From positions 1,116,001-1,180,000 of the forward strand of contig NZ_JAJNCZ010000001.1 in the NCBI RefSeq assembly GCF_021026345.1: a stretch of DNA of 64,000 nucleotides. Direction: 5' to 3'. This DNA comes from Rhizobium sp. GN54 (GTDB taxonomy: Bacteria; Pseudomonadota; Alphaproteobacteria; Rhizobiales; Rhizobiaceae). Positions 1 through 64,000 of this stretch are shown here, piece by piece. The notes beneath the pieces were generated by a model that was not told the origin of the DNA, searched no databases, and worked only from the letters and a program-made list of their open reading frames with translations. Position 1 is the stretch's first letter. Each line of letters opens with the position of its first letter. The position numbers and the translations under genes were made by a program.

Positions 1-1
1 G

Positions 2-700
2 GCAACCCGGGTCCCGCCGGCGGCAGCTGCGGCCGACGATCTTTTCGGACTGTCGCCATGGCTGAAGGAGATGCCGCAGGTGGCGATCCCGCCGCTGATG
101 GCGCACCCGGTGGCCGCGATGGCGGCCGTGACGGCGATCGGCTTCGGCCTGACCAGCCAGATCGCGGGCGCCGTCATCGGCGCGATGCAGGGAAGCGCCG
201 AGCGGATGAAGGCGGTGCTGGACGACGCCGCGAAGGCCGATGGCCGCGCGACGGGCGAGCCGGTTCGGGCGGGGCGGCAGGATGCCGCAGCCGGGGCCGG
301 TGTCGGCAGCGTGGTCGACGGGAAGGCTGCAAAACGCGCGGCCCCGGTGCCGGCAATGAAAGCCGGGAGGGCGACCGCGCGCAGGGCGCCGGCGGCCGAA
401 GCGAAGAAGGCGGCCGAGGGGGATGGCCGCCCGGCCGTGACGAAGGTAAAGAGGCCGGTATCGGTCCGGAAGAGTTCCGGATCCGGGGCCGGAAAGACCG
501 ATGACCTGAAGGTGATTTCAGGGATCGGGCCGAAGCTGGAACAGGCGCTGAACGGCAAGGGGATTTTCCGCTTTGCCGATATCGCGCGTTGGACCGGTTC
601 GGAGGTGGAGAAGATCGAAGCCGAACTCGGCCTCGACGGGCGGATCGCCCGCGACGGCTGGGTGGAGCAGGCAAAGACGCTGGCGAAGGCGAAGGGCTGA
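2..700 (+). CDS. Complex I-associated helix-hairpin-helix protein (5' partial)
   Basis: This is the C-terminal part of a protein whose reading frame is open to the left edge, so the true start lies outside the window; the first internal ATG is at 71. A short hydrophobic stretch (AMAAVTAIGFGLTSQIAGAV) is followed by a low-complexity Ala/Lys/Arg-rich linker of about 90 residues. The last 65 residues form a helix-hairpin-helix-like domain starting DDLKVISGIGPKLEQAL, the type found in NADH dehydrogenase-associated proteins of rhizobia. It lies directly upstream of nuoG, where rhizobial nuo operons carry such an extra gene. The function in complex I is unknown; a DNA-binding role is not implied by the fold alone. 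Confidence 0.75.
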   Translation, partial: ATRVPPAAAAADDLFGLSPWLKEMPQVAIPPLMAHPVAAMAAVTAIGFGLTSQIAGAVIGAMQGSAERMKAVLDDAAKADGRATGEPVRAGRQDAAAGAGVGSVVDGKAAKRAAPVPAMKAGRATARRAPAAEAKKAAEGDGRPAVTKVKRPVSVRKSSGSGAGKTDDLKVISGIGPKLEQALNGKGIFRFADIARWTGSEVEKIEAELGLDGRIARDGWVEQAKTLAKAKG

Positions 701-821
701 AGGCCCGGAGGCGACGGCAGGCGAAAACTGAGGCGGGCGGCAGGCGCGATGGGCGCAGGCGCCTGCAACGGAAATGGCGCTGGCACGGCGAAAGCGGTGC
801 ATCGGAAGCGGGAAGACGGAT

Positions 822-2900
822 ATGGCAATTCTGAAAGTCGACGGAAAAGAGATCGAGGTTCCGGATCATTTCACGCTGTTGCAGGCGTGCGAGGAGGCCG
901 GCGCCGAGGTTCCGCGCTTCTGTTTCCACGAGCGGCTGTCGGTTGCCGGCAACTGCCGCATGTGCCTTGTCGAGGTCAAGGGCGGCCCGCCGAAGCCGGC
1001 TGCCTCCTGCGCCATGAGCGTGCGCGACCTGCGTCCCGGTCCGAACGGCGAAGCCCCGGAAGTCTTCACCACCACGCCGATGGTCAAGAAGGCCCGCGAA
1101 GGCGTGATGGAATTCCTGCTGATCAACCATCCGCTCGACTGCCCGATCTGCGACCAGGGCGGCGAATGCGACCTGCAGGACCAGGCGATGGCCTTCGGCA
1201 TCGACAGTTCGCGCTATGCTGAAAACAAGCGCGCCGTCGAGGACAAGTATATCGGCCCGCTCGTCAAGACGATCATGAACCGCTGCATCCACTGCACGCG
1301 CTGCGTCCGCTTCACCACGGAAGTCGCCGGTATCAGCGAGCTCGGCCTCATCGGTCGCGGCGAGGATGCCGAGATCACCACCTATCTCGAGCAGGCGATG
1401 ACGTCCGAACTGCAGGGCAACGTCGTCGATCTCTGCCCGGTCGGCGCGCTGACCTCCAAGCCCTTCGCCTTCACGGCCCGCCCGTGGGAGCTGAACAAGA
1501 CCGAATCGATCGACGTCATGGACGCCGTCGGCTCGGCGATCCGCGTCGACACCCGCGGCCGCGAAGTCATGCGCGTGCTGCCCCGCGTCAACGAGGACAT
1601 CAATGAGGAGTGGATCTCCGACAAGACCCGCTACATCTGGGACGGACTGAAGACCCAGCGTCTCGACCGACCCTATGTCCGCAAGGACGGACGCCTGCAG
1701 CCCGCAAGCTGGGCCGAGGCCTTCGACGCGATCAAGGCGGCGGTGGCCGGCAAGCCGGGCGACCGGATCGGCGCGATCGCAGGCGACCTCGCCTCGGTCG
1801 AGGAGATGTACGCTCTGCGCGAGCTGATGGCCTCGCTCGGTTCGGCCAACCTCGATTGCCGCCAGGACGGCACGGCGCTGCACCCGGCCTTCGGCCGTGC
1901 CAGCTACCTGTTCAACCCGACGATATCGGGCATCGAGCAGGCCGACGCGCTCCTCATCGTCGGCGCCAATCCGCGCGTCGAGGCGGCCGTGCTGAACGCC
2001 CGCATCCGCAAGCGCTGGCGCATGGACGGCTTCCCGATCGCCGTCATCGGCGAACAGGCCGAACTGCGCTACGGCTATGAATATCTCGGCGCCGGCCCGG
2101 AGACCCTGTCCGAACTGGTCGCCGGCAACGGTGCCTTCGCCGAGACGCTGAAAAAGGCCAAGAACCCGATGATCATCGTCGGCCAGGGCGCGCTGTCGCG
2201 CACCGACGGCCTAGCGGTGCTTGCCAATGTCCTCAAGTTGGCCGATGCCGTCGGCGCGGTCACCGCCGACTGGAACGGTCTCGGCATCCTGCACACCGCA
2301 GCCGCCCGCGTCGGCGGCCTCGACCTCGGCTTCGTGCCGGGCGAGGGCGGCAGGAAGGCATCCGAGATGCTGACTGAGACCGACGTGCTGTTCCTGCTCG
2401 GCGCCGACGAGATGGACTTCTCGAAGAAGACCGCGTTCACGGTCTATATCGGCTCGCACGGCGACAACGCCGCGCATGTCGCCGACGTGATCCTGCCGGG
2501 TGCGGCCTATACCGAGAAGTCGGGCACCTGGGTCAACACCGAAGGCCGCGTCCAGATGGGCAACCGCGCCGGCTTCGCGCCGGGCGAGGCCCGCGAGGAC
2601 TGGGCGATCCTGCGCGCGCTCTCCGACGTGCTCGGCAAGAAGCTGCCCTTCGATTCGCTGGCGCAGCTGCGCGCCAGGCTCTATGCGGCGCATCCGCATT
2701 TCGCCGGCGTCAACGAGATTGCCGAAGGCGACAGCGGCCAACTCGCCGCGCTTTCGAAAAAAGGCGGGAAGATGACCAAATCCGGGTTTGCGTCTCCCGT
2801 CAAAGACTTCTATTTGACGAACCCGATAGCGCGCGCCTCCGCGGTCATGGCCGAATGCTCGGCACTGGCCCGCAACAACTTCAAAGCCGCGGCGGAATGA
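822..2900 (+). CDS. nuoG: NADH-quinone oxidoreductase subunit G
   Basis: The 692-residue peripheral-arm subunit of complex I carries electrons through iron-sulfur clusters. Visible cluster ligands are C34, C45, C48 and C63 for the N-terminal [2Fe-2S] ferredoxin domain, then [18 protein letters not shown] for the His/Cys-ligated [4Fe-4S] cluster, then CIHCTRC for the next [4Fe-4S] cluster. The rest is the molybdopterin-oxidoreductase-like domain, which carries no Mo cofactor in complex I. I chose the ATG at 822 because the conserved N-terminus [13 protein letters not shown] begins there; an in-frame upstream ATG at 774 would add 16 unconserved residues. It is followed 19 bases later by nuoH. 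Confidence 0.97.
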
Positions 2901-2919
2901 GCGCGAGGGAATAGGCATT

Positions 2920-3966
2920 ATGGACGCTTTCATTTCGAGCTATGTTTGGCCCGCGGTCATCATGATCGGTCAGTCGCTGCTGCTGCTGGTCGCGCTGCTT
3001 CTCTTCATCGCCTATATCCTGCTGGCCGACCGCAAGATCTGGGCGGCCGTCCAGCTGCGGCGCGGCCCGAACGTGGTCGGCCCCTGGGGCCTGTTCCAGT
3101 CGTTCGCCGACCTCCTGAAGTTCGTCTTCAAGGAGCCGGTCATCCCGGCCACCGCCAACAAGGCGATCTTCCTGCTGGCGCCGCTCGTCTCGGTGACGCT
3201 GGCGCTCGCCACCTGGGCGGTGATCCCGCTGAACGAGAACTGGGTGATCGCCAACATCAACGTCGGCATCCTCTACGTCTTCGCCATCTCCTCGCTCGAG
3301 GTCTACGGCATCATCATGGGCGGCTGGGCTTCGAACTCGAAGTACCCGTTCCTCGGCGCGCTGCGCTCGGCCGCACAGATGGTGTCCTACGAAGTTTCCA
3401 TCGGCTTCGTCATTGTCACCGTCCTTCTCTGCGTCGGCTCGCTGAACCTGACGGACATCGTCAATTCGCAGCGCGACGGCATCGGCACCATGATCGGCCT
3501 GCCGGGTTCGTTCCTCGACTGGCACTGGCTGGCGCTGTTCCCGATGTTCGTGATCTTCTTCATCTCGGCGCTGGCCGAGACGAACCGCCCGCCCTTCGAC
3601 CTGCCGGAAGCCGAATCCGAGCTCGTCGCCGGCTTCATGGTGGAATATGGCTCGACGCCGTACATGATGTTCATGCTCGGCGAATACGCCGCCATCTGCC
3701 TGATGTGCGCGCTGACGACGATCCTGTTCCTCGGCGGCTGGCTGCCTCCGGTGGACGTCTGGTTCCTCAACTGGGTCCCGGGCATCGTCTGGTTCGTGCT
3801 GAAGGCCGGCTTCGTCTTCTTCATGTTCGCGATGGTGAAGGCCTTCGTGCCGCGCTACCGCTACGACCAGCTGATGCGGCTGGGCTGGAAGGTCTTCCTG
3901 CCGATTTCGCTCGCCATGGTCGTGATCGTCGCATTCGTGCTGAAGCTCACCGGGTGGACCGCCTGA
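2920..3966 (+). CDS. nuoH: NADH-quinone oxidoreductase subunit H
   Basis: This 348-residue, roughly eight-helix membrane subunit links the peripheral arm of complex I to the membrane arm and helps form the quinone chamber. Diagnostic motifs are the loop [20 protein letters not shown] and the stretch [20 protein letters not shown], both strongly conserved in NuoH/ND1. Its length is normal for the family. It starts at an ATG 19 bases after the nuoG stop and lies 37 bases before nuoI, as expected for one transcript. Confidence 0.98.
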
Positions 3967-4003
3967 TGGTGGCCCCGCGTTTCAGCAGCATTGGAGCTAA
4001 GTA

Positions 4004-4495
4004 ATGGCCAGTCTGTCGCAAGCCGTCAATTCGCTGTTCCTGAAGGAATTCGTCGGCGCCTTCTTCCTGTCGATGCGCTATTTCTTCCGGCCGAAGGCGA
4101 CGTTGAACTACCCCTTCGAGAAGGGCCCGGTGTCGCCGCGCTTCCGGGGCGAGCATGCGCTGCGCCGCTATCCGAACGGCGAGGAACGCTGCATCGCCTG
4201 CAAGCTGTGCGAGGCCATCTGTCCGGCCCAGGCCATCACCATCGAGGCCGGCCCGCGCCGCAACGACGGAACGCGCCGCACGGTGCGCTACGACATCGAC
4301 ATGGTGAAGTGCATCTATTGCGGCTTCTGCCAGGAAGCCTGCCCGGTCGACGCCATCGTCGAGGGGCCGAACTTCGAGTTCGCCACGGAAACCCGTGAGG
4401 AACTCTACTTCGACAAGCAGCGGCTGCTCGACAACGGCGACCGCTGGGAGCGGGAAATCGCCCGCAACATCGCAATGGATTCGCCCTACCGGTAA
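4004..4495 (+). CDS. nuoI: NADH-quinone oxidoreductase subunit I
   Basis: This 163-residue ferredoxin-like subunit carries the two [4Fe-4S] clusters closest to the quinone site. Ligands are C63, C66, C69 and C73 ([11 protein letters not shown]) and C103, C106, C109 and C113 ([11 protein letters not shown]). The basic, amphipathic N-terminus is typical of the TYKY/NuoI family. Preceded by TGGAGC about ten bases upstream of the ATG. A 142-base spacer separates it from nuoJ; no further gene is visible in that spacer. Confidence 0.98.
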
Positions 4496-4637
4496 GCTGG
4501 TAGGGCAGGGGACTGCCGCCCGTGAGGGCTGCGGACATCGAACGCTCAATATCTGCCCGGTGGCGCGGCCGCCGGGCTTCGACGGAAGAGGCAGGCTGAG
4601 ACGCCGGTCTCTCCCGGGGAAGAAAAAAGGCACCAAC

Positions 4638-5252
4638 ATGGGTCTCCAGGCTCTCTTTTTCTATCTGTTCGCCTTCGTGGCAGTGGCGTCCGCCTTCATG
4701 GTGATCGCGGCGAAGAACCCGGTCTATTCCGTGCTGTTCCTCATCGTCACGTTCTTCAATGCGGCGGGCCTGTTCCTCCTGACCGGCGCCGAGTTCCTGG
4801 CGATGATCCTGCTGGTCGTCTATGTCGGCGCGGTCGCGGTGCTCTTCCTCTTCGTCGTGATGATGCTGGACATCGACTTTGCCGCGCTTCGTTCGGGCAT
4901 CATCGAGCACGCGCCGGTCGGCGCGCTGGTCGGCCTGGTGCTGGCGGTGGAGCTGATCGTGGTCATCGGCGGCTCGACGCTGTCGCCGGAGATCGCAAGC
5001 CAGGCGGCCCACCCGATCCCGCCGATCGCGGAGCGGACCAACACGGCTGCGCTGGGCGACGTGCTCTACACGAACTACGTCTACTTCTTCCAGATCGCCG
5101 GCCTGGTGCTCCTGGTCGCCATGATCGGCGCGATCGTGCTGACGCTGCGCCATCGCGAGCACATCAAGCGGCAGGACATCTCCGTGCAGGTCGCCCGCAC
5201 GCCGGAGACCGCGGTCGAGGTCATCAAGGTCAAGCCCGGGCAGGGTCTCTGA
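4638..5252 (+). CDS. nuoJ: NADH-quinone oxidoreductase subunit J
   Basis: This 204-residue membrane subunit has five predicted helices (for example LFFYLFAFVAVASAFMVIAA and FLAMILLVVYVGAVAVLFLF). The glycine in the VYVGAVAVL helix belongs to the pi-bulge helix that couples quinone chemistry to proton movement in known complex I structures. The reading frame is open further upstream, but the conserved start MGLQALFFYLF and an AAGG element just before 4638 fix the start here. The charged C-terminal tail (HREHIKRQDISVQVARTPE) is typical of alphaproteobacteria. Confidence 0.95.
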   Translation: MGLQALFFYLFAFVAVASAFMVIAAKNPVYSVLFLIVTFFNAAGLFLLTGAEFLAMILLVVYVGAVAVLFLFVVMMLDIDFAALRSGIIEHAPVGALVGLVLAVELIVVIGGSTLSPEIASQAAHPIPPIAERTNTAALGDVLYTNYVYFFQIAGLVLLVAMIGAIVLTLRHREHIKRQDISVQVARTPETAVEVIKVKPGQGL

Positions 5253-5280
5253 GGCGCGCTGGACTTAAGGAATTTGCATC

Positions 5281-5589
5281 ATGGAAATCGGTATTTCCCA
5301 CTATCTCACGGTCAGCGCCATCCTCTTCACGCTCGGCGTCTTCGGCATCTTCATCAACAGGAAGAACGTCATCATCATCCTGATGTCGATTGAGTTGATC
5401 CTGCTTGCCGTCAACATCAACATGGTCGCCTTCTCGGCCTTCCTGAACGACATCGTCGGCCAGGTCTTCGCGCTGTTCATCCTGACGGTCGCAGCCGCGG
5501 AAGCCGCGATCGGTCTTGCAATTCTCGTCGTCTTCTACCGCAACCGCGGCTCCATCGCCGTGGAAGACGTCAACGTGATGAAGGGTTGA
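5281..5589 (+). CDS. nuoK: NADH-quinone oxidoreductase subunit K
   Basis: This small 102-residue subunit has three membrane helices and matches the usual NuoK/ND4L length. Conserved glutamates sit in the second and third helices ([13 protein letters not shown] and [12 protein letters not shown]) and belong to the proton path. It is preceded by TTAAGGAA seven to fourteen bases upstream of the ATG, a good ribosome-binding site. nuoL follows after six bases, so translation of the two is probably coupled. Confidence 0.98.
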
Positions 5590-5595
5590 GCGGCC

Positions 5596-7593
5596 ATGGA
5601 TACCATCATCAAGGCAATCGTCTTCCTGCCGCTCATCGGCTTTTTGATCGCCGGCCTCGGCGGTAACGCGATTGGCGCCAAGGCGTCCGAATACGTCACC
5701 ACCGGCTTCATGATCATCGCCTGCGCGCTGTCCTGGCTGGTCTTCTTCAACGTGGCGCTCGGCCACGAGGAGATGATCAAGGTCTCGCTGATGCGCTGGA
5801 TCCAGTCCGGCAGCTTCGATGCCGAGTGGGCCTTCCGCGTCGATACGCTGACGGCCGTCATGTTCGTCGTCGTCAACACGGTGTCGACGCTCGTGCACGC
5901 CTATTCGATCGGCTACATGCACCACGACCCGCATCGGCCGCGCTTCTTCGCCTACCTGTCGCTGTTCACCTTCGCGATGCTGATGCTGATCACGTCGGAC
6001 AACCTCGTGCAGATGTTCTTCGGCTGGGAAGGCGTGGGCCTGGCGTCGTACCTGCTGATCGGCTTCTGGTTCAAGAAGCCCTCCGCCAATGCCGCCGCCA
6101 TGAAGGCCTTCATCGTCAACCGCGTCGGTGACTTCGGCTTCATGCTCGGCATCTTCACCGTCTTCTACCTGTTCGGCTCGGTCAGCTTCGAGACGATCTT
6201 CGCCACGGCCGCGACCTACCTGCCGGCAGAAGGTGCCGCAGACGCCGCCGAACCCGTCATCACGCTCTTCGGCATGCATCTCGACAAGGCCGATGCGCTG
6301 ACGGCGGCCTGCCTGCTGCTCTTCATGGGCGCAATGGGCAAGTCGGCGCAGTTCCTGCTGCACACCTGGCTTCCGGACGCCATGGAAGGCCCGACGCCGG
6401 TTTCGGCCCTCATCCATGCCGCGACCATGGTCACCGCCGGCGTCTTCCTCGTCGCCCGCATGTCGCCGTTGTTTGAGCTGTCCCCGGATGCGCTCACCGT
6501 CGTCACCGTCATCGGCGCGATCACGGCCTTCTTCGCCGCGACCGTCGGCCTGGTGCAGAACGACATCAAGCGCGTCATCGCCTATTCGACCTGCTCGCAG
6601 CTCGGCTACATGTTCGTCGCACTCGGTGTCGGCGCCTATGGTGCCGCGATCTTCCACCTGTTCACGCACGCCTTCTTCAAGGCGCTCCTGTTCCTTGGCG
6701 CCGGCTCGGTCATCCATGCCGTCGACGGCGAGCAGGACATGCGCTACATGGGCGGCCTGCGCACCCATATCCCGGTCACCTTCTGGATGATGACGATCGG
6801 CACGCTGGCGCTCACCGGCGTCGGCATCCCCGGCACCATCATCGGCTTCGCCGGCTTCTTCTCCAAGGATGCGATCATCGAGAGCGCCTTTGCCTCGCAC
6901 AGCTCGGTCGCAGGCTTCGCCTTCACGCTGCTCGTGATCGCGGCCCTGTTCACCAGCTTCTATTCCTGGCGCCTGGCCTTCATGACCTTCTTCGGCAAGC
7001 CGCGCGCGTCGTCGGACGTCATGCACCATGTCCATGAATCGCCGGCGATCATGCTGGTCCCGCTCTACATCCTCGCCGCCGGCGCGGTGCTCGCGGGCGT
7101 GCTGTTCCACGACTACTTCTTCGGTCACCACTATGTGGAGTTCTGGAAGGGCGCCCTGTTCACCGGTCCGGAGAACGAGATCTTGGAAGAATTCCACCAC
7201 GTCCCGCTCTGGGTGAAGTGGAGCCCGTTCGCGGCCATGGCGCTCGGCCTGTTCACGGCCTGGTATATGTATATCCGTCGTCCGGACCTGCCGAAGTACC
7301 TGGCGGACCAGCACCGCGGCCTGTACCAGTTCCTGCTGAACAAGTGGTACTTCGACGAACTGTACGACTTCCTGTTCGTGCGGCCGGCGCAGTGGATCGG
7401 CCGCCTGTTCTGGAAGGGCGGTGACGGTGCGGTCATCGACGGCCTCGGCCCGAACGGGATTGCCGCACGCGTCCTCGACGTGACCGACCGTGTCGTCCGC
7501 CTGCAGACCGGTTACCTTTATCACTATGCCTTTGCGATGCTGCTCGGAATTGCGGCACTCGTAACCTGGATGATGCTCGGGAGTTCCTTCTGA
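5596..7593 (+). CDS. nuoL: NADH-quinone oxidoreductase subunit L
   Basis: This 665-residue distal antiporter-like subunit of complex I has about sixteen helices, including the C-terminal lateral-helix segment that NuoM and NuoN lack. The core motif [18 protein letters not shown] and the later [20 protein letters not shown] and [11 protein letters not shown] stretches are the classical proton-pumping antiporter signature. Its stop codon overlaps the nuoM start by one base (TGATG at 7591-7595), indicating translational coupling. Confidence 0.98.
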
Positions 7594-9104
7594 TGACCGA
7601 TTGGCCGATTCTCTCCGCGGTCACCTTTCTTCCGCTGGTCGGCGTGGCGTTGCTGCTGCTGACCCGCGAGGACAGCCCCTACGGGCGGCGGAACATCCTG
7701 AACGTCTCGCTGCTGACGACCCTCTTCACCTTCGTCCTGTCGCTCTTCGTCTGGATTGGCTTCGACTATTCGAATCCGGGCTTCCAGATGATCGAGCACC
7801 ATGAGTGGCTCGGCACCGGCATCGCCTATCATCTCGGCGTCGACGGCATCTCCATGCTGTTCGTCATCCTGACGACCTTCCTGATGCCGTTCTGCGTGCT
7901 CGCCAGCTGGAACTCGATCGAGAAGCGCCTGAAGGAATACATGATCGCCTTCCTCGTCCTGGAAGTGTTCATGGTCGGCGTCTTCGTCTCGCTCGACATC
8001 GTCCTGTTCTACGTCTTCTTCGAGGCGGGCCTGATCCCGATGTTCATCATCATCGGCGTCTGGGGCGGCAAGGACCGCGTCTATGCGAGCTACAAGTTCT
8101 TCCTCTATACGCTGCTCGGCTCGGTGCTGATGCTGCTCGCCATCATGGCGATGTACTGGCAGGCCGGCACGACCAGCATTCCCGAACTGCTCGCCTACAA
8201 CTTCCCGCGGCAGATGCAGACCTGGCTCTGGCTCGCCTTCTTCGCCTCGTTTGCGGTGAAGATGCCGATGTGGCCGGTCCACACCTGGCTTCCCGACGCG
8301 CACGTGCAGGCGCCGACGGCAGGTTCGGTGATCCTGGCGGGCATCCTTTTGAAGCTCGGCGGCTACGGCTTCCTGCGCTTCTCGCTGCCGATGTTCCCGC
8401 TGGCGTCCGACTATTTCGCGCCCTTCGTCTTCACGCTCTCGGTCGTCGCCATCATCTACACCTCGCTGGTGGCGCTCGTTCAGGAAGACATCAAGAAGCT
8501 GATCGCCTACTCCTCGGTGGCGCACATGGGCTATGTCACCATGGGCATCTTCGCCGCCAACGAGCAGGGCGTGCAGGGTGCGCTGTTCCAGATGCTGTCG
8601 CACGGCATCGTCTCCGGTGCGCTCTTCCTCTGCGTCGGCGTGGTCTATGACCGCCTGCACACCCGCGACATCTCGGCCTATGGCGGGCTCGTCAACAACA
8701 TGCCGAAATATGCGGTCGCCTTCATGATCTTCACCATGGCGAACGTCGGCCTTCCGGGCACCTCCGGCTTCGTCGGCGAAATCACCACGATGCTCGGTGC
8801 CTTCCGCGCCAACACCTGGGTGGCCTTCTTCGCCGCCACCGGCGTCATTCTCTCGGCGGCCTACGCGCTCTGGCTCTATCGCCGGGTAGTCTTCGGCCCG
8901 CTGGAGAAGGAAAGCCTCAAGGCGCTGCTCGATCTTTCGGGCCGCGAGAAGGCGATCCTGTATCCGCTGGTGATCCTGACGATCTTCTTCGGCGTCTACC
9001 CGATACCCGTCTTCGACGCCACGGCGGCTTCGGTCGACGCGCTCCTCAACAACTACACCGCAGCCCTCGAAGCAGCGCAATCCGTTGCGCTCTCGGCGAA
9101 CTGA
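7593..9104 (+). CDS. nuoM: NADH-quinone oxidoreductase subunit M
   Basis: This 503-residue antiporter-like proton-pumping subunit of complex I shows [19 protein letters not shown] (containing the conserved helix-5 glutamate) and [20 protein letters not shown], both diagnostic for NuoM/ND4. Length and hydrophobicity fit the family. Its start overlaps the nuoL stop by one base; nuoN begins 17 bases after its own stop. Confidence 0.98.
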
Positions 9105-9121
9105 CGACGGGATGATCCGAC

Positions 9122-10564
9122 ATGACTGCTGAAATCCTCCTTTCCAGCCTTCAGCTCTCGACGCCCGAGATCATCCTTGCGCTGGGTGCCATGGCGCTCC
9201 TGATGATCGGCGTCTTCTCCGGCGAACGGTCGGCGACGACCGTCACCGGGCTTGCGGTGGCGCTTCTCATCATCGCCGGCGTCTGGCTGGTGCTTCGGGG
9301 TGGCGACGGCGTCGGCTATGGCGGCGCGTTCGTTTCCGATTCCTTCGCACGGTTCATGAAGATCCTGACGCTGATCGGCTCCATCACCGCCATGGTGATG
9401 ACGGTCGGCCATGCCCGTTCGCAGCAGCTCGACCGCTTCGAGTTTCCGGTGCTCCTGGTGCTCGCGACGCTCGGCATGATGCTGATGATCTCGGCCAACG
9501 ACCTGATTTCGCTCTACCTGTCGCTGGAACTGCAGTCGCTCGCGCTCTACGTCGTCGCCGCGATCAACCGCGACAGCGTGCGTTCCACCGAGGCCGGCCT
9601 GAAGTATTTCGTCCTCGGCGCGCTGTCGTCCGGCATGCTGCTCTACGGCATGTCGCTGGTCTACGGCTTCACCGGACATACCGGCTTCCAGGAGATCGCC
9701 TCGGCTCTCTCCGCCGAAGGCCGTTCGCTCGGCCTCGTCTTCGGCCTGGTGTTCGTCCTTGCCGGCATCGCCTTCAAGATCTCGGCCGTGCCGTTCCACA
9801 TGTGGACGCCGGACGTCTATGAGGGCGCACCGACGCCGGTGACCGCCTTCTTCGCAGCCGCCCCGAAGGTCGCTGCCATGGCCATGCTCGTCCGCATCGT
9901 CATCGACGCCTTCGAGCCTGTCGTCGCCGACTGGCAGCAGATCATCGTCTTCATCTCGATCGCCTCGATGCTGCTCGGCTCGTTCGCCGCCATCGGCCAG
10001 AAGAACATCAAGCGCCTGATGGCCTATTCCTCGATCGGCCACATGGGCTACGCGCTCGTCGGCCTTTCGGCGGGCTCGATGGCAGGCGTGCGCGGCGTCG
10101 CCCTCTACATGCTGATCTACATGGTCATGACGCTCGGCACCTTCGCCTGCATCCTCGCCATGCGCCGCCGCGAGGGCGGCAATGTCGAGGCCGTCGACGA
10201 TCTCGCCGGCCTGTCCACGACCAATCCGTTCATGGCGAGCGTGCTGACGGTGATGATGTTCTCGCTGGCAGGCATTCCGCCGCTCGCAGGTTTCTTCGCC
10301 AAGTACTTCGTCTTCATGGCGGCGATCGAGGCGCATCTCTATGCGCTCGCGATCATCGGCGTGCTGTCGTCGGTCGTCGGCGCCTACTACTACCTGCGCA
10401 TCGTCAAGCTGATGTGGTTCGATGCCGCCACCGACGAGTTTGCGCGCACCCCCGGTGAACTGAAGCTGGTCTTCGGCGTTGCGGGCCTGTTCGTGGCCGG
10501 CTATGTCCTGATCGGCGGACCGATCGGCGAAGCGGCGGAAGCCGCCGCCCGGACCTTCTTTTGA
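9122..10564 (+). CDS. nuoN: NADH-quinone oxidoreductase subunit N
   Basis: This 480-residue antiporter-like subunit, the last of the nuo operon, has [15 protein letters not shown] with the conserved helix-5 glutamate and [20 protein letters not shown] as NuoN hallmarks. Its final codons overlap the apparent TTG start of birA (TTGA at 10561-10564), so birA is probably read from the nuo transcript, as in other rhizobia. Confidence 0.98.
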
Positions 10565-11328
10565 CCGGCCGGACCGGCACCGGCCAGCTGTCGCTGGATG
10601 ATTTCCGGCACGAAGCGCTTGTCGAGACCGTCTCGACCAATTCGGAGTGTTTCGAGCGCGCCCGCAAGGGCGCGCTTTCCGGTCTATGGGTGACGGCGGC
10701 ACGCCAGACCGGCGGTCGGGGACGGCGCGGCCGGCCCTGGACGTCGGAGCCCGGCAATCTCTATGCCTCGCTGCTCCTGATCGATCCGGCCCCCGTCGAC
10801 CGGCTCGCCTCGCTTCCGCTCGCCGTGGCCGTCGCCGTCCAGGCCTCGATCACGTCTGTGATGCCGATCGCTGCCCCGCCGGTTGCGATCAAGTGGCCGA
10901 ACGACATCCTGATCGAGAAGAAGAAGATCTGCGGCATCCTGGTGGAGGCGGAGACCCTGGCGGACGGCCGCCAGGCGATCGTGATCGGCTGCGGCATCAA
11001 TGTCGCGGTTGCCCCGGAGGCAGGGCTCTATCCCGTCGCCCGGCTCACGGACTATGGCTGTGCGGTCGGGCCGGCGGAGCTCTTCGCCCATCTCTTCCGC
11101 GAGATGGCAGATATCCTCAGGCTCTGGGACAGCGCCAACGGCATCGGCGAGATCATGGCGCGCTGGCGCAAGGTCGCCGGCGGGATCGGCGAACGGATCA
11201 CGGTCAACCTGCCGACCCAATCAATTTCCGGGCGCTTTGCCGGAATTGATGATAGTGGTCTGCTCAGGCTTCAGACCGACGACGGCGGCGTGCGCTTGAT
11301 CGCAGCCGGCGATGTTTTCTTCGAATAA
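10561..11328 (+). CDS. birA: Biotin-[acetyl-CoA-carboxylase] ligase
   Basis: This 255-residue biotin protein ligase activates biotin to biotinyl-AMP and attaches it to carboxylase carrier domains. It has the adenylate-binding loop [10 protein letters not shown], the family motif [10 protein letters not shown], and a C-terminal SH3-like domain ([21 protein letters not shown]). No N-terminal helix-turn-helix is present, so unlike the E. coli protein it should not act as a repressor. No ATG fits the conserved N-terminus; the TTG at 10561, overlapping the nuoN stop by four bases, is the best start, although an internal GTG or TTG cannot be excluded. Confidence 0.9.
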
Positions 11329-11345
11329 CCGGAAATTTTCAGAAT

Positions 11346-13013
11346 ATGGCAAACCAAGAAGACCTGGTGTTCCTGCCGCTTGGCGGGGTTGGCGAGATCG
11401 GCATGAATCTCGCGCTCTATGGCTACGGCACACCCGGTAACCGCAAATGGATCATGGTCGATTGCGGCGTGACCTTTCCCGGCCCCGAACTGCCGGGCGT
11501 GGACCTCGTGCTGCCCGATATCCGCTTCCTCGCCGAGGAACGCAGGAACCTGAAGGGCATCGTCATCACCCATGCCCACGAGGACCACTATGGCGCCCTG
11601 AACGACCTGTGGCCCGGCCTCAACGTGCCTGTCTATGCCTCGCCCTTCACCGCCGGCATGCTCGAGGCCAAGCGTGACTACGAGCGCAGCCGCACCGAGA
11701 TCCCGGTGACGATCTTCAAGCAGGGCGACCGGATCAATCTCGGTCCGTTCGAGATCGAGGGCATCGGCGTCAACCACTCGATCCCCGAGCCGATGTCGCT
11801 GGCGATCAAGACGCCGCTCGGCACGGTGATCCACACTGGCGACTGGAAGATCGACCTCAAGCCCTCGCTCGGACCGCTCACCGACGAGGCGCGCTTCCGC
11901 AAGCTCGGCGACGAGGGCGTGCTGGCGCTGGTCTGCGACAGCACGAATGCGCTGCGCGACGGTGTCTCGCCTTCGGAGGAGGAGGTGTCGCAGAGCCTGG
12001 CGAAGATCATCGAGAGCGCCGAGGGCCGCGTCGGCATCACCACCTTCTCGTCGAATGTCGGCCGCATCCGCTCGGTCGCCAAGGCCGCCGAGATGGCCGG
12101 CCGCGAGGTGCTGCTGCTCGGCAGCTCGATGAAGCGGGTGACGGCGGTCGCGCGCGACATCGGTCTGATGGAGGGCATCAAGCCCTTCATCGACGAGGAC
12201 GAATTCGGCTACATCCCACGCGACAAGGTCGTCGTCATCCTGACCGGCAGCCAGGGCGAGCCGCGGGCCGCACTCGCCAAGATCGCCCGCGACGAGATGC
12301 GCAACGTCGCCTTCACCGCCGGCGACACGATCATCTTCTCCTCGCGCGCCATTCCCGGCAACGAGAAGGCGATCAACGACATCAAGAACGGCCTGGTCGA
12401 CCAGGGCATCCACGTCATCACCGACAGCGAGGCGCTGGTGCACGTCTCCGGCCATCCCCGCCGCAGCGAGTTGCAGCAGATGTATGCCTGGACCCGGCCG
12501 CAGATGGTCGTGCCGGTGCATGGCGAGGCCGCGCATCTGGTCGCCCATGCCGAACTCGCCGAGCAGTCCGGCATCCCGGTCGTGCCGCGCGTGCGCGACG
12601 GCAAGATGCTGCGGCTCGCGCCGGGCGCCCCCGAGATCATCGATGAAGTCCATTTCGGCCGCATCTTCAAGGACGGCAACCTGATCGGCGACTTCGACGA
12701 GATGGGCATTGGCGACCGTCGCAAGCTGTCGTTCGTCGGCCACGTGGCGGTCAACATCGTGCTCGACGCGCGCTATGACTTCCGCGGCGATCCCGACGTC
12801 GTTCCCTACGGACTGCCGCAGTTCGACGACGAGGGCGAGGACATGGGCGACACGCTCTATGACGCCGTTCTCGGCGCGGTCGAGAGCATTCCGCGCGCGC
12901 GGCGCAAGGACCTCGGCACCGTCCGCGAGGCGGTGCGCCGGGCCGTGCGCGCCATGGCGAACGAGGTCTGGGGCAAGAAGCCCGTCGTCACCGTCTTCGT
13001 CACCAGGGTGTGA
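11346..13013 (+). CDS. rnj: Ribonuclease J
   Basis: This 555-residue metallo-beta-lactamase-fold nuclease of the RNase J family processes and degrades RNA with 5' exonuclease and endonuclease activity. The zinc motif HxHxDH is at H76, H78, D80 and H81. The beta-CASP region follows, with the conserved late motif VHVSGHPRRSELQQM. It starts 17 bases after birA. Rhizobia use an essential-type RNase J at this position of the chromosome, after nuo and birA. Confidence 0.95.
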   Translation: MANQEDLVFLPLGGVGEIGMNLALYGYGTPGNRKWIMVDCGVTFPGPELPGVDLVLPDIRFLAEERRNLKGIVITHAHEDHYGALNDLWPGLNVPVYASPFTAGMLEAKRDYERSRTEIPVTIFKQGDRINLGPFEIEGIGVNHSIPEPMSLAIKTPLGTVIHTGDWKIDLKPSLGPLTDEARFRKLGDEGVLALVCDSTNALRDGVSPSEEEVSQSLAKIIESAEGRVGITTFSSNVGRIRSVAKAAEMAGREVLLLGSSMKRVTAVARDIGLMEGIKPFIDEDEFGYIPRDKVVVILTGSQGEPRAALAKIARDEMRNVAFTAGDTIIFSSRAIPGNEKAINDIKNGLVDQGIHVITDSEALVHVSGHPRRSELQQMYAWTRPQMVVPVHGEAAHLVAHAELAEQSGIPVVPRVRDGKMLRLAPGAPEIIDEVHFGRIFKDGNLIGDFDEMGIGDRRKLSFVGHVAVNIVLDARYDFRGDPDVVPYGLPQFDDEGEDMGDTLYDAVLGAVESIPRARRKDLGTVREAVRRAVRAMANEVWGKKPVVTVFVTRV

Positions 13014-13108
13014 CGGCGGCGGACGGCTGAAGCAGGTCGCGCGTGCAGCGGCGGCGACAGGCGGACCATCTTTCGGAAGCAGGCTGGTACGCGCAGGAGG
13101 AGGCGGGA

Positions 13109-13513
13109 ATGCTGGGACGGGTCAATCACATCGCCATCGCCGTGCCGGACTTGGCGGCGGCGACGGCATCCTATCGCGACGTGCTCGGCGCCCGTGTCAG
13201 TGCTCGGCAGGCACTGCCGGAACACGGCGTCACCGTCGTCTTCGTCGAATTGCCGAACACCAAGGTCGAACTGCTCGAACCGCTCGGCGAGGGCTCGCCG
13301 ATCGCAGCCTTTCTGGAGAAGTCGCCCGCCGGCGGCATGCACCATATCTGCTACGAGGTGGACGATATCCTTGCCGCCCGCGACAGGCTCGTTGCCGGCG
13401 GCGCACGGGTGTTAGGCGACGGCGCGCCGAAGACCGGGGCGCATGGCAAGCCGGTGCTGTTTCTGCACCCGAAGGACTTCTTCGGCACGCTGATCGAGCT
13501 GGAACAGGTGTGA
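13109..13513 (+). CDS. mce: Methylmalonyl-CoA epimerase
   Basis: This 134-residue VOC-superfamily protein interconverts (R)- and (S)-methylmalonyl-CoA. Metal-binding residues expected for the fold are visible: the His of VNHIAIAV near the N-terminus, the His in MHHICYEVDD and the terminal Glu in GTLIELEQV. I chose the ATG at 13109 because it is preceded by CAGGAGGAGGCGGG and begins at the conserved MLGRVNHIA; a more upstream ATG at 13043 would add an unrelated basic leader. In a methylotroph it could also serve the ethylmalonyl-CoA pathway, but nothing else from that pathway is nearby. Confidence 0.9.
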   Translation: MLGRVNHIAIAVPDLAAATASYRDVLGARVSARQALPEHGVTVVFVELPNTKVELLEPLGEGSPIAAFLEKSPAGGMHHICYEVDDILAARDRLVAGGARVLGDGAPKTGAHGKPVLFLHPKDFFGTLIELEQV

Positions 13514-13678
13514 CCGCAGGCCACAGCCGGCGGATTTGAATTGCCGCGGCCATGGGGGTAAGAAGCCATGGCGGCAGTCGCGCGGCAAGGGCCGCCGCCC
13601 TCGCATCGGTCGTGACCGGTGCTATGCCATCAAAGTCTTGCGCAGTGGCTCGCGGGCCTGCGCCATCGGGTATCGGAC

Positions 13679-13948
13679 ATGACGCTGTTTTCGCTCTTCG
13701 CCGTCTATTTCATCATCTGGTGGGTGACGCTCTTTGCCGTGCTGCCGTTCGGCCTGCGCACCCAGGCCGAGGAGAACGAGGTCGTCCCGGGCAGCGTCGA
13801 GAGCGCGCCGGCGCGCTTCAGGATCTGGCGGGTCCTTCTCGTCACCACGCTCGCCGCCGCCGCCGTCCATGCCGCCTGGTATGTGCTGTCGGTGAAACTC
13901 GGCTACGGCTTCGACGCCATCCCGCAGTTCTTCCCGAACTTCGACTGA
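13679..13948 (+). CDS. DUF1467 family small membrane protein
   Basis: This 89-residue protein has two predicted membrane helices, one at the extreme N-terminus (LFSLFAVYFIIWWVTLFAVL) and one near residues 50-70 (LLVTTLAAAAVHAAWYVL). The conserved segment LPFGLRTQAEE between them is the DUF1467 hallmark. Its function is unknown. It sits between mce and proS as in rhizobia. The start at 13679 removes twenty unconserved residues of the longer open frame. Confidence 0.85.
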   Translation: MTLFSLFAVYFIIWWVTLFAVLPFGLRTQAEENEVVPGSVESAPARFRIWRVLLVTTLAAAAVHAAWYVLSVKLGYGFDAIPQFFPNFD

Positions 13949-14120
13949 TACATTCGTTTTTCTGAAGTGCTTGTGCACGCTGGCGTTCACTTCGGCGCCG
14001 GGCGAGCGGATGATCGGTCAAGCGGCGGGACCGCGCCGCCATGCGTAGGTTTGTCGCATCACCGCTGTCGTGTATTTGTCATACAAAATCTGTAAGGGAA
14101 GGCTGGCGGTTGCCAAAGGC

Positions 14121-14268
14121 AAAAAAAAACAAGGCTGAAAGCCTTGTTTTTAAAGTATCGCGTGATCTTTGCCCGTTTCCGGTGGCAGCGGCTAGGCGCG
14201 CCAAGATCTGATCCTCCCAAGACTTGACCGCGAAATTGGCAAGAATTTGTACTTCCTGCCTGTTTTGT
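14121..14268 (-). ncRNA. Candidate trans-acting sRNA, alpha-r9 (Smr9C)-like by position
   Basis: On the minus strand, a promoter-like pair (ATGACA, 17 bases, TAGTTT at 14303-14275) faces a perfect 12-bp hairpin followed by nine U (14151-14121). No protein gene lies on this strand here, so a ~148-nt transcript is the simplest reading. I recall that the rhizobial alpha-r9 sRNA (Smr9C of Sinorhizobium meliloti, about 149 nt) is encoded beside proS; the position and length agree, but I cannot compare the sequences. A stronger promoter pair further upstream (see separate entry) would give a ~225-nt RNA instead. The RNA would contain a purine-rich GGGAGGA segment near its middle. Confidence 0.55.
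14125..14151. terminator. Perfect bidirectional Rho-independent terminator
   Basis: The arms AAAAACAAGGCT (14125-14136) and AGCCTTGTTTTT (14140-14151) are exact reverse complements around a 3-base loop. Read on the minus strand the stem is followed by nine T; on the plus strand by five T. It can end the nuo-to-DUF1467 transcript as well as a minus-strand RNA. Confidence 0.85.
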
Positions 14269-14351
14269 GGCCTGAAACTAGCTCAAAGGTTGGGCGTTGT
14301 CATCTGATTTTTTGCATATTTGTTACACTTGGAGAAATTTTTTCCGTTGAC

Positions 14352-14380
14352 TTTATAATCGCCATTCACGTTATTGTCAT
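14352..14380 (-). promoter_or_regulatory. Candidate sigma-70 promoter facing the sRNA region
   Basis: On the minus strand ATGACA (14380-14375) and TATAAA (14357-14352) are separated by exactly 17 bases, each matching the sigma-70 consensus at five of six positions. There is no minus-strand protein gene downstream before the terminator at 14151-14125, so it would drive an untranslated RNA. A plus-strand TATAAT (14354-14359) overlaps it and might instead serve proS, but lacks a good -35. Confidence 0.45.
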
Positions 14381-14559
14381 CCCCCGCTTTCCGGGCCCCG
14401 TTCCCGATCTCCCGCGCGATCCGGCATTCGGACGATTTCGTCGAAGCACGGTGCGTCCGGGTTCACTTCCGCCGGTGAAGCGTCTATGAACGCTCCGAAT
14501 TCAACGTCATTTCGCCCGAATCCACGGCTAGGCGAAACCTGTCTCTTTGGAACCCCGCC

Positions 14560-15888
14560 ATGCGTCTTTCCCGCTTCTTCATGCCCATCCTCAAGGAAAA
14601 TCCCAAGGAGGCGGAAATCGTCTCGCATCGGCTGATGCTTCGCGCCGGGATGATCAAGCAGCAGTCGGCCGGCATCTATACCTGGCTGCCGCTCGGCAAG
14701 CGCGTGCTGGACAAGGTCAACGCCGTCATCCGCGAAGAACAGAACCGCTCGGGCGCGGTCGAACTCATCATGCCGACCCTGCAGTCGGCCGAGCTCTGGC
14801 AGGAGAGCGGGCGCTACGACGCCTATGGCAAGGAGATGCTGCGCATCAAGGACCGCCAGGACCGCGCCATGCTCTACGGCCCGACCAACGAGGAGATGAT
14901 CACCGACGTCTTCCGCTCCTACGTCAAGTCCTACAAGGACCTGCCGCTCAACCTCTACCATATCCAGCTGAAGTTCCGCGACGAGATCCGTCCGCGCTTC
15001 GGCACCATGCGCTCGCGCGAGTTCCTGATGAAGGACGCCTATTCCTTCGACCTCAACCGCGAGGGGGCGGAGCACGCCTATAACCGCATGTTCGCCGCCT
15101 ACCTGCGCACGTTCACGCGCCTCGGCCTGCGCGCGATCCCCATGCGCGCCGACACCGGCCCGATCGGCGGCAACCTCAGCCACGAGTTCATCATCCTGGC
15201 CGATACCGGCGAATCCGAAGTGTACTGCCACAAGGATTTCCTCGGCTTCGATATCCCCGGCGAGGACACGAATTTCGAGGACGTCGCCGGCTTGAAGGCG
15301 ATCTTCGACAAGTGGACGTCGCGTTACGCGGCCACCTCCGAAATGCACGACGAGGCTTCGTTCGCAGCGATCCCGGAGGGCGAGCGCCTGTCGGCCCGCG
15401 GCATCGAGGTCGGCCACATCTTCTATTTCGGCACGAAATATTCCGAGGCGATGGGCGCCAAGGTCCAGGGACCGGACGGCAAGGAGCACGCGGTCCACAT
15501 GGGATCCTACGGCATCGGCCCGACCCGGCTCGTGCCGGCGATCATCGAGGCCTCCCACGACGAGAACGGCATCATCTGGCCGAAGGCGGTCGCGCCCTTC
15601 GAGGTGGTCGTGATCAACATGAAGGCGGGTGACGCGGCCTGCGACGCGGCGAGTGAGACGATCTACGGCGCGCTTCTGAAGGCGGGCGTCGACGTGCTCC
15701 TTGACGACAAGGACGAGCGCGCGGGCACGAAGTTCGCCACCGCAGACCTGATCGGCGCGCCGTTCCAGGTCGTCGTCGGGCCGCGCTCGGTCGCAGCCGG
15801 CGAGGTCGAGGTCAAGGACCGCAAGACCGGCGAGCGCGAGACGCTGACGATCGACGCCGCGATCGCGCGCCTGACGTCGGCCGGCTGA
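14560..15888 (+). CDS. proS: Proline-tRNA ligase, short alphaproteobacterial type
   Basis: This class II aminoacyl-tRNA synthetase charges tRNA-Pro. At 442 residues it is the short form without the ~180-residue editing insertion of E. coli ProS, as is normal in alphaproteobacteria. Class II motifs are visible: [17 protein letters not shown] (motif 2 region: [21 protein letters not shown]) and [14 protein letters not shown] (motif 3). The anticodon-binding domain follows. The ATG at 14560 begins the conserved [13 protein letters not shown]. Confidence 0.97.
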
Positions 15889-15924
15889 GGTCAGGCGGGC
15901 CGGGACCGGGCAAGTGCGCGACGG

Positions 15925-15944
15925 GGCGGAATCAACATTCCGCC
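15925..15944 (+). terminator. Stem-loop after proS
   Basis: GGCGGAAT and ATTCCGCC form an exact 8-bp stem with a 4-base loop, 37 bases after the proS stop. No T run follows, so it may be a transcript-stabilising 3' hairpin or a weak terminator rather than a classical intrinsic terminator. Confidence 0.5.
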
Positions 15945-15966
15945 ATCACCGTAACGCCCTAATTCC

Positions 15967-16016
15967 ACTGCATAATTTTACCCGCAAATCGATTCCGGTT
16001 TCGGCGATTATGCAGT
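15967..16016. repeat. Rhizobial-type intergenic palindromic repeat
   Basis: ACTGCATAAT (15967-15976) and ATTATGCAGT (16007-16016) are exact 10-bp reverse complements separated by 30 bases. The intervening sequence contains an imperfect internal palindrome (AATCGATTCCGG). I recognise such TGCATAATTTT palindromes from Rhizobiaceae intergenic regions, but the copy number in this genome cannot be seen here. Confidence 0.55.
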
Positions 16017-16096
16017 AGCATCAGGCGCAGATTCGAGATGCTGCCGAATCGCGTCCGCCGGGCGCGGGCTTTGGCGGCGACAGGACCGGAGGTATC

Positions 16097-17404
16097 ATGG
16101 CGGAAGCGACGGGCGAGGGCACCGTGGTCGAGGCGAAAGCGGCGCCCGCAAGCCGCCCGTTTTCCGGCTTCGAACGCATGGTCGCATGGCGCTACCTCCG
16201 CTCGCGGCGCAAGGAAGCGTTCATCTCGGTCATTGCCGGCTTCTCCTTCATCGGCATCATGCTCGGCGTCGCCACGCTGATCATCGTCATGGCGGTGATG
16301 AACGGGTTTCGCACCGAACTGATCTCGCGCATTCTCGGCATCAACGGTCACATGATCGTCCAGCCGATCGACGGACCGTTCGACAACTATGCGGACCTGG
16401 CCGAGCGCTTCTCGAAGGTGCCGGGCGTCAAGCTGGCGATCCCGCTGGTGGAGGGCCAGACGCTGGCCTCTGGCGCTGGCGGCGCCGGAACCGGGGCGCT
16501 CGTCCGCGGCATCCGCGCCGATGACTTCACCCGGCTCAAGACCGTTTCCGACCACATCAAGGCCGGCGACATGGTCGGTTTTGCCGCCGGCGACGGCCTC
16601 GCGATCGGCGCGCGCATGGCCGAGCAACTCGGCATTTCCGCCGGCGACCAGATCACGCTGGTGGCGCCCGAGGGCGACGTGACCCCGCTCGGCGTCAATC
16701 CGCGCGTCAAGAGCTACACCGTGTCCGCGGTCTTCGAGATCGGCATGTCGGAATACGACGCCACGATCATCTACATGCCGCTGGAGGAGGCCCAGCTCTA
16801 TTTCAACGCCGAGGGCCTGGTGCAGTCGATCGAACTCTTCGTCGACAATCCCGATGCCGTCGACGCGCTCCGACAGCCGCTGGAGGCCACCGCCGAGCGG
16901 CAGATCTACATCACCGACTGGCGCCAGCGGAACCGCACCTTCTTCTCCGCGCTCGAGGTCGAGCGGAACGTGATGTTCATGATCCTGACGCTGATCGTGC
17001 TCGTCGCCGCGCTGAACATCATCTCCGGGCTGATCATGCTGGTGAAGGACAAGGGCAGCGACATCGCCATCCTGCGCACCATGGGCGCCAGCTCCGGCTC
17101 GATCATGCGCATCTTCTTCATGACCGGGGCCGCGATCGGCACGGTCGGGACGATCGCCGGCGTCCTGCTCGGCGTCGTCGTCTGCCTCAACGTCGAATCG
17201 ATCCGCCAGTTCTTCTCCTGGCTTTCCGGCCAGACCCTGTTCGATCCGGAACTCTATTTCCTCAGCCAGCTTCCTGCGGACATGAATTTCGGCGAGACGG
17301 TCTCGATCGTCGTCATGGCGCTGGCGCTGTCCTTCCTGGCCACGATCTTCCCCGCATGGCGCGCCTCCAAGCTCGATCCCGTGCAGGCCCTGCGGTATGA
17401 ATAG
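16097..17404 (+). CDS. lolC: Lipoprotein-releasing ABC transporter permease
   Basis: This 435-residue inner-membrane LolC/LolE-family protein takes outer-membrane lipoproteins from the inner membrane and hands them to LolA. The N-terminal signature FERMVAWRYLRSRRKEAFIS is followed by one helix (residues ~45-70), a large periplasmic MacB-like domain and three C-terminal FtsX-type helices, ending AWRASKLDPVQALRYE. Alphaproteobacteria usually have this single permease, which would act as a homodimer. Preceded by GGAGGT six bases before the ATG; lolD follows after nine bases. Confidence 0.95.
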   Translation: MAEATGEGTVVEAKAAPASRPFSGFERMVAWRYLRSRRKEAFISVIAGFSFIGIMLGVATLIIVMAVMNGFRTELISRILGINGHMIVQPIDGPFDNYADLAERFSKVPGVKLAIPLVEGQTLASGAGGAGTGALVRGIRADDFTRLKTVSDHIKAGDMVGFAAGDGLAIGARMAEQLGISAGDQITLVAPEGDVTPLGVNPRVKSYTVSAVFEIGMSEYDATIIYMPLEEAQLYFNAEGLVQSIELFVDNPDAVDALRQPLEATAERQIYITDWRQRNRTFFSALEVERNVMFMILTLIVLVAALNIISGLIMLVKDKGSDIAILRTMGASSGSIMRIFFMTGAAIGTVGTIAGVLLGVVVCLNVESIRQFFSWLSGQTLFDPELYFLSQLPADMNFGETVSIVVMALALSFLATIFPAWRASKLDPVQALRYE

Positions 17405-17413
17405 GACCGACCG

Positions 17414-18100
17414 ATGAACGCGCGCGTGGCACTCAAGTTGACCGGCGTCGATCGCCACTATGGCCAGGGCGAGACGGTGCTGTCGATTCTCAAGGGCGCG
17501 GACTTCACCCTGCGCAGCGGCGAGATCGTAGCACTCGTGGCGCCTTCGGGCACCGGCAAGTCGACGCTCTTGCACGTCGCCGGCCTGCTGGAGCGGCCCG
17601 ATGCCGGCGACGTCGTCGTCAACGGCCATGCCTGCGCCGGGCTGGGCGACGAGGAGCGCACGGCGATCCGCCGCAACGAGATCGGCTTCGTCTACCAGTT
17701 CCATCATCTCCTGCCGGAGTTCTCGGCGCTGGAGAACATCATGATGCCGCAGCTGATCGCCGGCCTTTCCAAGCCGGAGGCCGGCGAACGGGCGAGGCAA
17801 CTGCTCGACTACATGCGGATCGGCCATCGCGGCGACCACCGTCCCTCGGAGCTCTCCGGCGGCGAGCAGCAGCGCGTGGCGATCGCCCGTGCCGTCGCCA
17901 ATGCGCCGATGCTGCTTCTGGCCGACGAGCCGACCGGCAATCTCGATCCCGAGACGGCCGGTTACGTGTTCGAGGCGCTGCAGGCGCTGGTGCGCCAGTC
18001 GGGGCTGGCCGCACTGATCGCCACCCACAACCACGAGATCGCCTCGCTGATGGACCGCCGCGTGACCATCGAGGACGGCAAGGTGCGCGATATGCAGTGA
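17414..18100 (+). CDS. lolD: Lipoprotein-releasing ABC transporter ATPase
   Basis: This 228-residue ATPase pairs with the preceding permease. It has Walker [10 protein letters not shown] (residues ~43-51), the ABC signature [17 protein letters not shown] and Walker [13 protein letters not shown]. The LolD/MacB subfamily is indicated by the Q-loop context [17 protein letters not shown]. The two genes form one operon. Confidence 0.97.
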
Positions 18101-18157
18101 GCCGCGGTCGCGGCTCTTCGCGGTCCGGCCGGTTCGGTCCGCCGCGCCCGAATTCGG

Positions 18158-18739
18158 CTATTCTTGCGCCAGCCCGCAGGCCTTCCGCCCGATCTTGTCG
18201 CGCCAATCCTCGAATGCGACCTGCGCGCCCTTGGTCGCGACCGGCTTGCCGTTCGCGGTTCCCTTGCCGGTGAGCACATTCAGGTCGCAGCTTTCGGTGT
18301 GGTTCGGATCGAGCGTGTCGTAGGCGGAGTAGGTGTAGCCGGCGACGACGAACCGGGACTCCCGATAGGCAATTGTGACGCGCTGCTCCCAGCGGTCGCG
18401 CCCGATCGCGCTGTTCTGCGAGGTGAGCTCGATCGAGCTGTTCGCAAGGGCGGCCACGCCCGCCTCCTGTCCGTAGACGGTGGCGCTGCCCCAGATCTTG
18501 TTCGGCACCGAGACCTTCAGCGTCAACCGCGATGCGCCGTCGTCGGCGAGATAAATGTAGACGCCGCTGTCGTCGTCGCTGCCCTCCGGCGGCCTAGCGA
18601 TCACGGCGAGGTCCTGCACCCCGTCCCGGTTCCAGTCTCCGACCGCCGCCGCCGTGATCCGGTCGGCGGGGAAGTCGCTCGCCGCAGCCGCCGCCGGCAG
18701 CAGGGCGGCAAGGGCGAGCGGTAGTGCGGTCCTCGTCAT
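18158..18739 (-). CDS. Exported protein of unknown function, FG-GAP/VCBS-like
   Basis: This 193-residue protein has a clear Sec signal peptide (MTRTALPLALAALLPAAAAA). Shortly after it comes VGDWNRDGVQDLAVIARPPE, resembling a calcium-binding FG-GAP/VCBS-type repeat (DxNxDGxxD). The remainder is not recognised. The start at 18739 was chosen because it creates the signal peptide; the open frame continues 47 codons upstream over the LexA-box region and is not convincing there. It is convergent with lolD. Confidence 0.7.
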   Translation of the reverse strand: MTRTALPLALAALLPAAAAASDFPADRITAAAVGDWNRDGVQDLAVIARPPEGSDDDSGVYIYLADDGASRLTLKVSVPNKIWGSATVYGQEAGVAALANSSIELTSQNSAIGRDRWEQRVTIAYRESRFVVAGYTYSAYDTLDPNHTESCDLNVLTGKGTANGKPVATKGAQVAFEDWRDKIGRKACGLAQE

Positions 18740-18843
18740 GCGCGTTTCCCTGTTCGGTGCGCCCGGAGAATAGGAAATGCCTTGGGGACAGTCCAGCGTT
18801 CCCGCCCGCCGTGTGCCGGAACGGCTATTGCAAAAATCGGGGG

Positions 18844-18900
18844 TTGACGCAAGAACAAAAATAGAACAAACTAAAAACATAAACAGATTGGAGACGTCAA
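18844..18900 (+). promoter_or_regulatory. LexA (SOS) box with promoter and RBS for the microprotein
   Basis: GAAC (18853-18856), seven bases, GAAC (18864-18867) exactly fits the alphaproteobacterial LexA operator GTTC-N7-GTTC read on the other strand. A TTGACG -35-like hexamer at 18844-18849 overlaps its upstream side, so bound LexA would block the promoter. GGAG at 18890-18893 is well placed for the ATG at 18901. Confidence 0.7.
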
Positions 18901-18987
18901 ATGACCGATTTCATGCGTGAACTCGCCGCCTTTACCTCCATTGCCATGTTCGTTGCGAGCCTGTCCGTCCTCGCTCTCGGCCTGTAA
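18901..18987 (+). CDS. SOS-controlled 28-aa membrane microprotein, SidA-like candidate
   Basis: ATG to TAA encodes 28 residues: a short polar N-terminus (MTDFMRELAAF) followed by one membrane helix (TSIAMFVASLSVLALGL). It has a good RBS (GGAG, seven bases before the ATG) and lies 33 bases behind a perfect LexA box. In Caulobacter crescentus the SOS-induced division inhibitor SidA is a 29-residue single-helix inner-membrane protein that acts on late divisome proteins (FtsW/FtsN). Size, topology and LexA control agree here, so this is a candidate equivalent. Homology is not proven; sequences this short are hard to align. Confidence 0.65.
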   Translation: MTDFMRELAAFTSIAMFVASLSVLALGL

Positions 18988-19145
18988 CCTCCGCGACCGC
19001 CGGCCACATCGCTCCGCATCCGCAACGATCTCGCATCAGGCTGCGGGAACCCATTGCGGGGATAAGGGGAGCGGCGGAAATGTTTGACTGGACTTCCGCG
19101 GCCCGAATCCGCTTATCCTTGCGCCTCTGAAATGGAGTGGCAAAG

Positions 19146-22100
19146 ATGGCGCAGGCGGTTGCGGGAGACACGGGCGGACATTCGGCGGGGGGCGGCGTCC
19201 AGTTCGTCCATCTGCGTGTCCACTCGGCCTATTCGCTGCTGGAAGGCGCGCTGCCGATCAAGAAGATCCTCGGCAAGGCGGTCTCCGACAGCCAGCCGGC
19301 GATTGCGATCACCGACACCAACAACCTGTTTGCCGCGCTCGAATTCTCCCAGAAGGCCGTGGGCGACGGCATCCAGCCGCTGATCGGCTGCCAGTTGTCG
19401 ATCGACATGGAAGACGAGGGCGAGGGCGAGCGTCGCGGTCCGTCGCAGGCGCTGGCCAAGCTGCCGTCGATCGTCATCCTGGTCGCGACCGACGCCGGCT
19501 ATGCCCGCCTGATGGATCTCGTCAGCCGCGCCTATCTCGGCGGCGAGGGCAGCGGCCATTCGGTGCACCTCATGCGCTCGTGGCTGGAGGAGGGGACGGA
19601 CGGCCTGATCGCGCTGACCGGCGCCTCGTCCGGCCCGGTCGACATGGCGCTTTCCGCGGGCCAGCCGGCCGCCGCCGAGGCACGGCTTCTGGAACTGAAG
19701 CGCCTGTTCGGCGACCGGCTCTATGTCGAACTGCAGCGGCACGCGGACTATGACCGCAAGCACGAGCGGCGGATGATCGAGTTGGCCTACCGGCACGATC
19801 TGCCGCTGGTGGCGACGAACGAGCCGTTCTTTCCGACGCCGGAGGAATACGAGGCGCATGACGCCCTGATGGCGGTCGCCCACAATGCGATGGTGTCGGA
19901 CGACAACCGTTTCCGGCTTTCGCCCGACCACTACCTGAAGAGCCGTTCGGCCATGGCCGCTCTTTTCGCCGATCTGCCGGAAGCGCTGGAGAACACCGTC
20001 GAGATCGCGCGGCGATGCTCCTTCGTCCTGAAGACGCGCGCGCCGATCCTGCCGCGCTTCACCGGCGCCACCGACGACGCGGAGGAGGCCGAGCGCGCCG
20101 AGGCGGCGGAATTGCGCCGCCAGGCCGTCGAAGGGCTCGAAGGGCGCATGGCCGCGCTCGGCCTGTCGCCGGGCTACAGCGAACAGGACTACCGCGAACG
20201 GCTGGATTTCGAGCTGGGCGTCATCGAGCGGATGAAGTTTCCGGGCTACTTCCTGATCGTCGCCGACTTCATCAAGTGGGCCAAGCAGCAGAACATCCCG
20301 GTCGGGCCGGGGCGCGGTTCGGGGGCGGGCTCGCTCGTCGCCTATGCGCTGACGATCACCGACGTCGATCCGCTCCGCTTCTCGCTGCTGTTCGAGCGCT
20401 TCCTCAATCCCGAGCGCGTCTCGATGCCGGACTTCGACATCGATTTCTGCCAGGACCGTCGCGAGGAGGTGATCCGCTACGTCCAGCGCAAGTACGGCCG
20501 CGAACAGGTGGCGCAGATCATCACCTTCGGTTCGCTGCAGGCGCGCGCGGCACTGCGCGACGTTGGCCGCGTACTCGAGATGCCCTACGGCCAGGTCGAC
20601 AAGATCTGCAAGCTGGTGCCGAACAACCCGGCCAACCCGACGCCGCTCTCCAAGGCGATCGAGGAGGAGCCGAAGCTTCTGGAAGAGGCGGAAAAGGAGC
20701 CGGTCGTCGGCCGCCTGCTCGATATCGCCCAGAAGATCGAGGGCCTCTACCGCCACGCTTCGACCCATGCCGCCGGCATCGTGATCGGCGACAGGCCGTT
20801 GTCACAACTGGTGCCGATGTACCGCGATCCGCGCTCCGACATGCCGGTGACCCAGTTCAACATGAAATGGGTCGAGCAGGCGGGGCTGGTGAAGTTCGAC
20901 TTCCTCGGCCTGAAGACGCTGACGGTGCTGAAGACCGCGGTCGACTTCATCCGCAAGCGTGACATCGAGGTTGCGCTGGAGAGCCTGCCGCTCGACGACC
21001 GGCTCACTTACGAGATGCTCTCGCGCGGCGAGACGGTGGGTGTGTTCCAGGTGGAAAGTGCCGGCATGCGCAAGGCGCTGATCGGCATGCGCCCCGACTG
21101 CATCGAGGACATCATCGCGCTCGTCGCCCTCTACCGGCCGGGCCCGATGGAGAACATTCCGACCTACAACGCCCGCAAGCACGGGGAGGAGGAGATCGAA
21201 TCGGTCCATCCCTCCATCGACTACCTGCTGAAGGAAACGCAGGGCGTCATCGTCTACCAGGAACAGGTGATGCAGATCGCCCAGGTTCTGTCCGGATATT
21301 CGCTCGGGGAAGCCGACCTTCTGCGCCGCGCCATGGGCAAGAAGATCAAGGCCGAGATGGACCAGCAGAGCGAGCGCTTTGTCGATGGCGCCGTCAAAAA
21401 CGGGGTCTCCAAGCCGCAGGCGAAGAACATCTTCGAACTGCTCGCCAAGTTCGCCAACTACGGCTTCAACAAGAGCCACGCGGCCGCCTACGCCATCGTC
21501 TCCTACCAGACGGCCTATCTGAAGGCGCATTATCCGGTCGAGTTCCTCGCCGCGTCGATGACCTACGACATGGCCAACTCCGACAAGCTGAACGATTTCC
21601 GCCAGGACGCCGGTCGGCTCGGTATCACCGTCGTTCCGCCGTCGATCCAGACCTCCTATGCCCATTTCGAGACCGGCGAGAAGAAGATCTATTATGCGCT
21701 CGCCGCCATCAAGGGCGTCGGCGAGGCCGCGGTCCACCATATCGTCGAGGTGCGCGGCGACCGGCCGTTCGAGAGCCTGGAGGATTTCTGCCTCAGGATC
21801 GACCCGAAGCTCGTCAACCGCCGCACCTTCGAAAGCCTGATCTGCGCCGGTGCCTTCGATGGCTTCGGCCACGACCGCGCAGCCCTGATCGCCGGCCTCG
21901 ACCGGCTCATCGGCTATGCCCAGCGCGCGCAGGAGAACAAGACCAGCGGCCAGAGCGACATGTTCGGGGCGGGGGCCGCGACCGGGCCGGAGGTGATCTC
22001 GTTCCCGTCCTATGCGCCCTGGCTGGCGTCCGAGAAGCTGCACCGCGAGTTCCAGGTGCTCGGCTTCTATCTCTCCGCCCACCCGCTCGACACCTACAAC

Positions 22101-22646
22101 GCCATGCTCGCCAAGATGCGCGTGCAGAATTTCGCCGATTTCGCCGTCGCCGTAAAGCAGGGGGCGACCGCCGGCCGCCTGGCCGGCACGGTCACCTCCA
22201 AGCAGGAGCGCAAGACCCGCACCGGCAACAAGATGGGCATCGTCGCCTTCTCCGATGCCTCCGGCCAGTTCGAGGCGGTGCTGTTCTCCGAGATGCTGCA
22301 CCAGTACCGCGACCTGCTGGAGCCGGGAAAGTCGCTGGTGATGACGGTGCAGGCGGAAGAGCGCCCGGAAGGCATCGGGCTGAGGATCCAGACGCTGCGG
22401 TCCCTGGAAGAGGAAGCGCTGCAGCAACAGAAGGCGCTGCGCGTCTTCGTCCGCGACTCGGGCCCCTTGCGCTCCATCGCCGCCCACCTGAACGCCAGGG
22501 GCGACGGCCTCGTCTCCTTCATCGTCATCAAGGACAACGGCGAGCGCGAGATCGAGGTCGAACTCGGCGAGCGCTACCGCATCTCGCCCGAGATCGCCGC
22601 CGCCCTGCGCTCCGCCCCCGGCGTCATCGACGTCGAGATGGTGTGA
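19146..22646 (+). CDS. dnaE: DNA polymerase III subunit alpha
   Basis: The 1166-residue replicative polymerase catalytic subunit has an N-terminal PHP domain (FVHLRVHSAYSLLEGALPIK), the polymerase core with PGRGSGAGSLVAYALTITD and PDFDIDFCQDRR (the PDxDxD catalytic aspartates), a helix-hairpin-helix region, and a C-terminal OB fold (AGTVTSKQERKTRTGNKMGI). Its length equals the E. coli protein. The ATG at 19146 is preferred over the GTG at 19137 because GGAG at 19134-19137 would overlap the GTG. This is the DnaE1 type, not the error-prone DnaE2. Confidence 0.97.
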   Translation: MAQAVAGDTGGHSAGGGVQFVHLRVHSAYSLLEGALPIKKILGKAVSDSQPAIAITDTNNLFAALEFSQKAVGDGIQPLIGCQLSIDMEDEGEGERRGPSQALAKLPSIVILVATDAGYARLMDLVSRAYLGGEGSGHSVHLMRSWLEEGTDGLIALTGASSGPVDMALSAGQPAAAEARLLELKRLFGDRLYVELQRHADYDRKHERRMIELAYRHDLPLVATNEPFFPTPEEYEAHDALMAVAHNAMVSDDNRFRLSPDHYLKSRSAMAALFADLPEALENTVEIARRCSFVLKTRAPILPRFTGATDDAEEAERAEAAELRRQAVEGLEGRMAALGLSPGYSEQDYRERLDFELGVIERMKFPGYFLIVADFIKWAKQQNIPVGPGRGSGAGSLVAYALTITDVDPLRFSLLFERFLNPERVSMPDFDIDFCQDRREEVIRYVQRKYGREQVAQIITFGSLQARAALRDVGRVLEMPYGQVDKICKLVPNNPANPTPLSKAIEEEPKLLEEAEKEPVVGRLLDIAQKIEGLYRHASTHAAGIVIGDRPLSQLVPMYRDPRSDMPVTQFNMKWVEQAGLVKFDFLGLKTLTVLKTAVDFIRKRDIEVALESLPLDDRLTYEMLSRGETVGVFQVESAGMRKALIGMRPDCIEDIIALVALYRPGPMENIPTYNARKHGEEEIESVHPSIDYLLKETQGVIVYQEQVMQIAQVLSGYSLGEADLLRRAMGKKIKAEMDQQSERFVDGAVKNGVSKPQAKNIFELLAKFANYGFNKSHAAAYAIVSYQTAYLKAHYPVEFLAASMTYDMANSDKLNDFRQDAGRLGITVVPPSIQTSYAHFETGEKKIYYALAAIKGVGEAAVHHIVEVRGDRPFESLEDFCLRIDPKLVNRRTFESLICAGAFDGFGHDRAALIAGLDRLIGYAQRAQENKTSGQSDMFGAGAATGPEVISFPSYAPWLASEKLHREFQVLGFYLSAHPLDTYNAMLAKMRVQNFADFAVAVKQGATAGRLAGTVTSKQERKTRTGNKMGIVAFSDASGQFEAVLFSEMLHQYRDLLEPGKSLVMTVQAEERPEGIGLRIQTLRSLEEEALQQQKALRVFVRDSGPLRSIAAHLNARGDGLVSFIVIKDNGEREIEVELGERYRISPEIAAALRSAPGVIDVEMV

Positions 22647-22724
22647 GCGCACCCACCGGCAATCTGCGCAAAACCGCGGCAGCCCCTTGATCGCACCGGC
22701 CCTGTCGGCTACCGACGATCACAG

Positions 22725-22809
22725 GCGGACGTGGCGAAACTGGTAGACGCAAGGGACTTAAAATCCCTCGGAGTGATCCGTACGGGTTCGACCCCCGTCG
22801 TCCGCACCA
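22725..22809 (+). tRNA. tRNA-Leu (UAA)
   Basis: The 85-base gene folds as a class II tRNA: acceptor GCGGACG (22725-22731) pairs with CGTCCGC (22799-22805), discriminator A and an encoded CCA end. The anticodon stem AGGGA/TCCCT encloses loop CTTAAAA, giving anticodon TAA. A variable arm and the T-arm CGGGTTCGACCCCCG follow. It reads UUA, a very rare codon in this GC-rich genome, and UUG by wobble. Confidence 0.97.
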
Positions 22810-22851
22810 CCTACCTGCCATGCCGGCGCACGCCGCGATCGCCCCCTCCGC

Positions 22852-23445
22852 TCACTGCGGAGAAATCGAGAACTTCTGGTCCGACAGCGCCACTGCGCCG
22901 CTGATGGCGTCGCGGAAGCGGTAGCGGACGACATAGTCGCCCTGTGGCGGGCCTTCAGCGCTGAGGGTGAGCGTGAGCTTTGCAAAGATCTCCTGGTTGC
23001 GCATGAAGCCGCGATAGGTGAAGGAGCCGAAGGCCTTCTTCTCCGCCAGCGTCTCGCCCTTGGCGTTCAGGAGTTCCAGGTCGACGGTGAACTGCGCCTC
23101 CACCTTGCCGCCGTCGACCGGCCGCCAGGATAGCCCGACCGGCTCGACATAGGAGATCAGCGGCTCGCCGGTCTTGTAGACGGCGTTCGGGCGCGGCGTG
23201 TACATGCCGTAGCCTTCCGGCGGCTCGGTGACGAAGGTGGCCTTGCCGATCGAAAACGGCAGGCCCGACGAGAAGGCGCCGTAGGCCTCGCGCATCGCCT
23301 CATGCGCGCCGACGGGATTGCCGGACGTCGCCATCTGCTCCGCCTTGGTGGCGGCATCGACCAGCGGGCCGGCCGCTGCCGGCAGGGAGAGGAAGCTGAA
23401 GACGGCGGCAAGCGTCGATGCGGGCAAAGGGGACATTGCGGGCAT
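22852..23445 (-). CDS. Exported protein of unknown function
   Basis: This 197-residue protein has an N-terminal signal peptide (MPAMSPLPASTLAAVFSFLS, cleavage probably after AAA). The mature part is a likely beta-sandwich with FTVDLELLNAKGETLAEKKA and GDYVVRYRFRDAISGAVALS, as in other secreted proteins of rhizobia. I cannot name a function. The start at 23445 is supported by GGAGGAAGA immediately upstream; the upstream part of the open frame is arginine-rich and unconvincing. Confidence 0.75.
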   Translation of the reverse strand: MPAMSPLPASTLAAVFSFLSLPAAAGPLVDAATKAEQMATSGNPVGAHEAMREAYGAFSSGLPFSIGKATFVTEPPEGYGMYTPRPNAVYKTGEPLISYVEPVGLSWRPVDGGKVEAQFTVDLELLNAKGETLAEKKAFGSFTYRGFMRNQEIFAKLTLTLSAEGPPQGDYVVRYRFRDAISGAVALSDQKFSISPQ

Positions 23446-23552
23446 TCTTCCTCCCTCGGATCGTGGCGGAAGGATGCGCAGATGCCGGCGGGCAGTCAAG
23501 CGCCGGCAAGGCACAGGCCTGAAACCGGGCCGAAACCGAGCCTGGAACTGCC

Positions 23553-25007
23553 TCAGCTCTTCCAGAACAGCGGGGTCAGGATGACGAGCACGGTCAGGAC
23601 CTCGAGACGGCCGAGCAGCATCAGGAAGGACAGGAGATAGAGGGCCGGATCGCTCATGCCGGCGAAGGTGCCGGCCGGGCCGATCGACGGCGTGACGCCG
23701 GGGCCGACGTTGGAAAGGGCGGTCGCCGAGGCCGAGATCGCGGTCAGCGCGTCATAGCCCATCAGCCCGAGAAACAGGCCGCCGGCAAAGCAGATCATCA
23801 TGTAGGAGATGAAGAACAAAAAGACGTTGCGCTGCACGTCCGCGTCCACCGTGATGGGACCGTAGCGTACGGCATGGATGCCGTTCGGATAGATGAGCCG
23901 GTAGAGGCCGGAGCGGACGAAATTGAACAGGATGATGATGCGGTAGGCCTTGATGCCGCCGGCGGTCGAGCCGGAGCAGCCGCCCATGAAGGTCGCGATG
24001 AAGGCGAGTATGACGATGAAATGGCCCCAGCTCGTATAATCGTCGCTGGCAAAGCCCGTGGTCGACAGGATCGAAGTGACGGTGAAGAAGGAATGCGCCA
24101 GCGCCTCGTGGAAGGCCACGCCGTTTTCCAGCCGCTGGTAGAGGCTGGCGGCGACCGCGAAGAAGACGACATAGCCGAGGAAGACGATGATCTGCGGGTC
24201 CTTCAGCGTGTCCAGCCGCCCGCGCACGATAAACAGGATCAGGATCGAGAACGGCAGGCTGCTGAGCGTCATGAAGAACGACGCTGCCCACAGCAAGGGC
24301 AGGCTGTCGTAGTAGCCGAAAGAGGCGTCGTGGGTCGAAAGCCCACCGGTCGCCACTGTCGACATCGCATGGTTGATCGCATCGAAGCGGTTCATGCCGA
24401 GCGCATTGTAGGCGATGGCGCAGATGACGGTGAGGAGGACGTAGATCAGGATGAAGGCGCGGGAATAGACCGCCATGCGGGCAAACGGCTTGTCGCCGCT
24501 GTCGGAGGATTCCAGCTTGAAGAAGGACAGCCCGCCGACGCGCAGATAGGGCATGATGAACAGCCCGAGCGCAAGGATGCCGATGCCGCCGAGCCAGTGC
24601 AGCAGCGACCGCCACATCAGGATGCCCGGCGGCGCATGATCCAGCCCGACGATGATGGTGGAGCCGGTGGTGGTGACGGCGGACACCGATTCGAAGACGG
24701 CCTCGGCGAAATCCAGCTTCAGGGACGACATCCAGAACGGGATGGCGCCGATCAGGCAGAAGACCAGCCAGAGCAGGTTGACGACGAGGAAGCCCATCTT
24801 CTTGTTGAAGGGCGGCGGGCCGGCGCGCGTCGCCGCCGCCGTCGCAAGCGACAGCCCGCCCATCATGAAGGCCGAGATCGCGAAGATCTTCCAGTCCTGG
24901 TGGCCGTAGTAGAGGTCGGTCACCATCGGCAGCAGCATCGACAGCGACAGATAGAGACCACAGGTGGCGGCGATGTTGATGGCGGAGCGGTAGATCGTGG
25001 CGTTCAA
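23553..25007 (-). CDS. trkH: Trk-type potassium uptake transporter
   Basis: This 484-residue membrane protein transports potassium with a TrkA partner. Four selectivity-filter-like P-loops are visible, for example SAVTTTGSTI, STVATGGLST, TSILSTTGFASDD and ALSNVGPGVT, each followed by a helix. With TTG at 25007 as start its length matches E. coli TrkH (483). An upstream ATG at 25127 would add 40 unlike residues and overlap the divergent ilvA start, so I reject it. The TTG has only a modest GAG element upstream. Confidence 0.9.
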   Translation of the reverse strand: MNATIYRSAINIAATCGLYLSLSMLLPMVTDLYYGHQDWKIFAISAFMMGGLSLATAAATRAGPPPFNKKMGFLVVNLLWLVFCLIGAIPFWMSSLKLDFAEAVFESVSAVTTTGSTIIVGLDHAPPGILMWRSLLHWLGGIGILALGLFIMPYLRVGGLSFFKLESSDSGDKPFARMAVYSRAFILIYVLLTVICAIAYNALGMNRFDAINHAMSTVATGGLSTHDASFGYYDSLPLLWAASFFMTLSSLPFSILILFIVRGRLDTLKDPQIIVFLGYVVFFAVAASLYQRLENGVAFHEALAHSFFTVTSILSTTGFASDDYTSWGHFIVILAFIATFMGGCSGSTAGGIKAYRIIILFNFVRSGLYRLIYPNGIHAVRYGPITVDADVQRNVFLFFISYMMICFAGGLFLGLMGYDALTAISASATALSNVGPGVTPSIGPAGTFAGMSDPALYLLSFLMLLGRLEVLTVLVILTPLFWKS

Positions 25008-25141
25008 AATCGTCTCGTTCGCATGAGGCGGCGTCAGGGGCGGCGTCGCCGCCACGCTCCGCCCGGAAGAGGACGGGTGGCCTCCGCGGCTACGATATGC
25101 AATAGCCTTTGGCAGGATCAAACTCAAGGATGCCGCAGGTC

Positions 25142-26386
25142 ATGAAACAGGATGTGGAGCGCGCAACCGAAGCTCTGCGCACGCTTTTTCCCGAAACGCC
25201 GCTACAGTTGAACGAACACCTGAGCGCCCGCTACGGCGCGCAGGTCTACCTGAAGCGCGAGGATCTTACGCCGGTCCGGTCCTACAAGATCCGAGGCGCC
25301 TTCAACTTCTTCCGCAAGGTCATCGCCGGGAAGGGCGGGCAGGACAGTTTCGTCTGCGCATCGGCCGGCAACCATGCCCAGGGTTTTGCCTTCGTCTGCC
25401 GCCACTTCGGCGTGAAGGGGACGGTGTTCATGCCGGTGACGACGCCGCAGCAGAAGATCGACAAGACCCGCATCTTCGGCGGCGAGTTCGTCGAGATCCG
25501 CCTCATCGGCGACATCTTCGACCAGTGCTACCGGGCCGCGCAGGAGCATGCGCGCGACACCGGCGCCGTCATGGTGCCGCCCTTCGACGATCCTGATGTC
25601 ATCGAGGGGCAGGCGACGGTGGCGGCCGAGATCGCCGCACAGCTCGGCGACATCAGGCCCGATCTCGTCGTCCTGCCGGTCGGCGGCGGCGGCCTTGCGG
25701 CCGGGGTGACCGGCTATCTCTCCGACAGCGTGCCGCCGGAAGGCTTCGTATTCTGCGAGCCGGAAGGTGCGCCGAGCCTGCGCCGCAGCCTGGAGGCGGG
25801 CGAGGTGGTCACCCTCGATCAGGTGGACAATTTCGTCGACGGCGCCGCCGTCGGCCGGATCGGCGACCTGAATTTCTCAGCCCTGCGCACCTTCGATGCC
25901 GGGCAGGCCATGCTGCTGTCGGAGAACGCGATCTGCGTCACCATCATCGACATGCTGAACGTCGAAGGCGTGGTGCTCGAGCCTGCGGGTGCGCTGTCGG
26001 TCACCGCGCTCGAGGCGCTGGGCCGCGAGCGGCTTGAGGGCAGGACCGTGGTGGCGGTCGTCTCGGGCGGCAATTTCGACTTCGAGCGGCTGCCCGACGT
26101 CAAGGAGCGGGCCATGCGCCACCGTGGCCTGAAGAAATACTTCATCCTGCGCATGGCGCAGCGGCCCGGCGCGCTCCGCGACTTCCTCAACCTGCTCGGC
26201 CCGGAAGACGACATCTCCCGGTTCGAATATCTGAAGAAGTCGGCCCGCAACTTCGGCTCGATCCTGATCGGCATCGAGACGAAGTCGCCGCAGAATTTCG
26301 TCGCCCTGAAGGAGGCCTTCGACGGTGCCGGGCTGCGCTATCAGGACATCACCGAAAACGAGGTCCTCGCGAACCTGATCATCTGA
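25142..26386 (+). CDS. ilvA: Threonine ammonia-lyase
   Basis: This 414-residue PLP enzyme deaminates threonine to 2-oxobutanoate, the first step to isoleucine. The PLP lysine is K49 in RSYKIRGAFNFF; the phosphate-binding loop is VGGGGLAAGV. A C-terminal ACT-like regulatory region (KKYFILRMAQRPGALRDFLN onward) suggests feedback control by isoleucine, as in the single-regulatory-domain type. Starts at 25130 (ATG) or 25109 (TTG) are also possible; I chose 25142 because the conserved sequence begins there. It is divergent from trkH. Confidence 0.92.
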   Translation: MKQDVERATEALRTLFPETPLQLNEHLSARYGAQVYLKREDLTPVRSYKIRGAFNFFRKVIAGKGGQDSFVCASAGNHAQGFAFVCRHFGVKGTVFMPVTTPQQKIDKTRIFGGEFVEIRLIGDIFDQCYRAAQEHARDTGAVMVPPFDDPDVIEGQATVAAEIAAQLGDIRPDLVVLPVGGGGLAAGVTGYLSDSVPPEGFVFCEPEGAPSLRRSLEAGEVVTLDQVDNFVDGAAVGRIGDLNFSALRTFDAGQAMLLSENAICVTIIDMLNVEGVVLEPAGALSVTALEALGRERLEGRTVVAVVSGGNFDFERLPDVKERAMRHRGLKKYFILRMAQRPGALRDFLNLLGPEDDISRFEYLKKSARNFGSILIGIETKSPQNFVALKEAFDGAGLRYQDITENEVLANLII

Positions 26387-26463
26387 CCGCCGCCGGACAT
26401 TTGCCACACCTCCGCCTGGCCGGAAGCGGTTGACAGCCCTTCATGCTGTGTTACCACTCGGCC

Positions 26464-26778
26464 ATGGCATCATTCTTTTCCAAGCTGTTCGGCCTTTCCG
26501 GCAAATCCGAAGCGCAGGCTCCGACGCCGGAAGATCGCGAGACCTATAACGAACTCGTGATCGTCGCGACGCCGATGCCGGAGGGGTCGCAGTTCCGCCT
26601 GGCGGGACGCATCGAAAAGCACGGCGGCGACGTCGTTTTGGTGCGCAGGTTCGTGCGCGCCGACGTCTTCACCAGCCGCGACGACACGGTGGCGGCCGCC
26701 TTCCGCAAGGCCCGGCAGATCGTCGACCAGCACGGCCCCTCGCTCTTTTCGGATGGCGAGCCGTCGCGCAACGTCTGA
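26464..26778 (+). CDS. HlyU-family protein
   Basis: This 104-residue protein begins MASFFSKLFG and contains the core YNELVIVATPMPEGSQFRLA and VRRFVRADVFTSRDD, which I recognise as the HlyU family. In vibrios HlyU activates haemolysin genes; in rhizobia the role of these small proteins is not known. An ATG seven codons upstream (26443) is also possible, but the conserved part begins at 26464. Confidence 0.75.
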   Translation: MASFFSKLFGLSGKSEAQAPTPEDRETYNELVIVATPMPEGSQFRLAGRIEKHGGDVVLVRRFVRADVFTSRDDTVAAAFRKARQIVDQHGPSLFSDGEPSRNV

Positions 26779-26957
26779 TCGCGACCACAGCCTTTCCCGC
26801 AGCGCTCGCCGGGCTCCGCAAATCGCCCTTGCATGCGCGTGAGAATCGGCGCCTGAAAGACAGGCGAGGGTCCGGACCCCTAAGATTTAAGACTATCTTT
26901 GCCGCCCGTATCGCGGATAGCGTCGGCGCGGGGCGAAGAATTGATGCAGGTACGTGC

Positions 26958-28247
26958 ATGGAATTCAACAACCTGATCCTGTTCTTCGTGGAGGCGCTCG
27001 TCTATTTCGCCTTCATGGTGACACTGCTCCACCAGCGTCATCGCATCGGCATCGGTGTGTTCATCACGGCCCTCGGCGTGATGCACTTCCTGGAGACCTA
27101 TCTCGCCGCGGTCTTCTACGTGGAGCTTCCGTTCGGCGTGCTCTCGCCCGGCTCGTCCATCCTCTTCTCGGGCAAGCTGATGATGATCCTGCTGCTCTAC
27201 ATCAAGGAGGATGCGGGCATCGTCCGCGCACCGATCTACGGCCTGCTCGCCGGAAATTTCCTGACGGTCCTGCTCGCCCTGATCCTGCAGCACCATGACA
27301 CCGTCAGCGTCGTGCCGGGGCGGGTGGTCGACCTCTCCTTCATCGACGAGATGGGCTGGCTGATGTTGTGGGGCACGACGCTGCTCTACATCGATGCGCT
27401 CGCCATCATCCTGATCTACGAACGGCTCGGCCGGTCGAGGCGCATGCCGATCTGGCCGCGCCTGTTTTTCTCCGGCGCCGTCGTCCTGACCTTCGACCAG
27501 TTCGGATTCTTCACCGTCCTGCATATCCTGAACGCCGCTCCGCCGACGGTGCTGTGGGGCGGATGGATCGCCAAGATGCTGGCGACGCTGGTCTTCGCCA
27601 CGCTGACGACAGGCTACCTCAGCCTCGCCCGCATCTCCGCCATTCCCGTCTCCTCGCGCCCGATCGCCGACATCTTCAACGACCTGACCTTCCGCGAGCG
27701 CTACGAGGACCTCCTCGACCGGTCCGGGCGCGATGCGCTGACCGGCCTCTGGGACCGGAGCAGGCTGGAATATGAGGGGCAGCGCCTGTTGCAGTCATCG
27801 GTCATGGCCGGTTCGACGACGAGCCTGATGGTTGTCGATGCCGATCACTTCAAGACGATCAACGACGATTTCGGCCATCTGGCCGGCGATCAGGTGCTGA
27901 AGACGACGGCGGCCACGCTGCAGCAGAGCATGCGCAGCGGTGACCGGGTCTACCGCTTCGGCGGCGAGGAGTTCGTCGTCCTGTGCGAAGGGCTTTCGCA
28001 TGGCGACACGGTGGCGCGCGCCGAGCAGATCCGCCGTGCCGTCGAGGCGCAGATCGTCCGCCCGGACGGCCGCCCGGTGACTGTCAGCATCGGCGTCGCA
28101 AGCAGCGATCACGACGGCACGACGCTGATTTCGCTGCTCACCGCCGCCGACGGCCGCCTCTATGCCGCCAAGCGCGGCGGCCGCAACAGGGTCGTCGGCA
28201 GGGAGGCGTCAGAAGCCGACGTTCGGACGGTCGATGATTTCGCGTAG
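26958..28247 (+). CDS. Membrane-bound diguanylate cyclase (GGDEF)
   Basis: This 429-residue protein should make cyclic di-GMP. The N-terminal ~220 residues hold about seven membrane helices of a probable sensor. The GGDEF domain starts at DALTGLWDRSRLE, has DHFKTINDDFGHLAGDQVLK, and an intact active site GGEEF. RSGD lies five residues before GGEEF and matches the inhibitory I-site RxxD, so product inhibition is expected. No EAL domain is present. Its 3' end overlaps the convergent lrp gene by 39 bases. Confidence 0.9.
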   Translation: MEFNNLILFFVEALVYFAFMVTLLHQRHRIGIGVFITALGVMHFLETYLAAVFYVELPFGVLSPGSSILFSGKLMMILLLYIKEDAGIVRAPIYGLLAGNFLTVLLALILQHHDTVSVVPGRVVDLSFIDEMGWLMLWGTTLLYIDALAIILIYERLGRSRRMPIWPRLFFSGAVVLTFDQFGFFTVLHILNAAPPTVLWGGWIAKMLATLVFATLTTGYLSLARISAIPVSSRPIADIFNDLTFRERYEDLLDRSGRDALTGLWDRSRLEYEGQRLLQSSVMAGSTTSLMVVDADHFKTINDDFGHLAGDQVLKTTAATLQQSMRSGDRVYRFGGEEFVVLCEGLSHGDTVARAEQIRRAVEAQIVRPDGRPVTVSIGVASSDHDGTTLISLLTAADGRLYAAKRGGRNRVVGREASEADVRTVDDFA

Positions 28248-28670
28248 GGCGAAGCTGGAATTGATCTTCACCACATGGGGCAGGGCGGACAGCCAGTCCC
28301 GGTGGATGCGTTCGTAGTCGGCCAGGTCCTTCGCCGCGATCCGCAGGATGTAGTCGTACTCGCCCGACATCAGGTAGCAGACGAGAACGTTCGGGCAAAG
28401 CTTCACCGCCGCCTCGAATTCCGCCAGCGTCTTGGCGAACTGGCCGGACAGGGAGATGTGCACGATGGCGATCATCTTGTAGTCGAGCGCCTGCTGCGAC
28501 AGATGCGCATGATAGCCGCTGATGACGCCGGACTTTTCCAGGATGTCGAGCCGGCGCGAACAGGCGGACGGCGACAGGCCGACGCGCTCGGCGAGCTCCG
28601 CATTCGAGATGCGCCCGTTCTGCTGAAGCAGGCGCAGCATGGCAGTATCTATCGAATCGAGCGCGCTCAA
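28209..28670 (-). CDS. Lrp/AsnC-family regulator, probable regulator of ald
   Basis: This 153-residue regulator has the N-terminal helix-turn-helix of Lrp (IDTAMLRLLQQNGRISNAEL, then GLSPSACSRRLDILEKSGVI) and a C-terminal RAM ligand-binding domain. The TTG at 28670 is chosen because it begins LSALDSIDTAML and follows AAGGAA eight bases upstream; no ATG is placed well. It is transcribed divergently from ald across 179 bases, the classical arrangement of an alanine-responsive activator and its target. Confidence 0.88.
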   Translation of the reverse strand: MSALDSIDTAMLRLLQQNGRISNAELAERVGLSPSACSRRLDILEKSGVISGYHAHLSQQALDYKMIAIVHISLSGQFAKTLAEFEAAVKLCPNVLVCYLMSGEYDYILRIAAKDLADYERIHRDWLSALPHVVKINSSFALREIIDRPNVGF

Positions 28671-28849
28671 CGCAGTTTCCTTCGAATGAAGCCAGTGTGC
28701 GCGCAAGGATAAATGAAAAATCGCAAGAAATCCAACCGTCTTCGCAAGGACATTGCGTTGCACTTCTGCTCCAATTGTGCGCCCGCAGGGAGTGGCGGGC
28801 GAGGCCGTGAGCCTCGGGATTTGGCTGCCAGCGAGAGAGGAACGCAAGC

Positions 28850-29968
28850 ATGCGTGTCGGTTGCCCGAAGGAAATCAAGAACCATGAATATCGTGTGGGC
28901 CTGACGCCAGGTGCGGTGCGCGAATATGTGGCGCATGGCCACGAGGTGATCGTCGAGACGAAAGCCGGCGCCGGCATCGGCGCAGACGACGACGCCTACC
29001 GCGCGGCCGGCGCGAAGATCGTCGCCACCGCCCGCGACATCTTCGACAAGGCCGACATGGTCGTGAAGGTGAAAGAGCCGCAGCCCTCCGAATGGGCGCA
29101 GCTTCGCGACGGCCAGATCCTCTACACCTACCTGCACCTCGCGCCCGATCCGGAGCAGACCAAGGGCCTGCTGCAGTCCGGCGTGACGGCGATCGCCTAC
29201 GAGACGGTGACGGACGAGCGCGGCGGCCTGCCGCTGCTGGCGCCGATGTCGGAAGTGGCCGGGCGCCTGTCGATCCAGGCCGGCGCCACCGCGCTGCAGA
29301 AGGCCAATGGCGGCCGTGGCATCCTGCTCGGCGGCGTGCCGGGCGTGGAGCCCGCCAGGGTCGCCGTCATCGGCGGTGGCGTCGTCGGTCTGCATGCCGC
29401 CAGGATGGCCGCTGGGCTCGGCGCCGACATCACCATCCTCGACCGCTCGATCCCGCGCCTGCGCCAGCTGGACGACCTTTTCACCGGCCGCGTCCATACC
29501 CGTTATTCGACGATCGACGCGCTGGAGGAGGAAGTCTTCGCGGCCGATCTCGTCATCGGCGCGGTGCTGATTCCGGGCGCTGCCGCCCCCAAGCTCGTCA
29601 GCCGCGAGATGCTGTCGGGCATGAAGCGCGGCTCGGTGATCGTCGACGTGGCGATCGACCAGGGCGGCTGCTTCGAGACCTCGCACGCCACCACCCATTC
29701 CGAGCCGACCTACGAGGTCGACGGCGTCATCCACTATTGCGTCGCCAACATGCCGGGCGCGGTGCCGATCACCTCCGCGCAGGCTCTGAACAACGCCACC
29801 CTGCACTACGGTCTGCAATTGGCCGATCGCGGGTTGAAGGCGATCGCCGAGGACCGCCACCTGCGCGCCGGCCTCAACGTCCATCGCGGCCGCATCACCA
29901 ACAGGGCTGTCGCCGAGGCGCTGGGCTACGAGATGGCCGCACCGGAGGTCGCCCTCAACGTCGCCTGA
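28850..29968 (+). CDS. ald: Alanine dehydrogenase
   Basis: This 372-residue enzyme interconverts L-alanine and pyruvate plus ammonia with NAD. The N-terminus [20 protein letters not shown], with the substrate-binding Arg/Lys, and the NAD fold [20 protein letters not shown] are diagnostic. GAGAGG lies about ten bases before the ATG. A strong stem-loop follows at 30001. Control by the adjacent Lrp-type gene is inferred from the divergent layout. Confidence 0.96.
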
Positions 29969-30000
29969 GACGCCGTCCGGAACGATACGGACCAAAGAAC

Positions 30001-30029
30001 CGGCCCCGGAGGAATAGCCTCCGGGGCCG
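30001..30029 (+). terminator. Strong stem-loop after ald
   Basis: CGGCCCCGGAGG (30001-30012) and CCTCCGGGGCCG (30018-30029) form an exact 12-bp stem with a 5-base loop, 33 bases after the ald stop and followed by TTCGT. The short T content makes it a non-classical but plausible terminator. Confidence 0.75.
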
Positions 30030-30074
30030 TTCGTATGGAACGACATGCTGGCCCGGCCCGACGGGCCACGGCCG

Positions 30075-30539
30075 TCAGGTGCGTACGATCTTGCACTGGT
30101 AACAATTGTTGCGCGCCGAGCGCACATGCACATAGGCGATGTCGGTCCGTTCCAGCAGCGCCTCGGCATAGCCGGCGATCTCGCCGGTCGGGGTCACGGC
30201 ACCGGTGCCGTAGACGATGCGGTCGCGGTCGTCATATCCGCGGACGATATAGTCCCGGCTTTCCAGCATCGGCGGCAGCCCGGGCCCGGCATAGGCAGGG
30301 CAGGGTGCCGCGTGCAGGAAGATCGGGCCGGTCTCCGCATAGGGCTGCGGGTCCGGGAAGGGGCGGTGGGCGAGGATCAGATAGGCCTCTCCGGCCCTGA
30401 CGCTGTTGAGGCAGTGCCGGCAGGGCACGCCGTCGCCGTCGGAGACCGCCCGTTCCGGCGTCATGCCATAGGCATCCGGGCCGCCGTTCCAGTAGGCGGT
30501 TGCGGTCTCGGTCGGAAGGGGAAGGAACTGGACGGGCAT
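30075..30539 (-). CDS. DUF1203 family protein
   Basis: This 154-residue protein shows PCRHCLNSVRAGEAYLILAH and a C-terminal SARNNCYQCKIVRT; the Cys pairs and the general layout fit the DUF1203 family. It has no signal peptide. Its function is unknown. The ATG at 30539 is preceded by GGAGAG; a longer open frame exists upstream but adds an unlike leader. Confidence 0.75.
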   Translation of the reverse strand: MPVQFLPLPTETATAYWNGGPDAYGMTPERAVSDGDGVPCRHCLNSVRAGEAYLILAHRPFPDPQPYAETGPIFLHAAPCPAYAGPGLPPMLESRDYIVRGYDDRDRIVYGTGAVTPTGEIAGYAEALLERTDIAYVHVRSARNNCYQCKIVRT

Positions 30540-30614
30540 TGTGGCTCTCCGGTGGACGTGGAGCAAGGATGCTCCTGATCCCATTCCGGCGACACCCGAT
30601 TCCGGCACCCGGCT

Positions 30615-31772
30615 TCAGCGCGGGCGGCGGGCGGCCGCACCGCGGGCTTTCCGGTAGCGCTGGTCGCAGATCCTCAGGAGCGAGACCGGCCCGATGCCCG
30701 GGCGCCGGATGCAGATGTCGACCATGACCCGAGCCACGTTCCGGTAGTAGGCCTCGTTTCGCTGCGCGGCGCGCACGATCTTGTCGTGGCTCTCCCGTGC
30801 CCGGTCATAGGCGGCCTTGTCGGGGCCGAAGGGCAGCAGCCGGCGCAGGGAGAGGAGCCGCTCCTGGCGTTCGATATGGCTGACCCGGTCCTGTCGCGCC
30901 AGCGCCAGCCTTGCGGCGGCGGCAAATATGAAGTCACAGCTGTTCTTCCGCCAGAGGCGCCGCAGCCTTCTGGGGCAGGAGGCCATATAGGCGCGCAGCA
31001 GCGCCCGGCGCGTCCGGTCGTTTCGGCAGAACGGCCTCAGCAGTGTCGCCGCCAGCTCGATGCCGGCAAGGTCGTAGGCCATGAGTTCGTAGTCGATCAG
31101 GCCCACGGAGCCGTCGGCATCGACGATGATGTTGTCGCCGTAGAGGTCGCCGTGCGTCAGTTGCGTGGCCGAAAGCGTCTCGAGCCGCGCCAGGCTCGCC
31201 CGGATCCAGTCCCGCTGGGCGTCGGTCAGCCGGCCTTCTGCGGCGAGATAGGCCTCGTGCGGCAAGGTCGGATGCCGGTGCTGGAACAGCGCGTGGCGCG
31301 GTTCGCCGGTCAGCGCATTGAGGCGCGCCATCGTCTTGCCCAGCGAGGTCAGCCGCCCGGCGTCCGGTCGCCGCTCCAGCGGCCGGCCGGGCAGGTAGGA
31401 TAGCGCCAGCCAGTTGCCGTGGCGCAGCCGTTCGCCGGGGCTCGATGTCCGCGCGCAAATGCTCTGGACGGAAAGTCCCGCCCGTTCGAGCCGGCCGAGC
31501 GCTTCCTCGAACCGCACCATGGCGCGCCGGAAGCGGAAGCGGTAGAGAACGTAGGTCTGCCCGTCGAGCTTCACGATCCGCTTCTGCAGGTGGAAACGCC
31601 ACTTCCTGTGCAGGACGACGGCGTGCCCTGAGAGCAGTTCGCTGATGCTGGGATGGGCGCTCTTCATGCGAAGGGGAACGATCCTGTTGTGGCTGCCGTC
31701 TGGCCGCATCCCGATGGCGGCGCCCGTATATGGCTCAAACCGGACCGTGTTTCCAGTCGCAAGCCGAAGCAT
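30615..31772 (-). CDS. APH/choline-kinase-like phosphotransferase
   Basis: This 385-residue protein has a kinase-like fold: catalytic loop THGDLYGDNIIVD and metal site LIDYELMAYD, equivalent to HGDxxxxN and DFD of aminoglycoside/choline/homoserine kinases. The substrate is not evident. It has an extended basic C-terminus (RICDQRYRKARGAAARRPR). The start at 31772 lies 44 bases after the acetyltransferase stop; internal ATGs at residues 22 and 36 are possible alternatives. A resistance role should not be assumed. Confidence 0.7.
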   Translation of the reverse strand: MLRLATGNTVRFEPYTGAAIGMRPDGSHNRIVPLRMKSAHPSISELLSGHAVVLHRKWRFHLQKRIVKLDGQTYVLYRFRFRRAMVRFEEALGRLERAGLSVQSICARTSSPGERLRHGNWLALSYLPGRPLERRPDAGRLTSLGKTMARLNALTGEPRHALFQHRHPTLPHEAYLAAEGRLTDAQRDWIRASLARLETLSATQLTHGDLYGDNIIVDADGSVGLIDYELMAYDLAGIELAATLLRPFCRNDRTRRALLRAYMASCPRRLRRLWRKNSCDFIFAAAARLALARQDRVSHIERQERLLSLRRLLPFGPDKAAYDRARESHDKIVRAAQRNEAYYRNVARVMVDICIRRPGIGPVSLLRICDQRYRKARGAAARRPR

Positions 31773-31816
31773 CCCCGCCTTTCCGGAAACTCCGGCCGAA
31801 GGAGGTGCGGGATCCG

Positions 31817-32383
31817 TCAGCCGCGCCGCGCCAGTTCGAGGAGTTCGGCGTCCGACAGGGGCACGACGACGTCGTCGCGGGTGCGCACCGGCGAGAAGCC
31901 GAACATCTGGTAGAGCTGCAGGGCGCGGGGATGGTCGAGATTGTTGGTGGTGATCTCCAGCGCCCTCGGCTCGGAGGCCCAGGCGGCATAGAGCGTCTGC
32001 AGCAGGAACCACTTGCCGAGCCCGAGCCCGAGCGCCCGCTCGAACAGGCCGAAATGCACGAGTTCGGTCGTCTCGGCATCGTGCTGGAACAGTTCGAAGA
32101 AGCCCGCCGGCGCGCCGTCGACATAGAGCACGGTGACGTTGGTGCGCTTGTCGTGCAGGATTGCCGAGAGCGCTGCGTCGTCCATCCGCAGCCGGTCGAC
32201 CCAGTGCCAGCGGCGGCCGACCTGCGTGTAGAGGAAGCGGTAATAGGCGGTCGGGATCTCCGGCACGCGCATGATCGCGGTCTGGATGTTGACCGGCATC
32301 GGCAGGCTCTGCTTGGGCGGCGCCGTCATGCGCAGTTCGGTGATGTGGACCGGCAGCGGTGCCGGCCTGGCAGCGGCGGCCAT
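31817..32383 (-). CDS. GNAT-family N-acetyltransferase
   Basis: This 188-residue protein has the GNAT core: VTVLYVDGAPAGFFELFQ, the acetyl-CoA loop region LGLGLGKWFLLQTLYAAW and the late helix HPRALQLYQMFGFSPVRT. The acyl acceptor is unknown. It begins four bases after the sseA stop, so it is probably co-transcribed with sseA. Confidence 0.82.
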   Translation of the reverse strand: MAAAARPAPLPVHITELRMTAPPKQSLPMPVNIQTAIMRVPEIPTAYYRFLYTQVGRRWHWVDRLRMDDAALSAILHDKRTNVTVLYVDGAPAGFFELFQHDAETTELVHFGLFERALGLGLGKWFLLQTLYAAWASEPRALEITTNNLDHPRALQLYQMFGFSPVRTRDDVVVPLSDAELLELARRG

Positions 32384-32387
32384 CGGC

Positions 32388-33242
32388 TCAGCCCCGCCCC
32401 GTGACGACCGGCGTATCCTCGCGCGCGCCCCATTCGGACCACGAACCGTCATAGAGCGTGTTGTTCTCATGGCCGAGCGATTGCAGCGCCAGCGTGATGA
32501 TCGCCGCGGTCAGGCCCGAGCCGCAGGTGGTGACGACCGGCCGGTCGAGGTCGATCCCGGCCGCCTCGAACGTCGCTTTCAGGGCGTCGAGGTCCTTCAG
32601 CCGGCCATCGACCGAGAAGACGCCCGAGGGAAGGCTGCGGGCGCCGGGCATGTGGCCCGAGCGCATGCCGGCGCGCGGTTCGGCTTCCTCGCCGGCGAAG
32701 CGGCCGAGGCTGCGGGCATCGGCGATCTGGCGGCCGCCCGTCGAGGCGATCGCAAACATCTCGTCGAAGGAGGTGACCGCGTCCGCCTTGAACCGCGGCC
32801 GGAAACGGCCTGGCTTCGGCTCCGGCAGGTCGGTCTGCAGCGGCCGGCCCTCCTTCTTCCAGCCGTCGAGGCCGCCATCCATCACGAACACGTTCTCCGC
32901 CCCCATGGTCCGCAGCAGCCACCACACGCGCGGCGCGGTGAAGATGCCGGGGCCGTCATAGACCACGATGGTGTCGGTGTCGGAGATGCCGAACTTTTCC
33001 AGCGCGGTGGCGAAATCCTCCGGCGAGGGGATCGAATGCGGCAGGCCGGTCGAGTGGTCGGCGATCGCGTCCTGATCGTAGAAGACCGCCCCGGGCAGAT
33101 GCCCGGCGGCGTATTCGGCAGCGCCGTTGCGGTTCTGCGCGGGCAGGTACCACGAAGCGTCGATGATCCGGAATTCCGGAGCGCCCAGCTGCTTGTGGAC
33201 CCAGTCGGCACTGACGACGAACTTGCTCTTTTCGGCGGTCAC
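32388..33242 (-). CDS. sseA: 3-mercaptopyruvate sulfurtransferase
   Basis: This 284-residue protein has two rhodanese domains. The catalytic cysteine is C240 in TTCGSGLTA; the CGSGxT loop marks mercaptopyruvate sulfurtransferase rather than thiosulfate sulfurtransferase (CRxGxR/T). It transfers sulfur from 3-mercaptopyruvate, a cysteine breakdown product. It follows alaX after 12 bases and stands in an operon with cysK. Confidence 0.93.
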   Translation of the reverse strand: MTAEKSKFVVSADWVHKQLGAPEFRIIDASWYLPAQNRNGAAEYAAGHLPGAVFYDQDAIADHSTGLPHSIPSPEDFATALEKFGISDTDTIVVYDGPGIFTAPRVWWLLRTMGAENVFVMDGGLDGWKKEGRPLQTDLPEPKPGRFRPRFKADAVTSFDEMFAIASTGGRQIADARSLGRFAGEEAEPRAGMRSGHMPGARSLPSGVFSVDGRLKDLDALKATFEAAGIDLDRPVVTTCGSGLTAAIITLALQSLGHENNTLYDGSWSEWGAREDTPVVTGRG

Positions 33243-33254
33243 GAAGGCTTCTCC

Positions 33255-33998
33255 TCAAGGCGCAGGATCGGGCGCGCCGAACTTGATGCGGAAGCGCCGG
33301 TTCTCCTTGCCCTTTTTCTCGATCTTCGAAATGTGGATGGCGCCGACCTCCTGCGTCTCGGAGACATGCGTGCCGCCGCAGGGCTGGCTGTCGACCGCCG
33401 AGTTCTCGCCGATGCAGACGAGGCTGACCCGGCCGAGCCCGATCGGCGGGCGCACGTTCTTCGATTTCACGATGCCCGGATTGGCGGCAAGCTCCTCGTC
33501 GGTGATCCACTGGACATAGACGGGGTGGTTCTCGTCCACGAGCTGCATCAGTCGCGCCGTCACCTCGTCCTTGTCGATCGTCTCGCTCATGTCGAAATCG
33601 ACGCGGCTCTCCTCTTCGCCGACCGCCGCCCCGGTGATCGGGAAGGGGCAGACGACGGAGAGCAGGTGGCAGGCCGTGTGCATGCGCATCAGCCGGTAGC
33701 GGCGCGGCCAGTCCACGTGCAGCACCAGCGTCTCGCCCACGGCGGGAAGCAGGCCGGTCTCGAGCGGGCGGTGCAGGATGATGTCCTTCGTCGGGCCGTG
33801 CACGGTCGGGCCCAGCGCGATCCGGCTGCCGTCGGCGCGCTCGAGAAAGCCGGTATCGCCCGGCTGCCCGCCCGAGGTGGCATAGAAGCAGGTCTGGTCG
33901 AACTCGATGCCGCCGTCCTCGTGAACCGCCGTGACGATGGCCTCGGCGGTGGAAAGGTAGAAATCGTCACGAAAGAGCGCGGCAACGGGCTTCGTCAT
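33255..33998 (-). CDS. alaX: Alanyl-tRNA editing protein AlaX
   Basis: This 247-residue trans-editing protein removes serine (or glycine) mischarged on tRNA-Ala. It has the zinc site HTACH (H107, H111) and the second half CGGTH of the AlaRS editing domain, with the upstream FYATSGGQPGDTG motif shared with AlaRS. Its size fits the AlaX-M type. It lies three bases after cysK in the same operon. Confidence 0.93.
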   Translation of the reverse strand: MTKPVAALFRDDFYLSTAEAIVTAVHEDGGIEFDQTCFYATSGGQPGDTGFLERADGSRIALGPTVHGPTKDIILHRPLETGLLPAVGETLVLHVDWPRRYRLMRMHTACHLLSVVCPFPITGAAVGEEESRVDFDMSETIDKDEVTARLMQLVDENHPVYVQWITDEELAANPGIVKSKNVRPPIGLGRVSLVCIGENSAVDSQPCGGTHVSETQEVGAIHISKIEKKGKENRRFRIKFGAPDPAP

Positions 33999-34001
33999 CG
34001 A

Positions 34002-35042
34002 TCACGCAACAGCCTGGTAGGGGACCTTGATCGTCGATGTCGCCTTCAGCCATGCCGGTACCGGCAGGCCCTTCGAATCGAGGAAGTCCGGGTTGAACAG
34101 TTTGGACTGGTAGCGGTTACCATAGTCGCACAGGATCGTCACGATCGTATGGCCGGGGCCGAGATCCTTTGCCAGCCGGATGGCGCCGGCAATGTTGATC
34201 CCGGTCGAGCCGCCGACGCAGATGCCCTCGTGCTCGATCAGGTCGAAGACCAGCGGAACCGCCTCGGAATCAGGGATCTGGTAGGAGAAGTCGGGCGTGA
34301 AGCCTTCCAGGTTGGCGGTGATCCGGCCCTGGCCGATGCCCTCGGTGATCGAGCTTCCCGACGAAGTGAGCTCGCCATGGGCATAGAAGTTGTAGAGGGC
34401 AGCGCCGTCCGGGTCGGCAAGGCCGATCTTGATCGCCGGGTTCCTGGCGCGCAGGCCGGCGGCGACACCTGCAAGCGTCCCGCCCGAGCCGACGGCGCAG
34501 ATGAAGCCGTCTACCTTGCCGTCGGTGTCGCGCCAGATCTCCGGTGCCGTCGTTTCGACGTGGGCGTCGCGGTTGGCGACGTTGTCGAACTGGTTGGCCC
34601 AGATCGCCCCGTTCGGCTCGCTCGCCGCCAGTTGCTCGGCCAGCCGGCCGGACAGCTTCACGTAGTTGTTCGGGTTCTTGTAGGGGACGGCCGGAACCTC
34701 GACCAGTTCCGCGCCGAGCAGCCGCAGCGCGTCCTTCTTCTCCTGGCTCTGCGTCTCCGGGATGACGATGACGGTGCGGTAGCCGAGCGCCTGCGCAACA
34801 AGGGCAAGGCCGATGCCGGTGTTGCCGGCGGTGCCTTCCACGATGATGCCGCCCGGGCGCAACTGGCCGGCCTTTTCCGCCGCCCGGATGATCGAGAGCG
34901 CCGCGCGGTCCTTCACCGACTGGCCCGGGTTGAGAAACTCGGCCTTGCCCAGGATGGTGCACCCGGTCGCCTCCGAGGCGCGCTTCAGCCTGATGAGCGG
35001 GGTGTTGCCGATTGCGTCCAATACCGAAGGAAGAATTGCCAT
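34002..35042 (-). CDS. cysK: Cysteine synthase A
   Basis: This 346-residue PLP enzyme condenses O-acetylserine with sulfide to give cysteine. The PLP lysine is K44 in NPGQSVKDRAAL; EGTAGNTGIGLALVA binds substrate; CAVGSGGTLAGV binds the PLP phosphate. It is slightly longer than E. coli CysK and resembles the cysteine synthase A form of rhizobia. It is first in the cysK-alaX-sseA-GNAT-kinase run on the minus strand; the 193-base gap upstream has no gene. Confidence 0.93.
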   Translation of the reverse strand: MAILPSVLDAIGNTPLIRLKRASEATGCTILGKAEFLNPGQSVKDRAALSIIRAAEKAGQLRPGGIIVEGTAGNTGIGLALVAQALGYRTVIVIPETQSQEKKDALRLLGAELVEVPAVPYKNPNNYVKLSGRLAEQLAASEPNGAIWANQFDNVANRDAHVETTAPEIWRDTDGKVDGFICAVGSGGTLAGVAAGLRARNPAIKIGLADPDGAALYNFYAHGELTSSGSSITEGIGQGRITANLEGFTPDFSYQIPDSEAVPLVFDLIEHEGICVGGSTGINIAGAIRLAKDLGPGHTIVTILCDYGNRYQSKLFNPDFLDSKGLPVPAWLKATSTIKVPYQAVA

Positions 35043-35235
35043 TGTCCGCGACCTCGCACTTTAACGTCCTAGATTAGGCAGCGACTTTTCGGATCGCAAG
35101 CAATGGTTTGCAAGAAAATCTGTTCGCCGTTTCGAGGCCTTGGAGGCAAATTTTGGCCGAGCGGCCGTCGGCCCGGAGCCATCCCCGGACACGCAGGACC
35201 GTGGCCCGCCGCCTTTCGGGAGGCCCGGACAGCAC

Positions 35236-35859
35236 CTAGTCCTTCGGCATCGCCTCGTTGATGATCTTCGACAGGCTGTAGAGCCGCTGCTCGATCAGCG
35301 TTGGGACCTCGCAGACAAAAGTCAGCGACTGGACGCGCTCTTCGAAGATGCGGGTCTCCCATGCCAGTTGCTGGTCGTGCCTGGCGAGCACTGCCGGGTC
35401 GGTATCGGGCGTGGCGTGCAACTTGTCGATCTCCGCGGCCTTCCTCCTGATATCCGCCGCAAGGTCCCTTTGCTTGCCGGCATAGCGGGCGATGCCGGAG
35501 ATGATCTGGCCGCGCTCGATGTTGATCCTGTCGAACACCGCCATGAACAGCTGCTCCAGCTTTTCGTGCACCTGCTCCTGAGGCAGTGTCGCGGCAAAGT
35601 CGGAAACCTGCTTGCGCGCATTTTCGATCGCATTGCTGCGCTTGGTGAGTTCGGCGGCGAGATCGGACAGCCGGGCATCCTTTCCCCAGTCCTTGGCGCT
35701 CTCGGGGATCGCCTCGCCGTTCCACACCTGCGCGATCGAAAGTTCGGGCACCTTGCGCTGGATGCACGGCCAGTCCGGATCGGTGTTTGCAGCGGCACGG
35801 ACCGCCGGCGGCGCCGACAGGGTGACGAGCAGCGGAACGAGAAAAATGAACCGGTTCAT
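35236..35859 (-). CDS. Exported helical protein of the PQQ/lut-type cluster
   Basis: This 207-residue protein has a signal peptide (MNRFIFLVPLLVTLSAPPAV) and a mature part that is almost entirely helical with heptad-like Leu/Ile spacing (residues ~60-190), ending NEAMPKD. I do not recognise a domain. It overlaps the preceding permease gene by four bases (ATGA), so it is the last gene of this six-gene unit. In position it corresponds to lutG of Methylobacterium. Confidence 0.75.
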   Translation of the reverse strand: MNRFIFLVPLLVTLSAPPAVRAAANTDPDWPCIQRKVPELSIAQVWNGEAIPESAKDWGKDARLSDLAAELTKRSNAIENARKQVSDFAATLPQEQVHEKLEQLFMAVFDRINIERGQIISGIARYAGKQRDLAADIRRKAAEIDKLHATPDTDPAVLARHDQQLAWETRIFEERVQSLTFVCEVPTLIEQRLYSLSKIINEAMPKD

Positions 35860-36722
35860 TGGCTTCCTCCCATGTCCTGCTTGCGGACGGTCAGGCCGCG
35901 CGCAGGATTGTAGGCCAGGATGGCTGCGCCCAGCAGGGCGAGTGTGACAGCCATCACGACGACAAGCGATGTCCATTCGATGCGCGCATAGAAGGCGAAC
36001 CGGATGAGTTCGACCGCGTAGGTGAACGGGTTCAGGAGGCATATCTTGTAGAGCAGGGGGCTCGACTCCTGGACCCGCCAGAGCGGGTAGAGCGCCGAGG
36101 ACGCGAAATACATCGGAAAGATCACGAAATTCATGATCCCGGCGAAATTCTCCAGCTGCTTGACGAGGGACGACAGCAGCATGCCGAGCGCTCCAAGCAT
36201 CAATCCCGCGAGGAAGAGCGCCGGCAGGATCATCACATAGCCCGCGACCGGCGCCTTGACGTCCCAGAACCAGGCGATCGCCAGGAAGGCGTAGACCTGC
36301 AGCAGGGAGACGCCGACGCCCGCCAAAAGCTTCGACACCAGCAGGTACCATCGCGGAAAGGGACTGACGAGCAGGATGCGCATGTTGCCCATCTCGCGGT
36401 CATAGACCATCGACAGCGAGGACTGCATGCCGCTGAAGAGAAGGATCATCCCGCACAGTCCCGGCGTGATGTAGACCTCGTAGAGGACATAGGTCTCGTA
36501 GGGTGGAATGATAGAGACGCCGAGCACCTGCCGGAAGCCGGCCGCGAAGATGAAGAGCCAGAGGAGGGGGCGCACCAGCGAGGAGACGAAACGTTCCTTC
36601 TGCGAGAGATACCGCAGCCATTCCCGCACGAGAATGCCCTTCAGGCAGACGATGTACTGGCTGGTTGTGAAGCCCGTCCATTTCTCCCGCGGCAAGCCGG
36701 CGACGTCGGTCGCGTCGGTCAT
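35856..36722 (-). CDS. ABC-2-type permease of the PQQ/lut-type cluster
   Basis: This 288-residue protein has six predicted helices, including FVSSLVRPLLWLFIFAAGF and the ABC-2 signature region FAGIMNFVIFPMYFASSALYP. Such permeases occur with PQQ-dependent alcohol dehydrogenase loci (PedC-like) and as LutF in the lanthanide-uptake cluster. ABC-2 permeases usually export, so the direction of transport is not certain. It overlaps the ATPase gene by four bases. Confidence 0.85.
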   Translation of the reverse strand: MTDATDVAGLPREKWTGFTTSQYIVCLKGILVREWLRYLSQKERFVSSLVRPLLWLFIFAAGFRQVLGVSIIPPYETYVLYEVYITPGLCGMILLFSGMQSSLSMVYDREMGNMRILLVSPFPRWYLLVSKLLAGVGVSLLQVYAFLAIAWFWDVKAPVAGYVMILPALFLAGLMLGALGMLLSSLVKQLENFAGIMNFVIFPMYFASSALYPLWRVQESSPLLYKICLLNPFTYAVELIRFAFYARIEWTSLVVVMAVTLALLGAAILAYNPARGLTVRKQDMGGSQ

Positions 36723-37525
36723 GGCCTTCCTCCCCGGACGTTCATGTCCGTGATGCCGGTTAATTTCGAGAAGGCCTGGTTGATGGTCTCCGTTCCCGTG
36801 TTCGACAGAATGGTCGCCACCGGGCCGTCGGCAACCAGTTTTCCCTTGTCGAGAACAAGAACCTGGTCGGCCTGGCCGATCTCGTCGATCAGGTGGGTCG
36901 CCCAGAGCACGCTGATCCCGTCCCGCTCCACGAGCGCGCGGATGTCCTTCAGGATGGTCGCGCGGGACTTGATGTCGAGCCCCACCGTCGCTTCGTCGAG
37001 AAGCAGCAGCGACGGCCGGTGCAGCAGGGCGCGGATGATCTCGACGCGGCGGACCTGTCCGCCGGAAAGGCCGCGCACCTTCTCCTCGATGCGGTCGCTG
37101 AGGTCGATCGAATGGAGCAACTCGTCGATCCGCTGCCGCGCCACGCGCGTTCCGATGCCGTGCAGGGCAGCGTGGTAGAGGAGGTTCTGCCGGACGGTGA
37201 GGTCGAGATCGAGGGTGCGGGCCTGGAAGACGATGCCGAGACGCCTGAGCGCCTGGCCCGAGTTCCGGTCGATATCCTGGCCGAAGACGCGGATGCGGCC
37301 CGTCCGCGGCGAAAACAGATGGCTGACGAGCGAGAACAGCGTCGTCTTGCCGGCGCCGTTGAGCCCCAGAAGCACGGTGAACCGCGACGGCTCAATGGCA
37401 AACGAGACGTCGTCGAGCGCCTTTCGCTGTCCGTAATTGTAGCTGACCGAGGCGAGTTCGAGAGCGGCGGCTGCCGCTCTCTCCTCGGTTCGGGGCGTTT
37501 CTGGTGAACGCGATTGCAGTTTCAT
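36719..37525 (-). CDS. ABC ATPase of the PQQ/lut-type cluster
   Basis: This 268-residue ATPase has Walker A GLNGAGKTT (residues 54-62), signature LSGGQVRRVEIIRALL and Walker B LLLLDEATVGLD. It pairs with the overlapping permease gene. The same ATPase family is found next to PQQ alcohol dehydrogenase genes and as LutE. The first ~20 residues are unconserved, so an internal start is possible. Confidence 0.88.
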   Translation of the reverse strand: MKLQSRSPETPRTEERAAAAALELASVSYNYGQRKALDDVSFAIEPSRFTVLLGLNGAGKTTLFSLVSHLFSPRTGRIRVFGQDIDRNSGQALRRLGIVFQARTLDLDLTVRQNLLYHAALHGIGTRVARQRIDELLHSIDLSDRIEEKVRGLSGGQVRRVEIIRALLHRPSLLLLDEATVGLDIKSRATILKDIRALVERDGISVLWATHLIDEIGQADQVLVLDKGKLVADGPVATILSNTGTETINQAFSKLTGITDMNVRGGRP

Positions 37526-37577
37526 CGAATGTGCCTCTTGCAGGCTGCGGCCTGGCCGCAGCCTGCCGGAACTGACC

Positions 37578-38045
37578 TTACTTGATGATGATCTTGCCGG
37601 TCATGCCCTTGTCCGCGAGATCGGGGACCGACCATGTATATTCGCCCGGCCGCACCGTCGTGAACTGCACGTTGATCGTTCCCTCCGCATCGAATTCCAG
37701 CCAGGCGGGTGCGCCGTTCATGTGGATCTCGAGGTCGTTGATGACGATCTGGTTCATCCAGACATTGCGGAACAGATCGGTCAGGAACTTGTATTCGAGG
37801 CCGGCCGCAGAGGTGATCTTCCACCGGTAGCCCTGTCCCGCGATGAGCTCGAAGTCCTTCTGGTTGACGGCGAAGTTGTCGTCCTTCGATCCGAGGATCA
37901 GTTCCGGAACGTTCTGGCTGGCCCGCGTAACCTTGGGCGCGTCGTCGTCATCGTCGTCATCGTCGGACTGCGCAAGGGCCGGGTGTTGCATGGAAAGGGC
38001 GCCGGCTACGAGTGCGGCAAAGGCAATGACTTTGAATTTCGACAT
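37578..38045 (-). CDS. Exported cupredoxin-like protein with eight-Asp N-terminus
   Basis: This 155-residue protein has a signal peptide (MSKFKVIAFAALVAGALSMQ..., cleavage near residue 26), then eight consecutive aspartates (D28-D35). The rest looks like a cupredoxin-fold beta-sandwich ending FTTVRPGEYTWSVPDLADKG. Typical type-1 copper ligands (the Cys of a CxxxH/M loop) are absent, so copper binding by that site is unlikely. The acidic run could bind hard cations such as Ca2+ or lanthanides. Its place next to the ATPase resembles lutD of Methylobacterium. Confidence 0.75.
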   Translation of the reverse strand: MSKFKVIAFAALVAGALSMQHPALAQSDDDDDDDDAPKVTRASQNVPELILGSKDDNFAVNQKDFELIAGQGYRWKITSAAGLEYKFLTDLFRNVWMNQIVINDLEIHMNGAPAWLEFDAEGTINVQFTTVRPGEYTWSVPDLADKGMTGKIIIK

Positions 38046-38077
38046 GGTTTCCTCCCGTTGAAAATTGAAAATACGGA

Positions 38078-39052
38078 TCAGTTCGGGGCGACCGTCACGC
38101 CCCAGGGCAGCGCGCCGACGGTGACGGACTTGATGGGCTCGTCGGTCGCGGTATCGATGAAGGTGATATCGTTCGAAAGGCCGTTGGTGCTGATCAGATG
38201 CTTGCCGTCCGGCGTGAACGCCAGCTGCCAGACACGCTGCCCGACGAGGATGTATTTCTCGACCTCGTAGGTTTCGGTGTTGACGACGGCCACCCGGTTG
38301 GCCGGGCCGAGCGCGACATAGGCCTTCTTGCCGTCGGCGGAGATCCGCACGCCCACCGGCTGGATGGCCTCCGAGCGCAGGCCCTGGATCTCGAACGTGA
38401 CCTTCTCGACGACTTCCCTCGACGCATTGTCGATGACGGAAACCGTGCCGCCGATTTCGGCGGATATCCAGACCTGCGAGCCGTCCGGCGTGAACTCGGC
38501 GAAGCGCGGGCGCGAATCGACGAGCACGTTGGCCACGATCTCATGGCTCGAGGTGTCGATAAAATGCGCCATGTTGGTGGTCTCGGAGGTGTTCACCATG
38601 GTCTTGCCGTCGGGGCTGATGCCCATGCCCTCCGGCTCCACGCCGACCGGGATCTCGGTGATCACCCGCTTTTTTTCGACGTCGATGACGGTGACGAGAT
38701 TGTCGTCCTCGTTGGCGACGTAGAGGGTCTTGCCGTCCGGCGAGAGCACGAACAGCTCCGGATCCGGGCCGGATGGCAGCGATCCGATGATCTCGTGCGT
38801 GGCCGTGTCGATGATTTCGACCGTGTCGTCGTCGCTGGCGCAGACATAGAGATGCTTCCCGTCATGGGAAATGGTGATGCCGCGCGGCCGCTGCCCCACA
38901 TTGATGGTCTTCGTCACCTCCATCGTATTGGAATCGACGACGGTGACGGTGTTGTCCTTTTCGTTGGAGACGTAGACGGCGTTGGCCCAGGCCGGCCCCG
39001 TCTGGATGACAGTCGCGATCGTTCCCGCGAGCAGGTAAGCAAGTCTGTTCAT
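38078..39052 (-). CDS. YVTN beta-propeller protein, PQQ/lut-type
   Basis: This 324-residue periplasmic protein has a signal peptide (MNRLAYLLAGTIATVIQTGP) and about seven YVTN repeats of the form SPDGKTLYVANEDDNLVTVI. It matches the beta-propeller family found next to PQQ-dependent dehydrogenases and corresponds by position to lutB. Its ligand or partner is unknown. It is 22 bases downstream of the binding-protein gene in the same direction. Confidence 0.87.
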   Translation of the reverse strand: MNRLAYLLAGTIATVIQTGPAWANAVYVSNEKDNTVTVVDSNTMEVTKTINVGQRPRGITISHDGKHLYVCASDDDTVEIIDTATHEIIGSLPSGPDPELFVLSPDGKTLYVANEDDNLVTVIDVEKKRVITEIPVGVEPEGMGISPDGKTMVNTSETTNMAHFIDTSSHEIVANVLVDSRPRFAEFTPDGSQVWISAEIGGTVSVIDNASREVVEKVTFEIQGLRSEAIQPVGVRISADGKKAYVALGPANRVAVVNTETYEVEKYILVGQRVWQLAFTPDGKHLISTNGLSNDITFIDTATDEPIKSVTVGALPWGVTVAPN

Positions 39053-39074
39053 TCTTTCCTCCCATTCCCTTTTA

Positions 39075-40304
39075 TCAATTCAGTTTGCAGGCCGTTTCCG
39101 GCTGGTCCACTCCCAAAGTATCGAGTTCGGAAAATTGATGAAGAAACCCCTCCTGCGGCGAGGTGGAGACCACGCCGCGGCCGTCGCCGAGGAAGATCGG
39201 CTGGCGAAGCTGCCAGTTCCACCGGCGGAAGCCCACCTTCTGGCCCTTGAAGGCGGCCAGCGAGAATTTCTCGTCCTTGATGAAGGCCTCGATCTTTGCG
39301 GTGTCATTGCTGTTGGTCCGCGTCGCCGCGTCGCCGAGGATGCGGACGGCCGTCCAGGCCTGCATGTCCTTGCTGAGCATGCGGCGTCCGGTGGCCTTCT
39401 CGAACCGGCCCTGGATCTGCGAGCCGCCCCATTGCTCGCTGGCCGGATGCCAGGAGGACGCGATGAGGCCGGCGGTCCCGGCGACCGGCCGCGGATCCCA
39501 GGTCCGGTAGGGGACATAGCTGCCGAAGACCTCGCTCTCGTCGGCGACGATGACGACGTCGTGCGCCGGCAGGTTCTGCGTGAAGACCGGCATCTGCCGC
39601 TGCACCTGAACGACGCCGCTGTCGGTCCTGCGGGCCGTGCCCGTGTCCTCGTAGAGCCGTTCTTCGACGATCTTGGCGCCGAAGCGCTTTGCCGCCCGCC
39701 GGATCGCATCCGCATAGAGCTGGTCCGGCTCGTGCGAACCGTAGAGAAGCACCCATGTGCGCCACTGCTTCCAGACCAGATACTGGGCGAGGCCGTCGGC
39801 CAGCATCGTGCGCGTCGGTGCCGTGTGGAAGACGTTGGAGCGGCACTCCTGCTCGCGCAAGACATCGTCCGTCGAGCCGACGTTGAAGAGAAGGACGCCG
39901 TTTTCCCTGGCGAGGTCGGCGATGGAGAGCAACTGGCTGGCCGAGATGTCGGTCAGCACGTATTTCTCGCCGCGCGCCAGCATCTCCCTGAATACCGGAA
40001 CAACATCCTCGTCGAGCTTCGTCTGGACCACGTCCAGACTGAAGGACTGGCCGAGAAAGCTTCCGGTTGTGTTGTTGTCGTTGATGGCGACGTTCGCCCC
40101 GGCGACGCCTTCATCCTCCGGGGGGATATCCAGCACCGAAAGGGCCAGCTGCGGCTCGTAGGCCCTGAGATAGCCGATCCGGATTTCCGTCACGGGCTTG
40201 GCGGCGGGTTTCTGCTGCGCCATCGGTTCAGGCGCATTGACGAGCAGGAAAAAACAGGCGAAAAAAAATAGGAGAGTATTCGGCACCGTACTCTTCATGT
40301 CCAT
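39075..40304 (-). CDS. Periplasmic substrate-binding protein, PQQ/lut-type
   Basis: This 409-residue protein has an N-terminal signal peptide rich in Phe (LLFFFACFFLLVNA) and a type I periplasmic-binding fold of the branched-chain amino-acid receptor kind (IRIGYLRAYEP..., GVLLFNVGSTDD, VLLYGSHEPDQLYADAIRRA). This family accompanies PQQ alcohol dehydrogenase ABC loci and is LutA in the lanthanide cluster. Asp/Glu-rich segments occur but no binding site can be assigned. It is the first gene of the six-gene unit; an alternative start is two codons later. Confidence 0.85.
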   Translation of the reverse strand: MDMKSTVPNTLLFFFACFFLLVNAPEPMAQQKPAAKPVTEIRIGYLRAYEPQLALSVLDIPPEDEGVAGANVAINDNNTTGSFLGQSFSLDVVQTKLDEDVVPVFREMLARGEKYVLTDISASQLLSIADLARENGVLLFNVGSTDDVLREQECRSNVFHTAPTRTMLADGLAQYLVWKQWRTWVLLYGSHEPDQLYADAIRRAAKRFGAKIVEERLYEDTGTARRTDSGVVQVQRQMPVFTQNLPAHDVVIVADESEVFGSYVPYRTWDPRPVAGTAGLIASSWHPASEQWGGSQIQGRFEKATGRRMLSKDMQAWTAVRILGDAATRTNSNDTAKIEAFIKDEKFSLAAFKGQKVGFRRWNWQLRQPIFLGDGRGVVSTSPQEGFLHQFSELDTLGVDQPETACKLN

Positions 40305-40456
40305 ACCACGTCCTTCGCTCGTCTTCGGAGAAGACGGTTGCGCTGTACAGATAAGGTGCCCACGATGTTTGTAACCAAATCCAAAATAATCTCAATACTT
40401 GCACTCATCTTTTCTGGTCACGGCCGGACACGATGTGGTGTGTCGGGAGGCATCCT
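40305..40456. promoter_or_regulatory. Divergent promoter region, lut-type unit / mfnB-folB operon
   Basis: These 152 bases separate two divergently transcribed multi-gene units and must hold both promoters. The region is AT-rich compared with its neighbours. GGGAGG at 40445-40450 is the ribosome-binding site of the plus-strand gene. I could not identify a specific operator. Confidence 0.5.
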
Positions 40457-41626
40457 ATGACGTTGATGCTGGCGAGCGTCCGGGATCGCAGGGAGGCGGA
40501 GATCGCTCTGCAGGCGGGCGCGGATATCATCGATCTCAAGGACCCGGCCCGCGGCGCGCTGGGGGCGGCTGACATCCGCGACATCACCGACGTGGTCGCC
40601 TTCGTCGCCGGCAAGCGGCTCGTCAGCGCGGCGTGCGGAGAGTTCTCCGGCGATCCCGCGGCACTGCGCGCAAAAGTGGAAGAGATCGCAGCGACGGGCG
40701 TGGATTTCATCAAGATCGGATTTCTCCCGTCCTCTCCGATCACGGAAGGTGCAGAAGCCCTGGCCGATATCGCCGGCCGCAAGAAGCTGGTCGCCGTCCT
40801 CTTTGCCGATCATCGATACGAGGAGAACGTCATGACATCCTTCGCCAGGGCCGGCTTCTACGGCATCATGCTGGATACCGACGACAAGTCGAAGGGGCGG
40901 CTGCTGGACTACATGCCGCCGGACCACATTCCGGATTTCGTCGCCGAAGGGCACCGGCACGGCCTGATGGTCGGTCTTGCGGGATCGCTGGAGGCGCCGG
41001 ACATTCCGCGGCTGCTGCCGGCCGGGCCGGATTATCTCGGTTTCCGGGGCGCGCTCTGCGAAGGCCTGGCCCGCAAAGCCGCGATCGACGCCGAGGCAGC
41101 GGCGAAGATCCGCGCGCTCATCCCCGACGAACGGCCGGCCGAAAAATCACCCGGCGTCGATCTCAACCTTCTCGCGGCACGCGGCTATTTCCCCGGTTCG
41201 GCCGACGAGGACCTCGGCACGGACCAGATTTTCGTGCGGGATTTCGTGCTGCCCGTCCACATCGGCGCCTACAGCTTCGAACACGGCAAGCCGCAGAAGG
41301 TGCGGTTCGACGTGACGGCGGACGTGCTGCGCGTGACCCGCGATCCGAAGGACATGCACCACATCGTCTCCTATGACCTCATCATGGACGGCATCCGCGC
41401 CATCGTCGGGCGCGGCCATGTCGATCTGGTCGAGACGCTCGCCGAGCAGACGGCGGCCTTCATCCTCGAAAATCCCCGCGTCGCCCGCGTGATCGTGCGG
41501 GCCGAGAAGCTGGAGCTCGGCCCCGGGGGCGTCGGCGTGCAGATCGAGCGGAAAAGAGACAGCCAGCGGTCGTCGATCCCGCTCCGCGTCGTCGCTTCGG
41601 CCGATGGAGGAAGGAAAGGCGGATGA
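40457..41626 (+). CDS. MfnB-FolB fusion: 4-HFC-P synthase plus dihydroneopterin aldolase
   Basis: This 389-residue protein joins two enzymes. Residues 1-~235 match MfnB, (5-formylfuran-3-yl)methyl phosphate synthase of methanofuran/methylofuran synthesis; K28 in IIDLKDPARGALGA corresponds to the catalytic lysine of the archaeal enzyme, and AVLFADHRYEEN is also typical. Residues ~250-375 match dihydroneopterin aldolase FolB (VHIGAYSFEHGKPQ, VSYDLI, HVDLVETLAEQTAAFIL), which makes the hydroxymethylpterin precursor of H4MPT. The start at 40457 has GGGAGG in front. It heads an operon whose next gene overlaps by four bases. Confidence 0.88.
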   Translation: MTLMLASVRDRREAEIALQAGADIIDLKDPARGALGAADIRDITDVVAFVAGKRLVSAACGEFSGDPAALRAKVEEIAATGVDFIKIGFLPSSPITEGAEALADIAGRKKLVAVLFADHRYEENVMTSFARAGFYGIMLDTDDKSKGRLLDYMPPDHIPDFVAEGHRHGLMVGLAGSLEAPDIPRLLPAGPDYLGFRGALCEGLARKAAIDAEAAAKIRALIPDERPAEKSPGVDLNLLAARGYFPGSADEDLGTDQIFVRDFVLPVHIGAYSFEHGKPQKVRFDVTADVLRVTRDPKDMHHIVSYDLIMDGIRAIVGRGHVDLVETLAEQTAAFILENPRVARVIVRAEKLELGPGGVGVQIERKRDSQRSSIPLRVVASADGGRKGG

Positions 41627-42261
41627 CGCCGCTGGTCGTCAAGCTGGGCGGAAGCACGGCCGGCCGCATCGAGATGGAGCAATGGATCGCCGTGCTGGCG
41701 GGGGCGACCCTGCCGCTGGTGATCGTGCCTGGCGGCGGTCCGTTTGCCGACCAGGTGCGTTCGGCGCAAGGGGAGATGCGGTTTTCGGATGCGGCGGCGC
41801 ACGAGATGGCCATCCTCGCCATGGAGCAGTTCGGCATCGTCATCGCAGAGCGTCACCCGCGCCTCCAGCCGGCCCGTTCGCTCGACGAATTCGAGGCGAT
41901 CCTTGCGGAAGGCGGCGTGCCCGTCTGGCTTGCCTCGCAGATGACCCGCAAGGCCGACATCGCGCCGTCCTGGAACATCACGTCCGATTCGCTTGCCGCC
42001 TGGCTGGGCCGGCAGATCGGCAGCCGGCAGCTGCTGTTGTGCAAGCAGGTCGATCCGGAAGGCCTTCCCGAGGGCTTGCCGGCCTTGGTTGACATGGGCG
42101 TGGTGGATGCCATGCTGCCGGAACTGCTTGGGGAGGAAACAAGCTTGCATATTGCCGGACCATCGTCGCTGCGCTCGCAGCTGGCGGCACTGCCCATGAG
42201 CCGCATACCGGGAATCCGCGTGGGACTGCGCGCGACGGCCGGAGGAGGAGAGACCCAATGA
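41623..42261 (+). CDS. MfnE-like amino-acid-kinase-family protein
   Basis: This 212-residue protein begins MTPLVVKLGGSTAG, the nucleotide-binding start of the amino acid kinase fold, with IVPGGGPFADQVR. In archaea the related MfnE phosphorylates aminomethylfuran-methyl phosphate to the diphosphate during methanofuran synthesis. With an MfnB domain encoded just upstream, the same job in methylofuran synthesis is likely. It overlaps both neighbours by four bases (ATGA). Confidence 0.82.
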   Translation: MTPLVVKLGGSTAGRIEMEQWIAVLAGATLPLVIVPGGGPFADQVRSAQGEMRFSDAAAHEMAILAMEQFGIVIAERHPRLQPARSLDEFEAILAEGGVPVWLASQMTRKADIAPSWNITSDSLAAWLGRQIGSRQLLLCKQVDPEGLPEGLPALVDMGVVDAMLPELLGEETSLHIAGPSSLRSQLAALPMSRIPGIRVGLRATAGGGETQ

Positions 42262-42809
42262 CGCGGCTGCAGACGCCGCGCTGGGCCTGGGTTCTGACCG
42301 GATCCGGCCATTTCTTCATCGAATGTTTCGAGCTCATTCGCACGCTCGACCATTGCGACGTCTTCGTGACAAAGGCTGCGGACGAGGTGCTGAGGATGTA
42401 CCGGCTCAAGCTCGACTTTCCCGAGGCGACGCGAGTGCTCCACGACAAGACGGCGAGCGCGGTTCCCGTCGGCGAGTTCTATCACGGCGTCTACCATAGC
42501 GTGGTGATCGCGCCGGCCACGTCGAACACGGTGGCCAAATGCGTCGCCGGCATTTCCGACACGATCGCCACGAATGTCTATGCGCAGGCCGGCAAGTGTC
42601 GCCTGCCGTCGATCGTCTTCGCCTGCGATACCGCGCCGGAATTGGAGACGATGGCGCCGCACGGGATGGTGAAGGTCTATCCGCGGCCGATCGACCTGGA
42701 AAACACCGAACGCCTCAAGACCTTCCCGCTGACCGAAGTCGTCGAATCCTTCGCCGATCTGAAGCTGGCGGTGGCGCGCCGGAAGGGAGAGGTCGAGGGC
42801 CGTGACTGA
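42258..42809 (+). CDS. Archaeal-type flavoprotein, possible dihydromethanopterin reductase
   Basis: This 183-residue protein has the flavoprotein fold of PF02441 (WVLTGSGHFFIECFELI, IAPATSNTVAKCVAGISDTI). Archaeal relatives (AfpA/DmrB) bind FMN and can reduce dihydromethanopterin. In methylotrophs this gene is part of the H4MPT cluster, so a role in the last reduction or another flavin-dependent step is plausible but unproven. It overlaps the next gene by eight bases. Confidence 0.78.
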   Translation: MTRLQTPRWAWVLTGSGHFFIECFELIRTLDHCDVFVTKAADEVLRMYRLKLDFPEATRVLHDKTASAVPVGEFYHGVYHSVVIAPATSNTVAKCVAGISDTIATNVYAQAGKCRLPSIVFACDTAPELETMAPHGMVKVYPRPIDLENTERLKTFPLTEVVESFADLKLAVARRKGEVEGRD

Positions 42810-44199
42810 GCATCTCGTCTTTCTGACCGGGCACCTGGCGAAGGCCAGGCTCGAAAACGTTCTCGCCGGGCTGGGAGCGACGCCCTTCACCTATGACATC
42901 ATCGATATCGGCGTGAAGGTCGCCGCGCTGATGACGGAGGAAATCGTCATCCGTCGCCTGCCGCGGCCGCTGAAGGCGGACCGGGTGGTGCTGCCCGGCC
43001 GCTTTCGCGGGCAACTGGAGCGCCTGGGCGACACGTTCGGCATGCCGTTCGTCCGCGGACCGGACGAGGTGGCCGATCTGCCCGCCTATCTCGGCCGCGC
43101 CGGTAAGCCGCCCAACCTCTCGCGCCACGACATGCGCATCTTTGCCGAGATCGTCGACGCATCGACGCTTTCGCTGGACGACCTGCTGCAACGCGCCAGG
43201 GCCCTTGCCGCTGCCGGCGCGGACGTGATCGATCTCGGCTGTCTTCCCGACACGCCCTTCGTCCATCTGGCGGAGGCGATCGGGCGGCTCAAGGCCGAAG
43301 GGCTTTGCGTCAGCGTCGATTCCGCCGATCCCGATGAACTGGCGCTCGCCGCCCGCGCGGGCGTCGACTATCTCCTGAGCCTCAACGAGAACACCATCGC
43401 CATCGCCGCCGGGTCGAAAGCAACGCCGGTTCTGGTTCCGGCCGTGCCCGGCGATCTCGATTCGCTCGGCCGCGCCATCGATGCGGCACGGAAGGCCGGT
43501 CTAACCTTCATCGCCGATCCCGTTCTCGATCCGATCCATTTCGGCTTCGCCGCGTCTCTCGGGCGTTTCGTCGAGGCGCGCCGCCGTTGGCCGGACGTCG
43601 AGATGATGATGGGCACCGGCAACCTGACCGAACTGACCGATGCGGATTCGTCCGGGGTCACGGCGATCCTGACGGGTCTCTGTTCGGAGCTAGCGATCAC
43701 AAACGTCCTGGTCGTCAACGTCAGCCCGCATACGGTGCGCACGGTGGAGGAGCATGACCTGGCGCGGCGCATCATGTTCGCAGCCAGGCACGATCACGCG
43801 CTGCCGCGCGGCTATGACCCCGGCCTGCTGCAGGTCCACGACCGTTCGCCCTTTGCCAGCAGCGTCGCCGATATCGACGCTCTGGCCGCAACCGTCCGCG
43901 ACGGCAACTTTCGCATCATGACCGCGCCGGACGGCGTTCACATCTTCAACAATCGCGGGCACTGGACGGCAAGCGACGCATTCGAACTCTTTCCGCATCT
44001 CGATGTGGCCAGTGACGGCGCGCATGCCTTCTATCTCGGGGCCGAACTGATGAAGGCGGAGATGGCCTGGAAACTGGGCAAGCGTTATTCGCAGGACGAG
44101 CCCCTTGCCTGGGGCGTGGCGAGCCCGCGGACGCGCGAGGACCGTACCCGCCTTGCCGAGGCCGGGCATACGCTGCGGGCGAGGAAGGACGGCGCATGA
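42802..44199 (+). CDS. Dihydropteroate synthase-related H4MPT biosynthesis protein
   Basis: This 465-residue protein has a DHPS-like TIM barrel in its middle (DLGCLPDTPFVHLAEAIGRL, GLCVSVDSADPDELA, GLTFIADPVLDPIHFG, MMGTGNLTELTDADSSG). The N-terminal ~110 residues form an extra domain, as in the archaeal DHPS-related family. The expected reaction joins the hydroxymethylpterin diphosphate to the ribofuranosyl-aminobenzene phosphate made by the MptG gene at 52244-53227. The catalytic assignment is by family only. Confidence 0.82.
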   Translation: MTEHLVFLTGHLAKARLENVLAGLGATPFTYDIIDIGVKVAALMTEEIVIRRLPRPLKADRVVLPGRFRGQLERLGDTFGMPFVRGPDEVADLPAYLGRAGKPPNLSRHDMRIFAEIVDASTLSLDDLLQRARALAAAGADVIDLGCLPDTPFVHLAEAIGRLKAEGLCVSVDSADPDELALAARAGVDYLLSLNENTIAIAAGSKATPVLVPAVPGDLDSLGRAIDAARKAGLTFIADPVLDPIHFGFAASLGRFVEARRRWPDVEMMMGTGNLTELTDADSSGVTAILTGLCSELAITNVLVVNVSPHTVRTVEEHDLARRIMFAARHDHALPRGYDPGLLQVHDRSPFASSVADIDALAATVRDGNFRIMTAPDGVHIFNNRGHWTASDAFELFPHLDVASDGAHAFYLGAELMKAEMAWKLGKRYSQDEPLAWGVASPRTREDRTRLAEAGHTLRARKDGA

Positions 44200-44759
44200 C
44201 CTATATTCGCGAAACGATCGTGACGACCGTCAGCGCCGAGGGCAGGGTGCATATCGCGCCGCTCGGGATCATCGCTGAGGACGATGGATGGGTGATCGCG
44301 CCGTTCCGGCCCTCCACGACCCTGGAAAACCTGTCCGCCGTGCCGTTCGCCGTGGCAAACTATACCGACGACATGCGGATCTTCGCCGGCTGCCTCACCG
44401 GGCGGCGGGACTGGCCGGTGGTCGCGGTGGAAGGGGGCCCGGTCCCGCGCCTTGCGGCGGCACTCAGCCATTCGGTTCTGCAGGTCGTCTCCGTCACGCA
44501 GGACGAGACGCGTCCCCGCTATTTCTGCAAGGTGGTCGCCGAGGCCACGCATGCGCCCTTTACCGGGATGAACCGCGCCAGGGCGGCCGTCCTGGAACTC
44601 GCGATCCTGGTCAGCAGGCTGCATATGCTGCCGAAGGAAAAGATCGATGCCGAGATCGCCTATCTGACGATCGCCATCGACAAGACCGCGGGACCGGATG
44701 AGCGGCAGGCCTGGGACTGGCTGATGGAACGCGTGAACGCGCACCGCGCCGGGCGATGA
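44196..44759 (+). CDS. DUF447 family protein of the H4MPT cluster
   Basis: This 187-residue protein has a flavin-reductase-like split barrel start (MTYIRETIVTTVSAEGRVHI, then APLGIIAEDDGWVIAPFRPS) and matches DUF447, a family present in methanogens and H4MPT-using methylotrophs. Its biochemical role is unknown; related genes in Methylobacterium are needed for H4MPT-dependent growth. It overlaps the DHPS-like gene by four bases and ends the operon, convergent with the mfnF-like gene. Confidence 0.82.
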   Translation: MTYIRETIVTTVSAEGRVHIAPLGIIAEDDGWVIAPFRPSTTLENLSAVPFAVANYTDDMRIFAGCLTGRRDWPVVAVEGGPVPRLAAALSHSVLQVVSVTQDETRPRYFCKVVAEATHAPFTGMNRARAAVLELAILVSRLHMLPKEKIDAEIAYLTIAIDKTAGPDERQAWDWLMERVNAHRAGR

Positions 44760-44779
44760 GGCGGCCGTGGGCGCCGGTA

Positions 44780-45847
44780 TTACGACGTCCGGCGCGTAGA
44801 CCAGAGCAGGGCGACGGCAGCGGCCGGTGCGGCCTTGCTTGCCTCGTTCCCCGCCGCTTCCGATGCGGCTTCGACAAGCGTACCGAAATCGACATAGGGG
44901 CGCTCCAGCCGCTTTGCGAGCTGCATGATCTGCGGCCGGCCGATCCCGGCCCCCACGACCGGCGCGCGCGCGTCCAGCCTGGCCTTGGCCGCCACCCTGA
45001 AGGCGCCGTCATGGATCATGCGCAACTGGTGCTCGCCGAACCAGCGGGCGATGTCGATCCATTCGCCCTCGTCGAGATCGGAACTGTCGCGGCCGACCAT
45101 GCGGGCGATCCGGCCGATGGAGCCGGTCAGCGACTTGTCCCTGCGGTCGGCGGCGGGATACTGGTCGTCGGCCTCGTCCAGCGTTCCGAGAATACGTCCG
45201 AGGTCGGCGGTGTTGGCGAAATATTCGTTCATCAGCGGTGTCATCGTGCCGCGGACGGGAACGCGTTCGGCGATCCCGATCAGGGCCGAGCGGGTGAAGC
45301 CGGTATAGACGAGTTCGCCCGTCAGCAGACGTTCCGCGTCGGAATAGCCGTCATTGCAGAGACGCCCGTTGCGGAAGGCCAGGATGTCGGTCGTCGTCGA
45401 GCCCATATCGACGAAGAGGCCGTCGCCGGTAATGGCGGCGCTCAGTTCGGCCGTTGCGTGCCAGTTGGCTGAGGCGATGTCGGGGCCGAGATCGTAGGCC
45501 TGGTCAAGCGCCACGAAAGCGGCGCGACCGGCATAGATCCACACGTCGTCGCGGCCGAATTCCGTGGCGATGAAGTCCAGCAGCTCGCGAATGCCGGCCT
45601 CCCGTGACGGAAAGCCGTCAGACAGTTCGCCGGTCATCGTGAAGACATGGGTCGCTTCACCCTGGAATAGCGGCCGCAATGGGCCGAGCGCCTCGCGCAC
45701 CTGGTCGAGCCCGAGCCACATCGACGCCTTGAGGGTTTGGGCCTGCGCGATCCGGCCGCCTTCGAGCCGCGCCATCTTCAGATGCGCGCCGCCGATGTCC
45801 CAGCCGAAAACTGTGTCCTTTCCTTTGCCTGCAGTTCGGGCTTTCAT
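44780..45847 (-). CDS. MfnF-like hydantoinase/H4MPT-linked C1 pathway protein
   Basis: This 355-residue protein belongs to the ASKHA fold: FGWDIGGAHLKMARLEG is the phosphate-1 motif and LFVDMGSTTTDILAF phosphate-2. The family is annotated as H4MPT-linked C1 transfer protein; the archaeal member MfnF joins the aminomethylfuran diphosphate to the tyramine-glutamate part of methanofuran. Given MfnB and MfnE equivalents nearby, the same step is likely. An ATG ten codons upstream (45877) would touch the divergent gene's start, so I prefer 45847. Confidence 0.84.
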   Translation of the reverse strand: MKARTAGKGKDTVFGWDIGGAHLKMARLEGGRIAQAQTLKASMWLGLDQVREALGPLRPLFQGEATHVFTMTGELSDGFPSREAGIRELLDFIATEFGRDDVWIYAGRAAFVALDQAYDLGPDIASANWHATAELSAAITGDGLFVDMGSTTTDILAFRNGRLCNDGYSDAERLLTGELVYTGFTRSALIGIAERVPVRGTMTPLMNEYFANTADLGRILGTLDEADDQYPAADRRDKSLTGSIGRIARMVGRDSSDLDEGEWIDIARWFGEHQLRMIHDGAFRVAAKARLDARAPVVGAGIGRPQIMQLAKRLERPYVDFGTLVEAASEAAGNEASKAAPAAAVALLWSTRRTS

Positions 45848-45876
45848 GCGCTCATCGTTTTGCCGGGGTTCGACCA

Positions 45877-46578
45877 TTGCTTATCATTCCAGTTCTCGAC
45901 GTCAAAGACGGTTGCGTGATGCGTGCGCAGATGGGCTTGCGCGATACCTATAGGCCGATCGAGACACCGCTGAGCCCGACCGCGGCGATCAGGGACGTTG
46001 CCGAGGGGTTGCGGAAAATCCATCCGTTCCCGGCTTTCTACATGGCCGATCTCGATGCCATCGAGAAGGGCTCCGACCCGCTTGCGAACGCCGGTGCGCT
46101 GTCCTCCCTGCAGCCGGAGCCCGCGGTCTGGCTCGATGCCGGCTTTCGGGATGCAGGCGATATCGAACGGGCGCTTGCCGATCCGCAGATATCAGTGGTC
46201 CTCGGCTCGGAAAGCCAGACGGATACCGGCCTTCTGGATGCGCTCGGGACGCATCCGAGGCTGATCCTCTCCCTCGATTTTCGCAACGACGCCCTGATGG
46301 GGCCGCCGGCCATCCTTTCGCAGCCGGATCGCTGGCCGAAACGGGTGATCGTGATGACCCTCGACAAGGTGGGCGCGCGCCGCGGTCCCGATTTCGAGCG
46401 CCTGCAGGCGGTGAGGGGCGTCGCCGGAAACCGCGAGATCATCGCCGCCGGCGGGGTCCGCGACGCAGGCGACCTGGAACAACTCGCCGATATCGGCATT
46501 GCGGGGGCGCTCGTTGCGACATCGTTGCACAGCGGCGAGCTCGGTGCCGCCGAAATCTCCACCTTCATGGGCGCATAG
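45877..46578 (+). CDS. HisA/HisF-related protein of the H4MPT cluster
   Basis: This 233-residue TIM-barrel protein starts at TTG (45877) with LLIIPVLDVKDGCVMRAQMG and carries IIAAGGVRDAGDLEQL, the HisA-like phosphate-binding half. It fits the HisA/HisF-related family common in methanogens and H4MPT methylotrophs, not histidine synthesis (no other his genes here). Its substrate is unknown. No ATG preserves the conserved first strand. Its start lies only 29 bases from the mfnF-like start on the other strand. Confidence 0.8.
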   Translation: MLIIPVLDVKDGCVMRAQMGLRDTYRPIETPLSPTAAIRDVAEGLRKIHPFPAFYMADLDAIEKGSDPLANAGALSSLQPEPAVWLDAGFRDAGDIERALADPQISVVLGSESQTDTGLLDALGTHPRLILSLDFRNDALMGPPAILSQPDRWPKRVIVMTLDKVGARRGPDFERLQAVRGVAGNREIIAAGGVRDAGDLEQLADIGIAGALVATSLHSGELGAAEISTFMGA

Positions 46579-46823
46579 AGCCGTTCGGGAGAAAAGGAGC
46601 GTGCCTTTCCCGTAGGGGTTCCGGGATTGTCGGGATCCTGTCGATGGGGGCAGGGCTCATGCTCGAGCCCCGCCCGCTCTTCCGGCCCGAGGCCGAAGCA
46701 TCGTCGCCGCCACCTGCCGGTGCCGGACGACGGTGTTCAGTTGAAGCCAAGAAGTCTCGACAATCGGCGCAACAGGCCACCTGTTTCCACGGGGGGCTCG
46801 CTCTGTGCGGGATTGCTTCCTGT
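46579..46823. other. Intergenic region between convergent genes
   Basis: These 245 bases lie between the HisA-related gene and the 3' end of fae, which converge. I see no gene, no strong intrinsic terminator and no clear repeat. The short open frames present have compositions typical of non-coding GC-rich sequence. Confidence 0.5.
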
Positions 46824-47330
46824 CTAGGCGCTGAACGGGTGCTTGACCTTGTCGCGCTGGGCGGTCGCTTCGGCGGCGGTCGGCTTGCCGGTGACGGCGC
46901 GCTCGATCGCTTCCTTCGTTGCCTTGTAGTTGTATTCCTGGATCTTGGCGTCGTCGTCGGCTTCCCAGTGGATGAAGACGCCGACACAGATGAAGACGTC
47001 GTCGGCCTCTTCCACGGGGATGATGCCCTCGGCGACGCTGTCCTGCACGGCCTTGGCCACTGCATGCTGTGCCGGGCCGAACATCTGCACGGCCTGCTTG
47101 GCACCCTTGATCGTGACCTTGTTGAACAGGATCGTGTTGGGCTTGCACGCCATGTTCGGCGCGATCACCGCCAGGAGCGAGGTGAACCCGTCCTTGTTGT
47201 TCGTCAGCGCGTTGCAGAAAGCCGTTTCCACCGCACTTCCGCGCGGGCCGATCAGGAGATCGATATGCGCAACTTCATTTCCCTCGCCAACGAGAGACTC
47301 ACCAACCATTACCTTGCTGATCTTTGCCAC
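46824..47330 (-). CDS. fae: Formaldehyde-activating enzyme
   Basis: This 168-residue enzyme condenses formaldehyde with H4MPT to methylene-H4MPT, the entry of the pathway. It is very close to the Methylobacterium enzyme: [73 protein letters not shown]. The start is GTG (47330), preceded by GGGAGGAATT at ideal distance; an open frame continues upstream but is unconserved. The near-perfect ribosome-binding site suggests high expression. It is last in the mptG-mtdB-mch direction, 157 bases after the CitG-like gene, so it may have its own promoter. Confidence 0.97.
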
Positions 47331-47487
47331 GGCCAATTCCTCCCTTGTACCGCATGTCAAAAATGTTTTGTCCAAAGAAGCCGTACCATGAGACGAGAGG
47401 CTCGATGGACAGCTATCCTTGTTCGCAGCACCCTTGACTGGGTCGGTTGGCCAGATAGCAGCGAATGAGTATGTTCGCCGGCCAAAT

Positions 47488-48351
47488 TCAAGCATTTAAG
47501 TCGTGGTTATGCAAGCCGGACTTGATGCTGCGGACAAAAAGTGTGGCGACCGTCAGGTCGGCGGAGGTCCCCGGATTGATGCCCCGGTCCTTCAGCCGCC
47601 GGTCGAAGTCGAGCAGGACCGCCTCCCGCCCCGACAGGCTCGGCTCGTCCGCGACTTTCCGGCGTATCGTCTCCGCCTCGCTCCTGATGGCGCAGGCGAG
47701 TTCGCCGCCGAATTTGCGCCCGACATGGCTGTCGGGAAAGGTCGACAGGAAATGCAGGTAGACGAAGACGGTCGGCCACATGCCGTTCTCGCCGCGATCC
47801 GTCGCGGCCTGCCAGGCCGACAGGCCGCCGGCGAAAATATCGGCAAAACCGGTCGTATATTGCCGCGCGATCATGTCGCGATCGGCCGCCATGCCCATGG
47901 CTTCCATCAGCGAGACCGTCGGCTCCCGGCTGACGTCCTGGTCCTCGACCGCGTCCAGCCCGCCGGGATTGGCGAGCCGGATCGCGGCAAAGACGTCGCG
48001 GGCATCGTCCGCATCCATGTGCTCCAGCGTCCGGCGCAGGGCCCGGTGGAAATCCGTGGTTGCATCCGCGGCCGCCTTGGCGAGCGGCGCGCAGAGGAGC
48101 AGGATGCCGAGATTGGTGTTCGTTCCCACGCTTTCGCGCGTGGCCGTGACCGCGCCGAGAATGCGCCGGCCGACCGGCGCCTGCGTCTCGCAGATCCACG
48201 GCGCGCTGACGGCAGCGCTTTGAAGGAACTGGTCCGCGCTCATGCGGTGGCCGTCGGCGAAGCGGTGGACGTTTCCGGGTTTCAGGGCATCGATCTCGGC
48301 GCGGCAGGCATCGAGGTAGGCGGTCTGGATCTGCTGCCGCGTCAGTGTCAT
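47488..48351 (-). CDS. CitG-like (triphosphoribosyl-dephospho-CoA synthase family) protein
   Basis: This 287-residue all-helical protein fits the CitG/MdcB family: [20 protein letters not shown] at the start and [20 protein letters not shown] in the middle. Citrate or malonate lyase genes are absent, so the lyase-cofactor role is unlikely. Members of this family are standard in H4MPT gene clusters, where they probably catalyse a phosphoribosyl-type transfer in cofactor synthesis. It overlaps the upstream ATP-grasp gene by four bases (ATGA). Confidence 0.8.
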
Positions 48352-49280
48352 GCGGCCGGTCTTTGCTTCATGTCCGGGTCGACAAGCGCCAGCATCGCCC
48401 GGGCGATGCAATCGGCGATGCGGACGGGGACGACGGATTGCAGGCCGGTCCAGGCGGGCATGCTGTTGACTTCCAGCACGAGCAGATTGCCTTCGCATCC
48501 CTGGACGATGTCGATGCCCGCGAAATCGGCGCCGACGGCCGCAGTCGCGGCAAGCGCGAGTTCCTCGAGTTTCTGGCGCAACGGCCCCGTGACCGGCTCC
48601 GCCGTCGCGCCCCGGGCGATATTGGTGATCCAGCCGTCGGCGCAGCGCCCCATCATGCCGAGGATCTCGCCGTTGCTGACGAAGATCCGGTAGTCACGAT
48701 AGGGTGGCCCGCTCCGCGTGACGAAGCGCTGCAGATAGTAGACGTTGTCGATCTCCTCGGGGTCGGGCAGGTCTTCGATCGACCGGACAAGCCTGATCCC
48801 GCGTCCCTGCGAGCCGAACAGCGGTTTCAGCACCAGCGGCCCGCGGGATATCTCGCGCTCGACGATGGCTCTGGCATTGCCGGGACCCTCGACGGCGAAG
48901 GTTTCCGGCGTCGGTATCCCCGCATTGGCCAGAAAGAAGGTGGTGGTCGACTTGTCGACGCAGCGCTCGATCGCCTTGGCCGAATTCCAGACCGGCACCT
49001 CGAGATGGGCGAGGGCGTGCAGGAGGCCGAGCCGCCGCGTGACCGCCTCGAACGTCCCGGCCGAGATCGAACGCACGATCACGCCGGCCGGCAGGGCGCC
49101 GTCGAGGTCCGGAATGGCGATGCCGGAGGGATATCGGGTGTCGAAGGCGATATCGGCGAGCGGGCAGAAGATCGTCTCCGCGCCGCGCTCCCTGAAGGCA
49201 CGCCGCAACTGCTTCACCTGCCTGTCTGCCTTGTCGGATACGATGAGGATCTTGTCGGACGTCAGCACCTGTTCAGCCAA
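48348..49280 (-). CDS. RimK-type ATP-grasp ligase, MptN-like
   Basis: This 310-residue ATP-grasp enzyme has the ATP-binding strand PLVLKPLFGSQGRGIRLV and the metal-binding DFAGIDIVQ and VLEVNSMPAWTGLQ of RimK-type glutamate ligases. In archaea MptN adds glutamate to H4MPT to give tetrahydrosarcinapterin. In bacteria the side chain differs, so the added group is uncertain. It overlaps mch by eight bases and the CitG-like gene by four. Confidence 0.82.
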   Translation of the reverse strand: MAEQVLTSDKILIVSDKADRQVKQLRRAFRERGAETIFCPLADIAFDTRYPSGIAIPDLDGALPAGVIVRSISAGTFEAVTRRLGLLHALAHLEVPVWNSAKAIERCVDKSTTTFFLANAGIPTPETFAVEGPGNARAIVEREISRGPLVLKPLFGSQGRGIRLVRSIEDLPDPEEIDNVYYLQRFVTRSGPPYRDYRIFVSNGEILGMMGRCADGWITNIARGATAEPVTGPLRQKLEELALAATAAVGADFAGIDIVQGCEGNLLVLEVNSMPAWTGLQSVVPVRIADCIARAMLALVDPDMKQRPAA

Positions 49281-50232
49281 GGGATTGCTCCAGCATCTGC
49301 CTGTTCCATTCTCCCGCGCGGAAGGTTTCGCCCGTCTCGATGGCCGTGACGATCACTTCGGCCGGGCTGAAGAGATGCGGGTCGATCGCGTAGAAGTCGC
49401 CCTTGAACGTCTTGAAGATCTCCGCAAAGGGCTGTCCGTAGTCGCGCGACCTGCTGCTCGGCAGTTGCTCGGCGAGGTCCCGCGCGGCCGCCGCACTGCC
49501 GCGAACGAACAGTTGCACCAGCCCGCCATAGATGATCGCGTCGTTCGTCCGTCCCATCGCCTGCAGAAAATCGGGATGGGGTGCCGGAACCGGTGCGCAG
49601 CCGGTCCCATCGACGATATTGTCCAGCGGGAAATGCAGGCTGTGCGCCTTGTGAAGGGCGACTTCCAGCGAGCGGCCGACGATCTGCACGCAGCCGGCAA
49701 GGCTTTGCGTCGGGGCGTAGATGAAGGTCAGCGCGTCAGGCGCCAGCCCCGTCGCCGCTGACACTTTCTCGACGACGGCCGCCGGCGGAGGCTTGTCCGT
49801 CTCCAGCAGGAGAACGGAGGAGGGGGCATCGGTCTCGTTGTAGGCGATCTCTTCGAACAGCGGTTCCACCCGGGCCAGCGCCCGCGCCGGCCCGGAGCCC
49901 ATGGCGAAATACTTCTCGTGCGTCAGGCGCCAGCCTGCATACTGGCTGGCGAGGCAGGCAAGCACCGGTTGCGACGAGTGGACCGTGACGCTGAGCGGCC
50001 ACCTCTCGTTGTTGCGATCGAGCGCGAGCGAAACCGTGCCGAGGCCGCCCATGCAGATCTCCGTCATCCGCAGCCCCGCTTCCAGCCCGCCGGCACTCAC
50101 AGCCCCGGCATCGATCAGATGTTCCCCGAGCGGGCCGCGGCTATGGGCGATGCCGTATCTCTCGTCGTCCGCGATCAACTGGTCGACGATCCGTTGCGCG
50201 TTTCTGTTGAGATGAGCCTTTCCGTTCTTCAT
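49273..50232 (-). CDS. mch: Methenyl-H4MPT cyclohydrolase
   Basis: This 319-residue enzyme hydrolyses methenyl-H4MPT to 5-formyl-H4MPT, the third step of formaldehyde oxidation here. Recognised by NRNAQRIVDQLIADDERYGI, DAGAVSAGGLEAGLRMTEIC, MGGLGTVSLAL, NIVDGTGCAPVPAPHPDFL and GRTNDAIIYGGLVQLFV. The start at 50232 overlaps the upstream ATP-grasp gene by four bases (ATGA); a start six codons earlier is possible. Confidence 0.95.
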   Translation of the reverse strand: MKNGKAHLNRNAQRIVDQLIADDERYGIAHSRGPLGEHLIDAGAVSAGGLEAGLRMTEICMGGLGTVSLALDRNNERWPLSVTVHSSQPVLACLASQYAGWRLTHEKYFAMGSGPARALARVEPLFEEIAYNETDAPSSVLLLETDKPPPAAVVEKVSAATGLAPDALTFIYAPTQSLAGCVQIVGRSLEVALHKAHSLHFPLDNIVDGTGCAPVPAPHPDFLQAMGRTNDAIIYGGLVQLFVRGSAAAARDLAEQLPSSRSRDYGQPFAEIFKTFKGDFYAIDPHLFSPAEVIVTAIETGETFRAGEWNRQMLEQSLG

Positions 50233-51356
50233 GGGAATCCCTCCCTCCAATATTCCGCCACTTCGGTGATCCGACGCTTGACGGCGCGCTCTGCGTCCGC
50301 AGCCGATCGCGCCTGCGCCAGCACGGTGCAGACGGGATCACCGGCGTCGAGCACAGAACCCGGGCTTTGATGGTCGGCCGTCAGGCTCGGCCATGCGATC
50401 TCGGGGAAACGGGGAATGGGGCGAGGCGTATAGGCGATCGCCGAAGCCGCGGCCCCCCGATAGGTCGGCACGGCGATCGTCTCGCCGCGCACGGCACGCA
50501 GATGCTCGTTGAGAAGCGGTGCCGTATCGCTGTCGAAGATATCGAGCGTCGCCCCCGGCCGCGGGTTGATCTCGATCAGGTGCAGGCCTTCCGGTCCATC
50601 GATGAAATCGGCGCTGCAAAGGCCGACGAGGCCGGTAATGCGCGCCAGCCCGTCGAGCCAGCGGCCGATCCGTTCCTTCTTCTTCCGGTCGAAGCGCATC
50701 AGCCGCACCGCGCCGCCATAGCGAAACGGCGATGCCGGCGAGGGCGATGACCACTGCCGGCTGAAGCCGATGATGCGGGCAACGCCGTCCTGCGCCAGGA
50801 ACAGGGCCGAAATGCTGCGGCCGGGGACACGCTTCTGATAGTAGTGGCCCTCGTCCAGCGGCGCGGATGCGGCCGGCCGGACATGCGATCCGCCGGCCCC
50901 GCCGCCGAGCTTGACGAGCCAGTCCTGCGGCCTTTCAGGGGCGTCGAACCGGATCGCCGGATGCGGGATGCCGAGGCCATCGCAGAGCTGCGCGAGCGCA
51001 ACGGGATCCTTGACCGCCCTGACCGCGGCGCCACTGTTGCCGGCGAGCGGCAGGACGCGTCCGAGCGCGTCGATGACATCGGGCCGACGCTCGAATCCCG
51101 AACCGTAGACGAGTGCCAGCGGCTCCTCGTCCCGCGCAAGGTCCGACAGGATCTGGGCGATCTTCGCGCCGTCGATCCCGGCGCGGATGCTGCCGGCGAG
51201 CAGCGTCGTACGCCCGGCGAGGGCGACGGTGTCGGAATCGCCGAAGAGATCGGCCACCAGCGGCTTGTAGCCGGCGCGCCGCGCCGCTGCCGCAAGCGAT
51301 CGGCCGGAGATGGCGGCGATCAGGATGGCGGGGCTATTTTTCGATGCTGCGGGCAA
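50229..51356 (-). CDS. ATP-grasp protein of the H4MPT/methylofuran cluster, MfnD-like candidate
   Basis: This 375-residue protein has an N-terminal Rossmann-like part (ILIAAISGRSLAAAARRAGY) and an ATP-grasp core with DWLVKLGGGAGGSHVRPA and the metal site GLHLIEINPRPGATLDIFD. The archaeal MfnD, an ATP-grasp enzyme, links tyramine and glutamate in methanofuran synthesis; equivalent activity is possible but the family has many ligases. It overlaps mtdB by 23 bases and mch by four. Confidence 0.78.
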   Translation of the reverse strand: MPAASKNSPAILIAAISGRSLAAAARRAGYKPLVADLFGDSDTVALAGRTTLLAGSIRAGIDGAKIAQILSDLARDEEPLALVYGSGFERRPDVIDALGRVLPLAGNSGAAVRAVKDPVALAQLCDGLGIPHPAIRFDAPERPQDWLVKLGGGAGGSHVRPAASAPLDEGHYYQKRVPGRSISALFLAQDGVARIIGFSRQWSSPSPASPFRYGGAVRLMRFDRKKKERIGRWLDGLARITGLVGLCSADFIDGPEGLHLIEINPRPGATLDIFDSDTAPLLNEHLRAVRGETIAVPTYRGAAASAIAYTPRPIPRFPEIAWPSLTADHQSPGSVLDAGDPVCTVLAQARSAADAERAVKRRITEVAEYWREGFP

Positions 51357-52230
51357 GGGCGAAAGCGTCCTGAAAATCGTAGATGACCGGTTTCTCGGCG
51401 CTGATCATCTGCTTGAACAGGCCGGACTGCGTCTTGTATTTGAGATTGCCGATGGTGAGGGCGCCGATACCGATCGCCGCCGTCTCGCCGAGCTTGTCGC
51501 TCTTCGCATTGGCCGTCAGGCCCTCGATGCCGGACGGCGGCACGGCGTTGACATCCGCTGCGACCAGGAGATGTTTCGCCGCCCGCAATTGCTCGGCCGA
51601 GATCACCCTGACGCCGGCCTTGGCGGCAGACAGGATGACCTCCGTCTCGCGCAGCAAGGCCGCCTTCTTCTCTTCCGTCGAACCGTCGGCCGCCTTCACC
51701 GTCACCCCGAAGCGGGCCTTGACCGCTTCTGCGATCTGCTCGACGCGGCCTGGCCCGTCATGGCCCACGATCGTGACCTCCGCACCCTCCTTGGCCGAGA
51801 TCACGGCGGTGCAGTAGCCGACGACGCCGGTCGCGCCGAAGATCGCCACCTTCGTTCCGGAATGGCCGCGGCCGTGCTGCTTTGCGAGCGCGGTCTCGAC
51901 CTTGGCGACCATGGCCGCGGCCGTCGTGAACGATCCGGCCGGGTCGGCGAAGACGGAAATCTCGAAGGGCGGCACCATCGCCTTTCTAGCGGCGTCGATC
52001 ATGTCGAGCGCCAGCACCGTATCGCGGCCGGCCAGGAAGACGCCGGTCGCGGTGCCGGCATCCGGCGGGCGCGAGAAGATCGCGTCCTGGACGAGGCCGG
52101 TCACGTCGGCAAGCGTCACGTCCGTGTAGGGCACGACATGGTCGTAGCCCGCATCGAGCGCCATGTTGACATCAAAGGGGCTCATCTGCCTCAACGGCGT
52201 AAGCATGTGGAGGATGGTTTTCCGGCTCAT
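51334..52230 (-). CDS. mtdB: NAD(P)-dependent methylene-H4MPT dehydrogenase
   Basis: This 298-residue enzyme oxidises methylene-H4MPT to methenyl-H4MPT. Seen are KTILHMLTPLRQMSPFDVNM, the family N-terminus, TGVFLAGRDTVLALDM, and the nucleotide fold VAIFGATGVVGYCTAVISAK. MtdB (rather than MtdA, which works with H4F) is chosen from this N-terminus and the gene context. The start at 52230 has AAGGCAGGG in front; a longer frame upstream is arginine-rich shadow sequence. It is 13 bases after mptG. Confidence 0.93.
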   Translation of the reverse strand: MSRKTILHMLTPLRQMSPFDVNMALDAGYDHVVPYTDVTLADVTGLVQDAIFSRPPDAGTATGVFLAGRDTVLALDMIDAARKAMVPPFEISVFADPAGSFTTAAAMVAKVETALAKQHGRGHSGTKVAIFGATGVVGYCTAVISAKEGAEVTIVGHDGPGRVEQIAEAVKARFGVTVKAADGSTEEKKAALLRETEVILSAAKAGVRVISAEQLRAAKHLLVAADVNAVPPSGIEGLTANAKSDKLGETAAIGIGALTIGNLKYKTQSGLFKQMISAEKPVIYDFQDAFALARSIEK

Positions 52231-52243
52231 TGCCCTGCCTTCT

Positions 52244-53227
52244 CTAGTAGGTGCCTCTGCCCAGTTCGAACGCGTGCGGCGCCGCCTCCCGCGTAATCTT
52301 CGCTCCCCGGTTCCGGCCGGCGAGGATCCGGATCGTCGTCTGCGTGTCGTGCGGTGCCGCGCGCGCGACGATCCGCTCTGCCGCCGCCTGGGATTCGGCA
52401 AAGGCAAAGCCCGTCGGTCCCCAGGAGCTCTGGCCGATGCCGACAGCGCCGCATTCGCCCAGCCGCATGAGCGTTTCCTCCACCGCCGGGCTGGTGAAGC
52501 GCCCGCCCTGGGTCGGGGAAAAATAGTCGCCGAGCATCTGCTGGATCGCCGTCACCGCATTGCCGAAGGTCAGGATGTCCCTTTCGATGACGGCGGGCAT
52601 GATCTCCATCAGCACATGGCGGCAGATCGCCGCCGAATGCGCGGCGGGAAACGGCGCAAGCGTGCGGAAGGCGGTGATTTCCGCGTCTCCGTGGATGCCC
52701 TGGCTGCGGCCGTCAAAGACGAGGATGGCGCGCCAGGCGGACGGAAACGGGATGCGGGAGATGACGGTCGGGGTGAGGTCGTCCCGGGCCTTGCCGGCGT
52801 CGAAGATGAGACCGCCTTCGTCGAAGGCCGCAATGCCGATCCCCGATCGCCCGCCGCGCCCGAGAAAGGCTGCGTCGGCGCGCACGTCGAACGGCAGGTC
52901 GTGCAAGGTCCGCAGTGCTGCGGAGACCGCCAGCGCAAGCTGGGTTCCCGATCCCAGCCCGGCATGGGTGGGAATGGTCTCGAGCACCGTGACCCGGTGG
53001 TGGCCGGCAAGGCCGAGCCGGGAGCGGAGTGCGGAGAGGTAGGCGGAGATGCGGGCGCTCTCGTTGCCGTGAACGCTGGTCTCGGCCGCCCTCGTGATCT
53101 CCAGCCTGGTCGATATGCCCTCGAGCGGCAGGCCGATGCTGCCGAAACGCGAACTTGCCTTCCCGGGGATATCCAGAAATCCGAGGTGCAAGCGTCCGGG
53201 AACTTGAATGGAGACGGAATCCGACAT
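52244..53227 (-). CDS. mptG: Beta-ribofuranosylaminobenzene 5'-phosphate synthase
   Basis: This 327-residue GHMP-fold enzyme makes beta-RFA-P from p-aminobenzoate and PRPP, the committing step of H4MPT synthesis. Visible are VPGRLHLGFLDIPGKASSRF, the GHMP-like THAGLGSGTQLALAV, the FLGRGGRSGIGIAAFDEGG segment and GIGQSSWGPTGFAF. It is the first gene of the minus-strand run mptG-mtdB-ATP-grasp-mch-mptN-citG-fae, divergent from the pterin dehydratase gene. Confidence 0.93.
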   Translation of the reverse strand: MSDSVSIQVPGRLHLGFLDIPGKASSRFGSIGLPLEGISTRLEITRAAETSVHGNESARISAYLSALRSRLGLAGHHRVTVLETIPTHAGLGSGTQLALAVSAALRTLHDLPFDVRADAAFLGRGGRSGIGIAAFDEGGLIFDAGKARDDLTPTVISRIPFPSAWRAILVFDGRSQGIHGDAEITAFRTLAPFPAAHSAAICRHVLMEIMPAVIERDILTFGNAVTAIQQMLGDYFSPTQGGRFTSPAVEETLMRLGECGAVGIGQSSWGPTGFAFAESQAAAERIVARAAPHDTQTTIRILAGRNRGAKITREAAPHAFELGRGTY

Positions 53228-53339
53228 CGGTTCTTTTCTGAACTTTTTGATAATCGGGCCCGCATTTATGGTAGCCTATTTTGTGACCAGCGCAAGCCTG
53301 GGCGGGAGCCGGGAGAAAAAGAAGCGAGGAGAAACGGCG

Positions 53340-53732
53340 ATGGGCGAGGAGACGGAACGCAAGCGCGAGCGCGTCTATTCGGAGGAGGAAATCGCAGCCA
53401 AACTGCAGGCGGAACTGCCGCATTGGCGCTACGAAAACGGCTGGATCCGCCGCAAGTACAAGACGCATGGCTGGAAATCCACGCTCATGGTCATCAACAC
53501 GGTCGGGCATCTGGCGGAAGCCGCCTGGCACCATCCCGATCTCAAGGCGTCCTATGCCTGGGTGGAGGTCCTGCTGGTGAATCACGCCGCAAAGGGCGTG
53601 ACCGACAAGGACTTCGAACTCGCCAGAAAGATCGAGGAGGTCGTGCAATGGCAACCGGGCACGGCGGGCGGCGCGCTTGAGGGCACGCCCAATACCGATC
53701 AGCGATTCGCCTACGTCAAATACGACGGCTGA
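53340..53732 (+). CDS. Pterin-4a-carbinolamine dehydratase
   Basis: This 130-residue protein of the PCD/DCoH family dehydrates 4a-hydroxy-pterins. It shows AAWHHPDLKASYAWVEVLLV, the conserved His pair and HP motif, and LQAELPHWRYENGWIRRKYK. No aromatic amino acid hydroxylase is near, so its role is probably linked to the H4MPT or folate pterins. The first ~15 residues are highly charged (MGEETERKRERVYSEEE). The start at 53340 follows GAGGAGAAAC; a longer frame would overlap the mptG start. Confidence 0.9.
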   Translation: MGEETERKRERVYSEEEIAAKLQAELPHWRYENGWIRRKYKTHGWKSTLMVINTVGHLAEAAWHHPDLKASYAWVEVLLVNHAAKGVTDKDFELARKIEEVVQWQPGTAGGALEGTPNTDQRFAYVKYDG

Positions 53733-53813
53733 TCGGCATTTTTCGCCGGACGGGCTTCACATTTGACGAAGAACGGATAAATTCAGGGCGGCACCAGAAA
53801 GTTTCGGAGTGTG

Positions 53814-54902
53814 ATGGTTGCATGGATCGGCAGCCGGACAGTTCCTTTGTCGGCAGCGATCGAGCAGGCGGCAAAGCTTTTGGCGACAAGCCGCTGCCCC
53901 GTATTCTCCCTCGATTCGGATATCCATGGATGCCGTAGCCTGATCGCGCTGGCGGAGCGCGTCGGGGCGACCTACGATCACGTGCATGGCCGCGATCTCG
54001 TCCACGAGGTCGCGCTTCACACCGATATCGGCGGCTTCTTTGCGACCGCGACGGAGGTACGGCGTCGCGCCGACCTCGTCGCCATCGTCGGCGACGTTCC
54101 GCCTGTCCACCACGATCTGCTCTCCTCGCTTGCGGCGACCGGACCGGACTTGGCCGGCAAGGGCCGGCGGCGCTGGTATCAGATCGAGGGCAGGGCGGCG
54201 TCCGCAGGTGGCCGGCGGCCGCTGCGCGGTCCGAAGGCCGTCCGGGTGGGGTCGCCCGATCTTCCCGTCGATGCCGTACTCGGGATCCTCAGGGCTTCGC
54301 TCTCTGGAAAAAAGGTATCCGCCACGTTCGCCAACGCCGATGCCTTCCTCGGCGCCCTGGCAAAGGCCCGCTTTCCGGTCTTCGTCGTCTCGCACCTGAC
54401 CGACGTCCCCGCTCTGGCGATGCTGCAGGGCCTGCTGGCCGACATCAACAGGACGCAGCGCGCGACGGCACTTTTCCTGCCGTCCGACGACGATGCCTGG
54501 GGCATGGTGCTGGCGTCGACCTGGATGACCGGCTTCCCGCCGCGCACCGGCTTTTCGACCGGCGCGCCGGTCTACGATCCGTGGCTTTGCGACGTGGACC
54601 GGATGATTGCACAGAAGGAGGCGGACCTGCACGTGTGGGTCTCGGAGCGCGACGAGGCGCCGCCCGCCAGGCGCGGCGGCCCGCCGACGATTGCGCTGGT
54701 GAGGGGCGAACGGCCCGTCGCCGGTGCGGCGGCCACCATCCGGATCGGCAAGGCCGGGCTCGACCATGACGGTGTCGTCTATTCGAGCCGGATCGGAACC
54801 TTGCGATCCGTGCCGGCGGAGGCGCCCTCCGACCTTCCCAGCGTCCGCGCGGTCGTGGACCAGTTCCAGCATGCCCTGACGGGCCAGGACATGCCATGCT
54901 GA
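53814..54902 (+). CDS. fhcB: Formyltransferase/hydrolase complex subunit B
   Basis: This 362-residue subunit is related to formylmethanofuran dehydrogenase subunit B (molybdopterin-oxidoreductase fold), for example LIALAERVGATYDHVHGRDL, and VVSHLTDVPALAMLQGLLAD. Bacterial FhcB is known to lack the Mo/W-pterin site and is thought to be structural; I see no ferredoxin-type Cys cluster. ATG 53814 is preferred over the adjacent GTG at 53811 because GGAG (53806-53809) is too close to the GTG. It overlaps fhcA by seven bases. Confidence 0.92.
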   Translation: MVAWIGSRTVPLSAAIEQAAKLLATSRCPVFSLDSDIHGCRSLIALAERVGATYDHVHGRDLVHEVALHTDIGGFFATATEVRRRADLVAIVGDVPPVHHDLLSSLAATGPDLAGKGRRRWYQIEGRAASAGGRRPLRGPKAVRVGSPDLPVDAVLGILRASLSGKKVSATFANADAFLGALAKARFPVFVVSHLTDVPALAMLQGLLADINRTQRATALFLPSDDDAWGMVLASTWMTGFPPRTGFSTGAPVYDPWLCDVDRMIAQKEADLHVWVSERDEAPPARRGGPPTIALVRGERPVAGAAATIRIGKAGLDHDGVVYSSRIGTLRSVPAEAPSDLPSVRAVVDQFQHALTGQDMPC

Positions 54903-56527
54903 TCCGTCTTGCCGGTGGAGACGTGGTGGATCCGGTCAACGGCCCGGCCGGCAGGCGCGACGTCTGGATCAAGGACGGCGTCATCGTCGAAAGGCCGGCC
55001 TCGAAGCGGGCCGAGAGGACCTATGACGTTTCCGGCTGCATCGTCATGGCCGGGGCGATCGACATCCATTCCCATATCGGCGGCGGCAACGTGAACACGG
55101 CGCGTCTCCTGCTGCCGGAACAGCATGCGGCCCACCTCAGGCGCCCGGCGCATACGCCGCTGTCGAACGCCGGATGGTCGACCTTCAATACCGGCTGCCT
55201 CTACGCGAAGATGGGCTTCACCACCGTGGTCGAGCCGGCCATGTCGCCTTCGAGCGCGCTGCATACCCACATGGAGCTCGCCGACATCCCGATCATCGAC
55301 AAGGCGACGCTCGCGATCCTCGGCAACGACGATTTCCTGCTGTCGATGATCCGCGACAACGCCTCGACGGCGATGATCGACGACTATGTCGCCTGGACCG
55401 TGTCGACGTCGCGGGCGCTCGGCGTGAAGGTCATCAACGCCGGTGCCGCCGCCGCCTTCAAGGAAAATGTCCGCCGCTTCTCCTTCGACGACGTCGTTCC
55501 GTCCTACGGGGTCAGTTCCCGCAGGATCGTGGAGACGCTGCAGGCCTCCGTCGGCCGTCTCGGGGTTCCCCATCCCCTCCATGTCCATGCCAACAACCTC
55601 GGTATCGCGGGCAATGCCACGACGGCAGCCGAGACGATCCGCGCGGCGGATGGTCGCCCGCTTCATCTCGCCCACCTGCAGTTCTACGGCTACGGCACCG
55701 AAGGCAAGCGCGGCTTCTCGTCCGAGGCGGCCCGTCTCGCCGAACTGGTCAACGAGAATGCTGATGTGACGATCGATGTCGGCCAGGTGATGTTCGGCCA
55801 GACCGTGACGATCTCCTCGGACGTGACGCGGCAATATTCGGGAATGCGGACCGCCAACCCGAAGAAGTCCATCCTCATCGACGGCGACGGCAACGGCGGC
55901 GGCATCGTGCCCTATCGCTATCGCCCGGACTATTACGGCTCGCTGCAATGGGCGGTGGGACTGGAGCTGTTCCTGCTGATCAACGACCCCTGGCGAGTCT
56001 TCTTCACCACCGACCATCCGAACGGCGCGCCGTTCACCGCCTATCCGGACCTGTTCGAGCTTTTGATGCGCCGCGACGCCCGCGAAGCGAAGATGGCCGA
56101 ACTCGACAAGTCCGCTTTGGAACTGACCACGCTCGCCTCGATCTCCCGCGAATATACGCTGGACGAGATCGCCGTCATGACGCGCGGAGCCCCCGCAAAG
56201 CTGCTCGGGCTCGACGACCGCGGTCACCTCGGCCCCGGCGCGATCGCCGATATCGCCGTCTACCGGAAGGGGCAGGACGTCAGCAAGATGTTCGCCGACG
56301 CCGCGCTGGTGTTCAAGAACGGCGATCTCGTCGTCGAGGATGGCGTCGTCACGCATTATCGCTGGGGAAAGACGCTTCGCCTCAATCCGCCCCCCGACAA
56401 GGGGATCGTCAGGCGCATGCAGGCCTATCACGAGGATCGCTACGGGCTGTCGCTCGACTGGTTCACCTTCCCGGAAACGGCGATTGCCCGCGAAAACCCC
56501 TTTGCGGAGGTCGCATGCAGGAGCTGA
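54896..56527 (+). CDS. fhcA: Formyltransferase/hydrolase complex subunit A
   Basis: This 543-residue zinc amidohydrolase splits formyl-methylofuran into formate and methylofuran. The metal motif HxH is at H58 and H60 (AIDIHSHIGGGNVN); further typical stretches are HVHANNLGIAGNATTAAETI, HLAHLQFYGYG and FTTDHPNGAPFTAYP. It matches archaeal FwdA/FmdA over its length. It overlaps fhcB upstream and fhcD downstream by 13 bases. Confidence 0.96.
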   Translation: MLIRLAGGDVVDPVNGPAGRRDVWIKDGVIVERPASKRAERTYDVSGCIVMAGAIDIHSHIGGGNVNTARLLLPEQHAAHLRRPAHTPLSNAGWSTFNTGCLYAKMGFTTVVEPAMSPSSALHTHMELADIPIIDKATLAILGNDDFLLSMIRDNASTAMIDDYVAWTVSTSRALGVKVINAGAAAAFKENVRRFSFDDVVPSYGVSSRRIVETLQASVGRLGVPHPLHVHANNLGIAGNATTAAETIRAADGRPLHLAHLQFYGYGTEGKRGFSSEAARLAELVNENADVTIDVGQVMFGQTVTISSDVTRQYSGMRTANPKKSILIDGDGNGGGIVPYRYRPDYYGSLQWAVGLELFLLINDPWRVFFTTDHPNGAPFTAYPDLFELLMRRDAREAKMAELDKSALELTTLASISREYTLDEIAVMTRGAPAKLLGLDDRGHLGPGAIADIAVYRKGQDVSKMFADAALVFKNGDLVVEDGVVTHYRWGKTLRLNPPPDKGIVRRMQAYHEDRYGLSLDWFTFPETAIARENPFAEVACRS

Positions 56528-57423
56528 CGCGCAACGGCATCACGATCGATGACACCTTCGCCGAGGCGTTCGGCATGCGCGCGACCGCGATCATCATCAC
56601 GGCGCCGACGCTGAAATGGGCGCGCCAGGCGGCGATCACCATGACGGGCTTCGCCACCTCGGTCATCGGCTGCGGCTGCGAGGCCGCCATCGATATCGAC
56701 ATCCCCGCCTCGAAGACGCCGGACCGTCGCCCGGGCTGCCGGGTGATGATCTTCGCGATGGGAACGGACGAGCTGCAGAAGCAGTTGAAGACGAGGCTGG
56801 GCCAATGCGTCCTCACCTCACCCGGCAGCGCCTGTTTCGCAGGGCTGAAGGGAACCGCGTCGCTCGATCTCGGCTCGTCGCTGCGCTATTTCGGCGACGG
56901 CTGGCAGGTCTCGAAGAAGTTCGGCGGCAGGCACTACTGGCGCGTGCCGGTCATGGACGGCGAATTCCTGTGCGAGGCGAAGACCGGTCTGACGAAGGAG
57001 GCGGTCGGCGGCGGAAACTTCCTGCTGCTCGCCGCCGATGCCGGAAAGGCGCTGGCGGCTGCCGAACGCGCGGTGGCGGCGATCGAGAAGGTCCCCGGCG
57101 CGATCATGCCGTTCCCCGGCGGCATCGTGCGGTCCGGCTCGAAGGTGGGCGGCAAGTACAAGGGCATGATGGCCTCGACCAACGACGCCTATGCGCCGAC
57201 CCTGCGCGGCGTCGTCAAGAGCGCGCTCGGCCCGGAGATCAACGCCGTGCTGGAGGTCGTGATCGACGGGGAAACGAACGACGCCGTGGCCGCGGCGATG
57301 CGGGCGGGGCTGAAGGCCGTCATCGATTTCGGCCCCAGGCGCGGCGCCCTGCGCATCAGCGCCGGAAACTACGGCGGCAAGCTCGGCAAGTTCCACTATC
57401 ACCTGAAGGACCTCCTGCCATGA
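56515..57423 (+). CDS. fhcD: Formylmethanofuran:H4MPT formyltransferase (complex subunit D)
   Basis: This 302-residue subunit moves the formyl group from H4MPT to methylofuran. Clear similarity to archaeal Ftr: NGITIDDTFAEAFGMRATAI, GFATSVIGCGCEAAI, PDRRPGCRVMIF, and GSKYKGMMASTN-like GGKYKGMMASTNDAYAPTLR. The ATG at 56515 lies within the end of fhcA, preceded by GCGGAGG. It overlaps fhcC by four bases. Confidence 0.96.
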   Translation: MQELTRNGITIDDTFAEAFGMRATAIIITAPTLKWARQAAITMTGFATSVIGCGCEAAIDIDIPASKTPDRRPGCRVMIFAMGTDELQKQLKTRLGQCVLTSPGSACFAGLKGTASLDLGSSLRYFGDGWQVSKKFGGRHYWRVPVMDGEFLCEAKTGLTKEAVGGGNFLLLAADAGKALAAAERAVAAIEKVPGAIMPFPGGIVRSGSKVGGKYKGMMASTNDAYAPTLRGVVKSALGPEINAVLEVVIDGETNDAVAAAMRAGLKAVIDFGPRRGALRISAGNYGGKLGKFHYHLKDLLP

Positions 57424-58232
57424 CGCCGCTGACCTTCACCCTGCAGTCCGAGCCGGAGGAGCGGCTCGACCTGTCGGGCCTGACCCCCGACAGGCTTGCC
57501 GGGATGACGTCCGCCGAAATCGGAAAACTGCGGGTCGGAACCAGTCGGCATCCGGCAGCGGCAGGGGATGTCTTCAAGATCACCGGCAAGGATGCCGAAA
57601 ACATCGTCTTTGCCGGCGGCAGCGGACGTTTCGACTTCCTCGGGGCGGAGATGACGGCGGGGCGGATCCGCGTCGCCGGCGATGTCGGGGCCCGTGCCGG
57701 CCGCCGCATGGCCGGCGGCCTGCTGAAGATTGAAGGCAAGGCGGGCCTGCAGGCCGGCTCCGGCATGAAGAACGGGCGCATCGACATCGACGGCGATGCC
57801 GGCGAGGGCGTCGGCGGACCGATGGCGGGCGAAATCCACGGCATGTCCGGCGGCCTGATCGTCGTGCGCGGCAAGGCCGGCGATCGTCCCGGCGAGAGGA
57901 TGCGGCGCGGGATCATCGCGCTCCTGAAGGGATGCGGCGACCATGCCGGTCTCGGTATGGTCGCCGGCACGATCGTCGCCACCGGCCGCGTCGGCCGCTA
58001 CCCCGGTCACCTGATGAAGCGCGGCTCGCTGCTGTTCGACCGCAGGCCGGCCGAGCTGTCGCCCACCTTCATCGACTGCGGCCGCGTCGAGATCGGCTTT
58101 CCGGTCCTGTTCGACCGCTACCTGATGGAGGAGGGGATCCTCGACCGGCCGCTGCTCGGCGCAAGACCCTTCCGCTTCGGCGGGGACAATGCCGTGTTGG
58201 GCAAGGGCGAAATCATGTTTGCAAGAGGTTGA
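57420..58232 (+). CDS. fhcC: Formyltransferase/hydrolase complex subunit C
   Basis: This 270-residue subunit is mostly a right-handed beta-helix built of repeats such as GDVGARAGRRMAGG, GKAGLQAGSGMKNG, GDAGEGVGGPMAGE and GKAGDRPGERMRRG (the GXGXG type shared with glutamate synthase and FwdC). In the known complex it forms part of the FhcABCD assembly with the long methylofuran arm. It ends the operon PCD-fhcB-fhcA-fhcD-fhcC. Confidence 0.95.
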   Translation: MTPLTFTLQSEPEERLDLSGLTPDRLAGMTSAEIGKLRVGTSRHPAAAGDVFKITGKDAENIVFAGGSGRFDFLGAEMTAGRIRVAGDVGARAGRRMAGGLLKIEGKAGLQAGSGMKNGRIDIDGDAGEGVGGPMAGEIHGMSGGLIVVRGKAGDRPGERMRRGIIALLKGCGDHAGLGMVAGTIVATGRVGRYPGHLMKRGSLLFDRRPAELSPTFIDCGRVEIGFPVLFDRYLMEEGILDRPLLGARPFRFGGDNAVLGKGEIMFARG

Positions 58233-58255
58233 GCCGTGATCGCCCCGTTAACGCA

Positions 58256-58355
58256 AGTCGCGCAAAAGTGTGCAGCGGTTTTGCGACGACGACATGCGTA
58301 AAATCAAAGGACTAAAGCACCGGAGCGAATCTGAAAGATCGCGACGTGCTTTAGG
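58256..58355. repeat. Rhizobial mosaic intergenic repeat (RIME-like)
   Basis: Between fhcC and cbbR lie two nested palindromes: CGCAAAA (58261-58267) with TTTTGCG (58279-58285), and CTAAAGCAC (58312-58320) with GTGCTTTAG (58346-58354). The internal motifs GTGTGCAGCGGTTTTGCGAC and GAATCTGAAAGATCGCGACG are ones I recognise from a frequent Rhizobiaceae intergenic element of the mosaic (RIME) kind. It could also act as a transcript end for the two convergent genes. Confidence 0.7.
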
Positions 58356-58371
58356 GATCGCGCGACGATCC

Positions 58372-59316
58372 TCAGCGGGGCTGCTGCAGCATCGGATAGA
58401 GCTTGTCGAAGAAGGGCAGGCATTGCGCGCCTCGCTCCCGCAGGAAGACCTGAAAGGCGTTCATGGCGGGAGAGACGGTCCTGTCCGTCCGCATCACCGA
58501 GAACCATTGCCGGCGGATCGGCATGCCGATGACGTCCAGGGTGACGAGTTTGCCGAACTCCAGCTCCATGGCGATGGTATGCGCCGAGATGAAGGCGATG
58601 CCGAGGCCCGCCATGACGGCCTGCTTGATCGTCTCGTTCGACGACATCTCGGTGCCCAGATCGTCGATCCGGCCCGGGATCTCCCCCAGGAAGATCTCCA
58701 GCGAGATGCGCGTGCCCGATCCGGGCTCGCGGACGAGGAAATGTTCTTTCGCGATTTCCTCCTTGGTGATGTCGTGCTTCCTGGCCAGCGGATGATCCGG
58801 CGGGGCGATCATCACCAGCGGATGGTCGCCGAACACTGCCGAGTGCAGCGGCAGGTCCTTGGGCGGGCGCCCCATCAGCGCGATGTCCAGGTCGTGGTTC
58901 CTCAGCTTCGTCACGATCTCGGCCCTGTTGCCGATCGACAGCGAGACGGCGATGCCGGGATGGCTCTTGCGAAAGGTGGCCATCAGGTTCGGCGCAAAAT
59001 ATTTCGCCGTCGAGACGACGCCGAGCGCGAGCGAGCCGCTGCGCACCTCCTTGATGGCGTCGATCTCGTCATCCAGCTGGCGCAGCCTTTCCTCGATCGA
59101 GCGCACCGCGTCGATGAAGGCGAGGCCGGCCGCCGTCGGGCGCAGGCCGTCGCTGGTCCGGTCGAAAAGGATGATCCCCGCGTCCTCCTCGAGCTGCTTG
59201 AGCTGGATCGTGATGGCGGACGGCGTCAGCCCGAGCATATTCGCGGCCCGGACGATCGTCCCGTGCCTGCCGATTTCCTGCGTCGCCCGCAGGTGCCTGA
59301 GCGTGAGGTTCTTCAT
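58372..59316 (-). CDS. cbbR: LysR-type regulator of the Calvin cycle operon
   Basis: This 314-residue LysR protein has an N-terminal winged helix-turn-helix (TLRHLRATQEIGRHGTIVRA, ANMLGLTPSAITIQLKQLEE) and a two-lobed inducer domain (GVVSTAKYFAPNLMATFRKS). CbbR proteins activate cbb genes in response to metabolites such as RuBP or ATP/NADPH. Identity as CbbR rests on similarity and divergence from cbbF. It is convergent with fhcC across the repeat. Confidence 0.93.
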   Translation of the reverse strand: MKNLTLRHLRATQEIGRHGTIVRAANMLGLTPSAITIQLKQLEEDAGIILFDRTSDGLRPTAAGLAFIDAVRSIEERLRQLDDEIDAIKEVRSGSLALGVVSTAKYFAPNLMATFRKSHPGIAVSLSIGNRAEIVTKLRNHDLDIALMGRPPKDLPLHSAVFGDHPLVMIAPPDHPLARKHDITKEEIAKEHFLVREPGSGTRISLEIFLGEIPGRIDDLGTEMSSNETIKQAVMAGLGIAFISAHTIAMELEFGKLVTLDVIGMPIRRQWFSVMRTDRTVSPAMNAFQVFLRERGAQCLPFFDKLYPMLQQPR

Positions 59317-59325
59317 GCGGAGAAC

Positions 59326-59369
59326 TTAGGAAATTTTACGACGCAGGTAAACAGATTAAATTTTACTTA
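59326..59369 (+). promoter_or_regulatory. Candidate CbbR operator with two TNA-N7-TNA sites
   Basis: TTA-N7-TTA at 59326-59338 and TAA-N7-TTA at 59357-59369 both fit the CbbR half-site pattern TNA-N7-TNA. Their starts are 31 bases apart, about three helical turns, so both face the same side of the DNA. They share the direct repeat AAATTTTAC and lie 66-109 bases before cbbF and just upstream of cbbR, where activation and autoregulation sites are expected. Confidence 0.6.
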
Positions 59370-59434
59370 GCTCCTGTTTCTTGGTTCGATGACGGCATGT
59401 CCGAAGCAGTGAGGAGCGGGCAGGGAGGTAGGCC

Positions 59435-60499
59435 ATGACGTCGCTGACACTAGACGCCTTTTTGGAATCCCACGCCGCAGGCGGTGCGCCGCTCGGCGAA
59501 GCCGTCGCCCTCACGGTCCGGCGACTGGCCGCTGCGGCGGTCACCCTGTGCGGCACCATCGGCCAGGGATCGCTCGGCATGGGGCCGCCCGGCAAGGCCT
59601 TTGCCGGAGGGAACGGCATGGCCGGCCCGAGCGGCGACGTTCCGAAGGAACTCGACCTTCTGGCCGACGCCCTCTTCATGGATGCCATGCGGCGGGCGCC
59701 TGTTTGCGTCTACGCGTCCGAGGAACTCGAGGACGCCGCCCTGCTGGACCCGGCGGCCCCGCTCGCGGTGGCCATCGATCCCCTGGATGGCTCCTCGAAC
59801 ATCGACATCAACGCCCCGATCGGGACCATCTTCTCCATCCTCCCAAAGGCTGGCGATCCGGTCGGCGAGCGCAGCGCCTCCTTCTTCCAGGGAGGAGACG
59901 CCCAGCTCGCCGCCGGCTTTTTCATCTATGGCCCGCAGCTGGCGCTGGTGCTCAGCGTCGGCAGCGGCACCCACGTCTTCGTCTTCTCCCCGGCCGGCGG
60001 CGTGTTCGCCCAGGTCCACGAAGGCCTGGCCATTCCGGCGCGGACGCAGGAATTCGCGATCAACACGGCCAACTACCGCCATTGGGACGAGGCCGTCCGG
60101 CTCTACGTCGACGATTGCCTGAAGGGCACGGAAGGGCCGCGCGAGCGGGAATTCAACATGCGCTGGGTCGCGGCCGTCGCCGCCGACGCCTACCGCATCC
60201 TCGTTCGCGGCGGCGTCTATCTCTATCCCGGTGACGGGCGCAGGGGCTATGCGGAAGGCCGGCTCCGGCTGGTCTACGAGGCCAGCCCCATCGCCTTCCT
60301 CATCGAGCAGGCCGGCGGCGCCGCCACCGACACGATCAATCGCATCCTCGACCTGACGCCGCGGAGCCTGCACCAGCGCGTTCCCCTCGTCTTCGGCTCG
60401 GCGCGCGAGGTGGCCCGCATCGGTCGCTACCATGCCGAACCCAGCAATATCGCCGAGCGGGCGCCGCTCTTCAGCAACCGCGGCCTCTTCAGGGCCTGA
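59435..60499 (+). CDS. cbbF: Fructose-1,6-bisphosphatase class I (Calvin cycle)
   Basis: This 354-residue enzyme removes the 1-phosphate of fructose 1,6-bisphosphate (and perhaps sedoheptulose bisphosphate) in the Calvin cycle. The metal motif DPLDGSSNID spans residues 115-124; YASEEL (residues ~93-98) supplies another acidic metal ligand, and the substrate region NMRWVAAVAADAYRILVRGG follows. It begins the cbbFPTA operon behind GGGAGGTAG. Confidence 0.95.
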   Translation: MTSLTLDAFLESHAAGGAPLGEAVALTVRRLAAAAVTLCGTIGQGSLGMGPPGKAFAGGNGMAGPSGDVPKELDLLADALFMDAMRRAPVCVYASEELEDAALLDPAAPLAVAIDPLDGSSNIDINAPIGTIFSILPKAGDPVGERSASFFQGGDAQLAAGFFIYGPQLALVLSVGSGTHVFVFSPAGGVFAQVHEGLAIPARTQEFAINTANYRHWDEAVRLYVDDCLKGTEGPREREFNMRWVAAVAADAYRILVRGGVYLYPGDGRRGYAEGRLRLVYEASPIAFLIEQAGGAATDTINRILDLTPRSLHQRVPLVFGSAREVARIGRYHAEPSNIAERAPLFSNRGLFRA

Positions 60500-60513
60500 T
60501 CGGAGGAACGGCA

Positions 60514-61386
60514 ATGTCGACACGGCATCCCATCATTTCGATCACCGGTTCGTCCGGCGCCGGGACCACTTCGGTCAAGAACATCTTCGAGCAGATTTTC
60601 CGCCGCGAGAAGATCGAGGCGGCCTTCATCGAGGGCGACGCGTTTCACCGCTACGACCGGCAGGCCATGAAGGAGAAGGTCGCCGAGGAGGAGCGGAACG
60701 GCAACCCGAACTTCACCCATTTCAACGCCGAGGCCAATGAACTGGAGATCCTCGAGGCCGTCTTCGAGGAATATGGCCGGAACGGCACCGGCCGCACCCG
60801 CACCTACATCCACGACGAGCAGGAGGCCGCCCGCTACGATGTCCCTCCGGGGAGCTTCACGAAATGGCGCGATTTCGGGCCGAGCGACCTGCTCTTCTAC
60901 GAAGGGCTGCACGGATGCGCGGTGACCGACAAGGTCAATCTCGCCCGCCATGCCGATCTGAAGATCGGCGTCGTGCCGGTCATCAATCTCGAATGGATCC
61001 AGAAGATCCACCGCGACCGGGAAGCGCGCGGCTATTCCACCGAGGCGGTCATGGACGTCATCCTGCGCCGCATGCCGGACTATGTCCGCTACATCACGCC
61101 GCAGTTCACGCAGACCGACATCAACTTCCAGCGGGTGCCGATCGTCGACACCTCCAATCCCTTCATCGCGCGCTGGATACCGACCCCTGACGAATCGATG
61201 CTGGTCATCCGCTTCGCCAGGCCCCGCGGCATCGATTTTCCCTATCTGCTGTCGATGATCCACGACTCGTTCATGTCGCGCGCCAACTCCATCGTGGTGC
61301 CGGGAAACAAGCTCGATCTCGCCATGCAACTGATCCTGACACCCCTGATCATGCAACTGATCGAGCGCAAGACCCGCGCCTCGTGA
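60514..61386 (+). CDS. cbbP: Phosphoribulokinase
   Basis: This 290-residue kinase makes ribulose 1,5-bisphosphate, the substrate of RuBisCO, and is diagnostic of a Calvin cycle. P-loop [10 protein letters not shown] at residues 11-20; [35 protein letters not shown] and [14 protein letters not shown] are typical of the bacterial octameric form, which is usually activated by NADH. No chloroplast-type redox cysteines are evident. RBS GGAGG precedes the ATG; it lies 14 bases after cbbF. Confidence 0.97.
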
Positions 61387-61397
61387 GGAGGAAAGCC

Positions 61398-63440
61398 ATG
61401 AATTCGCAATTGCAGCTGCAGGAAGAAGCCGCGCCCGCGGCCGTGACCGAAACCGACATGGCCAATGCGATCCGCGCGCTCGCCATGGACGGTGTCCAGA
61501 AGGCCAATTCCGGTCATCCGGGCATGCCGATGGGCATGGCGGACGTCGCCACCGTTCTGTTCGGCCGCTTCATCAAGCTCGATCCGGCCCATCCCGACTG
61601 GCCCGATCGCGATCGCTTCGTCCTGTCGGCCGGCCACGGCTCGATGCTGCAATATGCCCTTCACTACCTGATCGGCTACGAGGACATGACGGTCGAGGAA
61701 CTGCGGCGGTTCCGCCAGCTCGGCGCCAGGACCGCCGGCCATCCGGAATACGGCCACGCCCTCGGCATCGAGACGACGACCGGCCCGCTGGGCCAGGGCA
61801 TCGCCACCGCCGTCGGCATGGCGCTTGCGGAACGGATCGCCAATGCCCGCCATGGCGACGGGCTCGTCGATCACCATACCTACGTCATCGCCGGCGACGG
61901 CTGCCTGCAGGAAGGCATCAGCCACGAAGCGATCGACCTCGCTGGCCATCTGAAGCTGTCGCGGCTGATCGTCCTCTGGGACAACAATTCCATCTCGATC
62001 GACGGGCCCACCAGCCTCTCGACCTCGATGAACCAGCTCGCCCGTTTCGAGGCGGCAGGCTTCGACGTGCAGGACATCGACGGCCACGATTTCGATGCGA
62101 TCGGCCGGGCGATCGCCCGGGCACGCACGTCGAGCAAGCCGTCGTTCATCTCGTGCCGGACGATCATCGGCAAGGGCGCGCCCAACCTGCAGGGGTCGGA
62201 AAAGACCCATGGGGCGCCGCTCGGCGAAAGTGAGGTCGCCGCCACGAAGCGGGAACTGGGCTGGGATCATGCCCCGTTCGAGGTTCCCGAGGCCATTCTG
62301 GAGCGCTGGAGCGAAGTTTCCGCGCGCGGGGCCGCTGAGCGGCGCGCATGGCTGGACCGGGTTGCCGCTGCTCCGGATGGCACAGCGTTCCTGAAGACCA
62401 TCGACCGGGACGTTCCGGCATCGCTGTTCGACGCGCTTGCCGCGTTCCGGAGGCAGCATCGGGAGAGCGCGACCAAGGTCGCCACCCGCAAGGCTTCGGA
62501 GATGGTGCTCGGCGTCGTCAACGCCGCGACCGACCTGACGATCGGCGGCTCGGCCGACCTGACCCATTCCAACCTGACGCTGACGGCGGGAATGGGCGCG
62601 ATCCGGCCGGGGAGCTACGCCGGCCGCTACATCCACTACGGCATCCGCGAGCACGCCATGGCGGCTGCGATGAACGGGCTGGCCCTGCACGGCGGCTTCA
62701 TTCCCTATGGCGGCACCTTCCTCGTCTTCTCCGACTACGCCCGCGGCGCGATCCGCCTGTCGGCGCTGATGGGGCAGCAGGTGGTCTACGTGATGACGCA
62801 TGATTCGATCGGGCTTGGCGAGGACGGCCCGACCCATCAGCCGGTCGAGCATCTGGCGATGCTGCGGGCGACGCCCGATCTCAACGTCTTCCGCCCCTGC
62901 GACATCGTCGAGACGGCGGAATGCTGGGAACTGGCCCTGAAGGAACGCGATCGTCCGAGCGTGCTGGTGCTATCGCGCCAGAACCTGCCGGTGTGCCGAG
63001 AGGCCGATAGCGAGGAAAACCTTTCTGCGCGTGGCGCCTATCTGCTGCGCGCGACCTCGGAACCACCTTCAGTCACCCTCCTCGCGACCGGTTCCGAGGT
63101 CGAAATCGCCTGTGCCGCCGCCGATGCGCTCGCGTCCGGACACGGCATCGCCGCGGCGGTGGTCTCCATGCCCTGCTGGGAGCTTTTCGAGCGGCAGTCG
63201 CCCGCCTATCGCAAGGCGGTCCTTGGGACCGCGCCAAGGATCGGTATCGAGGCCGCCGCCCGCCTCGGCTGGGACCGCTATCTCGGCGAGGACGGCGTCT
63301 TCGTCGGCATGACGGGCTTCGGCGCCAGCGCGCCGGCATCCGATCTCTACGCACATTTCGGCATCACCGCCGGGGCCGTCGTGGAGACGGCGCTCGAACT
63401 TGTCGCCCGGGCGTCGGGCTCGGACCGCACGGATCGGTAG
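61398..63440 (+). CDS. cbbT: Transketolase (Calvin cycle)
   Basis: This 680-residue thiamine-diphosphate enzyme shuffles two-carbon units between sugar phosphates. Seen are [16 protein letters not shown], the ThDP motif [20 protein letters not shown] ending in DNNSISIDG, and [21 protein letters not shown] chose the ATG at 61398 because GAGGAGGAAA lies directly before it; a GTG at 61383 would place that RBS inside the gene. It starts 11 bases after cbbP. Confidence 0.96.
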
Positions 63441-63455
63441 AAAAGGAGCAGAACC

Positions 63456-64000
63456 ATGGCCCGCATCACACTACGCCAGCTGCTCGATCACGCAGCGGCA
63501 TACGGATATGGCGTTCCGGCCTTCAACATCAACAACATGGAGCAGGGCCTCGCGGTGATGGAGGCGGCGGTCGCCTGCGACGCGCCCGTCATCCTCCAGG
63601 CTTCGAAGGGCGCGCGCTCCTATGCGAAGGACATCATGCTGGCGCGCATGATCGAGGCGCTGACGGAGATCTACCCGGCCATTCCCGTCTGCATCCATCA
63701 GGATCACGGCAGCGACGAGGCGACCTGCATGACGGCGATCCGCCACGGCTTCACCTCCGTCATGATGGACGGTTCCCTCGAAGCGGACGCGAAGACGCCG
63801 GCCTCCTATGAGTACAATGTCGAGATCACCGGGCGGGTGGCGCGCATCGCCCATTGGGTGGGCGTCTCGGTCGAAGGCGAGCTTGGTGTTCTCGGTTCGC
63901 TGGAGAGCGGAACCGGCGCCGCGGAGGATGGCCATGGTGCCGAGGGCGTGCTCTCGCACGACCAGCTCCTGACCGATCCGGATCAGGCCGTCGATTTCGT
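63456..64000 (+). CDS. cbbA: Fructose-bisphosphate aldolase class II (3' partial)
   Basis: The first 181 residues are visible; the gene runs off the right edge. This zinc aldolase joins triose phosphates to fructose bisphosphate and, in the cbb operon, also makes sedoheptulose bisphosphate. It has [35 protein letters not shown] with the zinc-binding His, MMDGSL and the later [14 protein letters not shown] segment. RBS AAGGAGC eight bases before the ATG. In related clusters RuBisCO genes follow, but they are outside the window. Confidence 0.95.

What the first reader, a model, noticed from the sequence alone, without database searches (positions are those of the whole stretch)
18844..18987. 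SOS-controlled 28-aa membrane microprotein next to dnaE: SidA-like division inhibitor candidate
The sequence shows a perfect alphaproteobacterial LexA box (GAAC-N7-GAAC at 18853-18867) overlapping a promoter-like TTGACG, a good RBS, and a 28-codon open frame with one membrane helix ending two residues before the stop. Caulobacter SidA, a 29-residue LexA-regulated inner-membrane protein, inhibits late division proteins (FtsW/FtsN). Equivalence is inferred from size, topology and regulation. Such short genes are usually missed in annotation, and I know of no SidA described for this kind of organism.
Basis: partly seen in the sequence, partly recalled or inferred. Interest (0 to 1): 0.8.

Follow-up and report, generated by a model that had tools for sequence, protein, structure and literature searches.

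The report
SidA division-inhibitor orthologue beside dnaE
An overlooked 28-residue membrane protein with a DNA-damage (SOS) switch is very probably the rhizobial version of Caulobacter's SidA, which halts cell division while DNA is repaired, and relatives of it also turn up in phages.

Summary
Observation confirmed: LexA box (18853-18867), TTGACG before it, RBS and 28-codon ORF (18901-18987) are as described. The ORF is in all six congeners examined, is under purifying selection (pN/pS 0.20), and recurs in Rhizobiaceae-like genomes and across the order. Of 58 loci found by protein profile (the window's own included), 55 have an exact LexA box upstream; background 9 of 2051 ATGs. The SidA reading gains support beyond size, topology and regulation. 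In Caulobacteraceae a LexA-boxed TM ORF (29 residues in Caulobacter) lies upstream of dnaE (28 of 50 loci with an exact box). A profile of those alone ranks the window ORF first of 1424 segments (E 0.0027; next 0.93). An order-only profile finds the Caulobacteraceae ORF in 31 of 50 dnaE-upstream regions, all on the dnaE strand. I conclude orthology with SidA; blocking division through FtsW is inferred. A pure dnaE leader is unlikely: 13 of 37 family loci have it without dnaE within 1.5 kb. The letters of C. crescentus SidA were not seen; the link rests on length, box, position and these profiles. Unasked for: homologues without a box occur on 8 viral contigs.

The parts
18844..18849 (+). -35-like hexamer TTGACG directly 5' of the LexA box
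   Evidence: TTGAC within 16 nt 5' of the box in 44 of 57 loci vs 0.7% background; generic sigma-70 scan found no consensus pair here
18853..18868 (+). LexA (SOS) box GAACAAAAATAGAACA
   Evidence: same motif 62 nt upstream of lexA in this genome; exact box in 55 of 58 profile-found loci
18864..18878 (+). second, overlapping one-mismatch LexA-like box GAACAAACTAAAAAC
   Evidence: two exact boxes in 10 of 57 loci
18890..18893 (+). ribosome-binding site GGAG
   Evidence: a loose RBS-like motif in 57 of 57 loci
18901..18987 (+). sidA orthologue: 28-residue single-TM microprotein MTDFMRELAAFTSIAMFVASLSVLALGL
19137..22646 (+). dnaE (DNA polymerase III alpha), same strand; GTG at 19137 or ATG at 19146, 149 or 158 nt after the microprotein's stop
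   Evidence: ORF; Pfam; dnaE annotated at the same place in S. meliloti Ak57
14560..18100 (+). three co-directional ORFs: class II tRNA synthetase, MacB/FtsX-type permease, ABC ATPase, matching proS-lolC-lolD of the S. meliloti locus by order and length
   Evidence: Pfam

Best explanation
The ORF is the rhizobial orthologue of SidA. DNA damage activates RecA, LexA is cleaved, the promoter with its box just after the -35 element is freed, and a 28-residue inner-membrane helix is made. The N-terminal charged turn (R6-E7) is probably cytoplasmic, and the helix with S13, F17 and V18 packs against the membrane part of the FtsW/FtsI/FtsN complex, holding it inactive so that the cell delays constriction until damage is repaired. 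Shown here: the gene, its box, its conservation, and common ancestry with the LexA-boxed ORF (29 residues in Caulobacter) upstream of dnaE in Caulobacteraceae. Inferred from the Caulobacter work: SOS induction, inner-membrane location, FtsW binding, division block. Topology and contact residues are my inference.
For: Box, TTGAC and RBS recur; lexA of the same genome carries the box; purifying selection; ORF in all 6 congeners; in 247 family genomes 232 match at the loose E <= 5 and, by my hand count of the rows, 190 at E <= 1e-3. dnaE within 1.5 kb in 24 of 37 family loci (window included) and 20 of 21 fetched outside the family. Caulobacteraceae: 28 of 50 dnaE loci have an exact box with a TM ORF of the type, 12 more the ORF with only one-mismatch boxes. 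Reciprocal profiles; hhalign E 2.6e-4, ungapped 1-28. FtsW is in the genome.
Against: The Caulobacter FVWMxC part of the helix is not kept in the window ORF (FVAS instead), so the target contact may differ. Identity to the RI_161 ORF is about 7 of 28 by eye. hhalign's own probability is only 19% for so short a pair. The C. crescentus SidA letters were not seen; 'CC1927 = sidA' is recalled. Positions of SidA suppressors in FtsW could not be mapped safely, and the best guess for the SidA-specific one (A31) is not conserved. Of 50 Caulobacteraceae dnaE loci 10 gave no boxed ORF (two of them, L239 and L242, still have the ORF). One-mismatch boxes are common by chance (at most about 8-10% of ATGs), so the 12 count for little singly. 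53 of 60 other class genomes have no exact box there. No expression or phenotype data.
Confidence: 0.82

Rival explanations
1. Leader peptide or upstream ORF of dnaE: box and short ORF exist to put dnaE under SOS control, and the peptide itself does nothing.
For: It lies about 150 nt before dnaE on the same strand with no terminator-like site found between, so dnaE may be co-induced; earlier comparative work listed dnaE among SOS-regulated genes (PMC3323433 passage).
Against: The residues, not just the frame, are conserved (pN/pS 0.20; F17 invariant in the 26 sequences). 13 of 37 family loci have no dnaE within 1.5 kb. Of the 4 of these 13 that I opened, 3 keep a LolD-type ABC ATPase upstream; next on the other side are a lipoyl-ligase-domain ORF or gamma-glutamyltranspeptidase-type ORFs (two tested), all on the other strand; the fourth keeps neither. 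The phage-borne copies sit in early recombination regions.
Confidence: 0.06
2. SOS-induced membrane toxin of the TisB kind (recalled: about 29 residues, LexA-controlled) that depolarises the membrane rather than blocking division.
For: Same size, one helix, same control (TisB features recalled).
Against: Homology and position link it to the dnaE-linked ORF of Caulobacteraceae. No search for an antisense RNA was made.
Confidence: 0.07
3. Orthologue of SidA whose division target has changed (for example FtsN, FtsI or a polar-growth factor), since Rhizobiales grow from the pole. This is a variant of the best explanation and overlaps with it.
For: C-terminal half diverged; presumed A31 contact in FtsW not conserved (numbering uncertain).
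Against: FtsW is present and the R-E/D...A-L/F-x-S...F-V core is kept.
Confidence: 0.25
4. Chance ORF behind a real LexA box.
For: Short ORFs are common: 142 of 20 residues or more overlap window 14000-26000.
Against: Conservation, codon pattern and reciprocal homology.
Confidence: 0.01

Closest known systems
SidA of Caulobacter crescentus (CCNA_02004)
   Same: Length (28 vs 29 residues), one TM helix, LexA control, place upstream of dnaE (seen in Caulobacter sp. RI_161), ungapped alignment with the RI_161 ORF sharing R6, E7, A10, S13, F17, V18.
   Different: FVWMxC replaced by FVAS; a second overlapping box in a minority of relatives; function untested here; compared with Caulobacteraceae ORFs, not with the SidA letters.
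DidA of Caulobacter crescentus
   Same: Small single-TM damage-induced division inhibitor acting on the FtsW/I/N complex.
   Different: 71 residues, SOS-independent (DriD), interacts with FtsN (PMC4211646 passages).
YneA / SosA / ChiZ
   Same: DNA-damage-induced membrane proteins blocking a late step of division (PMC13396833 passages).
   Different: From Bacillus, Staphylococcus and Mycobacterium; YneA and ChiZ have a LysM domain (same passages); homology not tested.
TisB (recalled)
   Same: About 29 residues, hydrophobic, LexA-controlled.
   Different: Type I toxin with antisense RNA; no comparison was made here.

Membership tests
SidA | about 29-residue protein with one TM helix | tested here: met
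   28 residues, hydropathy 2.09 over 18
SidA | promoter with a LexA box | tested here: met
   lexA of the same genome has the motif; LexA binding itself not tested
SidA | homologous to the Caulobacter protein | tested here: met
   reciprocal profiles with the dnaE-linked Caulobacteraceae ORFs: first of 1424, 31 of 50; low pairwise identity; not compared with the CCNA_02004 letters
SidA | same genomic place (upstream of dnaE) | tested here: met
   for C. crescentus itself indirect and recalled
SidA | RecA/LexA-dependent induction by DNA damage | not testable with these tools
   needs transcripts
SidA | binds FtsW and blocks division; FtsW suppressors | not testable with these tools
   FtsW present; suppressor positions not mapped reliably
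DidA | about 71 residues, SOS-independent | tested here: not met
   28 residues, LexA box
TisB-type toxin | antisense RNA partner and membrane depolarisation | not tested
   no search for an antisense RNA was made
Any Pfam or NCBIfam family | match over the curated cut-off | tested here: not met
   Pfam DUF5345 at E 0.082, under its cut-off; NCBIfam none

The most novel reading that the evidence does not exclude
SidA is not a Caulobacter speciality but an old SOS division brake of Alphaproteobacteria, shared at least by Hyphomicrobiales, Caulobacteraceae and Parvibaculum-like lineages and anciently placed beside dnaE. Temperate phages have captured it, dropped the LexA box and put it in their early recombination region, to stop host division during lytic growth with the host's own kind of FtsW inhibitor.
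Probability: 0.45. Interest if true: 0.8.

Novelty: new member of a known kind. Interest (0 to 1): 0.63.

Why it matters
In the papers I could search I found no named SOS division inhibitor for rhizobia. This gives a concrete, conserved and testable candidate, present also in the model Sinorhizobium meliloti. It suggests that a LexA box earlier credited to dnaE serves, at least also, a checkpoint protein. It replaces a one-species protein by a deep alignment showing which residues are kept (R/K-D/E...A-L/F-x-S...F-V), useful for finding out how so short a helix acts on FtsW. The phage copies, if functional, would be a new way for phages to block host division.

Tried and rejected
Leads that went nowhere: Pfam and NCBIfam; mapping of FtsW suppressor sites, numbering ambiguous; class-wide profile search, only a few weak true hits beyond the order, replaced by looking upstream of dnaE; promoter and terminator scan, nothing found; viral scans from the other two phage-like contigs: no relatives, or 27 loci without a SidA-like hit; phage-type peptide in the phage collection: no match; in plasmids: two hits at E 7, chance level. 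L075 is a profile hit without box or dnaE and counts as a miss among the 58.

Results against the wider reading: of 7 class genomes outside the order with an exact box and a TM ORF before dnaE, only 3, all of one family, also match the combined profile at E <= 0.05; the other 4 stay unproven. 59 of 80 named loci, mostly named as Rhodobacteraceae or its genera, have none (in one of them, L281, only 141 nt upstream was held). None of the ten family genomes of 1.0-1.6 Mb passes E <= 1e-3 (hand count).

Rejected: chance ORF; pure dnaE leader peptide; DidA. Kept as minor: TisB-like toxin; changed target. On rechecking I lowered two odds slightly (best explanation 0.83 to 0.82, novel case 0.5 to 0.45) because of the 4 unproven class hits and the chance rate of one-mismatch boxes.

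Papers: seen as passages only: PMC4211646, PMC12700426, PMC10769358, PMC13384398, PMC1839093, PMC3323433, PMC13396833, PMC9578287, PMC11514494, PMC7739468, PMC10811719, PMC9638019, PMC5189948; PMC3616915 searched for four terms, no occurrence. The rest only as search listings. Modell 2011 and da Rocha 2008 were not held; what I say of them beyond those passages is recalled.

Full report
WHAT IS THERE. The bare box pattern is not rare in 64 kb (2 found, 1.64 expected). Its significance comes from context and conservation. In the whole genome GAAC-N7-GAACA occurs 37 times against 12 for the reversed control. Sites with an A/T-rich core include one 62 nt before lexA and others before ssb and two ImuA-like ORFs (NCBIfam: LexA and SSB over the cut-off, the two ImuA matches at E 7e-18 and 2e-14 under it).

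IS IT A GENE. The DNA block is found in 6 of 6 congeners. In nine close sequences, the window's included, there are about five times fewer non-synonymous than synonymous changes per site (pooled pN/pS 0.20; pairs are not independent). A profile of 13 relatives matches 232 of 247 family genomes at the loose E <= 5; by my count of the rows 190 of 247 pass E <= 1e-3, none of them among the ten genomes of 1.0-1.6 Mb. In 249 genomes of the order 155 match loosely. I looked at the 58 best loci of these two searches (37 in the family, 21 outside). The profile does not see the promoter. An exact box lies within 130 nt upstream in 55 (36 of 37 and 19 of 21), two more have one mismatch, one has none; among 2051 other ATGs of the same loci 9 have a box. 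Nine of the 58, the window's own among them, are from genomes whose ORF built the profile; the other 49 give 47. TTGAC stands within 16 nt before the box in 44 of 57 (background 0.7%); 10 of 57 have two exact boxes.

NEIGHBOURHOOD. dnaE lies within 1.5 kb downstream in 24 of 37 family loci and 20 of 21 others. Where it does not, I opened 4 of 13: three keep a LolD-type ABC ATPase just upstream and have a lipoyl-ligase-domain ORF or a gamma-glutamyltranspeptidase-type ORF next on the other strand, the fourth keeps neither (Pfam for the three ATPases, one ligase and one transpeptidase). In Sinorhizobium meliloti Ak57 (CP090106.1) the order is proline-tRNA ligase, lipoprotein-releasing permease, ABC ATPase, the microprotein, dnaE; the PLSDB gene table, which is incomplete in general, has nothing at the microprotein, and its promoter has two exact boxes. 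The window shows the same order, with one more unidentified ORF on the other strand (18158-18739). The family of the window is inferred to be Rhizobiaceae from its nearest named matches (Shinella, Sinorhizobium); its genus is unknown to me.

LINK TO SIDA. I searched 80 genomes of that family, 75 gave a dnaE match, and I examined 50 of these loci: the 30 returned plus 20 chosen by me. Upstream of dnaE they carry a LexA-boxed TM ORF, in RI_161 the 29-residue MARIARETLALASVVGFVWMMCSVAYLAA. 28 of 50 have an exact box with such an ORF, 12 more the ORF with only one-mismatch boxes; 10 gave no boxed ORF, though two of these have the ORF (L239, L242). One-mismatch boxes occur before at most 8-10% of ATGs by chance. 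C. crescentus SidA is a 29-residue inner-membrane protein under LexA that interacts with FtsW (PMC4211646, passages), gene CCNA_02004 (PMC10769358, passage). dnaE is CC1926 (PMC1839093, table passage), and dnaE, presumably this one, has been listed as SOS-regulated there (PMC3323433, passage). That sidA is CC1927, the next gene, is recalled. I did not see the letters of SidA itself.

SEQUENCE TEST BOTH WAYS. A profile of 26 Caulobacteraceae ORFs only, run over 1424 stop-to-stop segments of the window, puts this ORF first with E 0.0027; the next has 0.93. A profile of the window's order only, run over both strands of up to 700 nt upstream of the 50 Caulobacteraceae dnaE genes (1142 segments, E-values scaled to 5000), hits 31 loci at E <= 0.05. 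All 31 hits are the SidA-like ORF on the dnaE strand, 19 with an exact and 12 with only a one-mismatch box; 19 loci are missed. Over 3010 six-frame segments, the Rhizobiaceae-type and the other-order profile each have that ORF in all of the 22 top rows printed. Profile-profile alignment is ungapped over residues 1-28, E 2.6e-4, though the program's probability is only 19%. Shared with the RI_161 ORF: M1, R6, E7, A10, S13, F17, V18, with conservative changes at 11 and 14. I conclude orthology.

HOW FAR IT REACHES. Upstream of dnaE in 60 genomes of other families in the class, 7 have an exact box and a TM ORF, in four families; only the 3 of one family also match the combined profile at E <= 0.05, and 53 have no exact box. 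Among 80 named loci the combined profile, which contains Caulobacteraceae, finds 21: the 18 Caulobacteraceae-like ones, two named Rhodobiaceae and one named Parvibaculum. The other 59, mostly named as Rhodobacteraceae or its genera, have none.

MECHANISM. Shown: gene, promoter with LexA box, selection on the peptide, common ancestry with the Caulobacter locus. Inferred from Caulobacter: RecA/LexA-dependent induction, insertion in the inner membrane, inhibition of the FtsW/FtsI/FtsN state that drives constriction. FtsW is present. Against an identical contact, the FVWMxC part is not kept and the SidA-specific FtsW suppressor site (A31) could not be placed safely, my best guess for it not being conserved. 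I give 0.82 to 'SidA orthologue that inhibits late division' and treat a changed partner as the main open point within it.

A SIDE FINDING. Some family genomes have a second homologue without a LexA box. One lies on a contig that equals an IMG/VR viral contig in length and in its RecT gene (G022:C27, 42,186 bases). Its neighbours match exonuclease, RecT and HNH nuclease families of phages. Of 58 viral loci fetched with three neighbour proteins, 9 loci on 8 contigs (7 distinct peptides) carry it at E <= 1e-3 with the order profile, all on the strand of RecT or the exonuclease, none with a box (up to one mismatch) within 150 nt; shuffled segments gave none. All nine came from the RecT and exonuclease searches (31 loci); the 27 loci of the ATPase search had none. 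This suggests phage-borne SidA relatives; what they do is unknown.

PRINT. Searches of the held open library for SidA with rhizobial names, for SidA-homologue phrases, and for phage-encoded division inhibitors with FtsW showed no paper, in the listings and passages I saw, that names a bacterial SidA division inhibitor outside Caulobacter; the phrase hits were, by title and abstract, about siderophore SidA, nearly all fungal. One search listed 15 of 183 papers. The library lacks most subscription papers, including Modell 2011, so 'not described' is not proven.

Noticed in passing
L359 pos 4071, L360 4678, L361 4171, L362 4587, L363 4236, L377 and L378 4693, L379 4926 (viral contigs); L355, L356, L357, L358 in host genomes: SidA-like microproteins without LexA box in phage early recombination regions (MRDLLHDIASFVAVSTFIATFAVWAGYLAEKV and relatives), and in phage-like stretches of host genomes: possible phage-borne division inhibitors.
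   Followed up: partly
L347, L348, L350 (unnamed family genomes): Lineages in which box and microprotein stay beside a LolD-type ATPase but dnaE is not at the locus.
   Followed up: partly
window 18864-18878 and relatives: Overlapping second LexA-like box 11 bp from the first, one mismatch here; two exact boxes in 10 of 57 loci: possible graded or cooperative repression.
   Followed up: no
window 18158-18739, - strand: ORF of 193 residues from the ATG at 18739 with a signal-peptide-like start, divergent from the microprotein, found in the 6 congeners and some relatives; no Pfam family.
   Followed up: partly
CP090106.1 and NZ_CP069303.1 (PLSDB): Replicons of 3.7 and 4.6 Mb that carry dnaE and are filed as plasmids are probably chromosomes.
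   Followed up: no
G000 C3:118618 and C4:57006 (L179, L180): Two separate ImuA-like ORFs, each behind a LexA box.
   Followed up: partly
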